A DNA stretch of 64,000 bases from Planctopirus ephydatiae (GTDB lineage: Bacteria; Planctomycetota; Planctomycetia; Planctomycetales; Planctomycetaceae), in contig NZ_CP036299.1 of NCBI RefSeq assembly GCF_007752345.1, positions 3,063,501 to 3,127,500 on the forward strand, given 5' to 3'. The first letter of the stretch is position 1; every line of letters starts with the position of its first letter. Below are positions 1 through 64,000 of this stretch, in pieces. Position numbers and translations under genes: made by a program. Under the pieces are notes generated by a model that saw only the letters and a program-made list of their open reading frames with translations, did not search any database and was not told the DNA's origin.

Positions 1-1422
1 GAGCGAAATCAGAATCACCCAGAAGAGTGAATTGCAATACTCGCCCGTCGAGTCTTCCGAGAGACCAATAGCGGCAAAGGCAATCACACCGATCGCAGTC
101 GCACCGAAGAGCGGCCATTGATTCTGAGAAACCACTTCGCGCACAGCCTGGAGCTTATCGTCTCCCCCTTCGATGCGAACCTTGATCCCTTCAATCACAA
201 TAATCGCGTTATCTGTCAGCATGCAGAGTGCGATGATCAGTGCTCCCAGCGAGATCCGCTCCATGAGCAACCCACCGACTAAGTACATCACCAGGAAGGT
301 CGCCATGATTGTGAGGAACAGAACCGCACCAATGATCAGGCCTGTCTTGCGCCCCATGGCGAAGAGCAGCACGACGAAGACAATCGTAACAGCCTTGGCC
401 AGATTGAAGATGAAATCATTCGTGGCAATGGTGACGGCTTCGGGCTGGAAATTGATATCGCCAATTTCAATCCCCAGTGGTTGATCACTTTTGAGTGAAT
501 TCAGCTTCTCGCGAACTCCATATCCCATGGTCACGACGTTTCCACCTTGAACTGTGGAAATACCAATCCCTACAGCCGGTTGACCATCGTAGCGCAGAAT
601 TCTTCGGGGAGGATCTTCGTAACCTCTTTGAATATCCGCAACATCCCGCAGGCGAAGCTGGCGACCAGAACTGTCGGAATTGATAACAATATCTAGCATC
701 TCTTCAGCAGAGTTCAACGCTCCTTCGGGATCGATGGCCAAGTGCTCTTCACCGACGCGAATTCGTCCACCATCGGCAGCGATATTCTTGGATTGCAACA
801 GGCTGTAGATCTGCTGCTCGTTAATTCCTAGTTGAGAAAGTCGTTGTCGGGATATTTCCAGAAAGACAACTTCCTGCTGGGGACTGAAAAGATCGACTTT
901 CTTCACTCCCGGGACAGTGAGTAATTCCCGGCGTAGAAACTCCGAGTACCTGCGAAGTTCTGGTTGAGTGAAACCTTCGCCCGAAACCGCGAGAAAGATG
1001 CCGTAAACATCTCCAAAATCATCGACGACGAGTGTTCGCCCACGGACAGAAGGTGGAAGCTGGCTCTGAACATCGTTGATTTTGCGGCGAAGTTCATCCC
1101 AGACCTGCGGAATGGAAAAGCGGTCATAACGATCCTGAATGACAGCCGTGACCACTGAGCGGCCGCGGACAGATTCGGATTCAACACGCAGCAATTGCCC
1201 CATTTGCTGGCAGGCCGCTTCGATGGGGTTCGTCACTTCTTTAGCCACTTCCTCGGCACTGGCACCGGGGTAGGGGGTGATAATCAAGGCTTCTTTGATG
1301 GTGAATTCGGGATCTTCGAGCCGGCCCAGTCGCTCATAAGCGACGATGCCGCCGAGCAGGATGAAGAACATCGAGACGAAGAGCACACGATTATTGCGAA
1401 CGGAAAATTCACCGATATTCAT
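1..1422 (-). CDS. RND efflux transporter permease (AcrB/HAE1 type), 3' part beyond window
   Basis: Inner-membrane pump of the resistance-nodulation-division superfamily, which couples proton entry to drug or solute export together with a periplasmic adaptor. Only the first 474 codons are in the window; the gene runs off the left edge. The start MNIGEFSVRNNRVLF opens with the usual cytoplasmic stretch and first membrane helix (about residues 13-30). The porter-domain hallmark EDPEF follows, and a membrane block begins near residue 345. The helix-4 proton-relay motif reads LTDNAI with D404 and N405, so the first Asp of the AcrB DD pair is kept and the second is Asn, a common variant in this superfamily. 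The ATG overlaps the adaptor's stop by 4 bp (ATGA), so the two genes are translationally coupled. The substrate cannot be told. Confidence 0.93.
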   Translation of the reverse strand, partial: MNIGEFSVRNNRVLFVSMFFILLGGIVAYERLGRLEDPEFTIKEALIITPYPGASAEEVAKEVTNPIEAACQQMGQLLRVESESVRGRSVVTAVIQDRYDRFSIPQVWDELRRKINDVQSQLPPSVRGRTLVVDDFGDVYGIFLAVSGEGFTQPELRRYSEFLRRELLTVPGVKKVDLFSPQQEVVFLEISRQRLSQLGINEQQIYSLLQSKNIAADGGRIRVGEEHLAIDPEGALNSAEEMLDIVINSDSSGRQLRLRDVADIQRGYEDPPRRILRYDGQPAVGIGISTVQGGNVVTMGYGVREKLNSLKSDQPLGIEIGDINFQPEAVTIATNDFIFNLAKAVTIVFVVLLFAMGRKTGLIIGAVLFLTIMATFLVMYLVGGLLMERISLGALIIALCMLTDNAIIVIEGIKVRIEGGDDKLQAVREVVSQNQWPLFGATAIGVIAFAAIGLSEDSTGEYCNSLFWVILISL

Positions 1423-2762
1423 CGTGTGCTCCCTTCGCTGGTCGAGGGAGTCGAAGCGAGGCTGTCTCCGAGATCACGAACCTGCATGCCCGGTCGGAGA
1501 AACTTGACACCTGCGACAGCAATTCGATCGCCAGGGGCCAGGCCTTCCAGGATTTCGATATCACTGCCAGTGGCTGAACCCGCTTTGACTTGTCGTGATT
1601 GTGCTTTTAACTCTTCATCGATCAGCCAGACAATCTGCTGCCCGGTTTCGGACTGCGTCAAAGCTGTGACAGGAACCAGGAGAGGACTGCTTCCTAAGAC
1701 TTCGGCTCGGCGGTAGGTGGCGAGAATATTGGCGGTCATTCCCGGAAGAACTTGCAGCCCTGCGGGTGTCTGCATGCCCACTCGCACAGTGAATGTCTGT
1801 GTCACCGGGTCGGCCACTTGTCCGATCTCGCGAATCCTCACAGGAAAGGCCACGCCGGGTGCACCGCTGATCGTCGCAGAGAGCGAGACGATGTCGGCCC
1901 GGGTGATGTCTGCCACCATGACGGTTTCGGGAACATCGACCAGGATCTCGACTTCATCGACATCCTGAAAGCGGACGACTGGCTCTTTGGCCCTCACATT
2001 CTGGCCCTGTTCAACAAATCTCTGAGCAATCACACCATCGTAAGGTGCACGGAGCGTGCTGTCCTGAAGATTGAGATTCGCTTCCACCAGTTGAGCTTCC
2101 AGCCCGCGAATCATGGCCTCTTGTGATTGAATATCTTCTTCTCGACCAATGCTTCCTGCCGCAACAAGTTGCTCGGCAGCCTTGAGCTCTTCCTGAGCGA
2201 CACGGTAAGCCGCTTCCGACATTTCGTACTGAGCCCGAGTGACCACATTGGTGGTGACAAGACGAGTGTTGCGTTCGTGCTCTGTTCGTGTTTTCGACAA
2301 GCGGGCCTGGGCAGCACGCACCTGTGCCTCACGCCGGAGACGTTCTTCGGCCCGTTCACCCTGCATCAGTGCTGCCAGTCCTGAGCGTGCCTGATCGAGT
2401 TGGCTCTGCAGAGTGGCGACTCGTGCTTTGAATTCATCCTGACGTAATTGACCGATGAGTTCACCTTTGGCGACGCGCTGACCTTCCTTTACAGGAAGAT
2501 TCACGAGTAATCCGGAAACCTGAAAGGCCAGTTCAACTCGTTGAGAGGCTTCGACTTTGCCGGGAAAAGTGCGACTACGAAGATCTGCCACTGAAGTGAT
2601 GACTTGAGTCTTCACCGGACGCGGCCCGACGTTGATGATCTTTGGCTGGGGCGAGCAACTGGCGGTAAGACAGATAATCGAGCAGAGGATCGAGATATGG
2701 GAAAATTTCGGCAACGAGAATGTGCCCAGACTCAACCGCTTTGAGTTCAAGAGTCGCTTCAT
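1419..2762 (-). CDS. RND efflux periplasmic adaptor (HlyD/AcrA-type membrane fusion protein), lipoprotein
   Basis: Adaptor bridging the RND permease to an outer-membrane channel. I place the start at the ATG encoding MKRLLNSKRL rather than the upstream alternative at 2873, because this puts a lipoprotein signal at the N-terminus: a hydrophobic stretch ending in LTAS-C with Cys36 as the lipidation site. The family order is visible: a lipoyl-like half domain with QVSGLL and VKEGQRVAKGE, a long heptad-rich coiled-coil hairpin (about residues 80-190), the second lipoyl half with TLRAPYDGVIAQR, then beta-barrel segments ending near GMQVRDLGD. It is first in the operon and overlaps the permease by 4 bp. 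No outer-membrane factor or TetR-type regulator is seen nearby. Confidence 0.92.
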   Translation of the reverse strand: MKRLLNSKRLSLGTFSLPKFSHISILCSIICLTASCSPQPKIINVGPRPVKTQVITSVADLRSRTFPGKVEASQRVELAFQVSGLLVNLPVKEGQRVAKGELIGQLRQDEFKARVATLQSQLDQARSGLAALMQGERAEERLRREAQVRAAQARLSKTRTEHERNTRLVTTNVVTRAQYEMSEAAYRVAQEELKAAEQLVAAGSIGREEDIQSQEAMIRGLEAQLVEANLNLQDSTLRAPYDGVIAQRFVEQGQNVRAKEPVVRFQDVDEVEILVDVPETVMVADITRADIVSLSATISGAPGVAFPVRIREIGQVADPVTQTFTVRVGMQTPAGLQVLPGMTANILATYRRAEVLGSSPLLVPVTALTQSETGQQIVWLIDEELKAQSRQVKAGSATGSDIEILEGLAPGDRIAVAGVKFLRPGMQVRDLGDSLASTPSTSEGSTR

Positions 2763-2963
2763 GATGAGTTGAATTCCCAGAGGCTTCGGTACTGGATCGG
2801 CCCGAAACTGGCAGAGAGTTGGATGCATGCAAACTTGGGACTGGCCTGAGTTCGATCCTGTCGAACTCGCCATAAGCTAAGGTGCTGCAACCTGAGTTGG
2901 AAAGTCTCTGTCTCTGGAATTTTATGACGGAGTCAGTTTTAAGACCATTCTCCACAGAAAAAC

Positions 2964-4190
2964 TTACCGATCGAGATCAACAGAGAAGGTCGGGCTTCCT
3001 CCCATCGGGAGCAATGGTCGAAAGCGGGTCAGCTTCTGACGCATCGCATTTCCGCCGGAATAGAAGGCGAAGCCCAGAAACGCATCGACCGTCCCGGAAT
3101 CTGCCGGCATCATCAGATTCGTCTCACCATAGAGCGACCAGTCATCACTGAGAGGGCACATGACTCTGGCCCCTAAAATCGGCATGGCACTCGTACGGTC
3201 ATCCTGTGGAAACACGAGAACTTCCTGGCCGTGACTTTCACAGACGCCAACCCAGACCGCTGTCTCAGCCGCTGTCGGCCACACATGATTCCAGTAGACG
3301 TTGATCTGATTGATGGATTGGAGTTGAACAGTCGTCGCTCCAATGACTGCATCATCCGTCATGCCTCAAAGCGTTGTCCACACTCCGATCTCATTGGATT
3401 CATTGAGTTCATAGCCCGCTTGAAAACGCCACTAGCTGAGAAAATTGCTGTCGTAATACTCCTGATAGAGAAAGTCGTGGCCAGCTCCCCAGTTGATGCC
3501 GTTGGACAGTCTTTGAAAGAGACCCACTGTCGTAAAGAATTGAGTGCGGCCTTCCGTTACATCAACTGTTTCCAGCACAGCCACAGCATTTCCGGCTGCG
3601 ACAACGGCAGGTCCAATTTGTGTACCAAGTCCCCAGAAAGCAGTGTCGAGACAAAGCTTGCCGACAGTCTGCGGTAGTTGGGGGTCAAACCAGGTACCAC
3701 TTCACTCGGACACGATTTCGTGAACTTTTCGCACGCCGCCCAACTGGTCGAAGACCTCAATAGTCTGTGCAATTCCGAGGATCCGGGCCAGAAGAGGAAT
3801 TTCTTCTCCTTTGGGTCTGTCTGGTTGCCCTTGTCCGTTCCAGTGCTCATCAAGACACCGAATCGCAAGGGCTGTGGATTCGGAGAATCCCAGATCACGA
3901 GCAATCTGGGCACCGCGTTCACAACGTGATTCGACCAGTTTTCTTGCACCTTCCGGGCCTGTAGCGAACAGGGCGGCAACCTTCAGGATTTTCTGAAGTG
4001 GCGAAGCTTCAGGGGCCACGTGTGCCCAACTGAAACTGACACAGGCTTGCATTTTTGTCCAGTCGATCGACTTCTGATCCATCGATCCGGCCAAAGAGGT
4101 GGCTATTCGTTCTTGCCAATGACATGGGCCCGAAAGTTCCGTAGACAGACATCCACAGATCAGCCGGGCCCTGAGTTCATCAGGAGAAGC
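2964..4190 (-). pseudogene. Fused, decayed HD-domain phosphohydrolase / DUF6666-like protein remnant
   Basis: One reading frame runs from about 4190 to 2964 with three stop codons inside it: TGA at 3702-3704, a TAG near 3437, and a TGA just before the ATG-like codon at 3362. The first part resembles the C-terminal half of an HD-GYP-like phosphohydrolase (SRCERGAQIA, then DEHWNGQGQP and GEEIPLLARI). Past the first stop the same frame continues with SGTWFDPQL, which looks like the end of that protein. It then changes into a beta-rich sequence (GLGTQIGPAV, NWGAGHDFL, PILGARVMCPLSDDWSLYGE, ending FRPLLPMGGSPTF) that I associate with the planctomycete DUF6666 family. The N-terminal halves of both proteins are missing. 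All three stops could arise by single C-to-T changes. The family name for the second half is from memory and less certain. Confidence 0.72.
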
Positions 4191-4351
4191 TTACTTTTGA
4201 GATTGTCGTCTGTGATGACTTCTGCTCGGAGAACGTTCAGAATCCGCTCAGGCCGGCCACCTTTATCGAATCTGACAGGCTTTCAGGTTTACATGAGGTT
4301 TTGCCAGCTCGACAACTTCAAAAACCTGCATATTTTATGGCGAACTTATAC
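4191..4351. other. Non-coding or decayed stretch between the pseudogene and the sigma-factor terminator
   Basis: No intact gene. On the minus strand a short open stretch (about 4130-4290) translates as FDKGGRPERILNVLRAEV and looks protein-like, but it has no start and soon meets a stop. It may be a further fragment of the genes lost at 3-4.2 kb. Confidence 0.4.
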
Positions 4352-4384
4352 AAAAAGGGGCCGATCCCTTTCGAGACCGGCCCC
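4352..4384 (-). terminator. Rho-independent terminator of the sigma factor gene
   Basis: On the minus strand a GGGGCCG/CGGCCCC stem (4357-4363 with 4378-4384) with a 14-nt loop is followed by TTTTT. It lies 60 bp beyond the stop of the sigma factor gene at 4445. Confidence 0.85.
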
Positions 4385-4444
4385 TTCTCCTCGCATGGCA
4401 TGTTTTCGAGTTGTTCACATGAAAGCAATCGAGAGCGACGCGGC

Positions 4445-5317
4445 TTACTCACCGAGAATTCGCTTGGCGATTCGCTTGAGAGCTTCCGATTCGATCTGGC
4501 GGACTCGTTCACGAGTCAGCCCCATCTCCTCGCCGATCTCTTTCAACGTCTTGGGCTCGGAATCATCCAGGCCAAATCGCAATCTCAAGATTTTCGCTTC
4601 ACGTTCGTCCATGGTTTCGAGCATGGCGTAAACATGTTTGAGATTATCGACATCGAGCAATTCGTCATCCGGGCCTTTGACCCGCTCATCAGCGACCATG
4701 TCCGACATCATCCAGCCCGATTCTTCGTCGTCGGTCTGAGGCGTTGAGCTGTAGAGGTGAATCGCTTTTTTAACGATAGAGAGCTTCTTTTTCGGCAGTC
4801 CCAGTTCGATGGCGACTTCTTCCTGCGTAGGCGGCCGCTTGAACTGATCTTCCAGCTTGGCGGTTGCTTTTCGCCACTTGGAAAGGAGTTCCACCATATA
4901 AGCGGGAATGCGGATGGTTTTGCCGCAGTTGATTAAGGCACGTTTGATCGACTGTTTAATCCAGTAGCTGGCATAGGTGCTGAACCGGGTGTTCATGTCC
5001 GGGTCGAAACCTTCGACCGCACGAAGCAAGCCCAGATTTCCCTCTTCGATTAAATCCTGCAGGGGAAGACCTTTACCGACGTACGCCCGGGCAATGTTGA
5101 CGACCAGGCGGAGATTGGCGCGAACCATGCGGTCACGAGCCTCTTTCTCGCCATTGGCAATCCGATTCGCCAGCTCCCGCTCATCGCGAGCCGTCAGCAG
5201 GGCTGTCTCGTTGATCTCCCGAAGATATGTTTCGAGGGGTGTCTGAACTGCCGAACTGCCGCTGGCAATACTGCCACCAGCGTCATCAAGAAACGAAAGA
5301 CTCAAAGATTTTGACAT
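4445..5317 (-). CDS. Sigma-70 family RNA polymerase sigma factor (RpoD/SigA-like, group 1/2)
   Basis: Directs RNA polymerase to promoters. The 290-residue protein shows the core of a primary-type sigma factor: region 1.2 (about 26-58, TPLETYLREI), region 2 with the -10 recognition helix (63-132, including FSTYASYWIKQSIKRAL), region 3 (142-218), and region 4 with the -35 HTH (225-288, TLKEIGEEMGLTRERVRQIE). The acidic region 1.1 of classical RpoD is absent, so it could be either the housekeeping factor in its short planctomycete form or a group-2 alternative. The start gives a short Ser-rich leader before region 1.2. It is followed by a good terminator and preceded by over 1 kb of apparently gene-free DNA, so it is probably transcribed alone. 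Confidence 0.95.
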   Translation of the reverse strand: MSKSLSLSFLDDAGGSIASGSSAVQTPLETYLREINETALLTARDERELANRIANGEKEARDRMVRANLRLVVNIARAYVGKGLPLQDLIEEGNLGLLRAVEGFDPDMNTRFSTYASYWIKQSIKRALINCGKTIRIPAYMVELLSKWRKATAKLEDQFKRPPTQEEVAIELGLPKKKLSIVKKAIHLYSSTPQTDDEESGWMMSDMVADERVKGPDDELLDVDNLKHVYAMLETMDEREAKILRLRFGLDDSEPKTLKEIGEEMGLTRERVRQIESEALKRIAKRILGE

Positions 5318-6660
5318 TTTTTAGGGCTCTGCCGCTGAGGGTGTCAGGGGATGGCACGTTGTCGGCAGACTGCTCTCAGGCTGCCACTCGGTGTCGCAGA
5401 GCGCTGGAATTGAGTCCCACTGCATTCAAACAGGCACAGCCCCGAATCATCCGGCGGCTTGCGGCCCCTCATGTCGCAGATCTGAGTTCATCAGATCGAC
5501 CCTCGACATGGGCCAGCTTTGTCATCCTGTTCGCTTCCAACACTGATCGACGCTTTGTCTGCCTATGTATATCGACAGGAGGGGGGGAGAATTCGCGGTC
5601 TTCTCTCGAAAAATGGCTGTTCCGATTAGTGAAACCGGGCAAGACAGCGTGTCGTGCGGGGCGTAAGGGACGTGCGGGCGCGCCGTCAAATTCTTCGCAC
5701 ATTTCGTAATCGCGCGACTTGACAATGTGTCAATCGTGAGCAGCATGCTGCCAGCTGCATGTCTGTTGCGTTGTCGAAACGTTTCAACCGATTTGCAATG
5801 GACCAAAACCAGAGAGTGGAAGCACAGAGAATCGTCACATGTTCAATTCATCTAGCATCTGCTGTACCGAAGGCTTAAGCACTGCTGGCTCATCCAAGTT
5901 TTCTGAGAACGATTAAGCCCCCAGGCGTTATCGTCCGCAGATCTCGGATAACCGTTGCATCCCCATTGTTTCACAGTTCTGCGAGTGCAGCTGGATCAAG
6001 ACCCAATGTGAAATCGAAACGAGACAAAAGACACGCTTCATGTATTCATTACGCCAATTCAGTAACAAGGCGGCGTCCTGCTGGCGTCCAGTGCTCTGGA
6101 GAAGAATTTTGTTCAATCGACTTGACCAAGAACTTGCCGGGCAGGACAAGGTGCGCACAGCTTCAGGTCATGGAAACATCGCCTCGGGACAACTAGAAAT
6201 CGCTCGGCGCACCGTTGACGAGTCTCCCGCAATTTCTCGCGATGAGTTCAGGGCACAAGACGCAAACACATTTCCCCAAAGAAGGTATGCACCCGATTCC
6301 GAATTGAAGCGGTGGACTTCTTCAATGAAAGTTGCGGAGGTGACTCTAACAGTGCTTCTTGATGCCCAAGTCGGCTACATCCCCCGCCTCCGGGCAAGCC
6401 ACGATTGATCCGCCATGTCAGTCGCTCTCGTTGAGGTTGCATAGAGAAAACTTTATCAGGGCGGTCAAAGCTGCAGTTGAAGTACTGAATCTGCAGCTGC
6501 ATAAGGCTATTGCGCAAACGATTTTTCAGGCAGAAGAGCTTCTGAATGCTAGAGGTATCCTGAGAGATCCCGGAACTCAGAAAACTCAGGTCATGGAACC
6601 GGAGAGGACCGAGCCATCGTTGACGTTAGACTTAATGTTGAGTCTGAATCGCAGCTACAA
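5318..6660. other. Gene-free 1.3-kb spacer upstream of the sigma factor gene
   Basis: Several short open frames occur here, but none has a recognisable protein, a good start or coherent length. Two palindromes stand out: TTGACA-ATG-TGTCAA at 5719-5733, and the 12-bp perfect GCAGCATGCTGC at about 5742-5753. Both could be operator sites for the leftward sigma gene, though they lie about 400 bp from its start. A long leader, small RNAs or lost genes are equally possible. Confidence 0.5.
5719..5733. promoter_or_regulatory. TTGACA-N3-TGTCAA palindrome
   Basis: Perfect 6-bp arms around a 3-bp centre. It reads TTGACA on both strands, but no convincing -10 sits 16-18 bp away in either direction, so an operator is likelier than a promoter. 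No function is demonstrated. Confidence 0.3.
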
Positions 6661-6699
6661 AAAGAAAGCCGTCTGGCAACCGAGAAGTTGCCAGACGGC
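6660..6699 (-). terminator. Rho-independent terminator of rpsA
   Basis: A perfect 13-bp stem, GCCGTCTGGCAAC (6668-6680) with its complement at 6687-6699 and a 6-nt loop, is followed on the minus strand by TTTCTTTTT. It lies 55 bp beyond the rpsA stop. Confidence 0.92.
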
Positions 6700-6753
6700 T
6701 TTGATTATTGACGGATTGAGCGATTGAAGAACTTGAACTTCAAATCAAGGAGT

Positions 6754-8547
<1,794 letters not shown>

Positions 8548-8635
8548 GCGTTTTCAATCCTGACTGCACGACTCAAAATCAAGCATAACTTCCTTTTTGG
8601 GAATGGCTTAGCTGAATCAAAAGTCGGCGGCGGAC

Positions 8636-8659
8636 GCTTTGCCAGCTCCTCAGCAAAGC
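8636..8659 (-). promoter_or_regulatory. Leader hairpin upstream of rpsA
   Basis: GCTTTGC (8636-8642) and GCAAAGC (8653-8659) form a 7-bp stem around a 10-nt loop about 90 bp before the rpsA start. A second compact hairpin, CGGGCA-CAC-TGCCCG, lies at 8696-8710. S1 represses its own translation in E. coli, so a leader structure is reasonable. It could instead be a weak terminator of the DUF4432 gene, but no T-tract follows. Confidence 0.35.
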
Positions 8660-8866
8660 ATCCTCTTCTCAAAAATGGAGGAGGTGCGGGTCGACCGGGC
8701 ACACTGCCCGATGTCCAGACCCGATGGAGCGAACCCGGATTTTAGTCACAAACGGACTTTTTTGAAAAGTCTGGAGGCGGCGCAATTCCCTACAAAACCG
8801 AGAGTTCGGCCAAAATGCACTGCTGATTCCGGCAAAGATGCCCCTGCTGGACAAAAGCTTCAGCTT

Positions 8867-10054
8867 TCAAACTTCTGCCGAAGGCGACCAACCGGGTTTG
8901 GGAAAGTGATGAATAACGCCTGGAGTCAGAGTCTGTAATTCATGAACCCGAGACAGGACAGCATCCACATCTCTCTGCTGTGTAGACACTTCCAACTCGA
9001 ATCGTGTCTCATAGCTGGCTCCGGGAGCCAGCAGTGGTAAACGGCCTTGCTCCCGCTCAAAACTATGGAAGTTCGGGAAGTTCACACTCGGCTCAATTCC
9101 GGTCACATACCCCGTCGCAACGTCACAGGTGTTTTTCCAAACTGTCAGCCATGGAAGGCTGTGCTTGTCAAATTTGACCGCCAGAGCCAATGGCCCCGTG
9201 CAATCTTTGGGAGGAGCCAACACAGCGAGCGATTGACCCTGTTCGTCGGCGATCGGGTCAAAGTAATAGGCTTCCTCGGCATAGCCGGTGGTGGGAGGCA
9301 GGTAGGTTTGCCATGACGAAATCCCTTTCGCAGCCTGAGCATCCCGCGGTGCCAATGTGCGAAAAGGGATATGAACCTGCGAGCCCTGCTGCAGAAACGG
9401 CTCGCCGATATTCAGGTGGTAAAGCATGGAAAGCGGTGCCTCTCGACCGCCAAGATTCGTAATCCGATCACAAATCTCGATACCCGACAGATTCGAGCGA
9501 AATGTGTACGTCGTATCGAGCCGGAAACAGTCACCAAACATCGACTGCTCTTCCACAACTCCGATCACCTGAATCTGCTGCTTAGGTGCAGAGATTTCTA
9601 CCCGTAGATGATGAACCGGTAGATTCGCTACACGCCCATGCAAGGTGATGGTTTTGCCAGCATCGTTTCCGGGAGGCCCATTGAACCCCATCCCACAACG
9701 ACACAAGAGCTCGTTAAATCCATGGAGCCAACCCAGACCTCCGCGATCCTGTAGGGCCACGTACGCGGGGTGAACAGGTCTCGAAACGGGTGAATTCCAC
9801 TGGAGTGGAAACCCGGAAACCGTACCTTTCCACAATCCCATGCCCCGAGTGGGGAGAATTTCAAATGAGACATCCCCGAGTTGCACAGATAGAACATCGA
9901 CGCCAGCGGAAACCCCTGCTTTTAATGTGTCAAACCTCAATGACCAAGGTTGTCCCCAGGCGGGCTCCGCATCATCCGATGCTGAATTCAGACAAACAGG
10001 TGCAGCGTGCCGGTTGGTGGTTTCATCAATCAGCAGGATCGTCTTTTCATCCAT
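8867..10054 (-). CDS. DUF4432 family protein (aldose 1-epimerase-like fold)
   Basis: The 395-residue protein matches the DUF4432 family of galactose-mutarotase-like beta-sandwich proteins. Family features seen include LPTRGMGLWKG near residue 68, a conserved stretch with GFNELLCRCGMGFNGPPG, LHGRVANLP, a central YHLNIGEP, and GYVTGIEPSVNFPN near the C-terminus. No signal peptide is seen, so it is probably cytoplasmic. A role in sugar epimerisation is inferred from the fold; the reaction of DUF4432 proteins is not known to me. The ATG start gives MDEKTILLIDETTNRH. It stands alone between rpsA and a divergent glycosyltransferase gene. Confidence 0.88.
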   Translation of the reverse strand: MDEKTILLIDETTNRHAAPVCLNSASDDAEPAWGQPWSLRFDTLKAGVSAGVDVLSVQLGDVSFEILPTRGMGLWKGTVSGFPLQWNSPVSRPVHPAYVALQDRGGLGWLHGFNELLCRCGMGFNGPPGNDAGKTITLHGRVANLPVHHLRVEISAPKQQIQVIGVVEEQSMFGDCFRLDTTYTFRSNLSGIEICDRITNLGGREAPLSMLYHLNIGEPFLQQGSQVHIPFRTLAPRDAQAAKGISSWQTYLPPTTGYAEEAYYFDPIADEQGQSLAVLAPPKDCTGPLALAVKFDKHSLPWLTVWKNTCDVATGYVTGIEPSVNFPNFHSFEREQGRLPLLAPGASYETRFELEVSTQQRDVDAVLSRVHELQTLTPGVIHHFPKPGWSPSAEV

Positions 10055-10317
10055 AACTCACTCGATTTCCTGGGAGTAGACTCAAGTATTTTCAGCAGCG
10101 AACAACGATTTGCATGGTGGAACATGGTAGCAACTTGATATTCATCCCGTGAAACGGTCTGTTCAGTTTCGCTGGTCTCAGATGATTTTGTCAGAGACTT
10201 TTCTAAGGGAAGGGGACTACGCACTGGCAAGCGGCACCATTCCCGATCATGATCATGCCCATTGCTTTGCAGTCATTTTGCAAGTTCAGCGATCTGAGCA
10301 GAAGGGAAGGACCCGGG

Positions 10318-11160
10318 ATGAATCTGACGGAAGTGGAAGTCGAGAAAAGACCTTACAGCCCAGAGTGGTTCGAGGAAGTTCGTCGACAACTGGGTGATGT
10401 CGTCTGTCGACAACTGGGCATCTACGCCGTTGCCGATGACATCCTGCTCAGTGTCGTGATCCCGATTTACAACGAGAAAGATTCATTCAAAGTTCTTCTC
10501 GATCGGGTGAAAGCCGTCCCCATCCGCAAGGAAATTGTCTTAATCGACGATTGCAGTAAAGACGGCACTCGAGATCAACTGAAGGAACTTGAAGCCGAAC
10601 TGGCCCAGAGTCCGCCTGATGAATTCAACAAACTCGTCTTTGCCTATCACGAAAAGAATATGGGCAAAGGAGCGGCTGTCAAAACCGGCTTTTCCAAAAC
10701 CACGGGCCAGATCATTATCATCCAGGATGCCGACCTCGAATACGATCCTTCAGAGTACCTCAGGTTGATTCGGCCTATTATCGAGGGCAAAGCCGATGTA
10801 GTTTTCGGCAGCCGGTTTCTGGGTGATCAGGAACATCGAGTGCTGTATTACTGGCACTTCCTGGGGAACACCGTACTGACCACTCTTTCGAACTGTTTCA
10901 CGAACCTCAATCTCACCGACATGGAAACCTGTTACAAGGTTTTCACGAGAAATGCCCTCGATTCGATCTGGCCCACACTCAAGCAGAATCGCTTTGGAAT
11001 TGAACCTGAGATCACTGCCAAGGTCGCCCGCCGCAATCTGCGTGTTTACGAGATGTCGATCAGCTATTCGGGCCGCACTTACGAGCAAGGCAAAAAGATC
11101 GGCTGGAAGGATGGAGTCCAGGCCTTGTACTGCATTGTCCGCTACTGGTGGGCCGATTGA
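10318..11160 (+). CDS. Family 2 glycosyltransferase (dolichyl-phosphate-mannose-synthase-like)
   Basis: Probably transfers a sugar from a nucleotide donor to a polyprenyl phosphate or related acceptor at the membrane. I chose the ATG giving [13 protein letters not shown] because an AAGGGAAGGA purine run precedes it; the open frame extends 23 codons further upstream. GT-A signatures are present: [40 protein letters not shown], and the DXD-type [21 protein letters not shown] and the C-terminal [19 protein letters not shown] block are typical of the bacterial DPM1-like subgroup. No C-terminal membrane anchor is present. A second member of the superfamily lies at 20851. No sugar-specific cluster surrounds it, so the substrate is open. 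Confidence 0.92.
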
Positions 11161-11502
11161 TTCCCGACGAACTCGCCTGAAAGATTCGATCGAAGCTCCA
11201 TTTATCAACTGCGATATGCCATTCGATTTAATCGTGACATGGTGATTCTCACGGGATTTTCTCTCGTTTCTAACCCCACTTTCGTATGCCTGTGTGTCTA
11301 TCTTGATTTATCGAATGAAATTCGACGGCTGAAAGTCGAGGCACAGCTCCTGGGGTGGGCAATGTGGTTTGCCCTCAGTACGTCTGACGTATTATGCTTG
11401 TGGCATTGCAGTTATTGCAGAAGCAATGGGTCGTCATCGTCTGGATGGCTGCCTACCATATGGGACATTGGAAGTTCACCAAGATCGTAGTAAAGAGGCC
11501 TC
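11161..11502. other. Spacer upstream of ftsH with a possible promoter
   Basis: No gene seen. TTGCCC (11369-11374), a 17-bp spacer and TTATGC (11392-11397) form a weak promoter-like pair about 105 bp before ftsH. The TTGCCC is also the right arm of a 6-bp inverted repeat, GGGCAA/TTGCCC (11357-11374). Confidence 0.35.
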
Positions 11503-13455
11503 ATGGCACCGCTGCCGAAGGATTCCCCGCCCCCACCCGCTCCCCGCCTTCCCAACAACCGGGAAACTGACGACGAACCCAAGCGGTCTTCGTTTCCCGC
11601 CTCCTGGGTGATCCTGTTTCTCATCCTTACTCTTGGCTTTGTCTGGATGTGGCAGGCTTCTCCCTCGAATCAAGGGAAACGTGTTAGCTATATCTTTGTC
11701 TGGAGGCAGGCCGAAGAGGGCAAAATCGCCAAAGTGACATATCACGGCGAACTCCTCACGGGAACATGGAAAGATGAAAAGGGGACTGTCGATCCCGAAG
11801 ACCCCAAGAAAGTGCTTCCTGCCAATTTCAATACCATTCTCCCGTTGAAGCAGGATGACGACCTGCTGCGGTTGCTCCGCGAGAAAGGGGTCAAAATTTC
11901 GGCTGAACCTCAGGATCCGGGCCTCGGGATGACGCTACTCTTGTGGCTCTCCGGGCCACTCCTGATTCTGGGTGTCTTTTATTACATGATTCGTCGTAAC
12001 AGCGACGCCATGGGTGGCGGCGGGATGATGGGAAATTTCATTCGCAGCCCTGCAAAAAAATTCAAAGCCAGCGAACAAATGACAACCTTCGTTGATGTCG
12101 CGGCGATGGAGCAGGCCAAAGGCGAACTGGCAGAAATCGTCGAGTTCCTCAAAAGTCCGCAGAAGTTCCAAAAGCTGGGTGCTCAAATCCCCAAAGGTGT
12201 TTTGCTTATGGGGCCACCCGGAACCGGCAAGACTCTTCTGGCAAGAGCCACAGCTGGCGAAGCTGGCGTTCCGTTCTATTCAATCAATGGCTCTGAGTTC
12301 ATCCAGATGTTTGTGGGCGTCGGTGCCAGCCGCGTGCGCGATCTCTTCCGCAATGCGAAAGAAAACAGTCCCTGCATTCTATTCATCGACGAAATTGATG
12401 CCGTCGGTCGAGTTCGTGGGGCAGGGCTGGGTGGTGGACATGACGAGCGGGAACAGACTCTCAATCAGATCCTGAGTGAGATGGATGGCTTTAATCAGAC
12501 AGAGGCCGTCATTGTCATTGCTGCCACAAACCGCCCCGATGTCCTCGATCCCGCACTCTTGCGACCCGGCCGCTTTGACCGCCACATTTCGGTCGATCGA
12601 TCGAATAAAACAGGGCGGGAAGCCATCCTGAAAGTCCATTGCCGGAAGGTGCCCCTGGCCGATGATGTCGATCTGGCTGCGATTGCCTCTTCGACCATTG
12701 GTTTCTCAGGTGCCGAACTCAAGAACCTGGTCAATGAAGCGGCATTGGGAGCCGCTCGTGATGGCCGCGATAAAGTCACCAAAGGCGATTTTGATCTGGC
12801 TCGCGACCGCGTTCTGATGGGTGCCAAACGTGAAGAAGTCTTATCGCCCCATGAACGGGAAATGACGGCTTATCACGAGGCAGGCCACGCCCTGCTGGCC
12901 TGGTTCCAGCCCGAACTTGACCCTGTTCATAAGGTGACGATTATCCCGCGAGGTCGCGCTCTGGGCGTGACCCAACTGCTCCCCAATGAAGAGCGATACA
13001 ACATTGGCGAGAAGCGCATACATGCCCAGCTCGTTTTCATGCTGGGTGGTCGTGCTGCAGAAAAGCTGGTCTTCGACGAGTATTCGGCGGGTGCCGAAGA
13101 TGATCTTAAACGGGCCACTCAACTCACCCGGCGGATGGTGAGCCATTGGGGGATGAGCGAGGTCATCGGGCCAGTCGCTTTCCGGAGTGGCGAAGAGCAT
13201 CCCTTCCTGGGCAAGGAAATGTCAGAGCCTCGCGAACATAGTGAAGCGACAGCTCATTTGATCGATCAGGAAGTGCAGCGAATTCTGGTCGAAGCTGCCA
13301 ATAAAGCCCGGCAAATGCTGATCGAACATCGGGAAGCTCTCGACAAACTTTCGATGGAACTAGTGAAAGCCGAAGCTCTCGATTACGACCAGATGGTCGG
13401 CATCATCGGTGAACCAATCCCGAGAACTGAGCACACACTGGTGAGTAATGAGTAA
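11503..13455 (+). CDS. ftsH: ATP-dependent zinc metalloprotease FtsH
   Basis: Membrane-anchored AAA protease that degrades misfolded membrane proteins and short-lived regulators. The 650 residues give the full plan: a Pro-rich N-terminus, first membrane helix (about 34-50), extracytoplasmic domain, second helix (about 142-162), AAA module with Walker A GPPGTGKT (237-244), pore motif FVG near 270, Walker B ILFIDE (292-297), and second region of homology [20 protein letters not shown] (341-360). The zinc protease domain follows with HEAGH (458-462) and the third ligand Asp in AEDDLKRAT (about 534). Every catalytic residue is present. Planctomycetes usually carry several FtsH copies; this one stands alone. 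The Pro-rich leader (PPPPAPRLP) is longer than in E. coli FtsH. Confidence 0.98.
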
Positions 13456-13633
13456 GCTGGTGGATGTGAATCACCAGCAAGTTATCGCTGTTTGATCCAA
13501 GTCTTATTCAGCGACCCTATGCCACTGCTGGCTTGCCAGCAGTGCTTCTCCCATGATGTCTGCGGCGTCACTTCTTATCGAGGTTCTAACAGCGTTAACG
13601 CCGCTACTTCATCATACACCAAGTACGTTCGAG

Positions 13634-13676
13634 CTCACCCTCATCCCGGCCTTCTCCCGTCGGAACGGGAGAAGGA
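13634..13676. repeat. REP-like palindromic element between convergent genes
   Basis: CCTTCTCCCGT (13650-13660) and ACGGGAGAAGG (13665-13675) form a perfect 11-bp stem with a 4-nt loop. It is preceded by CTCACCCTCATCCCGG, a combination that resembles dispersed extragenic palindromes in many bacteria. It sits between ftsH and the convergent small lipoprotein gene and could act as a two-way terminator. The rest of the 13456-13793 spacer shows nothing else. Confidence 0.5.
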
Positions 13677-13793
13677 GCAAACCCTCGCGGCAAGCGCCTT
13701 ACGTATTCACATCGATTTGCAGTTATGCCAATTCGGCACTATGCGCACTACTGGCGGATCCAGAGACTTACGCGAGCGAGACGATCTTCAGAT

Positions 13794-13985
13794 TTACTTC
13801 TTGCCGGCGGCATGAGCTTCCGCGGCTTTGGCAGCCGCCTCTTCGGCTTCTTTCTGAATCTTGGCAGACTCTTCTGCAGTTTTGGTTGCCACCGGCGTCC
13901 CACCGCCACCGCATCCGGCGAGCATTGTTATTGAAAATCCACCGAGGACCAGGGTGCAGAGAGTGAGACGAATCAGATGAGTCAT
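13794..13985 (-). CDS. Small secreted lipoprotein (63 aa)
   Basis: Short lipoprotein of unknown role. The ATG at 13985 gives a clean lipoprotein signal, MTHLIRLTLC followed by a hydrophobic run ending in LAG-C. After it come a Gly cluster and a mature part of about 40 residues that is Ala/Glu/Lys-rich and helical (AEESAKIQKEAEEAAAKAAE). Longer versions of this frame start inside the 3' region of the upstream gene and would bury the signal. It lies about 115 bp downstream of a DUF1559 gene on the same strand. Small secreted proteins in this position recur twice more in the window, so the two genes may be co-transcribed. No function can be assigned. Confidence 0.75.
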   Translation of the reverse strand: MTHLIRLTLCTLVLGGFSITMLAGCGGGGTPVATKTAEESAKIQKEAEEAAAKAAEAHAAGKK

Positions 13986-14100
13986 GGAGCAATTCCGCTG
14001 TATAGGAGGGGTAAAGGAAACGCCTGCCGCGAGAATCGCGACAGGCGCAAAGAGACAAACATCTTTGTACGAAGTAGACGGCACTGAATGGAGGCTCAGA

Positions 14101-15099
14101 TTAGAACTCGCCCAAGGTCTCGCCACCGTTCTTGGAACCGATGCCGCGATAAAGCGTCAGATCGATATTCTCACTCAGGAATTTGACGGCCCCATCCCCC
14201 ATCAGGAAGTGGGCACCACCCGTATGGCGGCTGCCAAAACCTTGGTCTGAACCGCCATTGATGCGATAAACACCCTGGCCCGTTGTGGCATCGAGCACGT
14301 TGTCCATAATTCGAAGCTGGCCACCAATTGAGCTGCGACCATTGCAGCCCGCATTGTTATTGCCACCCGCCCAGAGCGGATAATTTCCGTTACCGGTATT
14401 CGTTGGCGAGACGTTGGCAGAAATGGAAACTTCACCCAGCATCGCTGTGTTCGAAGTTCCATCAGTGATATCACGCATCTTGGTGAACCATGTGTCGTCA
14501 TTGTTGTTCGACATTAAAAATATGCCCGTCTGCCTGTTACCACGCCAGTTTCCGTCAGCACAGTTGGCACTGATTTCACCACCGATGTTGCCCAGATAGT
14601 TGGACTTGGCATACCCATCATTATCTTTGGCTGGCAGGACATCAGAGGGACACACGAAGGCAGTCAGAGTTCGTGTCGCTGCACCGCCGGCTGCATTGGT
14701 ATTGATTTCCGCGGCGTTATTGGCAGGTGTTCCATCGATATTGGCATGCCTGAGATAACCCGAACTATTGACAGGGACGCGGTGAAAGTACAACACATCC
14801 GCAAACAACAAGTTGTAGAGCGGAGCCTGATCCAACTCTGGGAGAATCGCTGCCCCCCAACCCCAACTGCGGTTATCGTCATCCGACATACCTGTCGGGA
14901 ACACGTTGTAGGTGTCATGGAAGTTGTGGAGTGCCAGGCCAAACTGCTTCAGGTTGTTGCGGCACTGGGTTCTGCGGGCCGCTTCACGAGCCTGTTGGAC
15001 AGCGGGCAACAGCAGCGCAATCAGAATGGCAATAATCGCAATCACCACCAGCAGCTCAATAAGCGTAAAGCCAGTACGACGCACACAATGAGTTTTCAT
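14101..15099 (-). CDS. DUF1559 domain protein with type II-secretion-like prepilin leader
   Basis: Secreted or surface pseudopilin-like protein typical of Planctomycetes. The start at 15099 follows AGGAG at good spacing and gives a short basic leader, then [13 protein letters not shown], the prepilin-peptidase cleavage motif and hydrophobic helix, followed by [17 protein letters not shown]. The rest is the DUF1559 domain: [36 protein letters not shown], and the C-terminal [20 protein letters not shown] signature. Of the 332 residues about 300 lie outside the membrane, so this is not a simple pilin. The molecular role of the family is not established. A small lipoprotein gene follows on the same strand. 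Confidence 0.94.
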
Positions 15100-15570
15100 G
15101 CGAAGCTCCTCAGAACGAGTAAAAAGACAAGAAACACAGAAAGGAATCAACGAAATAGATCGCGGGTGTCGGACGATTGGGAACGTCCTCAACACCTCAA
15201 TCATCGGCAAGTCTAAACACCAAAAGTCAACAAATCAACACCCATCGATACCTAGGGATTCGTGTTTTTTTGAGGAATAAACTTGGCACTCCAAATGGGA
15301 ACCAGTCCACCCACCTAATTCGTGGGTATATGCACCAATAACACATATTGCTTCTACCCGGAACGCAGTCCTTGAGTAAGGTCAAGGGTGGTCGCACGGG
15401 AATCTCAGACGTCCGGCGATGAACTTCTCATGACTTGATCGTAGTAAACAGCCGGCCGGCGAGTCTCATCCTGAATTCCGACAATACGCTGTAACATCGT
15501 GTGGGCAGATCAAGTGAGTACCAGAGGGATGGTTGATCAACCACTCACGGACAATCGACTTCACAAAACG
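15100..15570. other. Spacer upstream of the first DUF1559 gene
   Basis: Apart from the Shine-Dalgarno sequence just before 15099 I see no gene and no clear promoter. The short open frames on both strands show no protein features. Confidence 0.5.
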
Positions 15571-15599
15571 GCGAAAGCCAGCAAAATGCTGGCTTTCGC
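15571..15599 (-). terminator. Hairpin terminator of the 109-aa lipoprotein gene
   Basis: A perfect 13-bp stem (15571-15583 with 15587-15599) with a 3-nt loop, followed on the minus strand by CGTTTTG. It lies 28 bp past the stop of the lipoprotein gene. Confidence 0.8.
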
Positions 15600-15627
15600 T
15601 CAAAACGTCCGCCGTTCAAGTGAGTCG

Positions 15628-15957
15628 TCAGTTCGGGAGCTTTTTGAGAAGTTCTTCGGCAAGTTTCTTTCGCGTTGCTGGATTGGAATTATTGGTCGCT
15701 GCATCGAACTCGGCCTGCAGAGCCGCTGTATCGACGCCAGGTACCGAGACCTTGCCAAGTTCTTCCCGAATCAAGCTGACGCCGCTGTCTGTCTGACCAG
15801 TTTTGGAGAAGAATGTCAGCCATTCGCGTACTCGATCCAGCGAGGTCGCTTCTTTGACCTTCTGGGCAGGAGCATACTTTTGTTCTCCAGAACTGCACCC
15901 CTGAACGACAAGCATTGTGGACATGACGATGGCTGTGAATATAGCGTAACTTCGCAT
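15628..15957 (-). CDS. Small secreted lipoprotein (109 aa)
   Basis: Predicted lipoprotein of unknown function. The ATG at 15957 gives MRSYAIFTAIVMSTMLVVQG-C, a good lipoprotein signal with Cys21. The longer frame reaching 16098 would place about 47 unlikely residues before it. The mature part is helical and charged: KVKEATSLDRVREWLTFF, then a stretch ending NPATRKKLAEELLKKLPN. It lies 185 bp downstream of the second DUF1559 gene on the same strand, with a terminator between them and another right after its own stop, so it may have its own promoter. It repeats the DUF1559-plus-small-lipoprotein arrangement at 13.8-15.1 kb but shares no obvious sequence with the 63-aa protein. Confidence 0.8.
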   Translation of the reverse strand: MRSYAIFTAIVMSTMLVVQGCSSGEQKYAPAQKVKEATSLDRVREWLTFFSKTGQTDSGVSLIREELGKVSVPGVDTAALQAEFDAATNNSNPATRKKLAEELLKKLPN

Positions 15958-16087
15958 TGTTAGGGCTCCAGGTCTATCAAAGTCATGTATTGAGAGCGCG
16001 GCAAGCAGGGAATTCCTGGTGACCTCAATGATACTTGTCACCTCTGAGACCAAGCCGCCAATACGATCTGTCATGGTCCTTGGGAGG

Positions 16088-16122
16088 AAAAACGCCACTG
16101 CGGAACCAGCCTGCAGTGGCGT
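16088..16122 (-). terminator. Rho-independent terminator of the second DUF1559 gene
   Basis: CGCCACTGC (16093-16101) pairs with GCAGTGGCG (16113-16121) and is followed on the minus strand by TTTTT. It lies 21 bp past the DUF1559 stop. Confidence 0.88.
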
Positions 16123-16142
16123 CAGATGATCGCTTCAAAGCT

Positions 16143-17147
16143 CTAGAAGTCGCTTAATGGATTTCCATCGGCACGAGCACCTGCACGCTGCCACAACAAC
16201 GTGTCGATGTTCTCACTGATGAAGCGTACCGTGCCATCGCCCATTGCGACGTGTGCACCACCGGTGTGGCGACTACGGGCAGGAGCAATTGAAGATCGGT
16301 CAGCACACAATCCAAAACCACCACCATAAGCTGCCGAACGGAATCTCCAGTTGGGGGTTGCCGCTGTGTTAAAGAGTGTCTGGTGAGGATAGGGTGAGGT
16401 CCAGTCGCTGCCACAAGCACTCAAAGAACCTTCGGCAGTTGTTGAAAGCCCATTGAGTACCGCCCCTTCGGTAGCAAGTTCAGCTGCCGTGGGAAAATTA
16501 TTATCAACGAATGTAGGATTTGTTGGATTGCGTACGATGTCGGAATCCGATGTTGCATTCTGATTATTATCACCCTTTAGCAGTTCACCAAGAATGACCA
16601 CATTCGATGAACCGTCCGTAATGTCACGAAAGTTCATTTCTCGGCCTTGGGTGATGATCCCGTTGGAAACGCTTCCTACAGCGGTCGCACTCATACCTCC
16701 CCAGTTATTCCAAGCTGAACCTGTGCAACCCGCATAGTTATTGCCTGGCTGTGTACCAACGTAGGGACGGTCTGATGGACAAACAAAAGCGGCAATTTTC
16801 GAATTGCGTGCCGCAGCGTTGGCACCGTTGTCATAGGTGACATTCATGTTCCACGTGTTGAAGAGGGGCGTCTGATCAACGTAGGGCAGAATCGACACGA
16901 CCCAGGAATGTCCATGCCAGCCACTCCCTGTCGAAGGCCAATAAGCGCCTTTGGGAAACATGTTGTAGACATCATGATAATTGTGCAGTGCCAATCCCAA
17001 CTGCTTAAGGTTGTTGCGGCACTGGGTGCGACGGGCTGCTTCGCGGGCCTGCTGGACAGCGGGCAACAGCAGAGCAATCAGAATAGCGATGATGGCAATG
17101 ACCACTAACAGTTCAATCAAAGTAAAACCGCGGCGAAGTGACTTCAT
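16143..17147 (-). CDS. DUF1559 domain protein with type II-secretion-like prepilin leader
   Basis: Second DUF1559 paralogue, 334 residues. The start at 17147 follows CAGGAAGAT and gives [19 protein letters not shown], a six-residue basic leader before the cleavage Gly. The family signatures follow: [56 protein letters not shown] and, near the C-terminus, [20 protein letters not shown]. The first 60 residues are almost identical to the paralogue at 14101, but the middle differs in length and sequence, with [13 protein letters not shown] and a Cys-containing stretch near SACGSDW. Export by a type II or type IV pilus-like machine is inferred from the leader. The small lipoprotein gene at 15628 follows. 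Confidence 0.94.
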
Positions 17148-17282
17148 AGAATCTTCCTGAAGATGTGAGAGAAAAGACGAGATCCTCAAGTATAGACATC
17201 AACACATCTCCATGCAAATCCCAAGTCTCTTTGAAGACAAAAAATTCAGGCACGCGCAAACTTTTTGAAAATCAGCAGTTAC

Positions 17283-17332
17283 AAAAAACGCAGGTGCCAG
17301 AACTCTCTTGCAAATTGAGAATCTGACACCTG
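17283..17332 (-). terminator. Rho-independent terminator of the ThuA-like gene
   Basis: CAGGTG (17291-17296) and CACCTG (17327-17332) close a long imperfect hairpin with further pairing inside (CAGA/TCTG, CTC/GAG). TTTTTT follows on the minus strand. It lies 67 bp past the stop at 17399. Confidence 0.82.
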
Positions 17333-17398
17333 AATTGCTGAATGCCGTGAAAACACTCAAAAATTGGCGACGCCTTGAGTATTTTCGACTGAAAAACC

Positions 17399-18325
17399 TT
17401 AACGTGTTGTTGGCAAAGACTTTTCGGGGATTGGCTTCAGCCCGGGAAGCTCAATGGGTGCGATGCCGCTCCCTTCGTAGCCGGATACTGGCTGGCCATT
17501 TTCCTGCAGTTTGTCGACTGTCCAGAGCACGCCTCGAGTGACCACTCCCAGCCACTCTTCGCTCAGCATTGTCTCATTGTGATGACCCAGTGTGGTGCCA
17601 AACACCTTGGTTTTTCCCAGAGTATTTACCCAGATCACGGGATGCTCGGCCTTGGTTTGAGGTCCGAACGCGGTGGCCAGCGGAGTGCAGTTCGGCCACA
17701 CCTTTTCAATCACATAAAGTTCACCATTTGGAGTCGTCCACTTTTCGGGGAAGCCTTTCATCACGGGATGCTGAGGCATGATGTTGACCACATTTTCGGG
17801 CCGGGCACTCTCGTGGCGGCGTGAAGTGACGCCAATCAGTTCCCGCCAGCCATCGGCTATATCTCCCGCATTGCGGTAACTGTGCATCGAGCAATGAATG
17901 AAAATGGCCGGCTTCCCTTCCATGTGCGCCTTCAAGATCTTGCGTATGAAAGCTTCATCTTTCACGTCGCCGAAGCATTCGTTGTGGATGATCACGTCGT
18001 AGCCATCAGCCCAGTTCGCCTCGTTGTATTTCGATACTTGATGGTCCTTCTTGCCATCGCCTTCTTCGACCACATCGACCTGAATCCGTGCCCGCTGTGC
18101 CAATCCCTTCGAGATGATGATTCCCTGCCGGGGATAATCGTGGCAGCACCCGCCGGAAATCAGTAGAGCACGAATCGGTGCCACACTCTCACCAGCCTTG
18201 GCAGACGCAGGTTGTTCCCCTTGAGCGCTGGCAACATTCCCGAGTGAAATTGCCACGACGCCACACCCCAGCATCGCGATCGCCAAAAAGGCCCGAGTTT
18301 TATTGAGAGATTGATCCATTAGCAT
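17399..18325 (-). CDS. Secreted ThuA-like domain protein
   Basis: ThuA-like proteins have a class-I-glutamine-amidotransferase-like fold and are very common in Planctomycetes, often linked to sugar use; the reaction is unknown. The 308-residue product begins with a signal peptide (KTRAFLAIAMLGCGVVAISL, cleavage near SAQG). It then shows family motifs: RALLISGGCCHDYPRQ (residues 52-67), GYDVIIHNECFGDVKDE, KPAIFIHCSMHSYR, WRELIGVTSRRHE, and the C-terminal VFGTTLGHHNETM and VTRGVLWTVDKL. Two ATGs two codons apart (MLMDQ) make the exact start ambiguous. No adjacent DUF1080 or oxidoreductase gene is present, unlike many ThuA loci. Transcribed alone with its own terminator. Confidence 0.9.
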   Translation of the reverse strand: MLMDQSLNKTRAFLAIAMLGCGVVAISLGNVASAQGEQPASAKAGESVAPIRALLISGGCCHDYPRQGIIISKGLAQRARIQVDVVEEGDGKKDHQVSKYNEANWADGYDVIIHNECFGDVKDEAFIRKILKAHMEGKPAIFIHCSMHSYRNAGDIADGWRELIGVTSRRHESARPENVVNIMPQHPVMKGFPEKWTTPNGELYVIEKVWPNCTPLATAFGPQTKAEHPVIWVNTLGKTKVFGTTLGHHNETMLSEEWLGVVTRGVLWTVDKLQENGQPVSGYEGSGIAPIELPGLKPIPEKSLPTTR

Positions 18326-18687
18326 CTGCTGCCCCGTCGTTAGAAGTGATCGATTGAAAATGTTGCCAAAGCTCTCCGGTCGCCCTTAGGCCTGAGTTCG
18401 ATTGATCATATCAACGGTCGGTGACCAATAATATCTTCCCGTTCACTTTGCGGCCCGTGAGACACCTCATGCTTCCAGGGTGCCGTCTTGCAGACTGCGA
18501 CATTCATCAGGAATGTCCAGCGAGGGAACTTTTCGGCAGCATCTTTACAGTTCACCAATGTGGTGCGATACTTTATCGAAGCCGAAATCTCACTGTCCGC
18601 AGAACTTTCCAAAAGCTCTGAGAAGGTTTTGGCACAACGACCTATCGCCAAAGAGCCGTCTCGATGGCTTTCTTTCGAGGTTGAAAC
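18326..18687. other. Divergent spacer
   Basis: Lies between the divergent ThuA-like and TPR genes. Open frames exist on both strands (for instance 18406-18813 minus), but none has a signal, domain or credible start. I see no firm promoter. Confidence 0.4.
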
Positions 18688-20637
18688 ATGCTTTCCAACC
18701 AGCAGCCTCTTTCCCATGACCAACGTGATCCAGGGCAGGTCACGACTGGCGCCTTCTCCTTTCGGTTGTTGACCAAAGTCTCGCTGTTGAGCAATTTCTC
18801 GATGATCCCGCATTTCATCGATCCAGCCAGCCGGTGTTCTGCCGATTGGTCTCAGTTCACGTCAAACATTTTGAAGACCTTGATCTGCCTGGTCGTCACT
18901 GGTAGCGGGATCGTTTCCCTGCCAACCGAAGCGAACGCCCAGCATCAACCAACTCCCCGAACATCCCGTTCTGCGTTCCCACAAGGTCAACCTTACTATC
19001 CACCCCATGGTGGTAATTCTGGCTATGGTGGAAATCGCGGACGATCGTATGGCGGTTGGGGCGTGGCCACTTCACAAGGCCCCGGCTGGGTGGGAGGCAC
19101 GTTCACGTCAGGTGGCATGATCACTTACAACCTGCCGTTGTTTCCCGCCTATTACGGGACATGGGGGAACTTCGGAGCCGTTCCCTATTATTCGACGTGG
19201 GGCACATTTGCTCCGGGGATGGCCGGGCCAATTGGTGGCTATTCCTGGGGTGTCACCCAGACCGGGCCAGGTTGGGGGCCACCCATTGGTGGCAGCGTCT
19301 TCACACCCGTGCTGGGGCCGAACGGCTTCGAGAACAGGTATGTGGGCACCTATGGTCTTGGGCCTTTGGGTGGCAGCATCATCAACTCCCCTTCGCCAGG
19401 CACTCCGCTCCCCGGCATTAATGGTGGTGTACCCATTGGTACAGGAATCATCGGGCCTCAAGGAAACATGCAGCCCGGGAACATTCCCGGTGGCCCGATT
19501 GTCGATCAGTTCGGGATTGATGCCGCTCTGGTTGATCCGGCCCAACGCCCTGTAGCAGCTTCCAGTCCTGACTCAAAAATCAAGAGCCTGGAGGCCCAGA
19601 GTCTGGGAGATCACTGGTTCCGCCAGCAGCAATGGGCGAAAGCGTTTACTGAGTACCGCAAAGCAGTGAGCCTGGCAGATGACCGGGGTGAAGCCCATTT
19701 CCGCACCGGTTTATGTCTGGCTGCCATGGGTCAGTTCACTTCGGCTGTGGCGTACTTCAAACGGGCTTTGTATCTGAATCCGGAAATCGCCCGCGATGGC
19801 GAATCGCTTGTCATGCTTTTTGGCGAAGACCACGACCTCGCACGCTTGAATACAATCCATCGAGTCAGTGACTGGGTGCGTGGTGACATCCGAGATACCG
19901 ACCGCCTGTTTCTGCTGGGGCTGCTTCTACATTTTGATCGCGACCCGCGATCTGTTGAAGTTCTGACGGCAGGCCTGCAGATGGCTGGTCGCGGCCCTCA
20001 TTTCGAAACATTACTGGCCAGCCAGTTGGCCGCCGCGCAGCCAGCTCCCGGTGAGGCACAAGATCAACTTCCTGCCATCCCTGGACAAAACCCTTCAGGA
20101 CTCAATCCCTCAAATCCATTATCAAACCCATCCGTACGACAGCAGGGGCAGGGCATGGCACAGCCCCTGCAGCCACGCTATTCGCCGGTTAATCCTCCCA
20201 CTTCGAGCTACACCGTCATTCCGCCACGTGGTGCCCAGAATAACCCCACAATTCCGCCGAGAACCTTGCCTCGGGAACCGCTGTTTGACCCAGCTCGTCC
20301 AGAACCAGTCCCTCAGAGTGACTTACCGCCGTTACCATCAAAAAACGTCATTGATCAGCAGCCACCTGTCCCGGCGATCCCTCAGGAAGCGGGCGGGGGC
20401 TCCGTGCCAATGCAGCCTTCGCCTTTGCCGCCTCCACCAGTCGCACCCCTTCCCGAGGATGAACCAACCACCAGGCCGACGGTACCTGTAGCGGGCAGTT
20501 CCGGCAACATGCCAGTCGTCGTCCCTCCACTCCCGGGTGTGAGCGGAACGACAACTGGAACTTCACAGCGAATTCCCGCCAAACCCAAACCACCCGTCAG
20601 CAGCACTGGCCCCATGTTGCCACCTCCCAGCCCGTAA
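18688..20637 (+). CDS. Exported Gly/Pro-rich protein with TPR-like repeats
   Basis: Unrecognised secreted protein with a clear three-part layout. A hydrophobic export segment lies at about residues 62-80 (LKTLICLVVTGSGIVSL) with a cleavage-like ANAQ. A Gly/Tyr/Trp/Pro-rich low-complexity part follows (about 95-285: repeated GPGW, GGYSWG and GTYGLGPLGG). Next come two TPR-like helix pairs (about 300-370: SLGDHWFRQQQWAKAFTEYRKAV, then AHFRTGLCLAAMGQFTSAVAYFKRALYLNPE), and finally a Pro-rich tail of about 200 residues. The start at 18688 has GAGG 7 nt upstream; an ATG at 18802 would put the signal segment nearer the N-terminus and may be the true start. TPR suggests protein contacts in the periplasm or at the surface. 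Confidence 0.8.
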   Translation: MLSNQQPLSHDQRDPGQVTTGAFSFRLLTKVSLLSNFSMIPHFIDPASRCSADWSQFTSNILKTLICLVVTGSGIVSLPTEANAQHQPTPRTSRSAFPQGQPYYPPHGGNSGYGGNRGRSYGGWGVATSQGPGWVGGTFTSGGMITYNLPLFPAYYGTWGNFGAVPYYSTWGTFAPGMAGPIGGYSWGVTQTGPGWGPPIGGSVFTPVLGPNGFENRYVGTYGLGPLGGSIINSPSPGTPLPGINGGVPIGTGIIGPQGNMQPGNIPGGPIVDQFGIDAALVDPAQRPVAASSPDSKIKSLEAQSLGDHWFRQQQWAKAFTEYRKAVSLADDRGEAHFRTGLCLAAMGQFTSAVAYFKRALYLNPEIARDGESLVMLFGEDHDLARLNTIHRVSDWVRGDIRDTDRLFLLGLLLHFDRDPRSVEVLTAGLQMAGRGPHFETLLASQLAAAQPAPGEAQDQLPAIPGQNPSGLNPSNPLSNPSVRQQGQGMAQPLQPRYSPVNPPTSSYTVIPPRGAQNNPTIPPRTLPREPLFDPARPEPVPQSDLPPLPSKNVIDQQPPVPAIPQEAGGGSVPMQPSPLPPPPVAPLPEDEPTTRPTVPVAGSSGNMPVVVPPLPGVSGTTTGTSQRIPAKPKPPVSSTGPMLPPPSP

Positions 20638-20850
20638 TCCATGATTCCTGACTCTGAAGGGGCGGCTGCAGTCATCTCTCGTCGATTCAAACCGTTCTCA
20701 GAATTCGTTCGAAGCAATGCCACCAAATTGAGTTGCATGGGGCTCGACAACAGGCGAGATTACGTCCAGCTTTCGCCATTGGGCATCAGATGAAAATGTT
20801 TTCATCGATGTCGCGTTATTGAGTCACCTCCTGATTCTGGACAGGGAAGC

Positions 20851-21576
20851 ATGAGCAATGTGCACGACGCACAGATCCTGATCTCCATCTGTACTTACAA
20901 CGAAAAGGAGAACATCCAAAGGCTGCTCCCCATGATCCGGGAGGCCTTGCCTGCCGCGCACATCATGGTTGTGGATGACAACTCACCCGATGGCACGGCC
21001 AATGTCGTGCGAGAACTGTCTCAATTCGATCAGCACATTGAGTTGTTTCTCAGGCTGAACAAGGAAGGCCTGGGTGCTGCACAACTGGCATCCTTTCGGA
21101 AAGCCTGTGAAAGCTCTTTCGACTTTCTCATCAACATGGATGCCGATTTCAGCCACCACCCGCGTTACCTGCCATCGTTGATTGCCGCGATGGAAACCGC
21201 CGATGTGGTCATCGGTTCCCGCTATGTGCCGGGGGGCGGAGTCCAGGGCTGGCCCTGGACTCGCCAGCTGATGAGCTTTCTGGTGAATCTTTATTCGCGG
21301 ACACTGCTGGGTATTCAGGCTCGAGACACCAGTGGTGCCTACCGCTGCTACCGGTTGGAGACATTGCGGCAAGTGCCCCTCGATCAAGTCCGTTCCAGAG
21401 GCTACGCCTTCCAAGAGGAGATCCTCTTCCGTCTGGTTCGCGCAGGTGCCCGTGTGGTCGAAGTCCCCATTCTCTTTGAAGACCGTCAGCACGGGCAGTC
21501 AAAGATCAACTGGAAAGTCGCCCTGGTGGCACTTTGGGATATGTTCTGTGTCGCTACTGAGCGACTTCGCCGCTAA
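20851..21576 (+). CDS. Polyprenol-phosphate mannosyltransferase-type GT2
   Basis: Probably makes a polyprenyl-phosphate sugar (mannose in most studied relatives) that donates sugar on the outer side of the membrane. The 241-residue protein is a soluble DPM1-type GT-A enzyme: ISICTYNEKENIQRLL, MVVDDNSPDGTANVV, LNKEGLGAAQLASFR, the metal-binding NMDADFSHHP, VIGSRYVPGGGVQGWPWTR, DTSGAYRCYR and GYAFQEEILFRLV, ending with DRQHGQSKIN, all standard for the family. GGAAG precedes the ATG. It lacks a C-terminal membrane domain, as in short bacterial DPM synthases. Convergent with panB, 36 bp apart. A second, more distant GT2 enzyme lies at 10318. Confidence 0.94.
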   Translation: MSNVHDAQILISICTYNEKENIQRLLPMIREALPAAHIMVVDDNSPDGTANVVRELSQFDQHIELFLRLNKEGLGAAQLASFRKACESSFDFLINMDADFSHHPRYLPSLIAAMETADVVIGSRYVPGGGVQGWPWTRQLMSFLVNLYSRTLLGIQARDTSGAYRCYRLETLRQVPLDQVRSRGYAFQEEILFRLVRAGARVVEVPILFEDRQHGQSKINWKVALVALWDMFCVATERLRR

Positions 21577-21612
21577 CCCATCAAGCAGGAAATTTCGACT
21601 CAGGCAAAATAG

Positions 21613-22458
21613 TTACGAATGCGTATGCTCCGGCCCGGGAAACTGGCCGGCATGGACTTCCTGCACATAGGCGCGAGCAGCACTGCGAATCTGCGAATCG
21701 ATTTCTGCAAACCGCTTTAGAAACCTGGGGGAGAAACCTGGCGTGATACCCAGTAAATCGGGCCCCACGAGAACCTGTCCATCACAGTGTGGGCCAGCAC
21801 CAATGCCGATGGTTGTAATTCGCAAAGATTTGGTCACGAGTTCGGCAATTTCCGAAGGAATCAGTTCGAGGACAATCCCGAAAGCTCCCGCCTCTTCGGC
21901 CGCTTTCGCATCAGCCAGAATCACGTCGGCATTGCGTTGAATCCGCCCTAATCCGCCCAATTTGTGCATTGCCTGCGGTCTCAACCCCACATGGGCCATC
22001 ACGGGGATATCGGCATCAGCAATCCGGCGAATTGTCTCGGCCTGCAAGGCACCACCTTCCAGTTTGACTGCTGCCGCTCCGGTTTCTTTAAGGATGCGAC
22101 CGGCATTCGCCACTGCCTGATCGCCATTCACCTGATAACTCATGAATGGCAAATCGACGATCACCAACGCCCGCTGACAGGCCCGAGCCACGATTTCACC
22201 GTGATAGATCATCTGGTCGATCGTGACAGGCAATGTCGAACTACGACCTTGCACAACCATTCCTAAAGAATCACCAACCAGCACGCAGTCGACACCAGAC
22301 TCATCAAAAGCCTTTGCCATCAGGAAGTCGTAGGCTGTCGCCATGGCCAGTTTTTCGCCGCGAACTTTGGCTCCCTGAAAACGGGGAACTGTCATCCTGG
22401 GGCCAGTGAATGATCCTTCAGACTGACTGGGAGAAGGGAGCGGTGGATGGTGCGACAT
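21613..22458 (-). CDS. panB: 3-methyl-2-oxobutanoate hydroxymethyltransferase
   Basis: First committed step of pantothenate (coenzyme A) synthesis: transfers a hydroxymethyl group from 5,10-methylene-tetrahydrofolate to 2-oxoisovalerate to give ketopantoate. The 281 residues match PanB throughout: MATAYDFLMAKAFDESG, VGDSLGMVVQG with metal ligand Asp63, TIDQMIYHGEIVARA, VDLPFMSY with the second metal Asp102, VKLEGG, IPVMAHVGLRPQ, GIGAGPHCDGQVLV, and DLLGITPGFSPRFLKRF. The start adds about 20 residues before the conserved MTVPRFQGAKV; that internal ATG is a possible alternative. Other pan genes are not in the window. It reads away from the hairpin-rich spacer at 22.5-23.4 kb. Confidence 0.96.
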   Translation of the reverse strand: MSHHPPLPSPSQSEGSFTGPRMTVPRFQGAKVRGEKLAMATAYDFLMAKAFDESGVDCVLVGDSLGMVVQGRSSTLPVTIDQMIYHGEIVARACQRALVIVDLPFMSYQVNGDQAVANAGRILKETGAAAVKLEGGALQAETIRRIADADIPVMAHVGLRPQAMHKLGGLGRIQRNADVILADAKAAEEAGAFGIVLELIPSEIAELVTKSLRITTIGIGAGPHCDGQVLVGPDLLGITPGFSPRFLKRFAEIDSQIRSAARAYVQEVHAGQFPGPEHTHS

Positions 22459-22918
22459 GATAAAAATCTGAATCTCATGGGTGAACAGAGCATGGAGAGC
22501 TACTGTCGATGATGGCCAACCAGTCCCAGCGAGACAACTTCGACAGGTGGAAGTTCACCCTGAAATACTGAAAATGTGGCCAGACACTCAGCATTCAGCG
22601 GCTCTACACCCCCCAAAAATGTGGTGCCTCACCTCAAGTGGTTGGATGAACGACAATGTGCCCTACATGAAAAGGTGACGAAAGCCACCCATGCACAGAT
22701 GATCAAAATGTGTAACAACCCGAATAGAAAGTGTTTTCATGAACACTACTCATGTGATTTTCTACCACAAGGGTGAATGCAGAGTGTTTGTTTTCGCTGC
22801 ATCATTTTGCAACAACCACCTGTGCGATATTCGATCACAGGCTGATTAATTGAGGGGTGATCTCACTATTTGTGCATTCCAAAGTGCTATAACTCGGTCC
22901 AACCCGAGAAACTCAGGA

Positions 22919-22935
22919 TTGGCATAGAATGTGCC
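22919..22935 (+). promoter_or_regulatory. Sigma-54 (-24/-12)-like promoter motif
   Basis: TTGGCA then GTGC, with GG (22921-22922) and GC (22933-22934) separated by exactly 10 bp, as sigma-54 promoters require. Predicted transcription would start near 22946 and run into the hairpin at 22991-23029, giving an RNA of about 85-90 nt. The same bases form hairpin 2 of the candidate RNA, so the two readings compete. An NtrC-type activator is encoded at 29125. Confidence 0.35.
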
Positions 22936-22990
22936 ACTCATGCTGTTCATGAGTTGCGACAGGCGTTGGCCCGCACTTGTCGTTACTTAC

Positions 22991-23029
22991 GAAAGGGTGA
23001 CCTGCACTCTCAGTGTGGGTCACCCTTTC
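22991..23029 (+). terminator. Orphan terminator-like hairpin
   Basis: A perfect 12-bp stem (22991-23002 with 23018-23029) with a further CACT/AGTG inner stem, followed by TCTCC. It is not downstream of any protein gene on the plus strand, and on the minus strand panB starts 530 bp further on. Confidence 0.6.
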
Positions 23030-23398
23030 TCCATTCCATCACGCCCGATATCTCACTTATCTTCTCAAGCCTGCTCAAAATTCGCTTTCCTTGATTCCAC
23101 TGGTCAAGCATAAAGTGCGCCTCCACTAAGTTCAATTGGCTGGATTTTCAAGTTTCGGAACCAGGAAGCCTCGGAGCGGCATGTTTTCGGGATGCCCTTC
23201 TCAATTGGGGCCAACAGTGCTGGACCCGCTGAGATTCCCGCCACTTCGACAAAAGTTCGCCAGCGAACTCAGCTCCGAGATCACTACGGGGCATTTCACT
23301 CCCGTGGATTGATGGAACAGTCAGCCACCTGTATTGTTCCCTTATTAGAGATGGTCTTTTGGCACGAAGTTCGACGAAGAGATCTGTGGAGTAGCGTT

Positions 23399-24448
23399 GT
23401 GACAGAACGAGTTGTCATTATCGGTTCCGGCCCGGCAGGATGGTCAGCAGCAATTTATGCAGCACGAGCCAGTCTCGAACCCCTGGTATTCGAAGGTGCT
23501 ATCTCCGAAGAAAATCGTATTCGTGGTACTCTGCCACTGGGTCAACTCGCTCTCACAACCGAAGTTGAAAATTATGCCGGCTTTCCTGCAGCCAATCTCA
23601 CACAATTTCTGGAGACGGCACTTCCCAAAGAGCGTCGGCAGTACATGGCACCCCACTCAGGCCATGGAGTGACCGGGCCCGAACTGATGGAACTGATGCG
23701 TGCCCAGTCAGTGAACTTTGGAACGAGGATTATCACGGCAGATATCGTTTCCGCTGATCTTTCAAAGCGACCATTTGTTCTGAAAACTTCTGACGATACG
23801 GTTGTTGAAGCCCATTCGCTGATCATTGCGACTGGTGCCCGCGCCAACTATCTGGGCCTGCCCAGCGAAGATCGCTTTAAAAATCATGGGGTCTCGGCCT
23901 GCGCCGTTTGCGATGGAGCTCTACCGCGCTTCCGCAACAAACCACTGGTGGTTGTTGGTGGTGGTGACAGTGCCATGGAAGAAGCGACTTACCTCTCCAA
24001 GTTTGCGTCGAAGGTTCATCTCGTTCATCGTCGCGATGAATTCCGTGCCAGCAAAATCATGGCGGCCCGTGTGCTGGACAATCCTAAAATTCAGGTCGAA
24101 TGGAGCTCTGCCGTCACTGAGGTTCTGGGGGATGACCAGCACGGTGTCACTGGTGTGCGGCTGAAGAGTCTCAAAGATGATTCTGAGCGAACACTTGAGG
24201 CAGCCGGTATGTTCTGCGCCATCGGCCATACGCCCAATACAGATTTTCTTGCCGGGCAGATTGAAACGGACGACAAAGGTTACGTTGTCTACAAGACGCC
24301 GTTCCGCACAGAAACCTCCGTCGAAGGTGTGTTTGCCGCTGGTGATGTCGCCGACAGCTACTATCGCCAGGCGATCACCTCAGCCGGCACGGGTTGCATG
24401 TCGGCACTCGATGCCGAACGCTGGCTGGCCAGTCGGGGAATCCACTAG
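23399..24448 (+). CDS. trxB: Thioredoxin reductase
   Basis: FAD enzyme passing electrons from NADPH to thioredoxin. I use the GTG at 23399 ([15 protein letters not shown]) because the FAD-binding GxGxxG motif normally begins within a few residues of the start; the open frame runs 69 codons further upstream, with an ATG at 23351 as an alternative. Seen: FAD motif GSGPAG, the redox-active CAVC (Cys168/Cys171 in this numbering), the NADPH-binding [31 protein letters not shown] and the C-terminal [10 protein letters not shown]. About 20 residues ([21 protein letters not shown]) are inserted after [10 protein letters not shown] relative to E. coli TrxB. The M24 peptidase and OleD-like genes follow at short spacing on the same strand, so the three may share a transcript. 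Confidence 0.93.
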
Positions 24449-24535
24449 TACTTTCCCAGCAATGTATGAAGATGCCTTTCAAAGTATCAGAGAAAAGCCC
24501 CGGTCGATTTTTGGCTGGGATGTCACCTGCAGGAA

Positions 24536-25723
24536 ATGAATATGCTGACCAAAGATGGTGTTCTCGGGCGAAGACAGCGGCTTTGGAATACAATCCCTTC
24601 ACGGTTTGAATGGCTTCTGATTGCCGACCCGAGGCATGTTCAATACCTCTCTAACTTTCTAGTGAACCCATTGAGTTTTTCAGCGGGTGAACGTGCCTGG
24701 CTCCTGCTGGAACGATCGGGCAAGGCCACTCTTCTGGGCGACAACTTTACCCTTCGTTCGAGAGCTATGGAGCCGGTGGTCGATGATGAAGTGATGATCA
24801 AGTGGTATGACCACCAGCATTCCGTCATCAACCGCGATCATGCACTTCTGGAAGCGGCCAAGCAGGTTGCAGATCGTTTGTATGGCCGCGTAGGTGCTGT
24901 CGAAGCCGAATGGCTGCCGCTGGGTGCCTTCGAGGTCCTGGGGTTAGATCACGAATCTCACTCGATTAAACGAGAAGCAGGGGATGGTCTTCCCGATAAG
25001 TTCCCTGTCGATCTGGGAACGACGATCCGTTCGCTGCGTCGTCAAAAGGATGCGGACGAAATCGCCTTGCTGAAGCAATGTATGGCGGCGGGTGATGCTG
25101 GCCATGCCTTTGCCCGAGAATTTGTGGCGACAGGTCGAACTGAACTCGAGATCTACCTGGGAGTACAGCAGGCAGCACTTTCGGCTGTTGGCCGCACAGG
25201 GCTCGTCTATGGCGACTTCCGAGCAGCCACCAAAGAAACGCCCAAGTCGGGGGGCTTACCTACAAATTATGCTCTCCAATCGGGAGATATGTACATTCTC
25301 GATTATTCAGTTTGTCTGGATGGTTATCGATCCGATTTTACCAATACGATCTGCGTGACCGATCCCACACCAGAACAGCAGAAGCTCTATGATGTCGTGA
25401 TGGCCGCACAGCAGGCGGGCGAAAAAACACTCAGAGCGGGTCGACCTGCCAAGGATGTATTCGCTGCCGTTGAAGCTCCGATCATTGAAGCTGGCATGAA
25501 GGATCGTTTCGGACATCATGCAGGCCATGGAATTGGTCTGGCACACCCCGAACCACCGGTTCTGGTTCGCGACAGCACGGATACTCTGCTGGCTGGTGAT
25601 GTGGTCACTCTCGAACCCGGACTCTATGTTCCCGGAGTGGGCGGGATTCGCATTGAGCACAACTACCTCATCACCGAGACAGGTTACGAGCGGCTCAGCC
25701 AGCATGTGATTGCACTGAGATAA
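24536..25723 (+). CDS. M24 family metallopeptidase (Xaa-Pro aminopeptidase-like)
   Basis: Cytoplasmic dinuclear-metal peptidase likely to cleave Xaa-Pro dipeptides or the N-terminal residue before proline. The 395 residues give a creatinase-type N-terminal domain (about 1-160) and a pita-bread catalytic domain. The five metal ligands are in place: Asp256 (ILDYSV), Asp267 (SDFTNTICV), His331 ([10 protein letters not shown]), Glu360 ([10 protein letters not shown]) and Glu374 ([10 protein letters not shown]). [20 protein letters not shown] is the usual linker into the catalytic part. Two ATGs two codons apart (MNM) leave the start ambiguous; CAGGAA precedes them. It lies 87 bp after trxB and 47 bp before the OleD-like gene. 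Confidence 0.93.
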
Positions 25724-25770
25724 TCTTCCTCATCCCTGTTCGACTCTCTTTTGTGGCCGATTGAAAATAC

Positions 25771-26790
25771 ATGACAGATGCGATTGGTTCGGTTCGTCCT
25801 CGCCGGGTTCTTGTAACGGGTGCCGGTGGATTTCTGGGGGGCGTGCTGGCCCGTCGTTTGCAAGCTGAGGGACATCAGGTCGTCACGATTCAACGTGGCG
25901 ATTACCCTGAGCTTGCAAATGCAGGAATCGAGTGCCATCGCGGCTCGATTACCGACCTTTCTGTTCTTGCCCGAGCCATGGAAGGATGTGAAACCGTCTT
26001 TCATGTGGCAGCCAAAGCCGGTGTGTGGGGATCGTGGCTCGATTACTTTCGCACGAATGTGCAGGGGACTCAGGCTGTCATCGATACCTGCAAGCAGGCA
26101 AATGTCAGACAACTTGTATTCACCAGTTCTCCCAGTGTGATCTTTGATGGAAAAGATCATGCAGGAGTGGATGAGTCCTATCCCTACCCCGCTTCTTATC
26201 TGGCTCATTACCCAGCCACTAAGGCCGATGCTGAACGACGGGTCTTGAGTGCCAATCATGAGAGTTTGCAGACGATTGCGCTCAGGCCACATCTGATCTG
26301 GGGGCCGGGAGATCCCCATTTGATTCCACGAGTACTGGATCGAGGCCAGAAGGGAAAGCTGCGCCGAATTGGAAATCGTGAATGCCTGGTCGATGCCGTC
26401 TACGTTGATAACGCCGCCGATGCTCACCTGCTGGCGATGAATGCATTGGATCGGGGCATCGGCGGAGGGCAAGCCTACTTTGTGACCAATCAGGAACCGT
26501 GGGAGCTATGGAAGTTGCTCAACGCCATCCTCGCTTGCCGTGGGATCGCTCCCGTCACAAAAACAATCCCGGCAGTTCTGGCGAAATCGATGGGTGCACT
26601 GTTTGAGACCTCCTACCGCCTCCTCGGGAAAACTTCAGAACCACCCACGACCCGTTTTGTCGCCAGCCAGCTTTCAACCAGCCATTGGTATTCACCAGTG
26701 AAAATTCAGCGAGACCTGGGGTATTTCCCCAGGATTTCGATGGACGAGGGGTTGCAGATGCTGGCCAAGTCACTGACATCCCCATCCTGA
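25771..26790 (+). CDS. NAD(P)-dependent 3-beta-HSD/SDR-family reductase, OleD-like
   Basis: Extended short-chain dehydrogenase. N-terminal Rossmann motif TGAGGFLG (16-23), catalytic Tyr147 and Lys151 (YPATK) and the SSPSV motif (119-123). The long match to OleD, the 2-alkyl-3-oxoalkanoate reductase of bacterial olefin synthesis, is convincing: FDGKDHAGVDESYPYP, LRPHLIWGPGDPHLIPR, VDAVYVDNAADAHLL, EPPTTRFVASQLSTSHWY and RDLGYFPR. OleD reduces the beta-keto acid made by OleA before OleC/OleB form the long-chain alkene. No oleA, oleB or oleC is in the window, so either they lie elsewhere or the enzyme acts on another 3-oxo substrate. Likely co-transcribed with trxB and the M24 peptidase. Confidence 0.87.
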   Translation: MTDAIGSVRPRRVLVTGAGGFLGGVLARRLQAEGHQVVTIQRGDYPELANAGIECHRGSITDLSVLARAMEGCETVFHVAAKAGVWGSWLDYFRTNVQGTQAVIDTCKQANVRQLVFTSSPSVIFDGKDHAGVDESYPYPASYLAHYPATKADAERRVLSANHESLQTIALRPHLIWGPGDPHLIPRVLDRGQKGKLRRIGNRECLVDAVYVDNAADAHLLAMNALDRGIGGGQAYFVTNQEPWELWKLLNAILACRGIAPVTKTIPAVLAKSMGALFETSYRLLGKTSEPPTTRFVASQLSTSHWYSPVKIQRDLGYFPRISMDEGLQMLAKSLTSPS

Positions 26791-27048
26791 TCAAAGCCTC
26801 AATTTCGCCAGCCTCTCCTAATCTTCATCCCTCCTAATTTGATACAAGCCATTCCCCAACTGCCTAGCTAGCCTGAATTCATGTAATCTCCGGCAATTTC
26901 CGCCATTTCGTTGGCATCACTGAGTCATTTCACTTACCCTTTCCCGGTGGTTTAGGAAGCTTTTGCCGATTCCGCTGACTTTTCCGACAAGGACTACGGC
27001 GGCGGTTTTCGGGCAATTGGTACGGATGCCCTTAGGGAGTGAATCTGA

Positions 27049-27579
27049 ATGGTTTTTGCAGAGCGCAGGATGTGCGTGGTATTCGCAGTTTTCAGTGCAA
27101 TTGTCTGTCAGACATGGCTATTAGTTGCCGCCGAACAAGACAGCCCTCCCATGAGTCCTCAGGTGCCGGCAGCACCTCAGAGCATTTCATGGAGAGCCAG
27201 CTATCGAAAAGCCTGGGATGAATCCAAAGCCACTGGCAAGCCTATGCTCATCAACATCTCGGCCAAATGGTGCCTCGCCTGTCGTACACTCGAACAGCAG
27301 ACGCTTAACCAGCCACAGGTGCAGCAGATGGTGAATGAAAATTTCATCGCGGTGCAACTGGATGCGGATGCTCATCGCGATCTCGTCCAGTCTTTCCGTG
27401 TCACTGGATTGCCCACGTGCCTGGTGGTCGCCCCTGATCTGACAATCGAAGACCGCATCATCGGCATGCAGCCAGCCAACACATTCACTGGTCGCCTCTC
27501 CGAATCAGTCAGACCTGACATCGAGATGGCTAGTACGCCAGCACCGGCCTCCGCAACTCAACCAGCCAATGGCATTTAA
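27049..27579 (+). CDS. Secreted thioredoxin-fold protein with CLAC motif
   Basis: Periplasmic thiol-disulfide protein of the thioredoxin_7/DsbD-gamma type. AGGGAG lies just before the ATG. A signal peptide (about 1-28, ending LLVAAEQ) precedes a low-complexity Pro/Ser linker and a thioredoxin domain (about 48-150) with KPMLINISAKWCLACRTLE; Cys75 and Cys78 form the CLAC site. DADAHRDLVQSFRVTGLPT carries the cis-proline loop. The tail (about 155-176) is Ala/Pro/Thr-rich. CxxC variants of this kind usually reduce rather than oxidise substrates, but that is inference. It stands alone with a hairpin terminator directly after it. Confidence 0.88.
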   Translation: MVFAERRMCVVFAVFSAIVCQTWLLVAAEQDSPPMSPQVPAAPQSISWRASYRKAWDESKATGKPMLINISAKWCLACRTLEQQTLNQPQVQQMVNENFIAVQLDADAHRDLVQSFRVTGLPTCLVVAPDLTIEDRIIGMQPANTFTGRLSESVRPDIEMASTPAPASATQPANGI

Positions 27580-27616
27580 TTGCCGTTGCATCTCAAAGTG
27601 AGTCATTCAACCTGCA

Positions 27617-27647
27617 GAAAACACCAGCGGATCTCCCTGGTGTTTTC
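27617..27647 (+). terminator. Rho-independent terminator of the thioredoxin-fold gene
   Basis: GAAAACACCAG (27617-27627) pairs with CTGGTGTTTTC (27637-27647). The terminal TTTTC of the 3' arm acts as the T-run. It lies 38 bp past the stop. Confidence 0.8.
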
Positions 27648-27846
27648 ATGTACACGCAAGGGATTGCCGGTTTTCATCGGAGTGGCAATTGCATCGATTG
27701 CACTGTTCCGAGACTTCACCATATCGTTTTCGCGATGCCGATCCGATGACCAGTGACGTCACGGTGGGCGCAGGAAGTCATGGACAGGTAAACCAGAGCA
27801 GGGGTGCTCTCTTTTGCCTGAAGATGAAAGCAGCAACGTGCGTGAT

Positions 27847-28176
27847 ATGTCGTCTGTTCGATCACTCAACGATCTTCGAGACTTTGTGCATCAGGAGCTT
27901 TGCCGCTTTGAAAATTTGCTGGCAGAGCAGTTTCAACTGACGGAATCGCGTATTTTTCGCCACGGAGAATTATGCGGATTGCAGTTTATGCTTCAGGGCC
28001 CTCGGAGTGTTCGCCTCAACGCTGTTTGGGCGGCAGACAAAAACGATCTTTATCTTTACAACGCCCGTGGTGAGCGCTGCGCAAAACTCAAGGTCGCCAC
28101 TCAACTCTCGACTGAATTAAGCCAGACAGGGTTTAGCCAGACAAAGTTAAGCCAAACAGACTCATCGGCTGCTTAA
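27847..28176 (+). CDS. Small conserved planctomycete protein (109 aa)
   Basis: No known domain. I use the ATG at 27847 (MSSVRSLNDLRDFV); the frame also has an upstream TTG at 27814. The body alternates an N-terminal helix (LNDLRDFVHQELCRFENLLAEQFQL) with beta-strands (RHGELCGLQFMLQG, VRLNAVWAADKNDLYLYNARGERCAKLKV). From memory, proteins of this shape occur widely in Planctomycetes without assigned function. The tail repeats SQT three times (LSQTGFSQTKLSQT) and may be disordered. No signal or membrane segment, so cytoplasmic. Convergent with the PhyH gene, 21 bp apart. Confidence 0.75.
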   Translation: MSSVRSLNDLRDFVHQELCRFENLLAEQFQLTESRIFRHGELCGLQFMLQGPRSVRLNAVWAADKNDLYLYNARGERCAKLKVATQLSTELSQTGFSQTKLSQTDSSAA

Positions 28177-28197
28177 GTCGTTGTCTCTTCCCAGACG

Positions 28198-29019
28198 CTA
28201 ACTGGTGATCGAGGGGGTCAGCAGCAGTTCGGGCATGGAGGCCGACCGGCTTCCTGCAACCGGCAGATTGTCTCCGCCACGAAACGTGAACACGACCGAG
28301 TATTTCGTGTCGTTTGTGGTGTTTCGATCAGCCGCATGCAAAGCAAGGCAGTGGAAAAACAGTACATCGCCGGGTTCCAGCTCAACGAATTCCCGCCGGG
28401 CAATCCATTCTTGATTCTCCGGTAAATCGGTCCGGAAAAACAACGCATCATCCAGTCGTTCGCGGCTCAATTTCTCTCGATGGGAACCTGGAATCACCTG
28501 CAGGCAGCCATTCGCGCGCGTTTCGTTGCCCAGTGCCAGCCACACATTCACCAGATCGGGCTTGGTGTAGCTCCAGTAACGAATGTCCTGATGCCAACCT
28601 GTCTCGCTGCTGTAGGCAGGCTGCTTGGTCATAACGCAGTTGTGATGGGCCAATGGACAGATCACACGCGGCCCCAGAATCTGCTGCAATCGACGCACCA
28701 GTTTGGGCTGTCCCAGCCATTCACTAAAGACATAATCCCGCGTCAAGGCCTGCTTCAGCCGGCGAATTGTCCTTCCACCTTCTGCTTCAAACGATGCTGG
28801 TGACCCTGGGTATTGCAACTCAGCTTCGTATTCGACGGGAGCAATGTGTTCGTCCAGTCCCCGGCGAACGACTTCCATCATCCGCTGACGACTCTCTGAT
28901 GTCCCCAACCCCCGGACAACGACGTATCCTCGCTCACGGAACTGATGGATTTCATCGTCAGAAAAAAAATCGCCGGGTAACTGGCTGGCCGTCGAACTGG
29001 AATTCGGGATGTTGGTCAC
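28198..29019 (-). CDS. Phytanoyl-CoA dioxygenase (PhyH) family protein
   Basis: Non-heme Fe(II)/2-oxoglutarate dioxygenase fold; substrates in the family range from phytanoyl-CoA to ectoine and many small molecules. The iron triad is visible as WHQD (His143, Asp145 with this start) and the distal His228 in LALHAADRN. FTFRG near the end supplies the probable 2-oxoglutarate Arg. GCLQVIPGSHR and LEPGDVLFFHCLALHA are standard PhyH motifs. The start is uncertain: the GTG at 29019 gives VTNIPNSSS, while an upstream GTG and a TTG at 29058 would add up to 13 residues. It lies just downstream of the NtrC-type regulator on the same strand, but nothing in the sequence links their functions. Confidence 0.88.
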   Translation of the reverse strand: MTNIPNSSSTASQLPGDFFSDDEIHQFRERGYVVVRGLGTSESRQRMMEVVRRGLDEHIAPVEYEAELQYPGSPASFEAEGGRTIRRLKQALTRDYVFSEWLGQPKLVRRLQQILGPRVICPLAHHNCVMTKQPAYSSETGWHQDIRYWSYTKPDLVNVWLALGNETRANGCLQVIPGSHREKLSRERLDDALFFRTDLPENQEWIARREFVELEPGDVLFFHCLALHAADRNTTNDTKYSVVFTFRGGDNLPVAGSRSASMPELLLTPSITS

Positions 29020-29124
29020 TCTGGTCTCACAACTCACAAAATCGATCTCGATCAACAACTTTCAGAACAGACTCCCCAGGGCATCCGTTCTCAGGCCATA
29101 GGAATAATTCTGGCTCACAATGGA

Positions 29125-30546
29125 TTACAGCTCATACTCGCGAATCTTGCGATAGAGCGTGCGTTCGCCGATTCCCAGCAGATTGGCAGCTTCGTCGCGC
29201 TTTCCACCGGTCAATTCCAGCGCCCGGGCAATGTAATACTTTTCGACATCGTTCAACGAACGCCCGATGAGTCCATCGTTCCCGGCAGGATGCTGAATGA
29301 GATCAACTTCGCTGTGTTCATGATGGCCAGCACCAATCCCTTCCGGAAGATCGTCCACATCCAGTTTGCCATCGATGTCGAGCACCATCATCCCTTCCAC
29401 CACATTGCGCAGCTCACGAATATTTCCCGGCCACGAATAAGCCATCAAGGCCTGTTGAACCTGACGGGTGACGGTGGGAATCGGCTTTTTTTGACGCTCG
29501 GCAAACTGCTTGAGAAAATGATCAATCAGGAACGGGATGTCAGCTCGTCGCTCACTGAGTGGTGGCAAGACAATCGTGACGACTGAAAGCCTGAAGTAAA
29601 GATCTTTGCGGAAAGTTCCCTTCTTGATCATGTCCTGCAGATCAGCGTTGGTCGCAGCCACGAGCCTGACGTTGATCGGAATTTCGTCGTTCGCACCCAG
29701 CCTGGTAATGCGACGCTCTTCGAGGACTCGCAGCAATTTGATTTGTGTGGCCATGGGCATTTCGCCCACTTCGTCAAGAAAGAGTGTCCCTCCGTTGGCG
29801 TATTCAAACTTTCCTATTCGCTTCGTGGCCGCTCCTGTAAACGCACCGGCCTCGTGACCAAACAGTTCACTCTCGAGAATGCTCTCGGGGAGGGCAGAAA
29901 TATTCAGTGGAACAAAGGGCTTGTTTTTGCGTTCGCTGTTCTGATGGATCGCCCGCGCCACGAGTTCTTTGCCAGTCCCGCTTTCTCCCTGAATCAGGAC
30001 TGTACTATCCGTCGGCGCCACGCTTCTCAACTTTTCAATGAGCCGGTGCATCGAAGGACTGTTGCCAATCACCCCTTCAAAACCAAACTTTTCATCAAGT
30101 CGCCGGCTGAGTTCAAATGTCTTTCTCAGCAGGCGGATACGCGAACTGGCACGGTCCACCGCTTGCCTCAACTCACTGATATCAAGCGGTTTTGTAAGAT
30201 AAGTATGAGCCCCGTGCTGTCCCGCTGTCAGTGCCGATTTGATCGAGGCATGCCCGGTCAGCAATATGACTTCGGAATCCGGAAGTTCAGCCTTTGACCT
30301 GCGCAGAATCTCCAGGCCATCCACTTCGTCCATCATCAGTTCAGTGATGATCACATCAAAGTTCTCAACCTCAATCAGGTCGAGTGCCTTCTTTCCGGAT
30401 TCTGCTCCGGCCGAAGCGACTGTGCAGTCGTAACCCACACGCGTCAGACTGTCAGCCACGGCTTGTGCATGGGCTTCGTCGTTGTCCACAATCAGCACGC
30501 GGACACGGACTTCACTCGTTTCTGCAGGCTTGATTTCCTTGGCCAT
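29125..30546 (-). CDS. Sigma-54-dependent response regulator (NtrC family) with altered receiver site
   Basis: Bacterial enhancer-binding activator of sigma-54 promoters. The 473 residues hold a receiver domain (about 15-130), a AAA+ domain (157-385) with Walker A GESGTGKE (187-194), the sigma-54-contacting GAFTGA loop (234-239), Walker [10 protein letters not shown] and the sensor region FRKDLYFRL, and a C-terminal Fis-type HTH (about 432-471). In the receiver, the acidic pair (Asp21, Asp23), Thr97 and Lys119 are present. The residue expected to be the phosphorylated Asp is Glu69 (IITELMM, where the family has TDL). Glu can mimic phospho-Asp, so the protein may be constitutively active or regulated otherwise. 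No histidine kinase is adjacent. Confidence 0.94.
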
Positions 30547-30826
30547 GAGTGACGGATTTTCCTCACACGAAGCATTTTTTCAGGCATGTCATCTCTTGTA
30601 ATAGGATACCATCTCCTGATCATCCTTGCGATGTATCCGAGCGTCACTTCGAGGCTCGCCCTTCATGAGCAGAATTTTGTCCAACCGTTTCAATTTGAAT
30701 ACGATAACTCAAGTTCAACCGTCGCCGTTACACCAAGATCGATTTCTTCAAGATTCGATGCTGCCATTCAAAACCAGTTAAGCCGCCCCCGGCCGATGCA
30801 CTAAAAAGAGTTCTGGAATTTCAAGC

Positions 30827-32164
30827 ATGCTTGACGCTGATTCTCAAATCCGGACTGGTCTAAAGAATTTTCAGCTCCATCAAACTGTCACCGTCTGGGT
30901 GGGACTAGTGGTGGCGGTCTTGGCCTCATTGAGTGTTCTTCAAGCGGTCATGGCGGCTCCCCAAAAGGTATCCGCCGCCAAGCCAGTTGCCAGAGCTATC
31001 ATGAAACTGGAGCTTGATTACGTCGTCAAAATGGATCGCACCGAATATCCACTCAAACCCGGGGCGATCGTCACCCTTCAGATGAGTAATGGCAAAGTCT
31101 ACGAGAATCTCGAGATTGCCCAGGTTCAGAATGGCACCAAACCAGATACTTTCAAACAGATTACGTTCAAACCATCGAAAGGTGTTCCTCCCAAAATCGC
31201 ACCCGTGGCTATGCAGCAGTTTCGTACGGAAGATAACGGTTACGACGTCGTGATCGATCCACAAAGTAAAGGTTACCTGCTGATTGATCTGAAGCGACGT
31301 GATGAAATTGCCGCTGAACGGCTGAAGAGTTCTGGACATCGGTTATGGAAGGAACCTTCGAGTGAAGCAGTCGAGAAGGCGAATGCCTTCTATGACGATC
31401 TGATGAAGAAAGCACAGTCTGATAATCCGCAAAGCCGCTTCCATAAGGTGGAAACTCAGTACTTCGTGTTTTTCACCGATATGCCTCCAGCCCATGTGGC
31501 TGCATATATCGCTAATCTGGACAAAATGTACGATCAGCTTTGTGTGCTCTTCGGTGTACCACAAGGGACAAACATCTGGCTGGGGAAATGCCCGGTAATC
31601 GTCTTTGCCTCGTCAAACGACTTTCGGACGTTCGAAGCCCGTCATCTCGATAATTCAGAGACTCAAGGAATCGCTGGCTTATCCCACCAGTGGAGTGACG
31701 GGCGCGTATTAACAGTCTGCGGTCGTGGTGATGACCCCGTCTTCTTTGCTGCCGTTTTAGTGCATGAAACCTCTCATGGGTTTCTTCACCGCATTCGCTC
31801 GACGAGCCGCATTCCTCCCTGGATGAACGAGGGGATCGCCGATTGGGTGGCGGCTGTCGTCGTTCCACAGAGTGATCATATCGCCAGTCGCATGAATGGA
31901 GCGATCCCTCAAATCAAAGCCACAGGAACTCTGGATGGTTTGCTCAGTTCCAATGGCCGGATTGATGGCTGGCAGTACGGCGTCGCAGCCACAATGACGC
32001 AGTTTCTCGTCACGACCGATGCCAATGCATATCGCGGGTTAATCACGGCTGTTAAAGAAGGGTTTACCTGGCAACAGGCTCTCGAACTCACCTATGGCAT
32101 CACCCCGGCACAACTTGTTTCTGCCTATGGGAAGCAACTGGGATTTCCCGCCCTGCAGCCTTAA
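30827..32164 (+). CDS. Exported HExxH protein, DUF1570/peptidase-MA-like
   Basis: Putative membrane-tethered or secreted metallopeptidase. A hydrophobic segment at residues 22-43 (WVGLVVAVLASLSVLQAV, then AAPQ) works as a signal or anchor. The first third (about 50-200) has no recognised domain. The C-terminal part carries HETSH (313-317) and, 18 residues later, NEGIAD with Glu335, the gluzincin zinc-binding layout. FVFFTDMPPAHVAAY and CPVIVFASSNDFRTF before it are like the DUF1570 fold. Activity is inferred; the family is poorly studied. A related arrangement occurs in the 49001 gene. Transcribed alone. Confidence 0.8.
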   Translation: MLDADSQIRTGLKNFQLHQTVTVWVGLVVAVLASLSVLQAVMAAPQKVSAAKPVARAIMKLELDYVVKMDRTEYPLKPGAIVTLQMSNGKVYENLEIAQVQNGTKPDTFKQITFKPSKGVPPKIAPVAMQQFRTEDNGYDVVIDPQSKGYLLIDLKRRDEIAAERLKSSGHRLWKEPSSEAVEKANAFYDDLMKKAQSDNPQSRFHKVETQYFVFFTDMPPAHVAAYIANLDKMYDQLCVLFGVPQGTNIWLGKCPVIVFASSNDFRTFEARHLDNSETQGIAGLSHQWSDGRVLTVCGRGDDPVFFAAVLVHETSHGFLHRIRSTSRIPPWMNEGIADWVAAVVVPQSDHIASRMNGAIPQIKATGTLDGLLSSNGRIDGWQYGVAATMTQFLVTTDANAYRGLITAVKEGFTWQQALELTYGITPAQLVSAYGKQLGFPALQP

Positions 32165-32445
32165 TCAGTTCGTGCCACCTAGCACACCACCGGCACGATT
32201 CGCCGATAATCCTCCGCTAGATTTCTCGACCGATCTTCAAGCAGGAGAATTCCAGCGAAAGTGGCCATGTCACTTTGGGTAATTTGTAGTGGGCTCGCGG
32301 TGAAGCGAGGAAAGGTTGTAAGTCATTGCTCATCCGTTCCGATGTCATGATTACTGAGGGATAGGGATCAGTCTCCCGAGAGTGTGATGGAGCACCTTCG
32401 TGTGAGATTATGGCCGCCTCAGCCCTTTCACGACGCGATTGATCC

Positions 32446-33939
32446 ATGTCGTTTGCCGGTGCACGCTCCGCAGGTGATCGACGCCGCCGGCGAATGGCTG
32501 TCGGCCACGATCATGGTACGGAGAGATCACCAGAGAATGGTGAGTCGATTCCACTGGCCGATCTCCTCCAGAAAACAATGGCTGGAAGATCACTTAAACT
32601 GATCCCTGGACTGCCAGTGCGTCTCTGGGTTGTCTGGTTGACGATTTCTCTGGCGACTTTGTCAGTAGCCTTTGCCAGCTGGCTGTTGATAGCCCACACC
32701 TCGCTGCCAGCTTTCTTTGCCCCAATCACACAGAGACTATTCAGCTCAACCGATGCCGTTTTTTCGATTGTGCTCGAATCCGCAGGATGGCTGGCCGCTG
32801 GACAGATCTTTTTCCTGATTGGCTGGTGCCGTTCTCGCAGTTCCCTCGATTTCAAAGGACGGTACCGGGTCTGGTATTGGGCCGGCGTCTTGTCACTGAC
32901 CGTTTCATTGTGCAGATTACTTGATCTGCATTCGGCCATTGCCGAGATGATTCTGCAGACCACTCAATGGAAGTTCTGGAACCCCGTCAATGTTCTTTGG
33001 ACTTCGGCTGCGTTTTTCACAGGCACACTCCTGGTGCGCAATCTCGATCGTGACATGCGATCCAGTCGGCTCTCTCTCTGGAGTCTTCGAGTCACAGCCG
33101 CTCTGATGATGATCTGCGTCTGTATGCGACTGGCGCTGGATCGCTCGGCGAGCTTGAACGGGCAGGTTAATGCCAATGCCGAATTGTCTCTGGCAATTCT
33201 TCGGCTGTGGACAGCAGGTGCTGTGTTAGTAACAGCCTGGTTGCATCTCAGGCAGGTCGTCTACTTCTCGGCCGATCCTCCAGCTTCTCAGGAGCGTCGA
33301 GCGAACCGCATTACACGAGTTCTCAGCGGAATGAAGCTCTTCCGCTGGTGGGGAGTGAAACGTCCTGCGGCTCCAGCAAAGCCAACCCGTGTTCGCAAGA
33401 AAGCGGCTGCGTCTGAAGATGCTCCCAAAAAGACCACCCGCAAGAAAGCGACGAGAAAACGGACAACGCGCGCCAGGACAGTCGTTCAAAATGAAGTGGC
33501 CGATGACAGCGAATTAAGCGAAGCCACGTACGACGAAGAGAGCTACGAATCGAGCGATCAATCGACTGACGAATCCGGTGAAGAACCACTCGACCGAGAT
33601 GCGGAGATCCAGCGTGCGATGGATGAAGAAGATTGGGATCGTCTCGAAGAATTGACGCGTCCCGATCATGCCAACGCATCGAATTCGTCCTCTTCAGGAA
33701 AAGATCGCTCAACACGTCACCATCAGTCAGCCAGTTCCTCTCGAAAACAGGTTGACGAAGAATCTGATGCCAGTGCTGAAGTAACTGATTCAGCAGAATC
33801 TGAAGAAGAATCTGCTGACCAGGACTACCTGCGGGTCGATGAAGGGCATAAATCCCTCAAGGGACTGTCCAAGAAACAGCGCCGTGACATGAAGAAACGC
33901 CAGAAGCATGGTGGCTACGACGACAGCGACGACGAGTAG
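32446..33939 (+). CDS. Multi-pass membrane protein with histone-H1-like basic tail and acidic C-terminus
   Basis: Unrecognised protein in three blocks. The N-terminal 280 residues hold about six hydrophobic helices (near 60-83, 104-127, 141-160, 182-198, 214-231, 248-271). A Lys/Arg/Ala/Thr-rich segment (303-345: KPTRVRKKAAASEDAPKKTT, then RKKATRKRTTRAR) resembles the tails of bacterial histone-H1-like proteins. A Glu/Asp/Ser-rich stretch (350-465) follows, and the protein ends in GLSKKQRRDMKKRQKHGG before DDSDDE. The membrane part could anchor a cytoplasmic nucleic-acid-binding tail, but this is inference. The start is uncertain: ATGs at 32446, 32494 and 32578 all precede the first helix. 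Confidence 0.72.
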   Translation: MSFAGARSAGDRRRRRMAVGHDHGTERSPENGESIPLADLLQKTMAGRSLKLIPGLPVRLWVVWLTISLATLSVAFASWLLIAHTSLPAFFAPITQRLFSSTDAVFSIVLESAGWLAAGQIFFLIGWCRSRSSLDFKGRYRVWYWAGVLSLTVSLCRLLDLHSAIAEMILQTTQWKFWNPVNVLWTSAAFFTGTLLVRNLDRDMRSSRLSLWSLRVTAALMMICVCMRLALDRSASLNGQVNANAELSLAILRLWTAGAVLVTAWLHLRQVVYFSADPPASQERRANRITRVLSGMKLFRWWGVKRPAAPAKPTRVRKKAAASEDAPKKTTRKKATRKRTTRARTVVQNEVADDSELSEATYDEESYESSDQSTDESGEEPLDRDAEIQRAMDEEDWDRLEELTRPDHANASNSSSSGKDRSTRHHQSASSSRKQVDEESDASAEVTDSAESEEESADQDYLRVDEGHKSLKGLSKKQRRDMKKRQKHGGYDDSDDE

Positions 33940-34025
33940 CTGCGATTCATGGAACCGAACCTGAGAGCACTCACTTTTGGTGGTTGCTTTGCGCGTGGCA
34001 ATCTCTCTGGATCCTGGATCAAAAT

Positions 34026-34958
34026 TCAGACATCGCAAAGGTGAATGGCTTCTTTCAGTCCAATCGCTGGATCCATGGTGGGAATGAACTCGTGCCCCAC
34101 ATAGCCCTGGTAGCCCACATCCAGCAAGGCCTGCATGACGGCAGGGTAATTGACTTCCTGATTCACATGCAGTTCACCGCGACCTGGATTACCAGCCGTG
34201 TGAATATGTCCCAGCCAATCTTTGTGCTGATGAATCCTCGATATCAAATCACCATCCATGATTTGAACATGGTAGATATCAAACAACAGCTTCACTCGCG
34301 GCGAACCGACCTGTTTGAGAATCTCGACGCAGTAATCGACATGATCCCCCTGATATCCGGGATGTCCTTTCATCGGATGGGTCGATACCCGGCTATTCAG
34401 ATGCTCCAGGCAAAGCGTGACCTGTTTCTCTTCGGCATAACCGGCGATCTGCTTGTAAGCCTTAACGCAATTCGCCATACCCACGTCATCAGGAATGATG
34501 ACTCCCTTCGAGTTCGCTCTCATCCCGGTGAATGTGATCACACTGGGGCAGCCAAAGTCCGCCGCTTGATCAATTTTCTTTCTCAGAACTGTCAGACATT
34601 CTTCATGATTGGCAGGATCGTTGACCCCTTTGACAAAACCATGGCTCGAAGCAATCGCGCAGCTTAATCCGTGTTCTTTGAGAACAGGCCAGTGCACAGG
34701 ATCCACCAGTTCCACACTCTGGACACCCAGTTTTTTCGCCTGACGACAAAACTCGTGAATGTCCTTCCAATAGTCTTTATAGCACCAGTGAACCAGCGAA
34801 TGGCGAATGTTCCCCTTCAGTGCCGGGCTCGTTGATTCCTGGGCAGAGGCAGCGCTGGTATTGATGGCTGCAGTTCCCGCTAAAGCAGCACCAGCCGCGA
34901 TTGCTGCGAGACAGTCTGATGTCTGACCGAGCCATTCTCTGCGAGTTGAAGTCGTCAT
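34026..34958 (-). CDS. Tat-exported sugar-phosphate isomerase/epimerase-like TIM barrel (hydroxypyruvate isomerase type)
   Basis: AP-endonuclease-2-like TIM barrel related to hydroxypyruvate isomerase and inosose/xylose isomerase-like enzymes. The N-terminus TSTRREWLGQ carries a twin-arginine motif followed by an Ala-rich hydrophobic region and AASAQ, so it is predicted to be exported folded, as is common for planctomycete members. The barrel shows SVELVDPVHWPVL, ASSHGFVKGVN, VTLCLEHLNSRV with a metal-binding Glu, KLLFDIYHVQIMDGDLI with the Asp and His ligands, HIHTAGNPGRGELH, and VGHEFIPTMDP with the last Glu. The substrate is unknown. Its product could feed sugar metabolism together with the aldo/keto reductase and mutarotase downstream on the same strand, but they are separated by terminators. 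Confidence 0.9.
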   Translation of the reverse strand: MTTSTRREWLGQTSDCLAAIAAGAALAGTAAINTSAASAQESTSPALKGNIRHSLVHWCYKDYWKDIHEFCRQAKKLGVQSVELVDPVHWPVLKEHGLSCAIASSHGFVKGVNDPANHEECLTVLRKKIDQAADFGCPSVITFTGMRANSKGVIIPDDVGMANCVKAYKQIAGYAEEKQVTLCLEHLNSRVSTHPMKGHPGYQGDHVDYCVEILKQVGSPRVKLLFDIYHVQIMDGDLISRIHQHKDWLGHIHTAGNPGRGELHVNQEVNYPAVMQALLDVGYQGYVGHEFIPTMDPAIGLKEAIHLCDV

Positions 34959-35054
34959 GATCTCTTTCCTGGTGTCACTTCAGTCTGAGTTGAGAAAAGG
35001 ATTATGCCATCTTTTGGGCAGGAGGAAAGTCCGTTCAATTCAAACAACCAAAAA

Positions 35055-35090
35055 GCAAAGAACCCTGTGCAGACAAATATCTGCACAGGG
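35055..35090 (-). terminator. Rho-independent terminator of the 35163 gene
   Basis: CCCTGTGCAGA (35063-35073) pairs with TCTGCACAGGG (35080-35090) around a 6-nt loop. TTCTTTGCTTTTT follows on the minus strand. It lies 72 bp past the stop. Confidence 0.87.
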
Positions 35091-35162
35091 CTCTCAATGA
35101 GTTGCCAGTACATGAAGGAAAAGATACCTGGGGATTACCAGACCCATCTTCCCCGATATGGA

Positions 35163-35720
35163 CTACTCAAGAATTTTGGAAGCATCTTTGGAGATGGCAG
35201 CAATCGTTTCTTCGGTGAGATCCTTGGCTGCGAAGCCTTTGTTGACCTTCACTTTGCCTTCGACCCACATCATGACAGTAACTTCGGCCTGCGGATTGAG
35301 CTTGTAGCTCTTAGGGCCAGCAGCGCCTTCAAATGTGGTCAGAGGGATCTGCTTGATGGAGTGCTTGGTTGCCACTTCGGACAGCTTCGCTTCGGCAGAA
35401 CTGGGTGAGTCGCTGGTCAGCACCAGGAAGCCAGCCATCTTGGCGTCACGGTTGGCAGAGACCACACCATCCAAAGCCTTGGTCAGCTTGGCGACGTTTT
35501 CATCAACGTCCTTGGTGAAAATGGAGACCACAGGCTGGTTGCCAAAGCGGCAGCGGTAGCAGAGGTCTTCACCCTTCTGAGGGCCGGTGACGTCATGCAC
35601 ATAAAACGCAGGAACTCGCTGGCCTGCGGAAAGTCCGGACTCAATTTCAGCAGCAGTTGAAACGACCACACCTGTCGCTACAGCAGCCAGAACAGCCAAA
35701 GACGCAAACAACTTCTTCAT
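35163..35720 (-). CDS. Secreted thioredoxin-like protein (185 aa)
   Basis: Exported protein, probably with a thioredoxin-related fold. The ATG at 35720 follows GGAG and gives MKKLFASLAVLAAVATGVVV, a typical Sec signal; the upstream start at 35735 is less likely. After the signal come VPAFYVHDVTGPQKGEDLCYRC, with Cys residues spaced CYRC, then NQPVVSIFTKDVDENVAKLT, KMAGFLVLTSDSPSSAEAKL and TTFEGAAGPKSYKLNPQAEVT, which fit alternating strands and helices of a peroxiredoxin/thioredoxin-like domain. From memory this form recurs in planctomycete proteomes without assigned function. It is transcribed alone with a good terminator. Confidence 0.8.
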   Translation of the reverse strand: MKKLFASLAVLAAVATGVVVSTAAEIESGLSAGQRVPAFYVHDVTGPQKGEDLCYRCRFGNQPVVSIFTKDVDENVAKLTKALDGVVSANRDAKMAGFLVLTSDSPSSAEAKLSEVATKHSIKQIPLTTFEGAAGPKSYKLNPQAEVTVMMWVEGKVKVNKGFAAKDLTEETIAAISKDASKILE

Positions 35721-35735
35721 TCGGAAACTCCACAT

Positions 35736-36208
35736 TTAACGAGGTGATCAATCAAGCCGATTTTCAGAGAAGAATCAATCCTCACTGAAAACCAATGCAA
35801 TTCCTGCATCACAGCTTAGTCATGTACCGGAATTTGATCCAGAACTTTCACGAAAGAACTGGGATCGGACGAAAAATGATGAAATGACGGATTGATCTTC
35901 TTATCGAAATCTCCAGCCTAGGGCAGTTTGACTTCGTCACCATGCAAAGCGATCAACGAGAAGAAGCAACGAAGGCCGGCAGCCCTGTCCGGAAGCCCCT
36001 CCAACGCAGAGTGACTTCGCGCCGTCGGCCTTCGCTGCGATCCCCACAAGTGAGATAAGCAGGATCTGTGCCAGCGGCGCAATTTGCACCTTTATCAGCG
36101 ATTTTCCGAGAGTTTTCGCGTTGGTCACTCCGCCAGATTTCCCATACTGACGCGAAAATGAAAATTTGATCGTCAGAATGACAACGCTTTACCTTTTTCC
36201 AACAACGC
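35736..36208. other. Spacer with a long inverted repeat
   Basis: No gene seen. GCAACGAAGGCCG (35966-35978) and CGGCCTTCGCTGC (36026-36038) are complementary except for one A-C mismatch, with a 47-nt centre. On the minus strand they are followed by TTCTTCTCG. It could be a weak terminator of the aldo/keto reductase gene or a structured element. Confidence 0.4.
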
Positions 36209-37180
36209 TCAAACGACGAATTCACCATTTTGAAACCGGGAGCCAGCGGGCTCATTGTTTTCAGGTTTTCCCTCGACATGTGCCCAGTTATGAATGGGCT
36301 TCAAAATCTTCAAGACTTCCTGAAGCAGCTCTTCATCAATAGGTTCTTCTGCCCACCGGCACCATTCCGAAACTCGGGCCGGGTTAGCGGTCCCGGCAAT
36401 GCAGGTCGTCATCTCTTCATTTCGAATCGAGAACTGCAGCGCCAGCTTGGCAAGATCGCTCCCATGTTCCTTGCAGTAAGTTGCTGCCTGAGCAGCCACT
36501 TCGCGAACTTTGGGTGTCGCCTTATGCCAGACAGGCAACGGATCATTGCATAAGAGTCTGGCAGCAAACGGGGCAGCATTTTCAATTCCCACTCCGCGTT
36601 CCTTCAAAAACGGAACGAGATCTCCAAAACTTGTGTTCTGCAACGTGTAATGATTGTACGACAGCACCACATCCAGAGGTGTCTGCTTGAGTACGGTCGT
36701 GAAGTTTTTGAGGGGGTAACCGCTGACGCCGATAAACCTCACTTTGCCCGATTTTTGAACTTCCCGCAAAGCCGGGATCGTCTCGTCGATGACCTGCTGG
36801 ACATCGACAAATTCAATGTCATGGCAGATCATGATGTCGATGTGGTCAGTCCCGAGTCGATGCAGACTGACATCAACACTTTCACGCACACGCTTCGCCG
36901 AAAAATCGAAATGGTTCGAATCGTATCGCCCCAGTTTCGTCTGGAGGATGTACGAATCGCGCGGAATCTCCCGGAAGAGAATCCCCAGAAGCACTTCCGA
37001 CATCCCGCGCCCATAAAAAGGGGCGGTATCGATGAAGTTCATACCCTTGTCGAGTGCGACCCGAACGGCCTGCATGGCCTCGGAGACATCAACTTTACGA
37101 AACTCCTGCCCTAACGATGAGGCTCCAAAGCCGACCACTGGTAGCTTAAGTCCTGTCTTACCCAATTCGCGATACTGCAT
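36209..37180 (-). CDS. Aldo/keto reductase (L-galactose/L-fucose dehydrogenase-like)
   Basis: NAD(P)-dependent oxidoreductase with a TIM-barrel fold. The 323 residues show the catalytic tetrad: Asp51 (FIDTAPFYG), Tyr56, Lys82 (QTKLGRY) and His120 (MICHDIE). GKTGLKLPVVGFGASSLG at the N-terminus is the cofactor-side signature. The ALREVQKSGKVRFIGVSGYPL stretch and LSYNHYTLQNTSFGDLVPFLKERGVGIENAAPF are close to the L-galactose dehydrogenase / D-threo-aldose-dehydrogenase subgroup. A fucose-mutarotase-like gene lies 66 bp upstream on the same strand, so oxidation of L-fucose or L-galactose to the lactone is a plausible role. The exact substrate is inference. Confidence 0.92.
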   Translation of the reverse strand: MQYRELGKTGLKLPVVGFGASSLGQEFRKVDVSEAMQAVRVALDKGMNFIDTAPFYGRGMSEVLLGILFREIPRDSYILQTKLGRYDSNHFDFSAKRVRESVDVSLHRLGTDHIDIMICHDIEFVDVQQVIDETIPALREVQKSGKVRFIGVSGYPLKNFTTVLKQTPLDVVLSYNHYTLQNTSFGDLVPFLKERGVGIENAAPFAARLLCNDPLPVWHKATPKVREVAAQAATYCKEHGSDLAKLALQFSIRNEEMTTCIAGTANPARVSEWCRWAEEPIDEELLQEVLKILKPIHNWAHVEGKPENNEPAGSRFQNGEFVV

Positions 37181-37246
37181 CTTCGTTCCTGAATCTGACA
37201 GGTATGTCTTTGTTGAAACAATTTATGCACGCACAATTCACGCAGC

Positions 37247-37693
37247 TTATGGCTGACGCACGCCAACTTTAAGAAGCAGATTCGCCCAGAGTGCCACATC
37301 GCCGGTTTGGATTGTCAGGACATGGTCGGTCGATTTCACTTCTTCGTAAAAATCCCATTTAGAGATCGGTGTCAAAGGAATCGAAAGACCGGCTGCAGCC
37401 ATCGTTGCAGAAAATTCCCTCCATACGGGGGGATCACCCAATTGTGCATACGGGTCGTCGGCAGGGATTCCCATGGTATGCACATGATCGATGGGAATCG
37501 CTGAAAGTATGGCTTCGAGCACCTGGTTTACCGTCACCAGCCCCGGCGACAGATTCAACGAAATCAGCGTCCCATTGGGCCCCATGGTTGTTGAAGCGGG
37601 GTAGTTGCCATCCGCAATCAGGATGCGGGCATGATGCCCAGCCCGTCCCAGGACAGCGAGAATATCAGGATGAATCAGTTTGGATTTGAGCAT
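37247..37693 (-). CDS. RbsD/FucU family sugar mutarotase
   Basis: Small cytoplasmic decameric-type enzyme that speeds interconversion of sugar anomers (L-fucose for FucU, ribose for RbsD). I use the ATG at 37693, giving MLKSKLIHPDILAVLGRAGH, the family's normal N-terminus; the frame also has a TTG 18 codons upstream. The active-site region has His20 and Asp28 (HHARILIADGNYPAS), and the C-terminus FYEEVK, then LTIQTGDVALWANLLLKVGV corresponds to the FucU end. At 148 residues the size fits. Predicted operon with the DUF188 gene upstream and the aldo/keto reductase downstream. FucU is favoured over RbsD by the Tyr and NLLLK motifs. Confidence 0.9.
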   Translation of the reverse strand: MLKSKLIHPDILAVLGRAGHHARILIADGNYPASTTMGPNGTLISLNLSPGLVTVNQVLEAILSAIPIDHVHTMGIPADDPYAQLGDPPVWREFSATMAAAGLSIPLTPISKWDFYEEVKSTDHVLTIQTGDVALWANLLLKVGVRQP

Positions 37694-37801
37694 TTGGATA
37701 TGTTTCGTCTGGAGAGCAGGTTCAAGCGACTCAATCTCGCTAATCAAAACATAATCATCTTTGTCTCGCGATGAAAGCTGGCGATCTCTTCCACAAGAAA
37801 C

Positions 37802-38317
37802 TCACGCATGGGGCTGGTCATCAGTGATGTTTTCTGGAGGAGAAGCAGGTGGATTGGTCGCCAGGCGTCTCAATTCCCGAGTCAAAAGCTGATCCAAAGC
37901 CTGAGCAAACCGCTGCTTGTCTTTCACACCATAAGGCGCCGGCCCACCTGTCAATAGTCCCGCTTCGCGCAGCTGATCGTTCAAATCGCGCGCGGCCCGG
38001 CGCTCGCCAATCGTTTCCTGCGTACAGAGATAGCCATGAAAGTCGATGACGAAAACGCCTTGAGGAATCAGGTCAGACATCAGTGGCACATCACTGGTGA
38101 TTGCCAGATCGCCTCGATTGGATTGAGCGACAATGTATCGATCAGCGACATCGGGCCCGCCGGGAACAATCTGCAGTTTGACAAATCGATTTCCGGAAGG
38201 AACCCACATGCCAGAATTCGCCACTACAGTGGTTTCCAGTTGGAGTCGAGTGGCTGCCCGGAAGACGAGTTCTTTCACTTCCCGCGGACTGGCATCTCCA
38301 TCGATCCAGATCTTCAT
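37802..38317 (-). CDS. YaiI/YqxD family protein (DUF188, PIN-like)
   Basis: Small conserved protein of the YaiI/YqxD (UPF0178) family, which has a PIN-like nuclease fold but no proven activity. The start MKIWIDGDASPREVKELVFR carries the conserved D-x-D near residues 6-8. GPDVADRYIV, GDLAITSDVPLMSDL and the GERRAARDLND region are characteristic, as is GGPAPYGVKDKQRFAQALD. The tail (about 155-171) is Pro-rich and variable. It is the first gene of a possible three-gene minus-strand unit with the mutarotase (108 bp on) and the aldo/keto reductase. A functional link to sugars is not evident. Confidence 0.93.
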   Translation of the reverse strand: MKIWIDGDASPREVKELVFRAATRLQLETTVVANSGMWVPSGNRFVKLQIVPGGPDVADRYIVAQSNRGDLAITSDVPLMSDLIPQGVFVIDFHGYLCTQETIGERRAARDLNDQLREAGLLTGGPAPYGVKDKQRFAQALDQLLTRELRRLATNPPASPPENITDDQPHA

Positions 38318-38405
38318 TCCCCATCCTCTTAACGACGATTTCCAGCAGATGATGCCGGCACCCAGGAGACAGATTTCACAATAACTTTTATGAGATCGCT
38401 CTTAC

Positions 38406-38450
38406 GAAAAACCAGAGAGGCGAAAGATGTTGTCTTTTCGCCTCTCTGGT
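38406..38450 (-). terminator. Rho-independent terminator of the sulfatase gene
   Basis: A perfect 15-bp stem, ACCAGAGAGGCGAAA (38411-38425) with 38436-38450, followed on the minus strand by TTTTCG. It lies about 80 bp past the sulfatase stop. Confidence 0.9.
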
Positions 38451-38528
38451 CGATCAATTCCATCTCAGACGGAAGGTTTCATAGAGGATGACACCATCCC
38501 GTGATCTCCCGACATACCTTAAGCGAGA

Positions 38529-40163
38529 TCAATTCCCGGTCGGGAGTGGAATGCGGATACCGTCTTTTTCCAGCATTTCCCGTACATACTTGACCCGTTC
38601 ATACTCAGGAAGCGTGATCGGCCCGGTGTAGACTTCGCTCTGCATTTTCCGAGGCGGATAAGTGAGATAGGTCTTCATCAGGTCTTTGATGACCACATTG
38701 AACGAGACCAGAATCCAGGTTCTTTCCGTGAAGTTATTCATGAAGATGTCGTACCGCTCCTGCGGATCCTGCCACAGGTCAAACACTTGTGGCACAGTAG
38801 CGACGTACTTCTCAGGGCCTTTCCAACCCAGATTGGAATCGACACTTAATCCTCCTGTCGGCTGACCATTATCACCACGCAAATTGAACACCACCTTGTA
38901 ATTCCCCAGTCGAATCGCACCAGGTGTCAGTTCGGTCTCTGTAAAATAGAACCAGGCATTGCGAGGGCATTTTCCGCTTCCCGTGAGGACGGGAGTCAGA
39001 TCGTAGCTGTCAAAGACCATGGGCTGATCTTCGCGATCTTTGGTCGGCAATGGCACACCCGCCACGGAGGCAAAGGTCGCCATGAGGTCTAGACCACCCA
39101 CAATGTCGTGATTCTTGACGGCAGGCTTGATCTTTCCAGGCCAGACGGCAATCGCGGGCACTCGATTCCCACCCTCGCGAACAGTCCCTTTGGTGCCGCG
39201 AAATGGTGTGTACCCGGCATCAGGGTAGACATCCTGCCAGGCGCCGTTATCAGTCGTGTAGAAGATCAACGTATTCTGATCGAGCTTCAGTTCCTTGAGC
39301 TTATCGACCACACGACCAATACGCGTATCGAGTTCAACAACAGAATCGGCATACTTCGATTTCGAGAGCGACTTATGCACAAACTCCGGTGCTGGAAGAT
39401 TCGGCTGATGCACCTTCATGAAGTTGATATGTGCAAAAAAGGGTTGGTTGGGAGTTTTGGCGGCATCCTCCAGAAAACTGATGCCCGACTGCTCAATGTA
39501 CTGATCCAGAAATGGAATCCCGACGACTCCCTGATCCGGCGTGTTCACATACTGGCCATTGACCTTCCAGTCTTCGCGAGCCTTTTCACCGGCGTACCCT
39601 GTCAGTGAACCTTTCGTAATCCGGTTGAACTCTTCCCTCAGTTTGGGATCCATATCCGGGAACCAGGTGGGATCACCATAGGTGTAGGCATTGCAATGGT
39701 AAAGAAAGCAATGCTTCATCACGTCATAGCCATGAGCATTCGGCAGAGCGTAATCGGCTTCCCCCAGATGCCATTTGCCCGTGAAGTATGTTTTGTAGCC
39801 ACCCTGTTTGAGAACAGAACCCAGCGTCCACTCGGCTTTAGGAAGTCCGCCACCTTCACCCTGGAAGGCCACTGTCGTCATGCCACTGCGATTCGGTATG
39901 CGACCTGTGACAATGGCAGCTCGCCCGGGAGTGCAACTGGGCTGGGCATAGAACGAGAAAAAGGTCATACCGTTTGCTGCTAACCGATCAATGTTCGGTG
40001 TGGGCATCCCGCGGCCTTCGCCACCCCCATAAGGCCCGAGATCGCCGTATCCCGTATCGTCGGAAACGATCAGCAGGATATTGGGTTTGTCTGCCGCCAT
40101 TGACATTCCAGACAGCATCCACCCCAAGGCCATCGTCAGCAGGCTCAAGTGAAGTTGTTTCAT
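38529..40163 (-). CDS. Secreted arylsulfatase-type sulfatase
   Basis: Hydrolyses sulfate esters, most likely on sulfated polysaccharides or glycans outside the cytoplasm. The ATG at 40163 (MKQLHLSLLTMALGWMLSGM) gives a Sec signal; a start at 40181 is six codons longer. The formylglycine site is CTPGR with Cys77, so maturation needs a formylglycine-generating enzyme. The metal ligands include Asp35-Asp36 (SDDTGYGD) near the N-terminus and TTDNGAW further on. YFTGKWHLGE and FAHINFMKVHQPN are standard sulfatase motifs. At 544 residues the length is typical. Planctomycetes carry many such genes; this one is single, with no carbohydrate-binding or SusC/D-type neighbours. Confidence 0.94.
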   Translation of the reverse strand: MKQLHLSLLTMALGWMLSGMSMAADKPNILLIVSDDTGYGDLGPYGGGEGRGMPTPNIDRLAANGMTFFSFYAQPSCTPGRAAIVTGRIPNRSGMTTVAFQGEGGGLPKAEWTLGSVLKQGGYKTYFTGKWHLGEADYALPNAHGYDVMKHCFLYHCNAYTYGDPTWFPDMDPKLREEFNRITKGSLTGYAGEKAREDWKVNGQYVNTPDQGVVGIPFLDQYIEQSGISFLEDAAKTPNQPFFAHINFMKVHQPNLPAPEFVHKSLSKSKYADSVVELDTRIGRVVDKLKELKLDQNTLIFYTTDNGAWQDVYPDAGYTPFRGTKGTVREGGNRVPAIAVWPGKIKPAVKNHDIVGGLDLMATFASVAGVPLPTKDREDQPMVFDSYDLTPVLTGSGKCPRNAWFYFTETELTPGAIRLGNYKVVFNLRGDNGQPTGGLSVDSNLGWKGPEKYVATVPQVFDLWQDPQERYDIFMNNFTERTWILVSFNVVIKDLMKTYLTYPPRKMQSEVYTGPITLPEYERVKYVREMLEKDGIRIPLPTGN

Positions 40164-40181
40164 CGTGCAAAGACTTTCCAT

Positions 40182-40549
40182 GAAAAGGTTCGAGATTCCA
40201 TGCAGCAGCTCTCTGCAGAGAGGTCTGACAGGTTAACGATTGGCTGGCCGTGGCCCAGGCCAGAGGATCGTGCTTCGAACCGGTTGTCACCGGCAAGCAT
40301 GCCCTGCTAAGGATCCTTGCACGCTACAGAGCCTCTTAAGGATTGGCAAGCAATCAATTCGTGAACATGTCTTCATAACGATTATCCTTTTCCTCGCGAT
40401 ATTCACTAGAAAAACAGCTCTCAATGACTGGCTCTTCGCCACAATTACGCCGAACTCTCCACGGCAAGCCAGAGGGCCGCTATACTCTGGCTACGATCAG
40501 TTAACGATCATGAAATGGTTTGTCATCCACAGTGGGGGTATGGGGCGTT
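40182..40549. other. Divergent spacer between sulfatase and ABC-F genes
   Basis: No gene is apparent. The notable element is the palindrome at 40467-40492 that overlaps a -10-like box; the remainder shows only a GCAGCTCTCTGCAGAGAG repeat-like stretch near 40202. Confidence 0.45.
40467..40492 (+). promoter_or_regulatory. Palindromic operator-like site over a TATACT box
   Basis: AGCCAGAG (40467-40474) and CTCTGGCT (40485-40492) are perfect 8-bp arms around a 10-bp centre. The centre and right arm contain TATACT (40481-40486), a near-consensus -10 box about 64 bp before the ABC-F start. A bound repressor would block RNA polymerase. No good -35 is seen. An mRNA hairpin is an alternative reading. 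Confidence 0.38.
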
Positions 40550-42334
40550 ATGGCACTGCTGCAGATTCGAGATGCCTGCAAAAGTTATGGTTCGCAGATT
40601 CTGCTCGACCATGCCGAAGCCACCATTTCTGAAGATGTCAAAGTCGGCTTTGTCGGTCGAAACGGCGCTGGCAAAAGTACCTTGCTGCGCATTCTGCTGG
40701 GGGAAGAAGAACTCGACAGTGGCACAGTCTCTCGGCATCCGAATCTCCGACTCGGCTACTTGCGCCAGCATGATGATTTTCGTCCAAACGAGTCGGCACT
40801 TGAATTTCTCATGCGAGATAGTGGCCAGCCCGATTGGAAGTGCGGCGAAGTGGCCGGCCAGTTCGAACTCAAAGGGAGCTACCTCGACGGCCCGATCTCC
40901 AAACTTTCCGGCGGATGGCAGACTCGAGTTAAGCTGGCAGCACTTTTACTGCATGAACCCAATCTGCTGCTCCTGGACGAACCCACGAACTTTCTCGATC
41001 TGCGTACGCAGATTCTGCTTGAACATTTTTTGAGAGGTTACAACGAAGCCTGTCTGATTGTTTCCCATGATCGCGCCTTTCTGGGTGCCACCTGTACTCA
41101 GACTCTGGCACTCGCCCGCGGCAAGTTGACGATGTTCCCCGGCAAGATCGATGCCTATCTCGATTACGAGCGGGAACAGCGCGAGATCATAGAGCGCTCG
41201 AATGCCTCTGTCCTTGCCAAGCGTAAACATCTCGAAGAGTTTATCGCTAAGAACAAAGCCCGCGCGAGTACAGCCACCCAGGCCCGTTCAAAAACCAAAC
41301 AGCTTGAACGTCTCGAATTGCAGGATGTTGAAGCCGACGAAGCCACTGCTTGTATTCGCGCACCCATGATCGAACCTCGGCAAGGCCCGGCTGTCCGCTG
41401 CAAAGAAATGGCGATTGGCTACGCCGAAAGAAAAATTGCCGAGGATATCACCCTCGAAATCGATCATGGCTCTCGCGCTGCCATTGTGGGTGACAATGGT
41501 CAGGGAAAGACCACCTTTTTGCGAACGATTGTCAATTCGCTTAAGCCGCTGGCAGGTGAACTCCGCTGGGGACATGGCTGCCAGGTCGGTGTCTATGCGC
41601 AACACGTCTATTCCACTTTGCCACCAGAAAAGACTGTCATTCAGTATCTGGAAGAAACCGCCGCCCCGCTGACACGTACGCAAACAGTGCTGGATATTGC
41701 CGGCGCGTTTCTGTTCCGTGGTGCCCATGTCGAAAAGAAAATCAGCGTGCTGTCGGGAGGTGAGCGCGCGCGGCTGTGTCTCGCGGGCATGCTGCTCAGT
41801 CAATACAACGTCATGGTACTCGACGAACCGGGTAACCACCTCGATGTGGAAACTGTCGAAGCGTTGGCAGATGCACTTGTCAGCTACAAAGGGACCGTGA
41901 TTTTCACCACACACGACCGTCACTTTATGAAGCGCGTCGCGACTTGCGTGATCGAAGTCAAGGATGGTCGAGTCACCAACTACAATGGCGATTACGACGC
42001 TTATGTTTATGCCGTGAATAAAGAAATTGACGACGGAGAGCGGGAAGCCAATGCGGGGAAGCTGGCCAAAGCTCCAGCGGCAGTCCTCGCCCCGAAAGCC
42101 GTGAAACCCAAAGGTAAGGACGATCGCGCCTTACGAAAAGAACTTCAAACCTGCGAGCGAAACATTGCTAAGCTCGATGAGCAGAAAAAGGCACTGACAC
42201 AGTCGCTTTCGAATGAAGCCGATGCCAAAAAGGCCTTAGAGCTTCACAATCAGCTCGAAGAGGTGACCAGCCAGTTGACTCAAGCGGAAGAACGCTGGTG
42301 TGAGATTCAGGAAGAACTGGGCGAAGGCTGGTAG
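40550..42334 (+). CDS. ABC-F family ATP-binding protein
   Basis: Soluble twin-ATPase of the ABC-F class, which acts on ribosomes (translation factors or antibiotic-resistance proteins) rather than transporting. The ATG at 40550 gives MALLQIRDACKSYG; the frame reaches ten codons further with a TTG start. Two ATPase cassettes: Walker A GRNGAGKST and signature LSGGWQTRVKLA in the first, GDNGQGKTT and LSGGERARLCLAG in the second, with LLLLDEPTNFLDL and VMVLDEPGNHLDV as Walker B. The linker between them (about 215-290) is Lys/Glu/Ala-rich, and a coiled-coil tail (about 520-590) follows the second cassette. The 'GNHLD' in place of 'TNHLD' is a small deviation. Convergent with nhaA, 5 bp apart. Confidence 0.95.
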   Translation: MALLQIRDACKSYGSQILLDHAEATISEDVKVGFVGRNGAGKSTLLRILLGEEELDSGTVSRHPNLRLGYLRQHDDFRPNESALEFLMRDSGQPDWKCGEVAGQFELKGSYLDGPISKLSGGWQTRVKLAALLLHEPNLLLLDEPTNFLDLRTQILLEHFLRGYNEACLIVSHDRAFLGATCTQTLALARGKLTMFPGKIDAYLDYEREQREIIERSNASVLAKRKHLEEFIAKNKARASTATQARSKTKQLERLELQDVEADEATACIRAPMIEPRQGPAVRCKEMAIGYAERKIAEDITLEIDHGSRAAIVGDNGQGKTTFLRTIVNSLKPLAGELRWGHGCQVGVYAQHVYSTLPPEKTVIQYLEETAAPLTRTQTVLDIAGAFLFRGAHVEKKISVLSGGERARLCLAGMLLSQYNVMVLDEPGNHLDVETVEALADALVSYKGTVIFTTHDRHFMKRVATCVIEVKDGRVTNYNGDYDAYVYAVNKEIDDGEREANAGKLAKAPAAVLAPKAVKPKGKDDRALRKELQTCERNIAKLDEQKKALTQSLSNEADAKKALELHNQLEEVTSQLTQAEERWCEIQEELGEGW

Positions 42335-42339
42335 GCCGA

Positions 42340-43746
42340 TCAATTCTGTCCTTCATCCGAAGTCGCTGGTAAAGCCTTGCTGATCAGCACGATGCCGAGA
42401 ATTGCTGAGACGGTTGAACCCATCAAAGTGCCCAGCTTCCCTGCAGATATGAAACTTTCCGGAAGTGCGAGCGCCCCCAGGAAGAGCGACATCGTAAAGC
42501 CAATCCCCGCCAGACATGCCCCACCCAGATAAAGCTTCCAGCTCACACCATCGGGGAGTTTGGCCAGACCAACCAGTACTGCCAGAAATGACAGCCCGAA
42601 AATCCCGACGGGTTTTCCAACAGCCAATCCCAGGGCCACGCAGAGAGAAACCGGTTCAAAAGCTTTACTGAAATCCAAAGGGACACCGGCATTCGCCAGG
42701 GCAAACAGGGGCATGATCAGAAACGCCACCCACGGATGGAGCGCATGCTCAAGTCGATACAGCGGTGCAATGCTTTCTCGCGTGGCGAATTCCGCTTCTG
42801 CCAGATCATCGTGCATGGTTTTATGCAGCGGAATCGGCTTTCCAGGTTTGGCAGCTTCCTGATCAGAATCGGACTGAAACTTCTTCAATTCATCGGTCAG
42901 TCGCTTCAGAACGGCAGTCAATGTGTCATAGGGCACCCAGGCTTTCGAGGGAGTCATCAGCCCGAGAATCACACCGGCAATCGTCGGATGGACGCCCGAT
43001 TTCAACACGGCCAGCCACGTCACTCCACCCACAGCCACATACAGCCAGACATTCCGCACGCCGACTCGATTCATCAGGAAAGTAAGTGTGATCCCCACGG
43101 CGGCGACAAACAATCCCACGAGGGCCAGTTTTTCGGTGAAGAGGACAGCAATCAGAATAACCGCTCCCAGGTCGTCCACAATGGCCAGCGAGAGCAGCAG
43201 AATTTTCAGGCCAATGGGGACTCGATTTCCAAAGAGCGAGAGCAGGCCGACCACAAAGGCGATATCAGTCGCCATCGGAATGGTCCAGCCCTTCATCGCT
43301 TCTGGTGGAACACGGAAGACCTGGCTGGCTCCCAGAAAGATCAATGCCGGGGCAATCATGCCACCGATGGCAGCGATGATGGGCAAAGCAGCTTTTCGCA
43401 GATCACTCAACTCACCAGAAACAATCTCCCGCTTGATCTCTAAGCCGACGACAAAGAAAAAAATCGTCATGAGGCCATCATTGATGACATGGAGAAAATC
43501 TTTCTTCAGAACATAATCACCAAAGCCAATGAAACAGGATGTTTCCCAGATATGCAGAAACTGCTCACTCCAGGGAGAATTGGCAGCCATCAATGCGAAT
43601 GCCGTTGCGGCCACCAGCAGCAGACCACTTGTCGCCTGAAGTTTCAAAAATCTTCTGATTGGCGACAACCAGCCCGCAATCTGGCTGACAGGCAAGAGAC
43701 GATCTGAGAACTGATCCGAAGTGCTGCCATCACCGGTTTTTTCCAT
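42340..43746 (-). CDS. nhaA: Na+/H+ antiporter NhaA
   Basis: Inner-membrane exchanger exporting Na+ in return for protons. The ATG at 43746 follows AGGAGA; the frame has a TTG eight codons upstream. About eleven to twelve hydrophobic helices are visible. The ion-binding Asp pair is present in LAIVDDLGAV, and the unwound-helix motif in IPMATDIAFVVG; VINDGLMTIFFFVVGLEIKRE and GLGFTMSLF-like GIGFTMSLFLGALAL are family signatures. A roughly 60-residue hydrophilic insert (ELKKFQSDSDQEAAKPGKPI and following) sits between the middle helices, as in many longer bacterial NhaA. It lies between two ABC-F genes. A leader hairpin at 43774-43801 may affect expression. Confidence 0.95.
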   Translation of the reverse strand: MEKTGDGSTSDQFSDRLLPVSQIAGWLSPIRRFLKLQATSGLLLVAATAFALMAANSPWSEQFLHIWETSCFIGFGDYVLKKDFLHVINDGLMTIFFFVVGLEIKREIVSGELSDLRKAALPIIAAIGGMIAPALIFLGASQVFRVPPEAMKGWTIPMATDIAFVVGLLSLFGNRVPIGLKILLLSLAIVDDLGAVILIAVLFTEKLALVGLFVAAVGITLTFLMNRVGVRNVWLYVAVGGVTWLAVLKSGVHPTIAGVILGLMTPSKAWVPYDTLTAVLKRLTDELKKFQSDSDQEAAKPGKPIPLHKTMHDDLAEAEFATRESIAPLYRLEHALHPWVAFLIMPLFALANAGVPLDFSKAFEPVSLCVALGLAVGKPVGIFGLSFLAVLVGLAKLPDGVSWKLYLGGACLAGIGFTMSLFLGALALPESFISAGKLGTLMGSTVSAILGIVLISKALPATSDEGQN

Positions 43747-43773
43747 CGATCGGTTCTCCTTTTCGCTCAATGT

Positions 43774-43801
43774 CCTGGGCGATTCTCATCCATTGCCCAG
43801 G
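43774..43801 (-). promoter_or_regulatory. Leader hairpin before nhaA
   Basis: CCTGGGC (43774-43780) and GCCCAGG (43795-43801) form a 7-bp stem with a 14-nt loop, ending 28 nt before the nhaA ATG and about 15 nt before its Shine-Dalgarno. nhaA genes elsewhere carry cation-sensing leader RNAs; I could not match this one to those motifs. Confidence 0.35.
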
Positions 43802-43971
43802 GAGGATAACTCGAGGGGTAAGTTAGGTCGCGAGTGTTCGCTCAGTATCAAGGTGGCCAGAGGTACCACATGAAAGCTGGCAAAAGAACCTCAAACGCCT
43901 GCGAATATCACTTGCATGGAAAGATCGGCATCGATCTCACGTTCCCTTGTCAGGCCACCAAACTCGAAGAA

Positions 43972-45891
43972 CTATCCATTACGCCTGACCTCAAGTTCTT
44001 CCCAGCGCGCATAAGCTGTCTCCAGTTCTTGATGCAGTCGATTTAACCTCTCGGTAACTGTCGCCATATCTTGAGGAGACTGCTTAAAGAACTCAGGCTG
44101 CCCCATGCGGGTTTCAAGACTCGCCTGCTCGAATTCCAGCGATTCAATCCTGGCAGGAAGTTCGGCGAGTTCTTTGTCTTCCTTAAAGCTCAGAGATTTT
44201 CCCTTTTTGGCTGCCGGTTGATTGGCGACGGATACTGCCTGAGCCACAACGGGTGTGTTCTGCCGAACAGACTTCTGGGCCAGCCAGTCGTCGTATCCAC
44301 CGACATATTCATTGACTGATCCTTCGCCTTCGAAGACGAGAGTTTGCGTCACCACGTTATTGATGAACTGGCGATCGTGACTGACAAGCAGCACTGTGCC
44401 GGGATACTCGACCAGCAGATCTTCCAGCAATTCCAGAGTTTCGGCATCGAGATCGTTGGTCGGTTCGTCGAGCACCAGCAGGTTCGATGGCTTCGAGAAC
44501 AATCGTGCTAACAATAAGCGGTTGCGCTCTCCCCCCGAGAGGTACTTCACCAGCGTCCTGGATCTCTCCGGAGAGAACAGAAAATCCTCCAGGTACCCAA
44601 TCACATGTCTCCGGCGGCCATTGATCTCAATCATGTCCGCACCCGGCGACACATTCTCCTGCACAGAGAGATCATCATTGAGCTGAGCTCTCAACTGGTC
44701 GAAGTAAGCAATCTCCAGCCGGGTCCCCAGTTTGACCTTACCCGATTGAGGCGTGAGTTCACCCAACAGAATTCTCAGGAGTGTCGTCTTGCCACAACCA
44801 TTAGGCCCGAGAATCCCAATCTTGTCACCGCGGGTGATGAGTGTTGAAACATCTCTCAATATGGTTCGCCCGCCAACCTCGTAATTGACCTTTTCTGCTA
44901 AGGCCACCACAGTGCCCGATCGCTCAGCCTCTTGATGGAGTTCCACTTTGACATTGCCCACTTTGGCCCGGCGAGCCGCCCGCTCTTTGCGCATCTCCAT
45001 CAGTGCCTTGACGCGCCCCTGATTCCTGACGTTGCGAGCTTTGACCCCTTTACGAATCCAGACCTCTTCCTGAGCCAATTTCTTGTCGAAAAGAGCCTGT
45101 TCATGCTCCTCCGCAGCCAGGGCAGCCTCTTTTCGCTGCAGAAAAGTCTGATAGTCACACGTCCAGTCGAACAGCCGGGCGCGGTCAATCTCGATGATCC
45201 TTGTCGCGAGGCGCTGCAAAAACATGCGGTCGTGTGTCACGAAGATCAACGTCCCTGAAAATCTGAGCAGGAATTCTTCGAGCCACCGAATGGCTTCAAT
45301 ATCCAGGTGGTTGGTGGGCTCATCGAGCAGGAGCACATCGGGTTCGATCACCAGCGATTTAGCCAGCAATACCCGACGTTTCATTCCCGAAGAAAGGTTG
45401 TCAAATGGCCGATCATGCGGCAGTTCCATTCGTTCGATAATCTGCTCGACCTGATGCTCCCATTCCCAGGCATACGCAGGATCGAGCGTGGCAGATAACT
45501 CTTCCATGCGCCTGATTTCATCGGCTGTTCGCGGATTTGCCCCAGTATTTTGGCTCAATTGACTCTGGCTCAATTGGTGCAACCAGTACTGAGCCGCGAC
45601 GGCTTCCCCATGAGGGCCTAAGCCGCGGGCCACTTCATCAAAAACGGTCCCCACCACGCCGCGCGGCACATCCTGAATCTGCCGGGCGAGTTTGATACCT
45701 GATTGAACCTCAACAAGGCCCGTATCTGGCTTCAGCTCACCAAGCATCAGCTTCATCAGGGTCGATTTTCCGGTTCCATTTCGACCCACCAGACAGACTC
45801 GTTCGCCGAGCTCCACCTGGACTGTCGCATTCTCAATCAGCGGCTTCCCACCATAGCTGAAGCTTAGCTCCTTCAAACCCAAAACAGCCAT
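43972..45891 (-). CDS. uup: ABC-F family ATP-binding protein, Uup-like
   Basis: Ribosome-associated twin-ATPase; Uup affects ribosome function and transposon excision in E. coli. The ATG at 45891 gives MAVLGLKELSFSYGGKPLIE; the frame runs 46 codons further upstream into unlikely sequence. Walker A GRNGTGKST and GPNGCGKTT, signatures LSSGMKRRVLLA and LSGGERNRLLLA, and Walker B LLLDEPTNHLD and LVLDEPTNDLD are all present. DRMFLQRLATRIIEIDRARL and the ARRAKVGNVKV linker are close to Uup. The tail (about 560-639: KGKSLSFKEDKELAELPARI then a coiled coil) corresponds to the Uup C-terminal domain. A stretch near 125-140 (SQSQLSQNTGANP) is a lineage-specific insert. Confidence 0.93.
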   Translation of the reverse strand: MAVLGLKELSFSYGGKPLIENATVQVELGERVCLVGRNGTGKSTLMKLMLGELKPDTGLVEVQSGIKLARQIQDVPRGVVGTVFDEVARGLGPHGEAVAAQYWLHQLSQSQLSQNTGANPRTADEIRRMEELSATLDPAYAWEWEHQVEQIIERMELPHDRPFDNLSSGMKRRVLLAKSLVIEPDVLLLDEPTNHLDIEAIRWLEEFLLRFSGTLIFVTHDRMFLQRLATRIIEIDRARLFDWTCDYQTFLQRKEAALAAEEHEQALFDKKLAQEEVWIRKGVKARNVRNQGRVKALMEMRKERAARRAKVGNVKVELHQEAERSGTVVALAEKVNYEVGGRTILRDVSTLITRGDKIGILGPNGCGKTTLLRILLGELTPQSGKVKLGTRLEIAYFDQLRAQLNDDLSVQENVSPGADMIEINGRRRHVIGYLEDFLFSPERSRTLVKYLSGGERNRLLLARLFSKPSNLLVLDEPTNDLDAETLELLEDLLVEYPGTVLLVSHDRQFINNVVTQTLVFEGEGSVNEYVGGYDDWLAQKSVRQNTPVVAQAVSVANQPAAKKGKSLSFKEDKELAELPARIESLEFEQASLETRMGQPEFFKQSPQDMATVTERLNRLHQELETAYARWEELEVRRNG

Positions 45892-46325
45892 CCGGCAATC
45901 GCCTTTCAAATACGATCCAATTTCATTAATGACATTTTGCTTCCTCAAAAGGTAACAGGTGGAGGGCAAAATCACATTGTCGTCAATAATAGTCGGAAAA
46001 CATTCAAATACGATAATGGACAGAAACATGCAGATTATGGTGTAACTATTGATTGAGGTGTCTCAACCAACATTGTCTTATCCCGAGTGCGCCGAAAAAC
46101 CATTCTTCATTTGTTCTTCACGCGAATCTTCAGGAGATTCTCTCGAGTTGACGCCCATGAGATGATAGCTTCGCACAAAATCCAGAGGACAACAGGGAGT
46201 AACCGGCGTATTGACAGTGACGATGACCGATCGAGAGAAATTCGGTCATAAGTTTTTCTCATCGACGCTGGGACTGAGTTTGTTCGAGGGTGTGAGCCAT
46301 ACATTTCGGAGAGCAGCACGCGTCC
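45892..46325. other. Divergent spacer with an inverted repeat
   Basis: Between divergent uup and the histidine kinase. ATGACCGA (46224-46231) and TCGGTCAT (46243-46250) form a perfect 8-bp inverted repeat, followed by AAGTTTTTC and preceded by TTGACA at 46212-46217. It could be an operator or an attenuator of the kinase gene. Other open frames here look spurious. Confidence 0.45.
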
Positions 46326-48986
46326 ATGGTTCTTCTGTCTGATATTCAAGCCTGTCTCGAAACAGTTCCTTTAGGGGCGGAACTCATTGATGTTGCTGGC
46401 AAGGTGATCTTTGCCAATCAGGAGTATTTCCGAATTTTCTCTTGTCCTCAACGTCGCGTAGAGGGTTCCAGCTGGCTTTACCGCTTCCAAAAACTCAACA
46501 ACAATGCAGCACGGCTCCAGTGGCAGGCAGTACAGCGTGGGGAAGAGGTCGAAGGTGAGCAGACCGAACAATGTGATGACGGAACTCTCGTTACCATTCG
46601 CTATCGCTTTACTCGCTTGAACAGATCTTTTCCTGATGCCTCTGCTCAGTTCTTTATCCGTTATTCACAGAAGGTCATCCCTGACAATTCCTGCAGACCA
46701 CCTGCATGTTCAACTGACTCGCCCTGCGTTCCATTGATCGAACAACTGCCGATGATTGCCTGGGCAGCAGACGCCCACCACAACTGCACATACGTCAATA
46801 AACACTGGCACCAGTTCACGAGTGCTGGCGAAGACGAGCACCAGGGGCAAGGCTGGCTGAATTTCATCCATCCGGAAGACATCGAAAGAATTCAATCCGC
46901 CAGTGAGAGGCATGCCACATCAGACCTTCAATACCGCATTCGCGGGAAAGATGGTGAGTATCGCTGGTTTCTCGAGCACAGTCAGCCCTGCTTGAACAAA
47001 GATGGCCAGGTTGATGGCTTCACAGGGATCTGCATTGATACCACCGAAAGTCTTCGCGAGTCACGAGTTTCTGAGGAGCGGAAGAAGCAGTTGCGGGCGA
47101 TGGTCGAGCACGCACCAGGAGTTGCCATTCAATGGTTTGGTCGAAACGGGCGCATTCAACTCTGGAATGAAGCTTCGACGCAGATGTTTGGCTTCACGGC
47201 CGAAGAAGCAATTGGCAAGACGTTCGACGAACTCATCCACACTCCCGAAGAGTTTGAATGCTTGCTCCGTACTCTTGGTGAGATCATTCACACCAATCGA
47301 TCAGTGGGGCCGAATGAGTATCATTTCCGTCGCAAAGATGGTTCGACGGGAGCCTGCCTGTCGACCCTGTTCTGCATTCCCTCCTTTGATGAGCACCCTT
47401 TGTTCTGCTGTATGGATATTGACATTACAGACCGCATCCGTACAGAAAACGCTCTGAGAGAAAGCGAAGTCAAGTTCCGTACATTAGCCAAGAATTTCCC
47501 TGACGCGATCTTCATTCTTGACCCCAGTGACCCTCAAATCCCACTGAAAATCGCCTTCACCAATGACGCAGTCAAAACCATCCATGGCTATTCGCCCGAA
47601 GAACTGATCGGTCAATCTTTGGCGTTGAAAATCGATGATGCCTCAACGGCTTCCCACATACCCGAGAGAATTTTACGCATACAAAAAGGTGAGGTGATTC
47701 GCTTTGAGGCAACGCACATCCACCGGGATGGTCGGACAATTCCGATGAGTGTGACTGCCTGTCTGATTCCCTGGGATGGCAAAACAATGCTTCTTGGAAT
47801 CAACCACGACATGACATTGCAAAAGGCTGCCGAAGAGGCGCGACGCGAAAGTGAGGCACGTTTCCGATCAGCGTTCTATTCGTCGGCAACGGGGATGGCC
47901 ATGGTCTCACTCAAGGGAGACTTTCTCGACGCCAATTCCTCTCTTTGCCAGATGCTGGGCTATACCCTTGAAGAACTCACTGCAACCAGTTTCCCGGCAA
48001 TCACACATCCACAGGAAGTCAACCGCGATGTGCATGCCATGAAACAATTGATTCAAGGTGAAATTCCGTTCTACACGACGGAAAAGCGATATCGCCAAAA
48101 AGATGGAAGCTACCTGCCCACTTATGTTTCAGCGGCACTTGTTCGCAACAGGGAGGGAGAACCCAGTTACTTTGTCACGCAAATGCTGGATCTCACCGAA
48201 AAGAAGCGGCTGGAACAGGAACTGATGGAGAGCCAGAGACTCACCGTGATGAAGCAGATGTCCGGTGGACTGTCGCACGATTTCAACAATTTCATAACGA
48301 TCATTCTCGGTTACTGTGAGACCTTGCTGATCAGGCCGGAAACAACTGATGCACAGCGCAGTTTGATCCTGCCGATCCGCGAAGCAGGACATCACGCTTC
48401 TCGCATAATTCGACAACTGCTTGCATTCAGTCGGACGCAGCCTGTGACTTACGAGCGGATCAATCTCAGTACGATTGTTCGTGGTATGGAAATGATGATT
48501 CGCAGCATTCTTCGGCAGAATTTCACTCTTGAACTCAGGCTTGCCGAACCGCTTCCGAACATTATGGCCGACCCCGTGCAGATCGATCAGATTCTGGTCA
48601 ATCTGGCCATCAATGCCCGTGACGCGATGCCTGAGGGTGGGACATTAACAATCGAAACAGCATGGATCGCTTCCCATACCAAGTCAATACCACAGAATCG
48701 TTCGTTCGATGCTTACGTTCAACCCGATGATTTCGTCCGCTTGCGAGTTTCTGATACAGGAACGGGAATTCCTCCAGATCTCCTCAGTCGCATCTTTGAA
48801 CCGTTTTTCACCACCAAAGGGGAGGGGCAAGGTCACGGCCTCGGATTGTCTGTGGTTCATGGAATCATCAGTCAGGGCGGCGGCACAATTCGCGTCTTCA
48901 GCGAGCCAGGGAAGGGGACCACATTCGAAGTCGACCTCCCGGCATGCGTTGGCCCCATCTCGCCAGATCGCCCCGAAGCTCCTTGA
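46326..48986 (+). CDS. Soluble PAS-repeat sensor histidine kinase
   Basis: Cytoplasmic sensor kinase of 886 residues. Five PAS-type modules are visible in succession (about 8-115, 137-243, 254-372, 382-498, 509-628), the later ones with family motifs such as GRIQLWNEASTQMFGF, FTNDAVKTIHGYSPEELIGQ and MLGYTLEELTA. A PAC-like tail closes each (GINHDMTLQK, MLDLTEKKR). The kinase core follows: H-box with His651 in LSHDFNNFITIILGY, N-box NLAINARDAMPEGG, D-box VSDTGTGIP, F-box EPFFTTKGEG and G-box GHGLGL. No membrane helix or receiver domain is seen, so it senses an internal or diffusible signal and needs a partner response regulator. None is adjacent. Confidence 0.93.
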   Translation: MVLLSDIQACLETVPLGAELIDVAGKVIFANQEYFRIFSCPQRRVEGSSWLYRFQKLNNNAARLQWQAVQRGEEVEGEQTEQCDDGTLVTIRYRFTRLNRSFPDASAQFFIRYSQKVIPDNSCRPPACSTDSPCVPLIEQLPMIAWAADAHHNCTYVNKHWHQFTSAGEDEHQGQGWLNFIHPEDIERIQSASERHATSDLQYRIRGKDGEYRWFLEHSQPCLNKDGQVDGFTGICIDTTESLRESRVSEERKKQLRAMVEHAPGVAIQWFGRNGRIQLWNEASTQMFGFTAEEAIGKTFDELIHTPEEFECLLRTLGEIIHTNRSVGPNEYHFRRKDGSTGACLSTLFCIPSFDEHPLFCCMDIDITDRIRTENALRESEVKFRTLAKNFPDAIFILDPSDPQIPLKIAFTNDAVKTIHGYSPEELIGQSLALKIDDASTASHIPERILRIQKGEVIRFEATHIHRDGRTIPMSVTACLIPWDGKTMLLGINHDMTLQKAAEEARRESEARFRSAFYSSATGMAMVSLKGDFLDANSSLCQMLGYTLEELTATSFPAITHPQEVNRDVHAMKQLIQGEIPFYTTEKRYRQKDGSYLPTYVSAALVRNREGEPSYFVTQMLDLTEKKRLEQELMESQRLTVMKQMSGGLSHDFNNFITIILGYCETLLIRPETTDAQRSLILPIREAGHHASRIIRQLLAFSRTQPVTYERINLSTIVRGMEMMIRSILRQNFTLELRLAEPLPNIMADPVQIDQILVNLAINARDAMPEGGTLTIETAWIASHTKSIPQNRSFDAYVQPDDFVRLRVSDTGTGIPPDLLSRIFEPFFTTKGEGQGHGLGLSVVHGIISQGGGTIRVFSEPGKGTTFEVDLPACVGPISPDRPEAP

Positions 48987-49000
48987 AGCTCAACGCCCCC

Positions 49001-50074
49001 TCATCGACTGCGTGGGGAAAGATCCTCAAAGAACCTTTTGATCTCGATTTCCAGGCTTTCTGGCTCTTTCCCCAGACTTTCAATGAAATGGCGCAGCCGC
49101 CGAGAAGTGATCGATTCATTCATCTTTCGATCAGTTTTATCGAAGGTCGTCAGCAGCCGGACATATTGGCTGGGCCGCGTTTCCAGCAGAAAGAATGTCA
49201 CAGCCCAGGCTTGGGCATACGCATCCAGAGCACGAGTTTCAAAGAGATCATCACTTTCGATCAAAGCTCGCAACCAACCCTGAGGCAACTTCTGTTGCAT
49301 GGCACGAAAGTGCAGAAACCTTTCCCGGTTGATGCGATCCCACGCACTGGCTTGCCGATCCCGCTTTCGTAGGGCGTCATTCTCGAAAGCCATGGCTAAG
49401 CCTTCAATCATCCAGACAGACCCCGGCTCAATTCTCGAATGCAGACCATAATTGAAACCGAGTTGGTGAACCGCTTCGTGAATAAGTGTGGCATGCCGTT
49501 CACGCAACGATTGATGCTTTTCACCAGGCGAGAGCAGTATTCGATTACTCTCGACCAGATAAACCCCTGCCAGATTTTCCCTCGCTTTTCGGGGGCGAAT
49601 CTGTACCCGTTGATCAAACTCAGCCTGTCGGGACGGCATGACAACGACGAGCGGAAACTCCAGTGGCGCGGGAGTGTGGCCATACACACTTAACCAGCCC
49701 ACAAAATCTCGGCGAACTTCGTCGAACAACTCCTTCAGTTCATTTTCCACACCCACAGGTGCTGCCACGATCAACCCATCTGTCGCTGCCACACGCAGAG
49801 CTGGCCATTCGCGCACGAGCTGACTCTTCATCTCGACCGTTGTCATCGGCGAAAATTCGCCCGGCAACACCTGATAACGACTCACTTTGGCGAGATCGAT
49901 CAATCGTTGAGATCCATCAGCCAACTGAAACCAGCATTGAACCGAATCCCTGGCCACCACGCGCCCGCGCAACGTTTCTCCTTCGTACGAAATTTCCAAG
50001 CAGCGATCATCTGCCGGTAAACTGGCAGAGAAAGATAACCACACACAGCAGGCCCACAAAGTCGCGCGAAACAT
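49001..50074 (-). CDS. Secreted DUF1570 protein (putative gluzincin metallopeptidase)
   Basis: Exported protein with a predicted zinc-peptidase fold. The ATG at 50074 gives MFRATLWACCVWLSFSASLP with cleavage near PADD; a start at 50137 would add 21 residues before the signal. HEAVH (199-203) supplies two His ligands and a catalytic Glu, and Glu224 in MIEGLAMAF the third ligand, the usual DUF1570 spacing. LPADDRCLEISYEGETLRGR at the mature N-terminus looks like the small beta domain seen in many planctomycete exports. YAQAWAVTFFLLE near 290 is family-like. No enzyme activity has been shown for the family to my knowledge. Convergent with the histidine kinase gene, 14 bp apart. Confidence 0.87.
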   Translation of the reverse strand: MFRATLWACCVWLSFSASLPADDRCLEISYEGETLRGRVVARDSVQCWFQLADGSQRLIDLAKVSRYQVLPGEFSPMTTVEMKSQLVREWPALRVAATDGLIVAAPVGVENELKELFDEVRRDFVGWLSVYGHTPAPLEFPLVVVMPSRQAEFDQRVQIRPRKARENLAGVYLVESNRILLSPGEKHQSLRERHATLIHEAVHQLGFNYGLHSRIEPGSVWMIEGLAMAFENDALRKRDRQASAWDRINRERFLHFRAMQQKLPQGWLRALIESDDLFETRALDAYAQAWAVTFFLLETRPSQYVRLLTTFDKTDRKMNESITSRRLRHFIESLGKEPESLEIEIKRFFEDLSPRSR

Positions 50075-50414
50075 AAAAACCACTCGTGGAGCAAGGTACC
50101 TGGGGGAGACACACTCTGGCCTGATTCTCGTGACCATTCTTCAGCCAGATCTTGCGAATCTTCTCCTGATCGTCGCCTCCTTTGCGTATGATCGAAGAGA
50201 ATATCGCAGAGGGCAGGGAAGTGCTGGCAGAAGATTGCCATGGTCAGCAAACCTGGAGCCCCCAGTAAACAATCTAGTTTTTATTCGAGCACTAGCCGCA
50301 CGATTTCGCAGTTCGTCAGAGGAACGCCCAAAAAGTCCTTCGTTCTGGAGTTGATGAATACGCTCAACTCGACGGATCAAGGAGGGTTTTGGTCACTTCT
50401 TCGAGGAAAAAGAC
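50075..50414. other. Spacer with no recognised feature
   Basis: Between divergent DUF1570 and the 451-aa gene. Short open frames occur, but I see no gene, promoter or repeat that I can support. Confidence 0.4.
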
Positions 50415-51770
50415 ATGCCAGACTCTTCGATTTTTCAACGTTTATCGACTCTATCGATTGTGACTCTGGCACTGTGTTCATGGGAACAGCTTTCATGGGA
50501 ACAGCTTCCGGCAGGTGAGATCCGCCCTGTCGATTCCCTCCCAATGAGTGATCCACAGATTCCGGCTCTTGTTGCACAAAAAATTCGACAGCTCTCATCC
50601 CGGCAACTCGAAATTCGCCAGACTGCCGAAAAAGGTCTGATTGAATTGGGGCCGGAGGCTTTGCCATTTCTTCCATCTCCTGAAGTTCTGGGAGATGCAT
50701 CCAGCCGTGATGCCTTGCGTCGTGTGCGCCAGCAGTTAGAGATGTTGCATGCCCGTGAGGCCGCACAACCTTCGCGTATCACTCTTTCGGGAACGTTCAC
50801 CGCCAATCGTCTCGAAGCCGAGTTTTTGCAACAAACGTCCAATCCCGTCCGCCTGTTGCCCAATTCACCCGCAACGACATACACCGTCAACTGGCAGGGT
50901 CTGACATTCTGGGAAGCGATAGCGAACCTGCTGGCGGTTTCCGAACTGGCCATCGATCCCGATTCCATGGGTTCGATGCTGACACTCACCCCCTCAGCGA
51001 AACCAGAGGCCGAGAGATCCATCATTCCTTCCGGGCCATTTGCCTGGAGTGTCGAGTCCATCGAACAGAAACAACTCAGTGGCACGCCTGGTTCCATCGC
51101 CAGACTTCACATTCGAGTTCGAACTGAACCTCGACTCGATCCACTCTTTGTGTTTGTCAACAGCCACGATTGGCATGTGAATGCTCTGGTTAAGACCGCT
51201 GGTGAAAATGTTCCTGCTCTTGAGAAGCTGAATTTGTGGAACCCTTCGGCTCGATACGAACTCGTGGCAGGTTCAGTTCAGCAGGGCACGACGTTCACTA
51301 TCGATGCCATACTGCCAGAAGGAAAAATCCCCAGCGAATATCAGATTTCCGGCAAGGCAATGATCCACACCGGGCTCGTGAAACAAGAGTTTGATTTTGC
51401 AGCGAATCGACTCAAACCTGGCCAATCAATTCGTCGTGGCGGAGTGACCATCACGATTCGAGCGGTCTCAGCACCCGAAACAAAACCTGCGACGATCGAA
51501 CTTTCGACGGCATACGATGTGAGCGGCCCGGCCTTCGAATCGCACCGTGCCTGGGTGTTCCACCGTCAGGCATGGATCGAACGGGTCAAACCGGGCACCA
51601 TCGAGCCATTTGTGGAATTGAATGTCACCCAGGCCGCTTCGGGCATCACCACGGCGGAATTCACTTTTGCCAATCCTGTCACCGAGAGTGATACGTTCGT
51701 TTACTCGGCTCCGCTTTTGCTTTCCGATCTCGAAGCCACGCTCAAGGCAACCATCCCCGTGGCCAGGTAA
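50415..51770 (+). CDS. Secreted protein with HEAT-like N-terminal repeat, unknown function (451 aa)
   Basis: Unrecognised exported protein. The N-terminus (MPDSSIFQRLSTLSIVTLAL) is a plausible but weak signal; it is followed by WEQLSWEQLPAGE, a direct duplication of five residues caused by a 15-bp tandem repeat near 50486-50513. Residues 49-85 (LVAQKIRQLSSRQLEIRQTA, then EKGLIELGPEALPFL) are a HEAT-like helical pair common in planctomycete proteins. The rest is mostly beta: a domain with TFTANRLEAEFLQQT and NWQGLTFWEAIANLLA (secretin/STN-like in pattern) and three strand-rich segments to the end. It stands directly before glyS on the same strand, 178 bp apart. I assign no function. Confidence 0.78.
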   Translation: MPDSSIFQRLSTLSIVTLALCSWEQLSWEQLPAGEIRPVDSLPMSDPQIPALVAQKIRQLSSRQLEIRQTAEKGLIELGPEALPFLPSPEVLGDASSRDALRRVRQQLEMLHAREAAQPSRITLSGTFTANRLEAEFLQQTSNPVRLLPNSPATTYTVNWQGLTFWEAIANLLAVSELAIDPDSMGSMLTLTPSAKPEAERSIIPSGPFAWSVESIEQKQLSGTPGSIARLHIRVRTEPRLDPLFVFVNSHDWHVNALVKTAGENVPALEKLNLWNPSARYELVAGSVQQGTTFTIDAILPEGKIPSEYQISGKAMIHTGLVKQEFDFAANRLKPGQSIRRGGVTITIRAVSAPETKPATIELSTAYDVSGPAFESHRAWVFHRQAWIERVKPGTIEPFVELNVTQAASGITTAEFTFANPVTESDTFVYSAPLLLSDLEATLKATIPVAR

Positions 51771-51948
51771 CTCCGAATGCCACGAAACCTTCTGGCTCAG
51801 CGAACAATCGGCAAGTTGCCTTGACCGAAACGCCGGGTTGCTCAAAACTTCCCATGATTCTTCAGCCTTGGCTGGCACTTGCGCCTGAACTCAGCGACCA
51901 TTTGTCAGACCAGTCTCTTTGTTTCCTCTGCATGATAGAACAGCTTCA

Positions 51949-53604
51949 ATGACCCAGTACAGCATGGATAAGATTGTCGCCCTCGCCAAGCGGCGTGGCC
52001 TGATGTTCCAGTCTTCCGAAATCTACGGCGGACTCAACGGTTTTTGGGATTACGGTCCGCTGGGTGTCGAACTGAAGCGAAATGTTCGCCAGGCCTGGTG
52101 GGATGACATGATCACCCGCCATGACGAGCTCTCGATTCCTGCCAGTGCTCCTTCGACCTTCGATATGGTGGGTGTCGAGACATCGATCATCATGCACCCG
52201 CAAGTCTGGAAGGTTTCGGGACACTTCGACCTCTTCTGCGACAAAATGGTTGATTGCAAAGAATCACGCAAGCGATATCGGCTCGATCATGTGAAGGGCC
52301 GCTGGATTGAAAGCGTTAAGCGAGTGCAGGGCGAAATCCCCGAAGGTGCGACTCCCGAGCGTGTTTTCATCACGACGATGGCCGAAATCGATGAGCGGAA
52401 TGACGATATCGAAAAGAAAGCCCTGCAGTACTTCGGGCTGCGCAGTAAAGACGCTGGCAAATTGAAGTTCGTCTCGGAAATCGAATCGTTGCCACCGGTC
52501 GAGCAGTTCATTGATGTCATTGCTCCCGATGCCCGCAGCAAGGCGACATTAACCACGCCACGCGACTTCAACCTGATGTTCAAGACCACACTGGGGGCTT
52601 TGGGGACCGAAGACGATGCCGCCTTCCTTCGTCCCGAAACCGCTCAGGGGATGTTCGTCAACTTCAAAAACGTCTGCGATTCGAGCCGGGTCAAAATTCC
52701 GTTTGGTATTGCCCAGATTGGGAAGAGCTTCCGTAACGAGATCACTCCTCGCAACTTCACCTTCCGCTCGCGAGAGTTCGAGCAGATGGAAATGGAATTC
52801 TTCTGTCATCCGAAGGATTCTCTGGCCTGGTACACCTACTGGCGCGACCGCCGCTACAAGTGGTACACCGATCTGGGCATTTCGAGCGATAAGCTCATTC
52901 TTCGCGAGCATACTCACGAAGAGCTGGCGCACTATTCAGTGGGAACAGCCGATGTGGAATACGCCTTTCCATTTTTGCCGGCCGGTGAATATGGAGAGTT
53001 GGAAGGGGTCGCCCATCGCGGCGATTTCGACCTGCGATCGCACTCTCAGGGCAAGCTCCGCAAAGAGGGGAACGAACTTGTCGTCGAAGCAGGGGCCGAC
53101 GGCAAACCCAAATACCTGGGAAGTGGCAAGGATCTTTCGTACTTCGATGACCAGTCGCGCGAGCGGTTCCTCCCCCATGTTATTGAACCAGCTGCTGGCT
53201 GTGACCGTGCCACACTCGCATTTCTCTGTGAAGCCTATCATGAAGACAAACAGCCGGATGAAAAGGGCGAGATGCAAGAGCGTGTCGTGCTGAAACTGCA
53301 CCCACGGCTCGCACCCGTCAAGGTCGCGATTTTCCCGCTGATCAAGAAAGACGGCATGCCCGAAAAAGCAGCCGAGATTTACCGCGAATTCAAGCGGGCC
53401 GGGATTACTGCGGCTTACGACCAGCAGGCCGCCATTGGCCGACGTTATCGCCGCATGGATGAAATCGGCACCCCCTACTGCATCACAGTCGATGGCGACA
53501 CAATGTCCGCCGACACAGTCACCATCCGCAACCGCGATACCCTGGAACAGATCCGCCTGCCAGTGAAGGAAGTCGTCGATCACATCGCCAAACTGGTGCG
53601 ATAA
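51949..53604 (+). CDS. glyS: Glycyl-tRNA synthetase (alpha2 type)
   Basis: Class II synthetase charging tRNA-Gly with glycine. The single-chain, roughly 550-residue form is the dimeric type shared with archaea and eukaryotes, not the alpha2beta2 GlyQ/GlyS type. The ATG at 51949 gives MTQYSMDKIVALAKRRGLMF; the frame has a TTG ten codons upstream. Motif 1 region WDYGPLGVELKRNV, motif 2 FRNEITPRNFTFRSREFEQM, and motif 3 EPAAGCDRATLAFLCEAY are clear. The anticodon-binding domain (about 455-545) ends with TVRNRDT-like VTIRNRDTLEQIRLP. ELEGVAHRGDFDLRSH is also conserved. A convergent gene lies 80 bp downstream, with a two-way terminator between. Confidence 0.96.
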   Translation: MTQYSMDKIVALAKRRGLMFQSSEIYGGLNGFWDYGPLGVELKRNVRQAWWDDMITRHDELSIPASAPSTFDMVGVETSIIMHPQVWKVSGHFDLFCDKMVDCKESRKRYRLDHVKGRWIESVKRVQGEIPEGATPERVFITTMAEIDERNDDIEKKALQYFGLRSKDAGKLKFVSEIESLPPVEQFIDVIAPDARSKATLTTPRDFNLMFKTTLGALGTEDDAAFLRPETAQGMFVNFKNVCDSSRVKIPFGIAQIGKSFRNEITPRNFTFRSREFEQMEMEFFCHPKDSLAWYTYWRDRRYKWYTDLGISSDKLILREHTHEELAHYSVGTADVEYAFPFLPAGEYGELEGVAHRGDFDLRSHSQGKLRKEGNELVVEAGADGKPKYLGSGKDLSYFDDQSRERFLPHVIEPAAGCDRATLAFLCEAYHEDKQPDEKGEMQERVVLKLHPRLAPVKVAIFPLIKKDGMPEKAAEIYREFKRAGITAAYDQQAAIGRRYRRMDEIGTPYCITVDGDTMSADTVTIRNRDTLEQIRLPVKEVVDHIAKLVR

Positions 53605-53620
53605 CGACCTTTGAATAACA

Positions 53621-53666
53621 AACTGACAGATCGGACTGGTTCAAGTACTAGCCTGATCTGTCAGTT
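53621..53666. terminator. Bidirectional hairpin terminator
   Basis: AACTGACAGATC (53621-53632) pairs with its complement at 53655-53666. On the plus strand it ends GTTTAAT and on the minus strand GTTTGTTATT. It separates convergent glyS and the 53685 gene. Confidence 0.78.
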
Positions 53667-53684
53667 TAATGAGACGTCGCTATA

Positions 53685-54167
53685 TCAATTCTTGACTTTC
53701 GTTAGCTCAGGGATACTCAACTCGAAATTCGCGAAATCAGTGCCATCGTAGGGCACCTCAAAAGTCAAAGTCGTCTCTTCGTGATACTTTTTGGGCAGAT
53801 ACTCCTTCACGAGGATGAGATCTCGATCAATATCTCGAACTTCACTGACGATTGCGACCGTGTGACCACCAGGAACCGCACCAAGCACTTTCGTGCCAGC
53901 AGTACGTAGTTCAAAATTGCCGTTTGAATCAGTAACTGCAGATGAAAGTTCACCTACCAGGGCAGACCGGCCGTTTCGCACCGGTGCGAAAATCACGGTC
54001 AATTTCTCGGCAGGTACACCATTCAGCGTCACTCTTCCGCGAACCGGCACATATTGGAACGTTTTGGGACCAATACTAATGCCAATTATGGTAAAAATCA
54101 GCATTGAGAGAACACTCAGCCCTCCCCATCGAATCCATGGGTTCAATAACATCAAGCCTCCCTTCAC
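53685..54167 (-). CDS. Membrane-anchored small protein with carboxypeptidase-regulatory-like domain (160 aa)
   Basis: Exported protein with an N-terminal anchor (GLSVLSMLIFTIIGISIG, about 16-33) and a beta-sandwich domain of the carboxypeptidase-regulatory/transthyretin type: VRGRVTLNGVPAEKLTVIFA, SSAVTDSNGNFELRTAGT, GAVPGGHTVAIVSEV and TLTFEVPYDGTDFANFELSI. Such domains follow many DUF1559 genes in Planctomycetes. This gene begins 39 bp after the DUF1559 gene at 54207 on the same strand, so they are very probably co-transcribed. Most relatives are lipoproteins; here no lipobox Cys is seen. Two starts are possible (MKGGLM, with the internal ATG five codons in). Confidence 0.85.
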   Translation of the reverse strand: MKGGLMLLNPWIRWGGLSVLSMLIFTIIGISIGPKTFQYVPVRGRVTLNGVPAEKLTVIFAPVRNGRSALVGELSSAVTDSNGNFELRTAGTKVLGAVPGGHTVAIVSEVRDIDRDLILVKEYLPKKYHEETTLTFEVPYDGTDFANFELSIPELTKVKN

Positions 54168-54206
54168 AACATAGCTTCACATGCATTTGCGAAAGCAGGA
54201 TGCGGA

Positions 54207-55178
54207 TTACCAATCACCCACGGCATTGTTATCAGCCTTACGAGCCAGCCAACTGAGTGTTTGCCAATCCATGTTTTGACTTGCGAATCTTACTGACCCG
54301 TCACACATGAGGAAGTGAGAACCACCCACATGTTGGCTGTTAAAAATATCCGTGGGATAAGATCCTGTATTAGGGTTCCAAAGGGTAACGCTCGCCAACG
54401 TATCAGGGACTCGAGCGTGGTTGTGTTGAATTCCAGCAGCAATAGCTACTTGCGGTGCTCCGACCCAAAGTGCGCCTCCGGAGTTGTTGGGTGGAGTCCC
54501 GCGTGTTCGAACACAGTCCCGCTCACCGAGATAGATGGTATTGCTTGTCCCATCGAGTACATATGCGATCTTCGTTGCGCTCTGATAGTGGGAAACACCG
54601 GCAGTCGTCGAACCACGCGAATAAATAGAGGTATTGTTAGGGTTTGCTCCTGTACAAGCCACATAGTTTGATTTCGCAAGCCGTTGATCTTCTGTTGCTG
54701 CTCCATGAGCAAGATTCGAGGCGTCAGAGTACCACGGATTGATCGCTGGGCCTGTATCTGAGGGACAGACAAAAACAGGGAGTACCGTCCGAGGGAGCCC
54801 ACTAATGGCAGTCCATGGTGCCAGAAAGTCAAATCGATTGTAGAGCGGTGCCTGATCCACATAGGGGAGTAAAAATGTTCCCCAGCCCACCCCATTACGC
54901 CGTGTCCCCTCCAGATTGAGATTCGTGGAAACAGCTGGATAAAGGACTCCAGGTGGGAATACTTCATGAGTTGAATGATAGTTATGCAGAGCCAACCCTA
55001 GTTGCTTCAAATTGTTACGGCACTGGGTTCTTCGCGCAGCCTCACGGGCTTGCTGAACCGCAGGCAGCAGTAGGGCAATGAGTACCGCGATAATGGCGAT
55101 CACCACCAGAAGTTCAATGAGAGTGAAGCCGTGGCGGTCCCAACGTCTTCCCGAACTGACAGAAAACAGAGTCATCAT
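54207..55178 (-). CDS. DUF1559 domain protein with type II-secretion-like prepilin leader
   Basis: Third DUF1559 paralogue. I start at the ATG at 55178 (MMTLFSVSSGRRWDRHG), which follows AAGGATC; the frame extends nine codons further. The leader is longer (16-17 residues) than in the other two paralogues. [20 protein letters not shown] is the prepilin signature, then [57 protein letters not shown], and at the C-terminus HVGGSHFLMCDGSVRFASQN. Compared with the paralogues the C-terminal motif has Cys for Gly (MCDG). The small anchored gene at 53685 lies 39 bp downstream, the tightest of the three pairings. Confidence 0.93.
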   Translation of the reverse strand: MMTLFSVSSGRRWDRHGFTLIELLVVIAIIAVLIALLLPAVQQAREAARRTQCRNNLKQLGLALHNYHSTHEVFPPGVLYPAVSTNLNLEGTRRNGVGWGTFLLPYVDQAPLYNRFDFLAPWTAISGLPRTVLPVFVCPSDTGPAINPWYSDASNLAHGAATEDQRLAKSNYVACTGANPNNTSIYSRGSTTAGVSHYQSATKIAYVLDGTSNTIYLGERDCVRTRGTPPNNSGGALWVGAPQVAIAAGIQHNHARVPDTLASVTLWNPNTGSYPTDIFNSQHVGGSHFLMCDGSVRFASQNMDWQTLSWLARKADNNAVGDW

Positions 55179-55347
55179 GAGATCCTTGACAGAGAAAAAC
55201 ACCACGAATAGATGAGCGCGATCCGGAGAACGATCGAAAGTGGAACTGCAAAAAAACTGAGGATGTTATGTCTACAAAAAATGTTTTCAAAAGCGCTTCA
55301 AGAACTGACATTGAAGCATTATCAAGAATCCTGTTACGGAAGACTGT

Positions 55348-56598
55348 TTAATTGGCACGCCGAGGGTCGATCAGTTCGCCGATGATTTCGCAACCGTAGA
55401 GTGGATAATCGACACGGAGTCGCCAGCAAGTGTATTGATCGATGTCGTAACCGGCTCCAGTCGCGATCGTTCGTATCATAGAGGAGTAACCTGGATACTC
55501 TCGAATCACACTGGGACCAGTCCCCAGATTTTCCATCTGAAGTTGGGTGGGAAGATTGCGCTCAATCCCGGGCGGAGAAGGCTGATCGCTCGAAGAACCA
55601 CCAACCAGAACCTGCACATTGGGCTCCCAATCATCAGCAAAACCGGGCTCGACCAGCAGGTCGGTCACATAGCTTTTGACAGGCAGATCCATTACACAGC
55701 GTGAACCAACCACTCCTTCCTGACCTGTCGGATCAGGGATATTGCGGTAGTTCACTCCAAAAAAGAGCGTAGACTCCCCCGTGGCTCCCACATTACCATG
55801 CAACAGATTTCCATAAATCCAGCCAGCTTCGCCAAAAACCATCTCCACATCGGGGGCTGGCTGCGAACAGAAATCCTGCAATAAATAGCCACCCAGATCT
55901 TCCGTCCCGGCCAGATTCGTCCGGCGAATTCCTTTGCGATGATTTGCCCCCGGGCCATTTCCGACAGTACGAGAGCGGAAGACATTAACGCGGTCAATCT
56001 CCCAAAGCAGTCTCAGGTCGACAAGACCGCCCACCATAACCAGGTTCACGACCCCTGATTGCTCCTTCGACTTCTGAATGATCCCGCAGCGAATGAGAGT
56101 CTGGGCCTGCACGCCCAGCATGTGACTCATCCCCCGAAAAACATTCCGACGATGTTGTAGTTCGGCAGCATGCCAGCCATCTCGTGCGCCGGCCGCTGAA
56201 ACCATCGAATTGAAGCAAACTCGATCTCCCGCATGCCGTTCGACGAGTGTTTCAAATTGGTTGTAAGCCGAAAGCAATCCTTCGAGCAACTTCTCATTGA
56301 CCCCGCGCACTCTTGAACCTTCGATAAACCGGTTGATCGAGACACGCGAAGGAACACTGGCCGCAGCTTCCAAAGGAACTTTCGCTTCGGCGATCTTGAG
56401 CAATTGCCAGGAAAGCGTTCGATCCAAGTCCATCAGCCGTTCGAGGTCTCCTGCTTTTTTAATCCCCCCCAGCGCTCGAAGAATTGTCGCCACCTGATGA
56501 TTGAGCGAGGACATGACGACGGCAGCCTCATCCATAAATCCGCTGGGCGATTTTGCCACAGACTGACTTCTGGATTTTTTGGTGCTTACCTTCGTCAT
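55348..56598 (-). CDS. Unrecognised 416-aa protein with an HTH-like N-terminal region
   Basis: I do not recognise the whole protein. After a basic, Ser/Lys-rich start (TKVSTKKSRSQSVAKSPSG) comes a helical part (about 25-160) in which LERLMDLDRTLSWQLLKIAE looks like a helix-turn-helix; I recall related N-terminal segments in uncharacterised bacterial proteins. The region from about 165 is mixed alpha/beta with conserved-looking blocks VVNLVMVGGLVDLRLLWEID, GPGANHRKGIRRTNLAG and RCVMDLPVKSYVTDLLVEPG. No signal or membrane helix. It may be a transcription regulator, but this is inference. It is alone between the DUF1559 gene and miaB. Confidence 0.7.
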   Translation of the reverse strand: MTKVSTKKSRSQSVAKSPSGFMDEAAVVMSSLNHQVATILRALGGIKKAGDLERLMDLDRTLSWQLLKIAEAKVPLEAAASVPSRVSINRFIEGSRVRGVNEKLLEGLLSAYNQFETLVERHAGDRVCFNSMVSAAGARDGWHAAELQHRRNVFRGMSHMLGVQAQTLIRCGIIQKSKEQSGVVNLVMVGGLVDLRLLWEIDRVNVFRSRTVGNGPGANHRKGIRRTNLAGTEDLGGYLLQDFCSQPAPDVEMVFGEAGWIYGNLLHGNVGATGESTLFFGVNYRNIPDPTGQEGVVGSRCVMDLPVKSYVTDLLVEPGFADDWEPNVQVLVGGSSSDQPSPPGIERNLPTQLQMENLGTGPSVIREYPGYSSMIRTIATGAGYDIDQYTCWRLRVDYPLYGCEIIGELIDPRRAN

Positions 56599-56783
56599 GA
56601 TTGAATTCTGGCCCTTCTGCGGCTCAATAAACTTGAAACCTAAAAACTCAACGTTATTGACTTTCCGAGCACTCTATCGTCCGGAGCTGTGATTTCAAAA
56701 ACATTTTTTCAAAAAGTTTTTAAAAGCGCCTGGGAGCACAGCTTTCGTGCCTAAGAAACAAAGAAAAAACTGCAAAGGGTAAG
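56599..56783. other. AT-rich spacer
   Basis: Contains runs such as TTTTTTCAAAAAGTTTTTAA around 56705 but no gene. A GGCAGCAG/CTGCTGCC hairpin lies just inside the end of miaB (about 56798-56817); it has no adjoining T-tract. Confidence 0.4.
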
Positions 56784-58424
56784 CTAAACCAGAATCGGCA
56801 GCAGCGAACTGCTGCCGTGTTGAATTTCCCGAGTCACAATCGAACCCACCAGTGTGGTTGGTGTGACATCGTGAACCACCACCTGCGCCAGACTACCCGC
56901 CAGCCTGGGATTACCGTCGAAGACCACGATGCGGTCACAGCGTGTGCGGCCGGTGAGCTGCTCTTTGAGCGAACTGTCGGCTTTCTTGATGGCATTCTTA
57001 CTGGGCCCTTCGACCAGGACTTCCACTTCCCGCCCGATGAATGCCGCGTTGTCTTCTTCGCTGATCTCGTTTTGAAGTTCCAGCAGTTCCTGATTTCGAC
57101 GCTTTTTCACCTCATCGGGAATGTCGTCCTGGAAGAGTGACTGGGCTTTCGTTCCCGGTCGTTCGCTGTACTTGAAAATGAAACTGTTCTTAAAGCGGTA
57201 TTCGCGAATCGCCTCCAGACTCTTTTGATGGCTTTCTTCTGTCTCACCACAAAAGCCGACAATAAAGTCACTCGAGACAGCCGAGTACGGGAGATATTCC
57301 TTGATCCGCTGATGCATCTCGCGATAGTGGGCAGTGGTGTAGCCTCGTTTCATGCGGGAGAGAACGTCGTCACAGCCATGCTGCAGTGGAACATGGATGT
57401 AATGACTGCATTTGGGCAGGTCTCGCAAGGCGATCAGCAAATCATCGGTCATGTCTCGCGGATAGCTGGTGACAAACTTGAAGCGCAGCATGCCGGGGGT
57501 TTCGTGCATGGCTGCCAGCAGATCCGAAAGTCGCCAAGTTTTGCCATTTTCGACGCATTTGTAGCTGTTGACCGTCTGACCCAGAAGCGTCACCTCTTTA
57601 ACACCTTGCCCCGCCAGATGAGCCACTTCGGCCAGAATTTCTGACGGCAAACGGCTCTGCTCCGGCCCGCGCGTCATGGGCACCACGCAATAGGTGCAGA
57701 ATTTGTCGCAACCAAACATAATCCGCACGAAGGCCTGATAGGGCGATGGCCGCATCTCTGGCTCTCGCAAAGGATCGTAGCTCTGAAAGCTGGCACTCAC
57801 TTCCCGGCGTGTGCCCGCCTTACGATCAAGACTCACGGCCAATGCCCGCTCGCGATCTTTCCGAGCGTTTTTAATGAGTCCGGGGATTTCGGCCATCTGG
57901 CCAGTTCCCACGACGATGTCCACATGCGGAGCCCGATCAAAAATCAGCGATTGATCCTTCTGAGCCATACAGCCCATCACACCAATGACCTGCTGAGGTC
58001 GCTGCTTGCGGGCATGCTTCAGGCGACCCAGAGCGCTATAGATTTTATGCTCAGCGTGCTCACGCACACTGCAGGTATTGAAGAGAATCGTATCGGCATC
58101 GTCGGGTTGGCTGGTGAGTTCGTATCCCTCACGCCGCAGAGCAGCCACGACCAGCTCACTGTCGAGCATATTCATCTGGCAGCCAACGGTTTCGATGTAG
58201 AGCTTCCCGTTATGGTCTCGCTGACCTGGCGCACCTTGCTCATCAGGACTGATTGCAGTGCTTGTTTCAATTCTGGGAGCATCGCTCCCCGAATCTCCGC
58301 TGGCTGCAGCGGCTGAATTATGGGAGTACAAAGTAGCGACGTTAAGAGAACCTGTAGAAGTACCTTCGCAGCCACCGCTCGATGATGCTTGTGTAGGCAA
58401 TGTGATAATGGGAAGCGTCGACAT
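56784..58424 (-). CDS. miaB: tRNA-2-methylthio-N6-dimethylallyladenosine synthase
   Basis: Radical-SAM methylthiotransferase that adds a methylthio group to i6A37 of tRNAs reading UNN codons. The N-terminal UPF0004 domain has its three cluster cysteines (VGCQMN, NTCSVRE, GCMAQK), and the radical SAM cluster motif CDKFCTYC follows. LLGQTVNSYKC, RFKFVTSYPRDMTDDL, HVPLQHGCDDVLSRMKRGYT and DFIVGFCGETEE are MiaB motifs, and a TRAM domain closes the protein. The core begins at GKLYIETVG, so about 70 extra residues precede it, rich in Ser/Gly/Ala. I use the ATG at 58424 (MSTLPIITLPTQ); a GTG at 58481 adds 19 residues. It lies 61 bp after the small membrane protein gene. Confidence 0.94.
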   Translation of the reverse strand: MSTLPIITLPTQASSSGGCEGTSTGSLNVATLYSHNSAAAASGDSGSDAPRIETSTAISPDEQGAPGQRDHNGKLYIETVGCQMNMLDSELVVAALRREGYELTSQPDDADTILFNTCSVREHAEHKIYSALGRLKHARKQRPQQVIGVMGCMAQKDQSLIFDRAPHVDIVVGTGQMAEIPGLIKNARKDRERALAVSLDRKAGTRREVSASFQSYDPLREPEMRPSPYQAFVRIMFGCDKFCTYCVVPMTRGPEQSRLPSEILAEVAHLAGQGVKEVTLLGQTVNSYKCVENGKTWRLSDLLAAMHETPGMLRFKFVTSYPRDMTDDLLIALRDLPKCSHYIHVPLQHGCDDVLSRMKRGYTTAHYREMHQRIKEYLPYSAVSSDFIVGFCGETEESHQKSLEAIREYRFKNSFIFKYSERPGTKAQSLFQDDIPDEVKKRRNQELLELQNEISEEDNAAFIGREVEVLVEGPSKNAIKKADSSLKEQLTGRTRCDRIVVFDGNPRLAGSLAQVVVHDVTPTTLVGSIVTREIQHGSSSLLPILV

Positions 58425-58485
58425 ACAAACCACCGCAACTCTGTAAACAGATTTCAAACCAATACTGCAATACTTCCGCACTCAC

Positions 58486-58695
58486 TCATGCGGCTTTCCT
58501 GGCTTGTCCCGCCAGTGTGGATTCCTCGTCCCTGGATTCTGCAGCAGCCGCAGCAGCTTTTTCTCGCTCAGCCTGTTCTTTTTCGAACCGCAGTTTCGCA
58601 AAGGTATTCTGCCGATGCTGTTCGACCATTCCCATCCAGAAGCGAAGTGCCAGCAAAGCACAACCGATCCATAAGGCCGTCATCAGATATCCCAT
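58486..58695 (-). CDS. Small single-pass membrane protein (69 aa)
   Basis: Short protein of unknown role with one membrane helix (MGYLMTALWIGCALLALRFW, residues 1-20) and a long charged helical tail (KLRFEKEQAEREKAAAAAAE) that probably forms a coiled coil in the cytoplasm. The ATG at 58695 has an AGGAGG Shine-Dalgarno exactly 6 nt upstream, by far the best in the region, which argues that the gene is real. It lies between a YheT-like hydrolase gene and miaB on the same strand. No relative is recognised. Confidence 0.75.
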   Translation of the reverse strand: MGYLMTALWIGCALLALRFWMGMVEQHRQNTFAKLRFEKEQAEREKAAAAAAESRDEESTLAGQARKAA

Positions 58696-58856
58696 CACGA
58701 ACCTCCTGTTCGTCGGTCGCCACGCTTTGCTGAATTAATACTTTTCGCCTGCCTGAGTCGCCGGAAACCACCTCGATCGCACCTTTTGCTGCGTCAAGTT
58801 TAACAGAGAACGCTTTTTCAGGGAATCGTGGCCGCAACTGTTGAATGGACAAGGTG

Positions 58857-59909
58857 TTAAAGTCGATTTACCGGCCCGCCAGCCACCCTGAGTGCCCAAT
58901 GTGCCACAAACTCATCGAGCCAGAAGCCACTTTTCCCACCCTGACGAGTTTCGAAATAGCCGACATGACCTCCCGATCGGGCCACGACCACCCGGGTGGA
59001 AGGCGACCAGCGAACCTGCCCGTCAGTGAAAATCGACACAGGAATCAAAGGATCATCCCGTGCTGTCAGGACGGTCGTGGCCAGTTCAATCTGATCGAGT
59101 GTCGATCGGGCACTGGAAAGTCTGTAGTACTCCTCGGCACTGGCGAATCCACTGCGGGGAGCCGTATAGAATTCGTCAAACTCCAGGAGAGTTTGGGGGC
59201 GTCGCAGTTCTTTTGGCCAGCGGGTGGCATCTTTACGCCTGGCAAGTTCTCCATAGAGACGCCTGACAAAGAACTGGTCATAGATCCAGTTCAATCCCAC
59301 GGAAAGCTGCTTCACGCACTGCATGAGATCAATTGGTGGATTGATGGCCAGAGCCGCCACGACTTCTGCCGGTAACTCGCGAGCGGCTACACCCAATGTT
59401 TTCAGCAAAATATTTCCGCTCAGCGAGATTCCGCAAAGCGCGATTTTACGACGTCTTCCTGAGACATCAATCGCCCACGGGGATTGCTTCCACCAGTCGA
59501 TAGCAGCCAGCAGATCAGACGTGCGCCCGGCATGGTAGGGCCTTTGAGCCAGAATCTCTTGTTCACCACAGCCGCGATGATTCATCCGTACGACCGAAAC
59601 GCCTGCCCGAAGCAACTGGCTGGTCAATCGACGGATCAGCCCACTGCGATGATCTCCACACAGGCCAGGCATCAGGAGGACAGTCAAAGGGATCTCGGAG
59701 GGATTAACAGGAGAATTTTCTGCGGGAAAATTCGCATAAACAGTCAGTCGATCGCCATCCTCAAGCTCAACCACTTCACGCAAAGAATCTCCCGGCTCCT
59801 CGGAAACTGGCCACAATCCGCAGGCAATGGTTTGCAGGTGCCCGCTTCTCAACCACCATCGGGGAGACATCGGCTGCCTGTAAACGTTCGTACCACTGCC
59901 AAGGCCTGC
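58857..59909 (-). CDS. YheT-family alpha/beta hydrolase
   Basis: Serine hydrolase of the YheT/EMB8 type, likely a carboxylesterase or lipase; in vivo substrates are not known. The nucleophile is Ser in GISLSGN (GxSxxG-type elbow), the acid is probably Asp in TARDDPLIPVS, and the base His in ARSGGHVGYFE. LLMPGLCGDHRSG holds the oxyanion region, and RMNHRGCGEQ is the second signature. I use the ATG at 59909, giving MAGLGSGTNVYRQPMSPRWW, which places SGHLQTI at the usual distance; a GTG at 60014 would add 35 residues of uncertain value. No signal peptide is seen. It is upstream of the small membrane protein gene and miaB, 161 bp apart. Confidence 0.9.
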   Translation of the reverse strand, partial: AGLGSGTNVYRQPMSPRWWLRSGHLQTIACGLWPVSEEPGDSLREVVELEDGDRLTVYANFPAENSPVNPSEIPLTVLLMPGLCGDHRSGLIRRLTSQLLRAGVSVVRMNHRGCGEQEILAQRPYHAGRTSDLLAAIDWWKQSPWAIDVSGRRRKIALCGISLSGNILLKTLGVAARELPAEVVAALAINPPIDLMQCVKQLSVGLNWIYDQFFVRRLYGELARRKDATRWPKELRRPQTLLEFDEFYTAPRSGFASAEEYYRLSSARSTLDQIELATTVLTARDDPLIPVSIFTDGQVRWSPSTRVVVARSGGHVGYFETRQGGKSGFWLDEFVAHWALRVAGGPVNRL

Positions 59910-60108
59910 CATGTCACAGATGACAGACGGCTGATTTGTGACGACTGCGGTGACTTTTTCCAAGGAATCCAAAAGACTCTCCGACGTGCAAAACAGCTTT
60001 GGGCGTGATATCACTCCTTGAGAGAGTCAGTTCTCTGATTGACCTGTGGTCTGCCGTGGGGCACGGCCGTTCAAGAGACTTCATGCAGTGTAGATTGGTT
60101 TCGCAATT

Positions 60109-61200
60109 ATGGAAGCGGGAATTGTCGGGCTCCCCAATGTCGGCAAGAGCACACTCTTCAATGCACTCACATGCTCGAAAGCCGCTCAAAGTGCAAACTA
60201 CCCTTTTTGCACCATCGAGCCGAACGAAGGCATCGTCAGCGTCCCCGATTCCCGCCTCGAGCGGATCACCAAATTCATTCCACCGCAAAAGGTGATCCCC
60301 GCAGCCCTCAAGCTGGTTGATATTGCCGGTATCGTCAAAGGGGCCAGCGAAGGGCAGGGACTGGGTAACAAATTCCTGAGCCACATTCGCGAAGTCGACG
60401 CCATTCTCCAGGTGGTTCGCTGCTTCGAAGATCCGGATGTCGTGCACGTTGCGGGCGATGTCAACCCGCTGGTCGATATCGAAACGATCGAAATGGAATT
60501 GATGCTCGCCGATATGCAGACACTCGACAACTCGCTGCCTAAAGCCGAACGGGCAGCCCGCACGGGTGATAAAGAGGCCAAGCTACGTGTCGATGTCATC
60601 AAGAAGTGCACAGCTCACCTGGCCACTGATCAGCCACTGCGAAAGCTCGAAGCCGACGAGAACGAGACCAAGATCATCCGCTCATTCGGCTTAATGACAG
60701 CCAAGCCCATACTTTATGTGGCCAACGTCGACGAGAATGACCTTCTGGGCGAAGGGCCATTGGTCAAGCAGCTTCAGGATTTTGCCACTAAAGTCGGAGC
60801 AGAAGTGGTTCCCGTGTGCGCGAAGCTCGAAGCCGAGTTGGCTGAACTCGATCCAGCCGATCGAGCCGAAATGCTCGAATCCGTCGGTCTGAAAGAACCG
60901 GCTCTCGCTCTTCTAGCCCGGGCCACTTATCGCACGTTAGGCCAGCAGAGCTACTTTACTGCTGGTGAAAAGGAAGTGCGGGCCTGGACAATCCCCGTCG
61001 GCGCCACAGCTCCCCAGGCGGCTGGCGTGATCCACACCGACTTTGAAAAAGGCTTCATCCGGGCCGAAATTTACACACTGGCCGATCTTGAGCAGTACAA
61101 GACCGAAAAAGACATCCGCGCCGCGGGCAAACTGAGAGTCGAAGGCAAGACCTACATCATGCAGGACGGCGACATCTGCCACTTCCTGGTGAATTCGTAA
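60109..61200 (+). CDS. ychF: Redox-regulated ATPase YchF (Obg family)
   Basis: Ribosome-associated P-loop protein that binds ATP rather than GTP and affects oxidative stress responses and translation. The 363-residue protein starts [20 protein letters not shown], with the P-loop at residues 7-15. The switch II motif reads [20 protein letters not shown]; the NxxE-type ATP-specificity motif is at [14 protein letters not shown] domain (about 280-360) ends with [20 protein letters not shown] and the conserved [10 protein letters not shown], complete at the C-terminus. The length equals that of E. coli YchF. It is divergent from the YheT-like gene and stands alone. Confidence 0.97.
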
Positions 61201-61546
61201 TTTTTAGGAAAGATGTACCGCAGTCTAACACCTATTGATCGGCATTAGGTGGTTGGCGCCTGATCAATATCTGTAGAGGCATTTTTCATCGTAAGTATTC
61301 AAGCCGAATGACCTTCAGATGACTGATGACTCAGGCGAAAACCATCTTGCTAGAGACATCACGAGGTAGGATTGTTTTATAGCAATTCAATATCAAGAAA
61401 ATCAGATGGTAACTTGCTTGAATCAACAAGATCCAGAAGATGGATTTTAAAAGTGTGCGATTAATGAGTGGAGCCCGTACGGCGGTAGATTTCAAGAAAT
61501 GCTCCGCAAGATCGTAGTTTTCTCCAATCGTAATCCAGAGCCAATA
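61201..61546. other. Spacer with no recognised feature
   Basis: Between convergent ychF and katG. Locally AT-rich compared with the surrounding genes. A minus-strand open frame (61331-61627) overlaps the katG end and its terminator and is not credible. Confidence 0.4.
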
Positions 61547-61578
61547 AAAAAGGCCACTCGGATTTGAACCCGAGTGGC
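61547..61578 (-). terminator. Rho-independent terminator of katG
   Basis: GCCACTCGG (61553-61561) pairs with CCGAGTGGC (61570-61578) around an 8-nt loop and is followed on the minus strand by CTTTTTTATT. It lies 20 bp past the katG stop. The loop contains GTTCAAAT, which resembles a tRNA T-loop by chance. Confidence 0.88.
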
Positions 61579-61598
61579 TTGTCTCCATGTCGTGCAAA

Positions 61599-63992
<2,394 letters not shown>

Positions 63993-64000
63993 TCAGGATT

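Follow-up and report, generated by a model that had tools for sequence, protein, structure and literature searches.

The spacer between panB and trxB in the window (the whole 64-kb stretch of planctomycete DNA that was analysed) is densely packed with inverted repeats, and it raises the question of whether these belong to an RNA of their own, to the leader of a downstream gene or to DNA that serves as control sites. The original prediction had proposed a structured RNA of about 300 bp on the plus strand, either a small RNA or a riboswitch-like leader. The spacer was read directly, and both of its neighbours score above their NCBIfam cut-offs, as had been supposed (table 1); the true start of trxB probably lies further in, since the TIGR01292 match begins well inside the listed frame. 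Our findings support a model where a small-RNA gene is very probably present in the spacer, at about 22946-23029, and where the interval 22796-23029 would constitute the gene of a sigma-54-driven, trans-acting small RNA, a reading to which, judging from sequence, we give a probability of about 0.85. The notion of a small structured plus-strand RNA is thus borne out: both conserved stems covary, the gene has its own promoter and closes with a terminator-like hairpin, relatives throughout the family (Planctomycetaceae) keep it, and no Rfam family matches.

Table 1. Features of the small-RNA locus and of related genes (window coordinates, except where a locus is named)
Feature	Position	Strand	Remarks
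panB	21613-22458	-	Divergent neighbour; TIGR00222, 292.6 bits (NCBIfam cut-off 207.55)
Activator (enhancer) site, GTTGTTGCAAAATGATGCAGC	22796-22816	-	About 140 bp before the predicted start; best site in the window, 23.7 bits
Sigma-54 promoter, TGGCATAGAATGTGCC	22920-22935	+	-24 GG at 22921-22922, -12 GC at 22933-22934; 8 of 11 consensus positions
Predicted transcription start	22945-22947	+	About 12 nt past the -12 GC, from sigma-54 promoter geometry
Small RNA, about 85 nt	22946-23029	+	Alignments and covariation; covariance model R1 matches 22947-23049, 69.4 bits
Hairpin 1	22956-22983	+	Stem 22956-22963/22976-22983
Hairpin 1, inner pairs	22965-22966/22973-22974	+	Loop 22967-22972 (UGGCCC)
Conserved tip, GCGUUGGCCCGC	22963-22974	+	Proposed contact site
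Hairpin 2, intrinsic-terminator-like	22991-23029	+	Sequence differs between genomes, structure kept
trxB	23192-24448 (listed frame)	+	Downstream neighbour; TIGR01292, 355 bits (NCBIfam cut-off 343.45)
NtrC-type response regulator	29125-30546	-	REC, sigma-54 activator and Fis HTH domains; 7 kb from the RNA
Planctopirus csrA paralogue	L228, 1501-1680		Sigma-54 box, then a glgC-like gene (by eye)

Structure and Conservation of the RNA

The repeat search recovered the packed inverted repeats that had been described, namely 22991-23008/23012-23029 (18 nt, 89% complementary), 22910-22925/22940-22955 (16 nt, 75% complementary), 22933-22942/22948-22957 and others. When folded as RNA, 22898-23035 reaches -60.2 kcal/mol (z = -6.3, with none of 200 shuffles as good), and the longer interval 22731-23035 still gives z = -5.2 (none of 100 shuffles as good). 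Of the five back-to-back stems first reported, two, the hairpins at 22956-22983 and 22991-23029, are conserved in relatives. The stretch 22922-22936 is the sigma-54 promoter, and 22938-22954, which spans the presumed start site, is not conserved in the sister species. The upstream inverted repeats are control DNA (promoter and activator site) and not RNA, which shortens the supposed RNA of about 300 bp to about 85 nt. An extended -10 element (TGCTATAAC) near 22885, with a start near 22900, was dropped in favour of the sigma-54 box because two sister genomes do not keep it (CGCTAGAAC and TGCTCGAAC).

In relatives the elements keep one order: a GGCA(C/T)-N-GTGC box comes first, the conserved hairpin follows some 20 nt later, and beyond a linker stands a GC-rich hairpin of unrelated sequence that has a T-rich end. 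We read 45 distinct places that match the core, with near-identical contexts merged, and kept 42 with the full anatomy; three (L037, L041 and L067) were judged not to belong, in part because they lack the promoter box. RNAalifold predicted both hairpins from the sequence-only alignment of these 42 copies, in which 95.8% of the cells are standard pairs, two-sided changes occur in 15 of 23 pairs and none of 500 shuffles reaches any of five covariation measures; sliding one arm lowers the pairing to 38-49%. A larger alignment of 95 copies, which was fitted to the covariance model and so leans towards the structure, gives 94.4% standard pairs and two-sided changes in 20 of 23 pairs. (Six opposite-strand matches were left out of 110, and 90 of 97 sources were used for alignment A3.) Stem conservation in related genomes, chosen beforehand as the test of the RNA, is thus observed, and both conserved stems covary.

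The most constant sequence is the tip of hairpin 1. That it is invariant among the first 42 copies is in part a selection effect, because these were picked by the tip pattern, and the 58 copies found later by the model are a fairer measure: GCGUUGGCCCGC is exact in 35 of them and GGCCCGC is present in 53 (72 and 90, respectively, of all 95 aligned copies). The bases GGCCC are each unpaired in 73-94% of the 95 single-sequence folds. The T-run that follows hairpin 2 is short in the window genome (TTTCTCC), and most other members of the first alignment have a longer one; a terminator scan did not list this hairpin. A small-protein gene was considered and rejected: there is no conserved open frame, as the three frames through the core run without a stop codon in 44, 33 and 55 of the 95 copies, and the linker between the two hairpins varies in length.

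Promoter and Activator Site

The sigma-54 -24/-12 element is marked by a GG and a GC twelve apart, and transcription from such promoters starts about 12 nt past the GC. At least 8 of 11 consensus positions are matched in 39 of the first 42 copies (at best 39 of 45 if the set-aside non-members are put back), versus about 5% of 2,913 other windows. A cleaner test is provided by the 58 model-found copies, as the covariance model behind them has no promoter columns: a box stands at the expected distance in 54, compared with 1.9% of 6,766 control windows, and is missing from four (L122, L132, L138 and L143). Across the 95 aligned copies the box reaches at least 8 of 11 positions in 89, each base of GG and GC being kept in 92-93, a distribution in which the window's own box is middling with its 8 of 11.

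A motif search upstream of the RNA copies yielded a palindrome with the family consensus GTGTTGCA-AAA-TGCAACAC. Trained on one set of copies and tested on the other, it finds a site at 12 bits in 38 of 55 copies versus 2 of 344 control windows; the reciprocal cross-validation gave 24 of 41 versus 2 of 384. With its fixed-spacing GG/GC box and its upstream activator site, the RNA gene is, as far as sequence can class it, sigma-54-dependent. We also searched whole genomes with an operator pattern drawn from the consensus and from the window's own site. In each of two Planctopirus genomes (G000 and G001) the only perfect match sits upstream of the RNA, and sites within two mismatches number six in G000 and eight in G001, versus one control match in each. 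Seven of the 12 sites that lie away from the RNA in these genomes were read, and only the one at csrA, discussed below, has an ordered box of 9; at L188 and L194 a 9/11 box is close to an operator site in the wrong orientation. At three mismatches, ten further genomes gave 116 sites versus 107 for the control, so operator sites alone are uninformative; among 30 such loci that were read, a box of at least 9 stands in order in three, two of which are RNA copies and one a pilin-like gene; the csrA of G004 is not among the three. In G062 (L369, near 1500-1800), a 22.7-bit activator site and a 9/11 sigma-54-like box precede a prepilin-like gene, which may also be part of the regulon.

Distribution

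A nucleotide search of 59 genomes returned an exact match of 23-24 nt in two further genera of this family, besides the window's own genome and two congeners. With a 24-mer and up to three mismatches, the core was found in 46 of 297 relatives and the reversed control pattern in one; a 15-mer core with two mismatches matched 197 of 197 genomes and was discarded as uninformative. Covariance model R1 extends this spread to 134 of 170 family genomes and 55 of 58 family genera at E 0.001 (119 genomes at 1e-6), leaving 36 of the 170 genomes without a match at E 0.001. Matching genomes carry 1-4 matches, some of them 2-4, partly in tandem, and the same anatomy of promoter, hairpins and activator site recurs in the 95 aligned family copies. 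One genus shows three tandem copies at each of three loci (L137, L139 and L158), all with a sigma-54-like box.

Model R2, run against 392 genomes of the phylum, matched 57, of which 25 belong to the family and 32 lie outside it, the latter at no more than 38.0 bits. The matches of five outside genomes (L279 and L282-L285) were read: no GGCCCG occurs near any of them, and the promoter box of one reaches 8 of 11 positions without the GG. On the basis of these five of 32, nothing convincing is seen outside the family, with the proviso that the boundary drawn by R2 is not clean, because the family members G109 and G084 score about as low as the outside matches and G066 and G010 are unmatched. An exact 20-mer of the core retrieved 50 stretches from a collection of 84,980 species; 48 carry planctomycete titles, with genera such as Gimesia and Schlesneria, one is named only 'bacterium' and one Streptomyces, and the set-aside L067 is among the 50. 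That locus, near 2990 in G061, has a core match without a promoter or clear terminator and is perhaps a decayed copy or a chance match. Viral contigs gave no match to the RNA core.

Candidate Activators and the csrA Link

Which protein might read the palindrome? At five loci the RNA lies directly upstream, on the same strand, of a gene for a sigma-54 activator with FHA, GAF and AAA+ domains, whose relative in G000 also has a Fis-type HTH. A long match to this protein is found in 18 of 18 genomes tested, that of G021 lacking the FHA part. An RNA copy directly precedes the gene in 7 of 15 loci fetched, one copy being degenerate; as five of the 15 genomes had been picked for this arrangement, only the other ten are independent, and 2 of these 10 show it, one of them with the degenerate copy. 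In G000 the gene, at C1:3387036-3388448, is about 300 kb from the RNA. The assignment is weak: no activator site above 14 bits occurs at the gene in G000 or G001, and of the first five RNA copies beside it one stays at or below 7 bits and another has only 9.6 bits. We name the FHA-GAF-AAA+-HTH protein as the leading candidate, a tentative one at somewhat below even odds. A possible alternative is the NtrC-type gene in the window (table 1). In G001 an activator match lies at a similar distance from the RNA, but among the matches listed for G062, G004, G064, G202 and G021 no activator is within 100 kb of the RNA. In G000 the activator query has 27 matches.

The same activator site (21.5 bits), together with a sigma-54 box (9/11), is found at a csrA gene in G000 and G001. 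Three operator sites are common to the two genomes within two mismatches, and one of these is intergenic and is followed in both by the sigma-54 box and then by csrA. The gene encodes a 60-residue CsrA that passes the Pfam cut-off and does not reach the NCBIfam equivalog cut-offs. In another genus (G004), a csrA gene has a site of 21.3 bits and a downstream box of only 7/11. Our survey fetched 29 csrA loci, in which 26 starts were recognised; a box of at least 9 lies within 450 bp in 10 of the 26 (about 2 by chance, as estimated from the background rate), and an activator site above 20 bits in the three just named. Several other csrA genes have a sigma-54 box without an activator site. When only the top-scoring csrA paralogues are considered, 19 of which were recognised, three have a box of 9, each of them lacking a site above 12 bits. 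The link between csrA and the switch is, overall, firm in one genus (Planctopirus), suggestive in a second, and not seen as a family-wide feature. An association of sigma-54 with csrA is already on record: the predicted sigma-54 promoters of Planctomycetia are enriched for csrA-type genes, and Pirellula sp. strain 1 has a csrA with such a promoter (PMC12316311). The accessible part of that paper names no shared activator site and does not contain the term 'sRNA'.

Mode of Action and Alternative Explanations

We propose that the palindrome, about 140 bp upstream, is the binding site of an AAA+ sigma-54 enhancer-binding protein, which opens the -24/-12 promoter in response to its signal. The sigma-54 RNA polymerase would then make an RNA of about 85 nt, released at hairpin 2, on which hairpin 1 would display the tip as contact site. 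In Planctopirus the same switch probably turns on csrA too, and therefore the RNA and an RNA-binding regulator would come on together. The likeliest mode of contact is that the tip pairs with mRNAs, independently of Hfq, which we consider about an even chance. Hfq-family proteins were found in none of 20 genomes, the same search being positive in 5 of 14 control genomes. Complements of the tip with at most three mismatches, counts that include the RNA gene itself (one of the 19 in G000), number 19 versus 16 for the reversed control in G000 and 25 versus 11 in G001; no target is supported, because the complements of G000 hardly exceed the control. Thirty complement loci were read as candidate target sites and none was convincing. 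A 14-nt complement of the tip lies about 118 nt inside a gene with a twin-arginine signal, common to G000 and G001 (L288 and L291, 1501-1517).

The main rival to mRNA pairing is a role as protein ligand or decoy, where a single protein would bind the conserved tip, similar to what is described for GlmY, a decoy of RapZ, in the accessible part of a published account (PMC7073468). The strict conservation of the tip described above, the lack of a detected Hfq and the absence of a clear excess of complements in G000 speak for this role. Pairing with several mRNAs usually demands less conservation than a 12-nt exact tip. No candidate protein was found, however, and the shorter constant part GGCCCGC would also suit a short pairing seed; we regard the protein-binding role as possible, at well below even odds. 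A further rival is a sponge for CsrA. CsrB and RsmZ are such sponges, and the RNA resembles them in its link to CsrA, here through shared control; the csrA genes of G000 and G001 (and that of G004, with its weak box), which share the activator site, as well as the 5-17 CsrA-family matches in each of 30 of 30 genomes, would fit. Yet GGA occurs in 72 of 95 copies versus 73.5 expected by shuffling, and is fully unpaired in only four, so a sponge is unlikely, GGA motifs being neither enriched nor exposed.

Two further explanations do without a free-standing RNA. A conserved hairpin followed by a terminator-like one on the trxB strand is what a riboswitch or attenuator in the 5' leader of trxB, or of another downstream gene, would look like. 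The neighbours, however, change from genome to genome, the downstream genes being in many cases on the other strand: even the commonest, panB, adjoins only 29 of 104 RNA copies and is divergent in 27 of those 29, and a trxB-related gene is near 12 of the 104. As the RNA also has its own promoter and end, the leader suggested by the original prediction is left unsupported, and we judge it very improbable. Slightly less probable again is that the repeats act at the DNA level only, as palindromic regulatory sites for panB and trxB with no RNA made. Part of them are indeed DNA sites, but the compensatory changes include G-U steps, and the promoter, hairpin and terminator keep a fixed order on one strand and recur beside unrelated genes. 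A trans-acting small RNA with its own sigma-54 promoter is the reading that we retain.

Comparison with Known Systems

As had been noted for the known structural RNAs, the locus matches no described family: across the window and 20 related loci, nothing in Rfam 15 scores at or above a gathering threshold, and the sub-threshold matches to mir-1193 and sX14 (E-values 2.8 and 1.2) were rejected. Searches of the open-licence literature yielded no description of this RNA or of another planctomycete trans-acting small RNA, and the planctomycete names looked for are absent from a 2021 survey of 26 bacterial genomes. As far as these searches go, they support the view that the RNA is undescribed. The Rhodopirellula-1 motif is a candidate structured RNA of Planctomycetes and Proteobacteria, probably cis-regulatory as the table in the accessible part of the source reads (PMC2864571); unlike it, the present RNA is free-standing and found only in the window's family, a distinction that is drawn from the description only.

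Activator-controlled sigma-54 promoters drive other small-RNA genes, GlmY/GlmZ and CrcZ. These belong to other hosts and, as far as is known, have other sequences and partner proteins, and no Rfam match is seen here. The closest parallel is Qrr of Vibrio, whose model we take to be among the 4227 of Rfam. Both have a sigma-54 -24/-12 promoter, a short RNA with a terminator and, in some genomes, several copies. Qrr sRNAs act in an Hfq-dependent manner; here, no Hfq and no Rfam match were found, the conserved hairpins are two versus four predicted Qrr stem-loops, and both activators tested fall short of the LuxO model's cut-off (248 and 320 versus 800 bits). As given in the accessible part of the source, the qrr genes of V. 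fluvialis have a LuxO site with the core TTGCA-W3-TGCAA at -89 to -119, and qrr1 adjoins luxO (PMC11443567). The family operator, around -140, contains that core as TTGCA-AAA-TGCAA, the window's own site matching it in one half only (TTGCA-AAA-TGATG), and the RNA copies beside the FHA activator gene in some planctomycete genera recall the qrr1/luxO arrangement. We suggest that the RNA may work like Qrr, apparently as an independent counterpart, and claim no relatedness.

Because the RNA recurs across a family that yielded no Hfq, an entire regulatory circuit may so far have been overlooked. It is conceivable, though doubtful, that Planctomycetaceae share an Hfq-free circuit: a single sigma-54 activator, reading a LuxO-like operator, would turn on the tip-conserved small RNAs, joined in some genera by a CsrA paralogue. 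Such a circuit would be an independent Qrr-like architecture with its own way of matching small RNA to target. With promoter, activator site, structure and wide spread known, a direct test is possible in Planctopirus limnophila, a laboratory species that is genetically tractable. The RNA would reveal how trans-acting RNA control is built in bacteria without a detected Hfq, and touches on the many CsrA paralogues of the family. Overall, the locus parallels the Qrr design of Vibrio as far as the operator core, apparently by independent origin.
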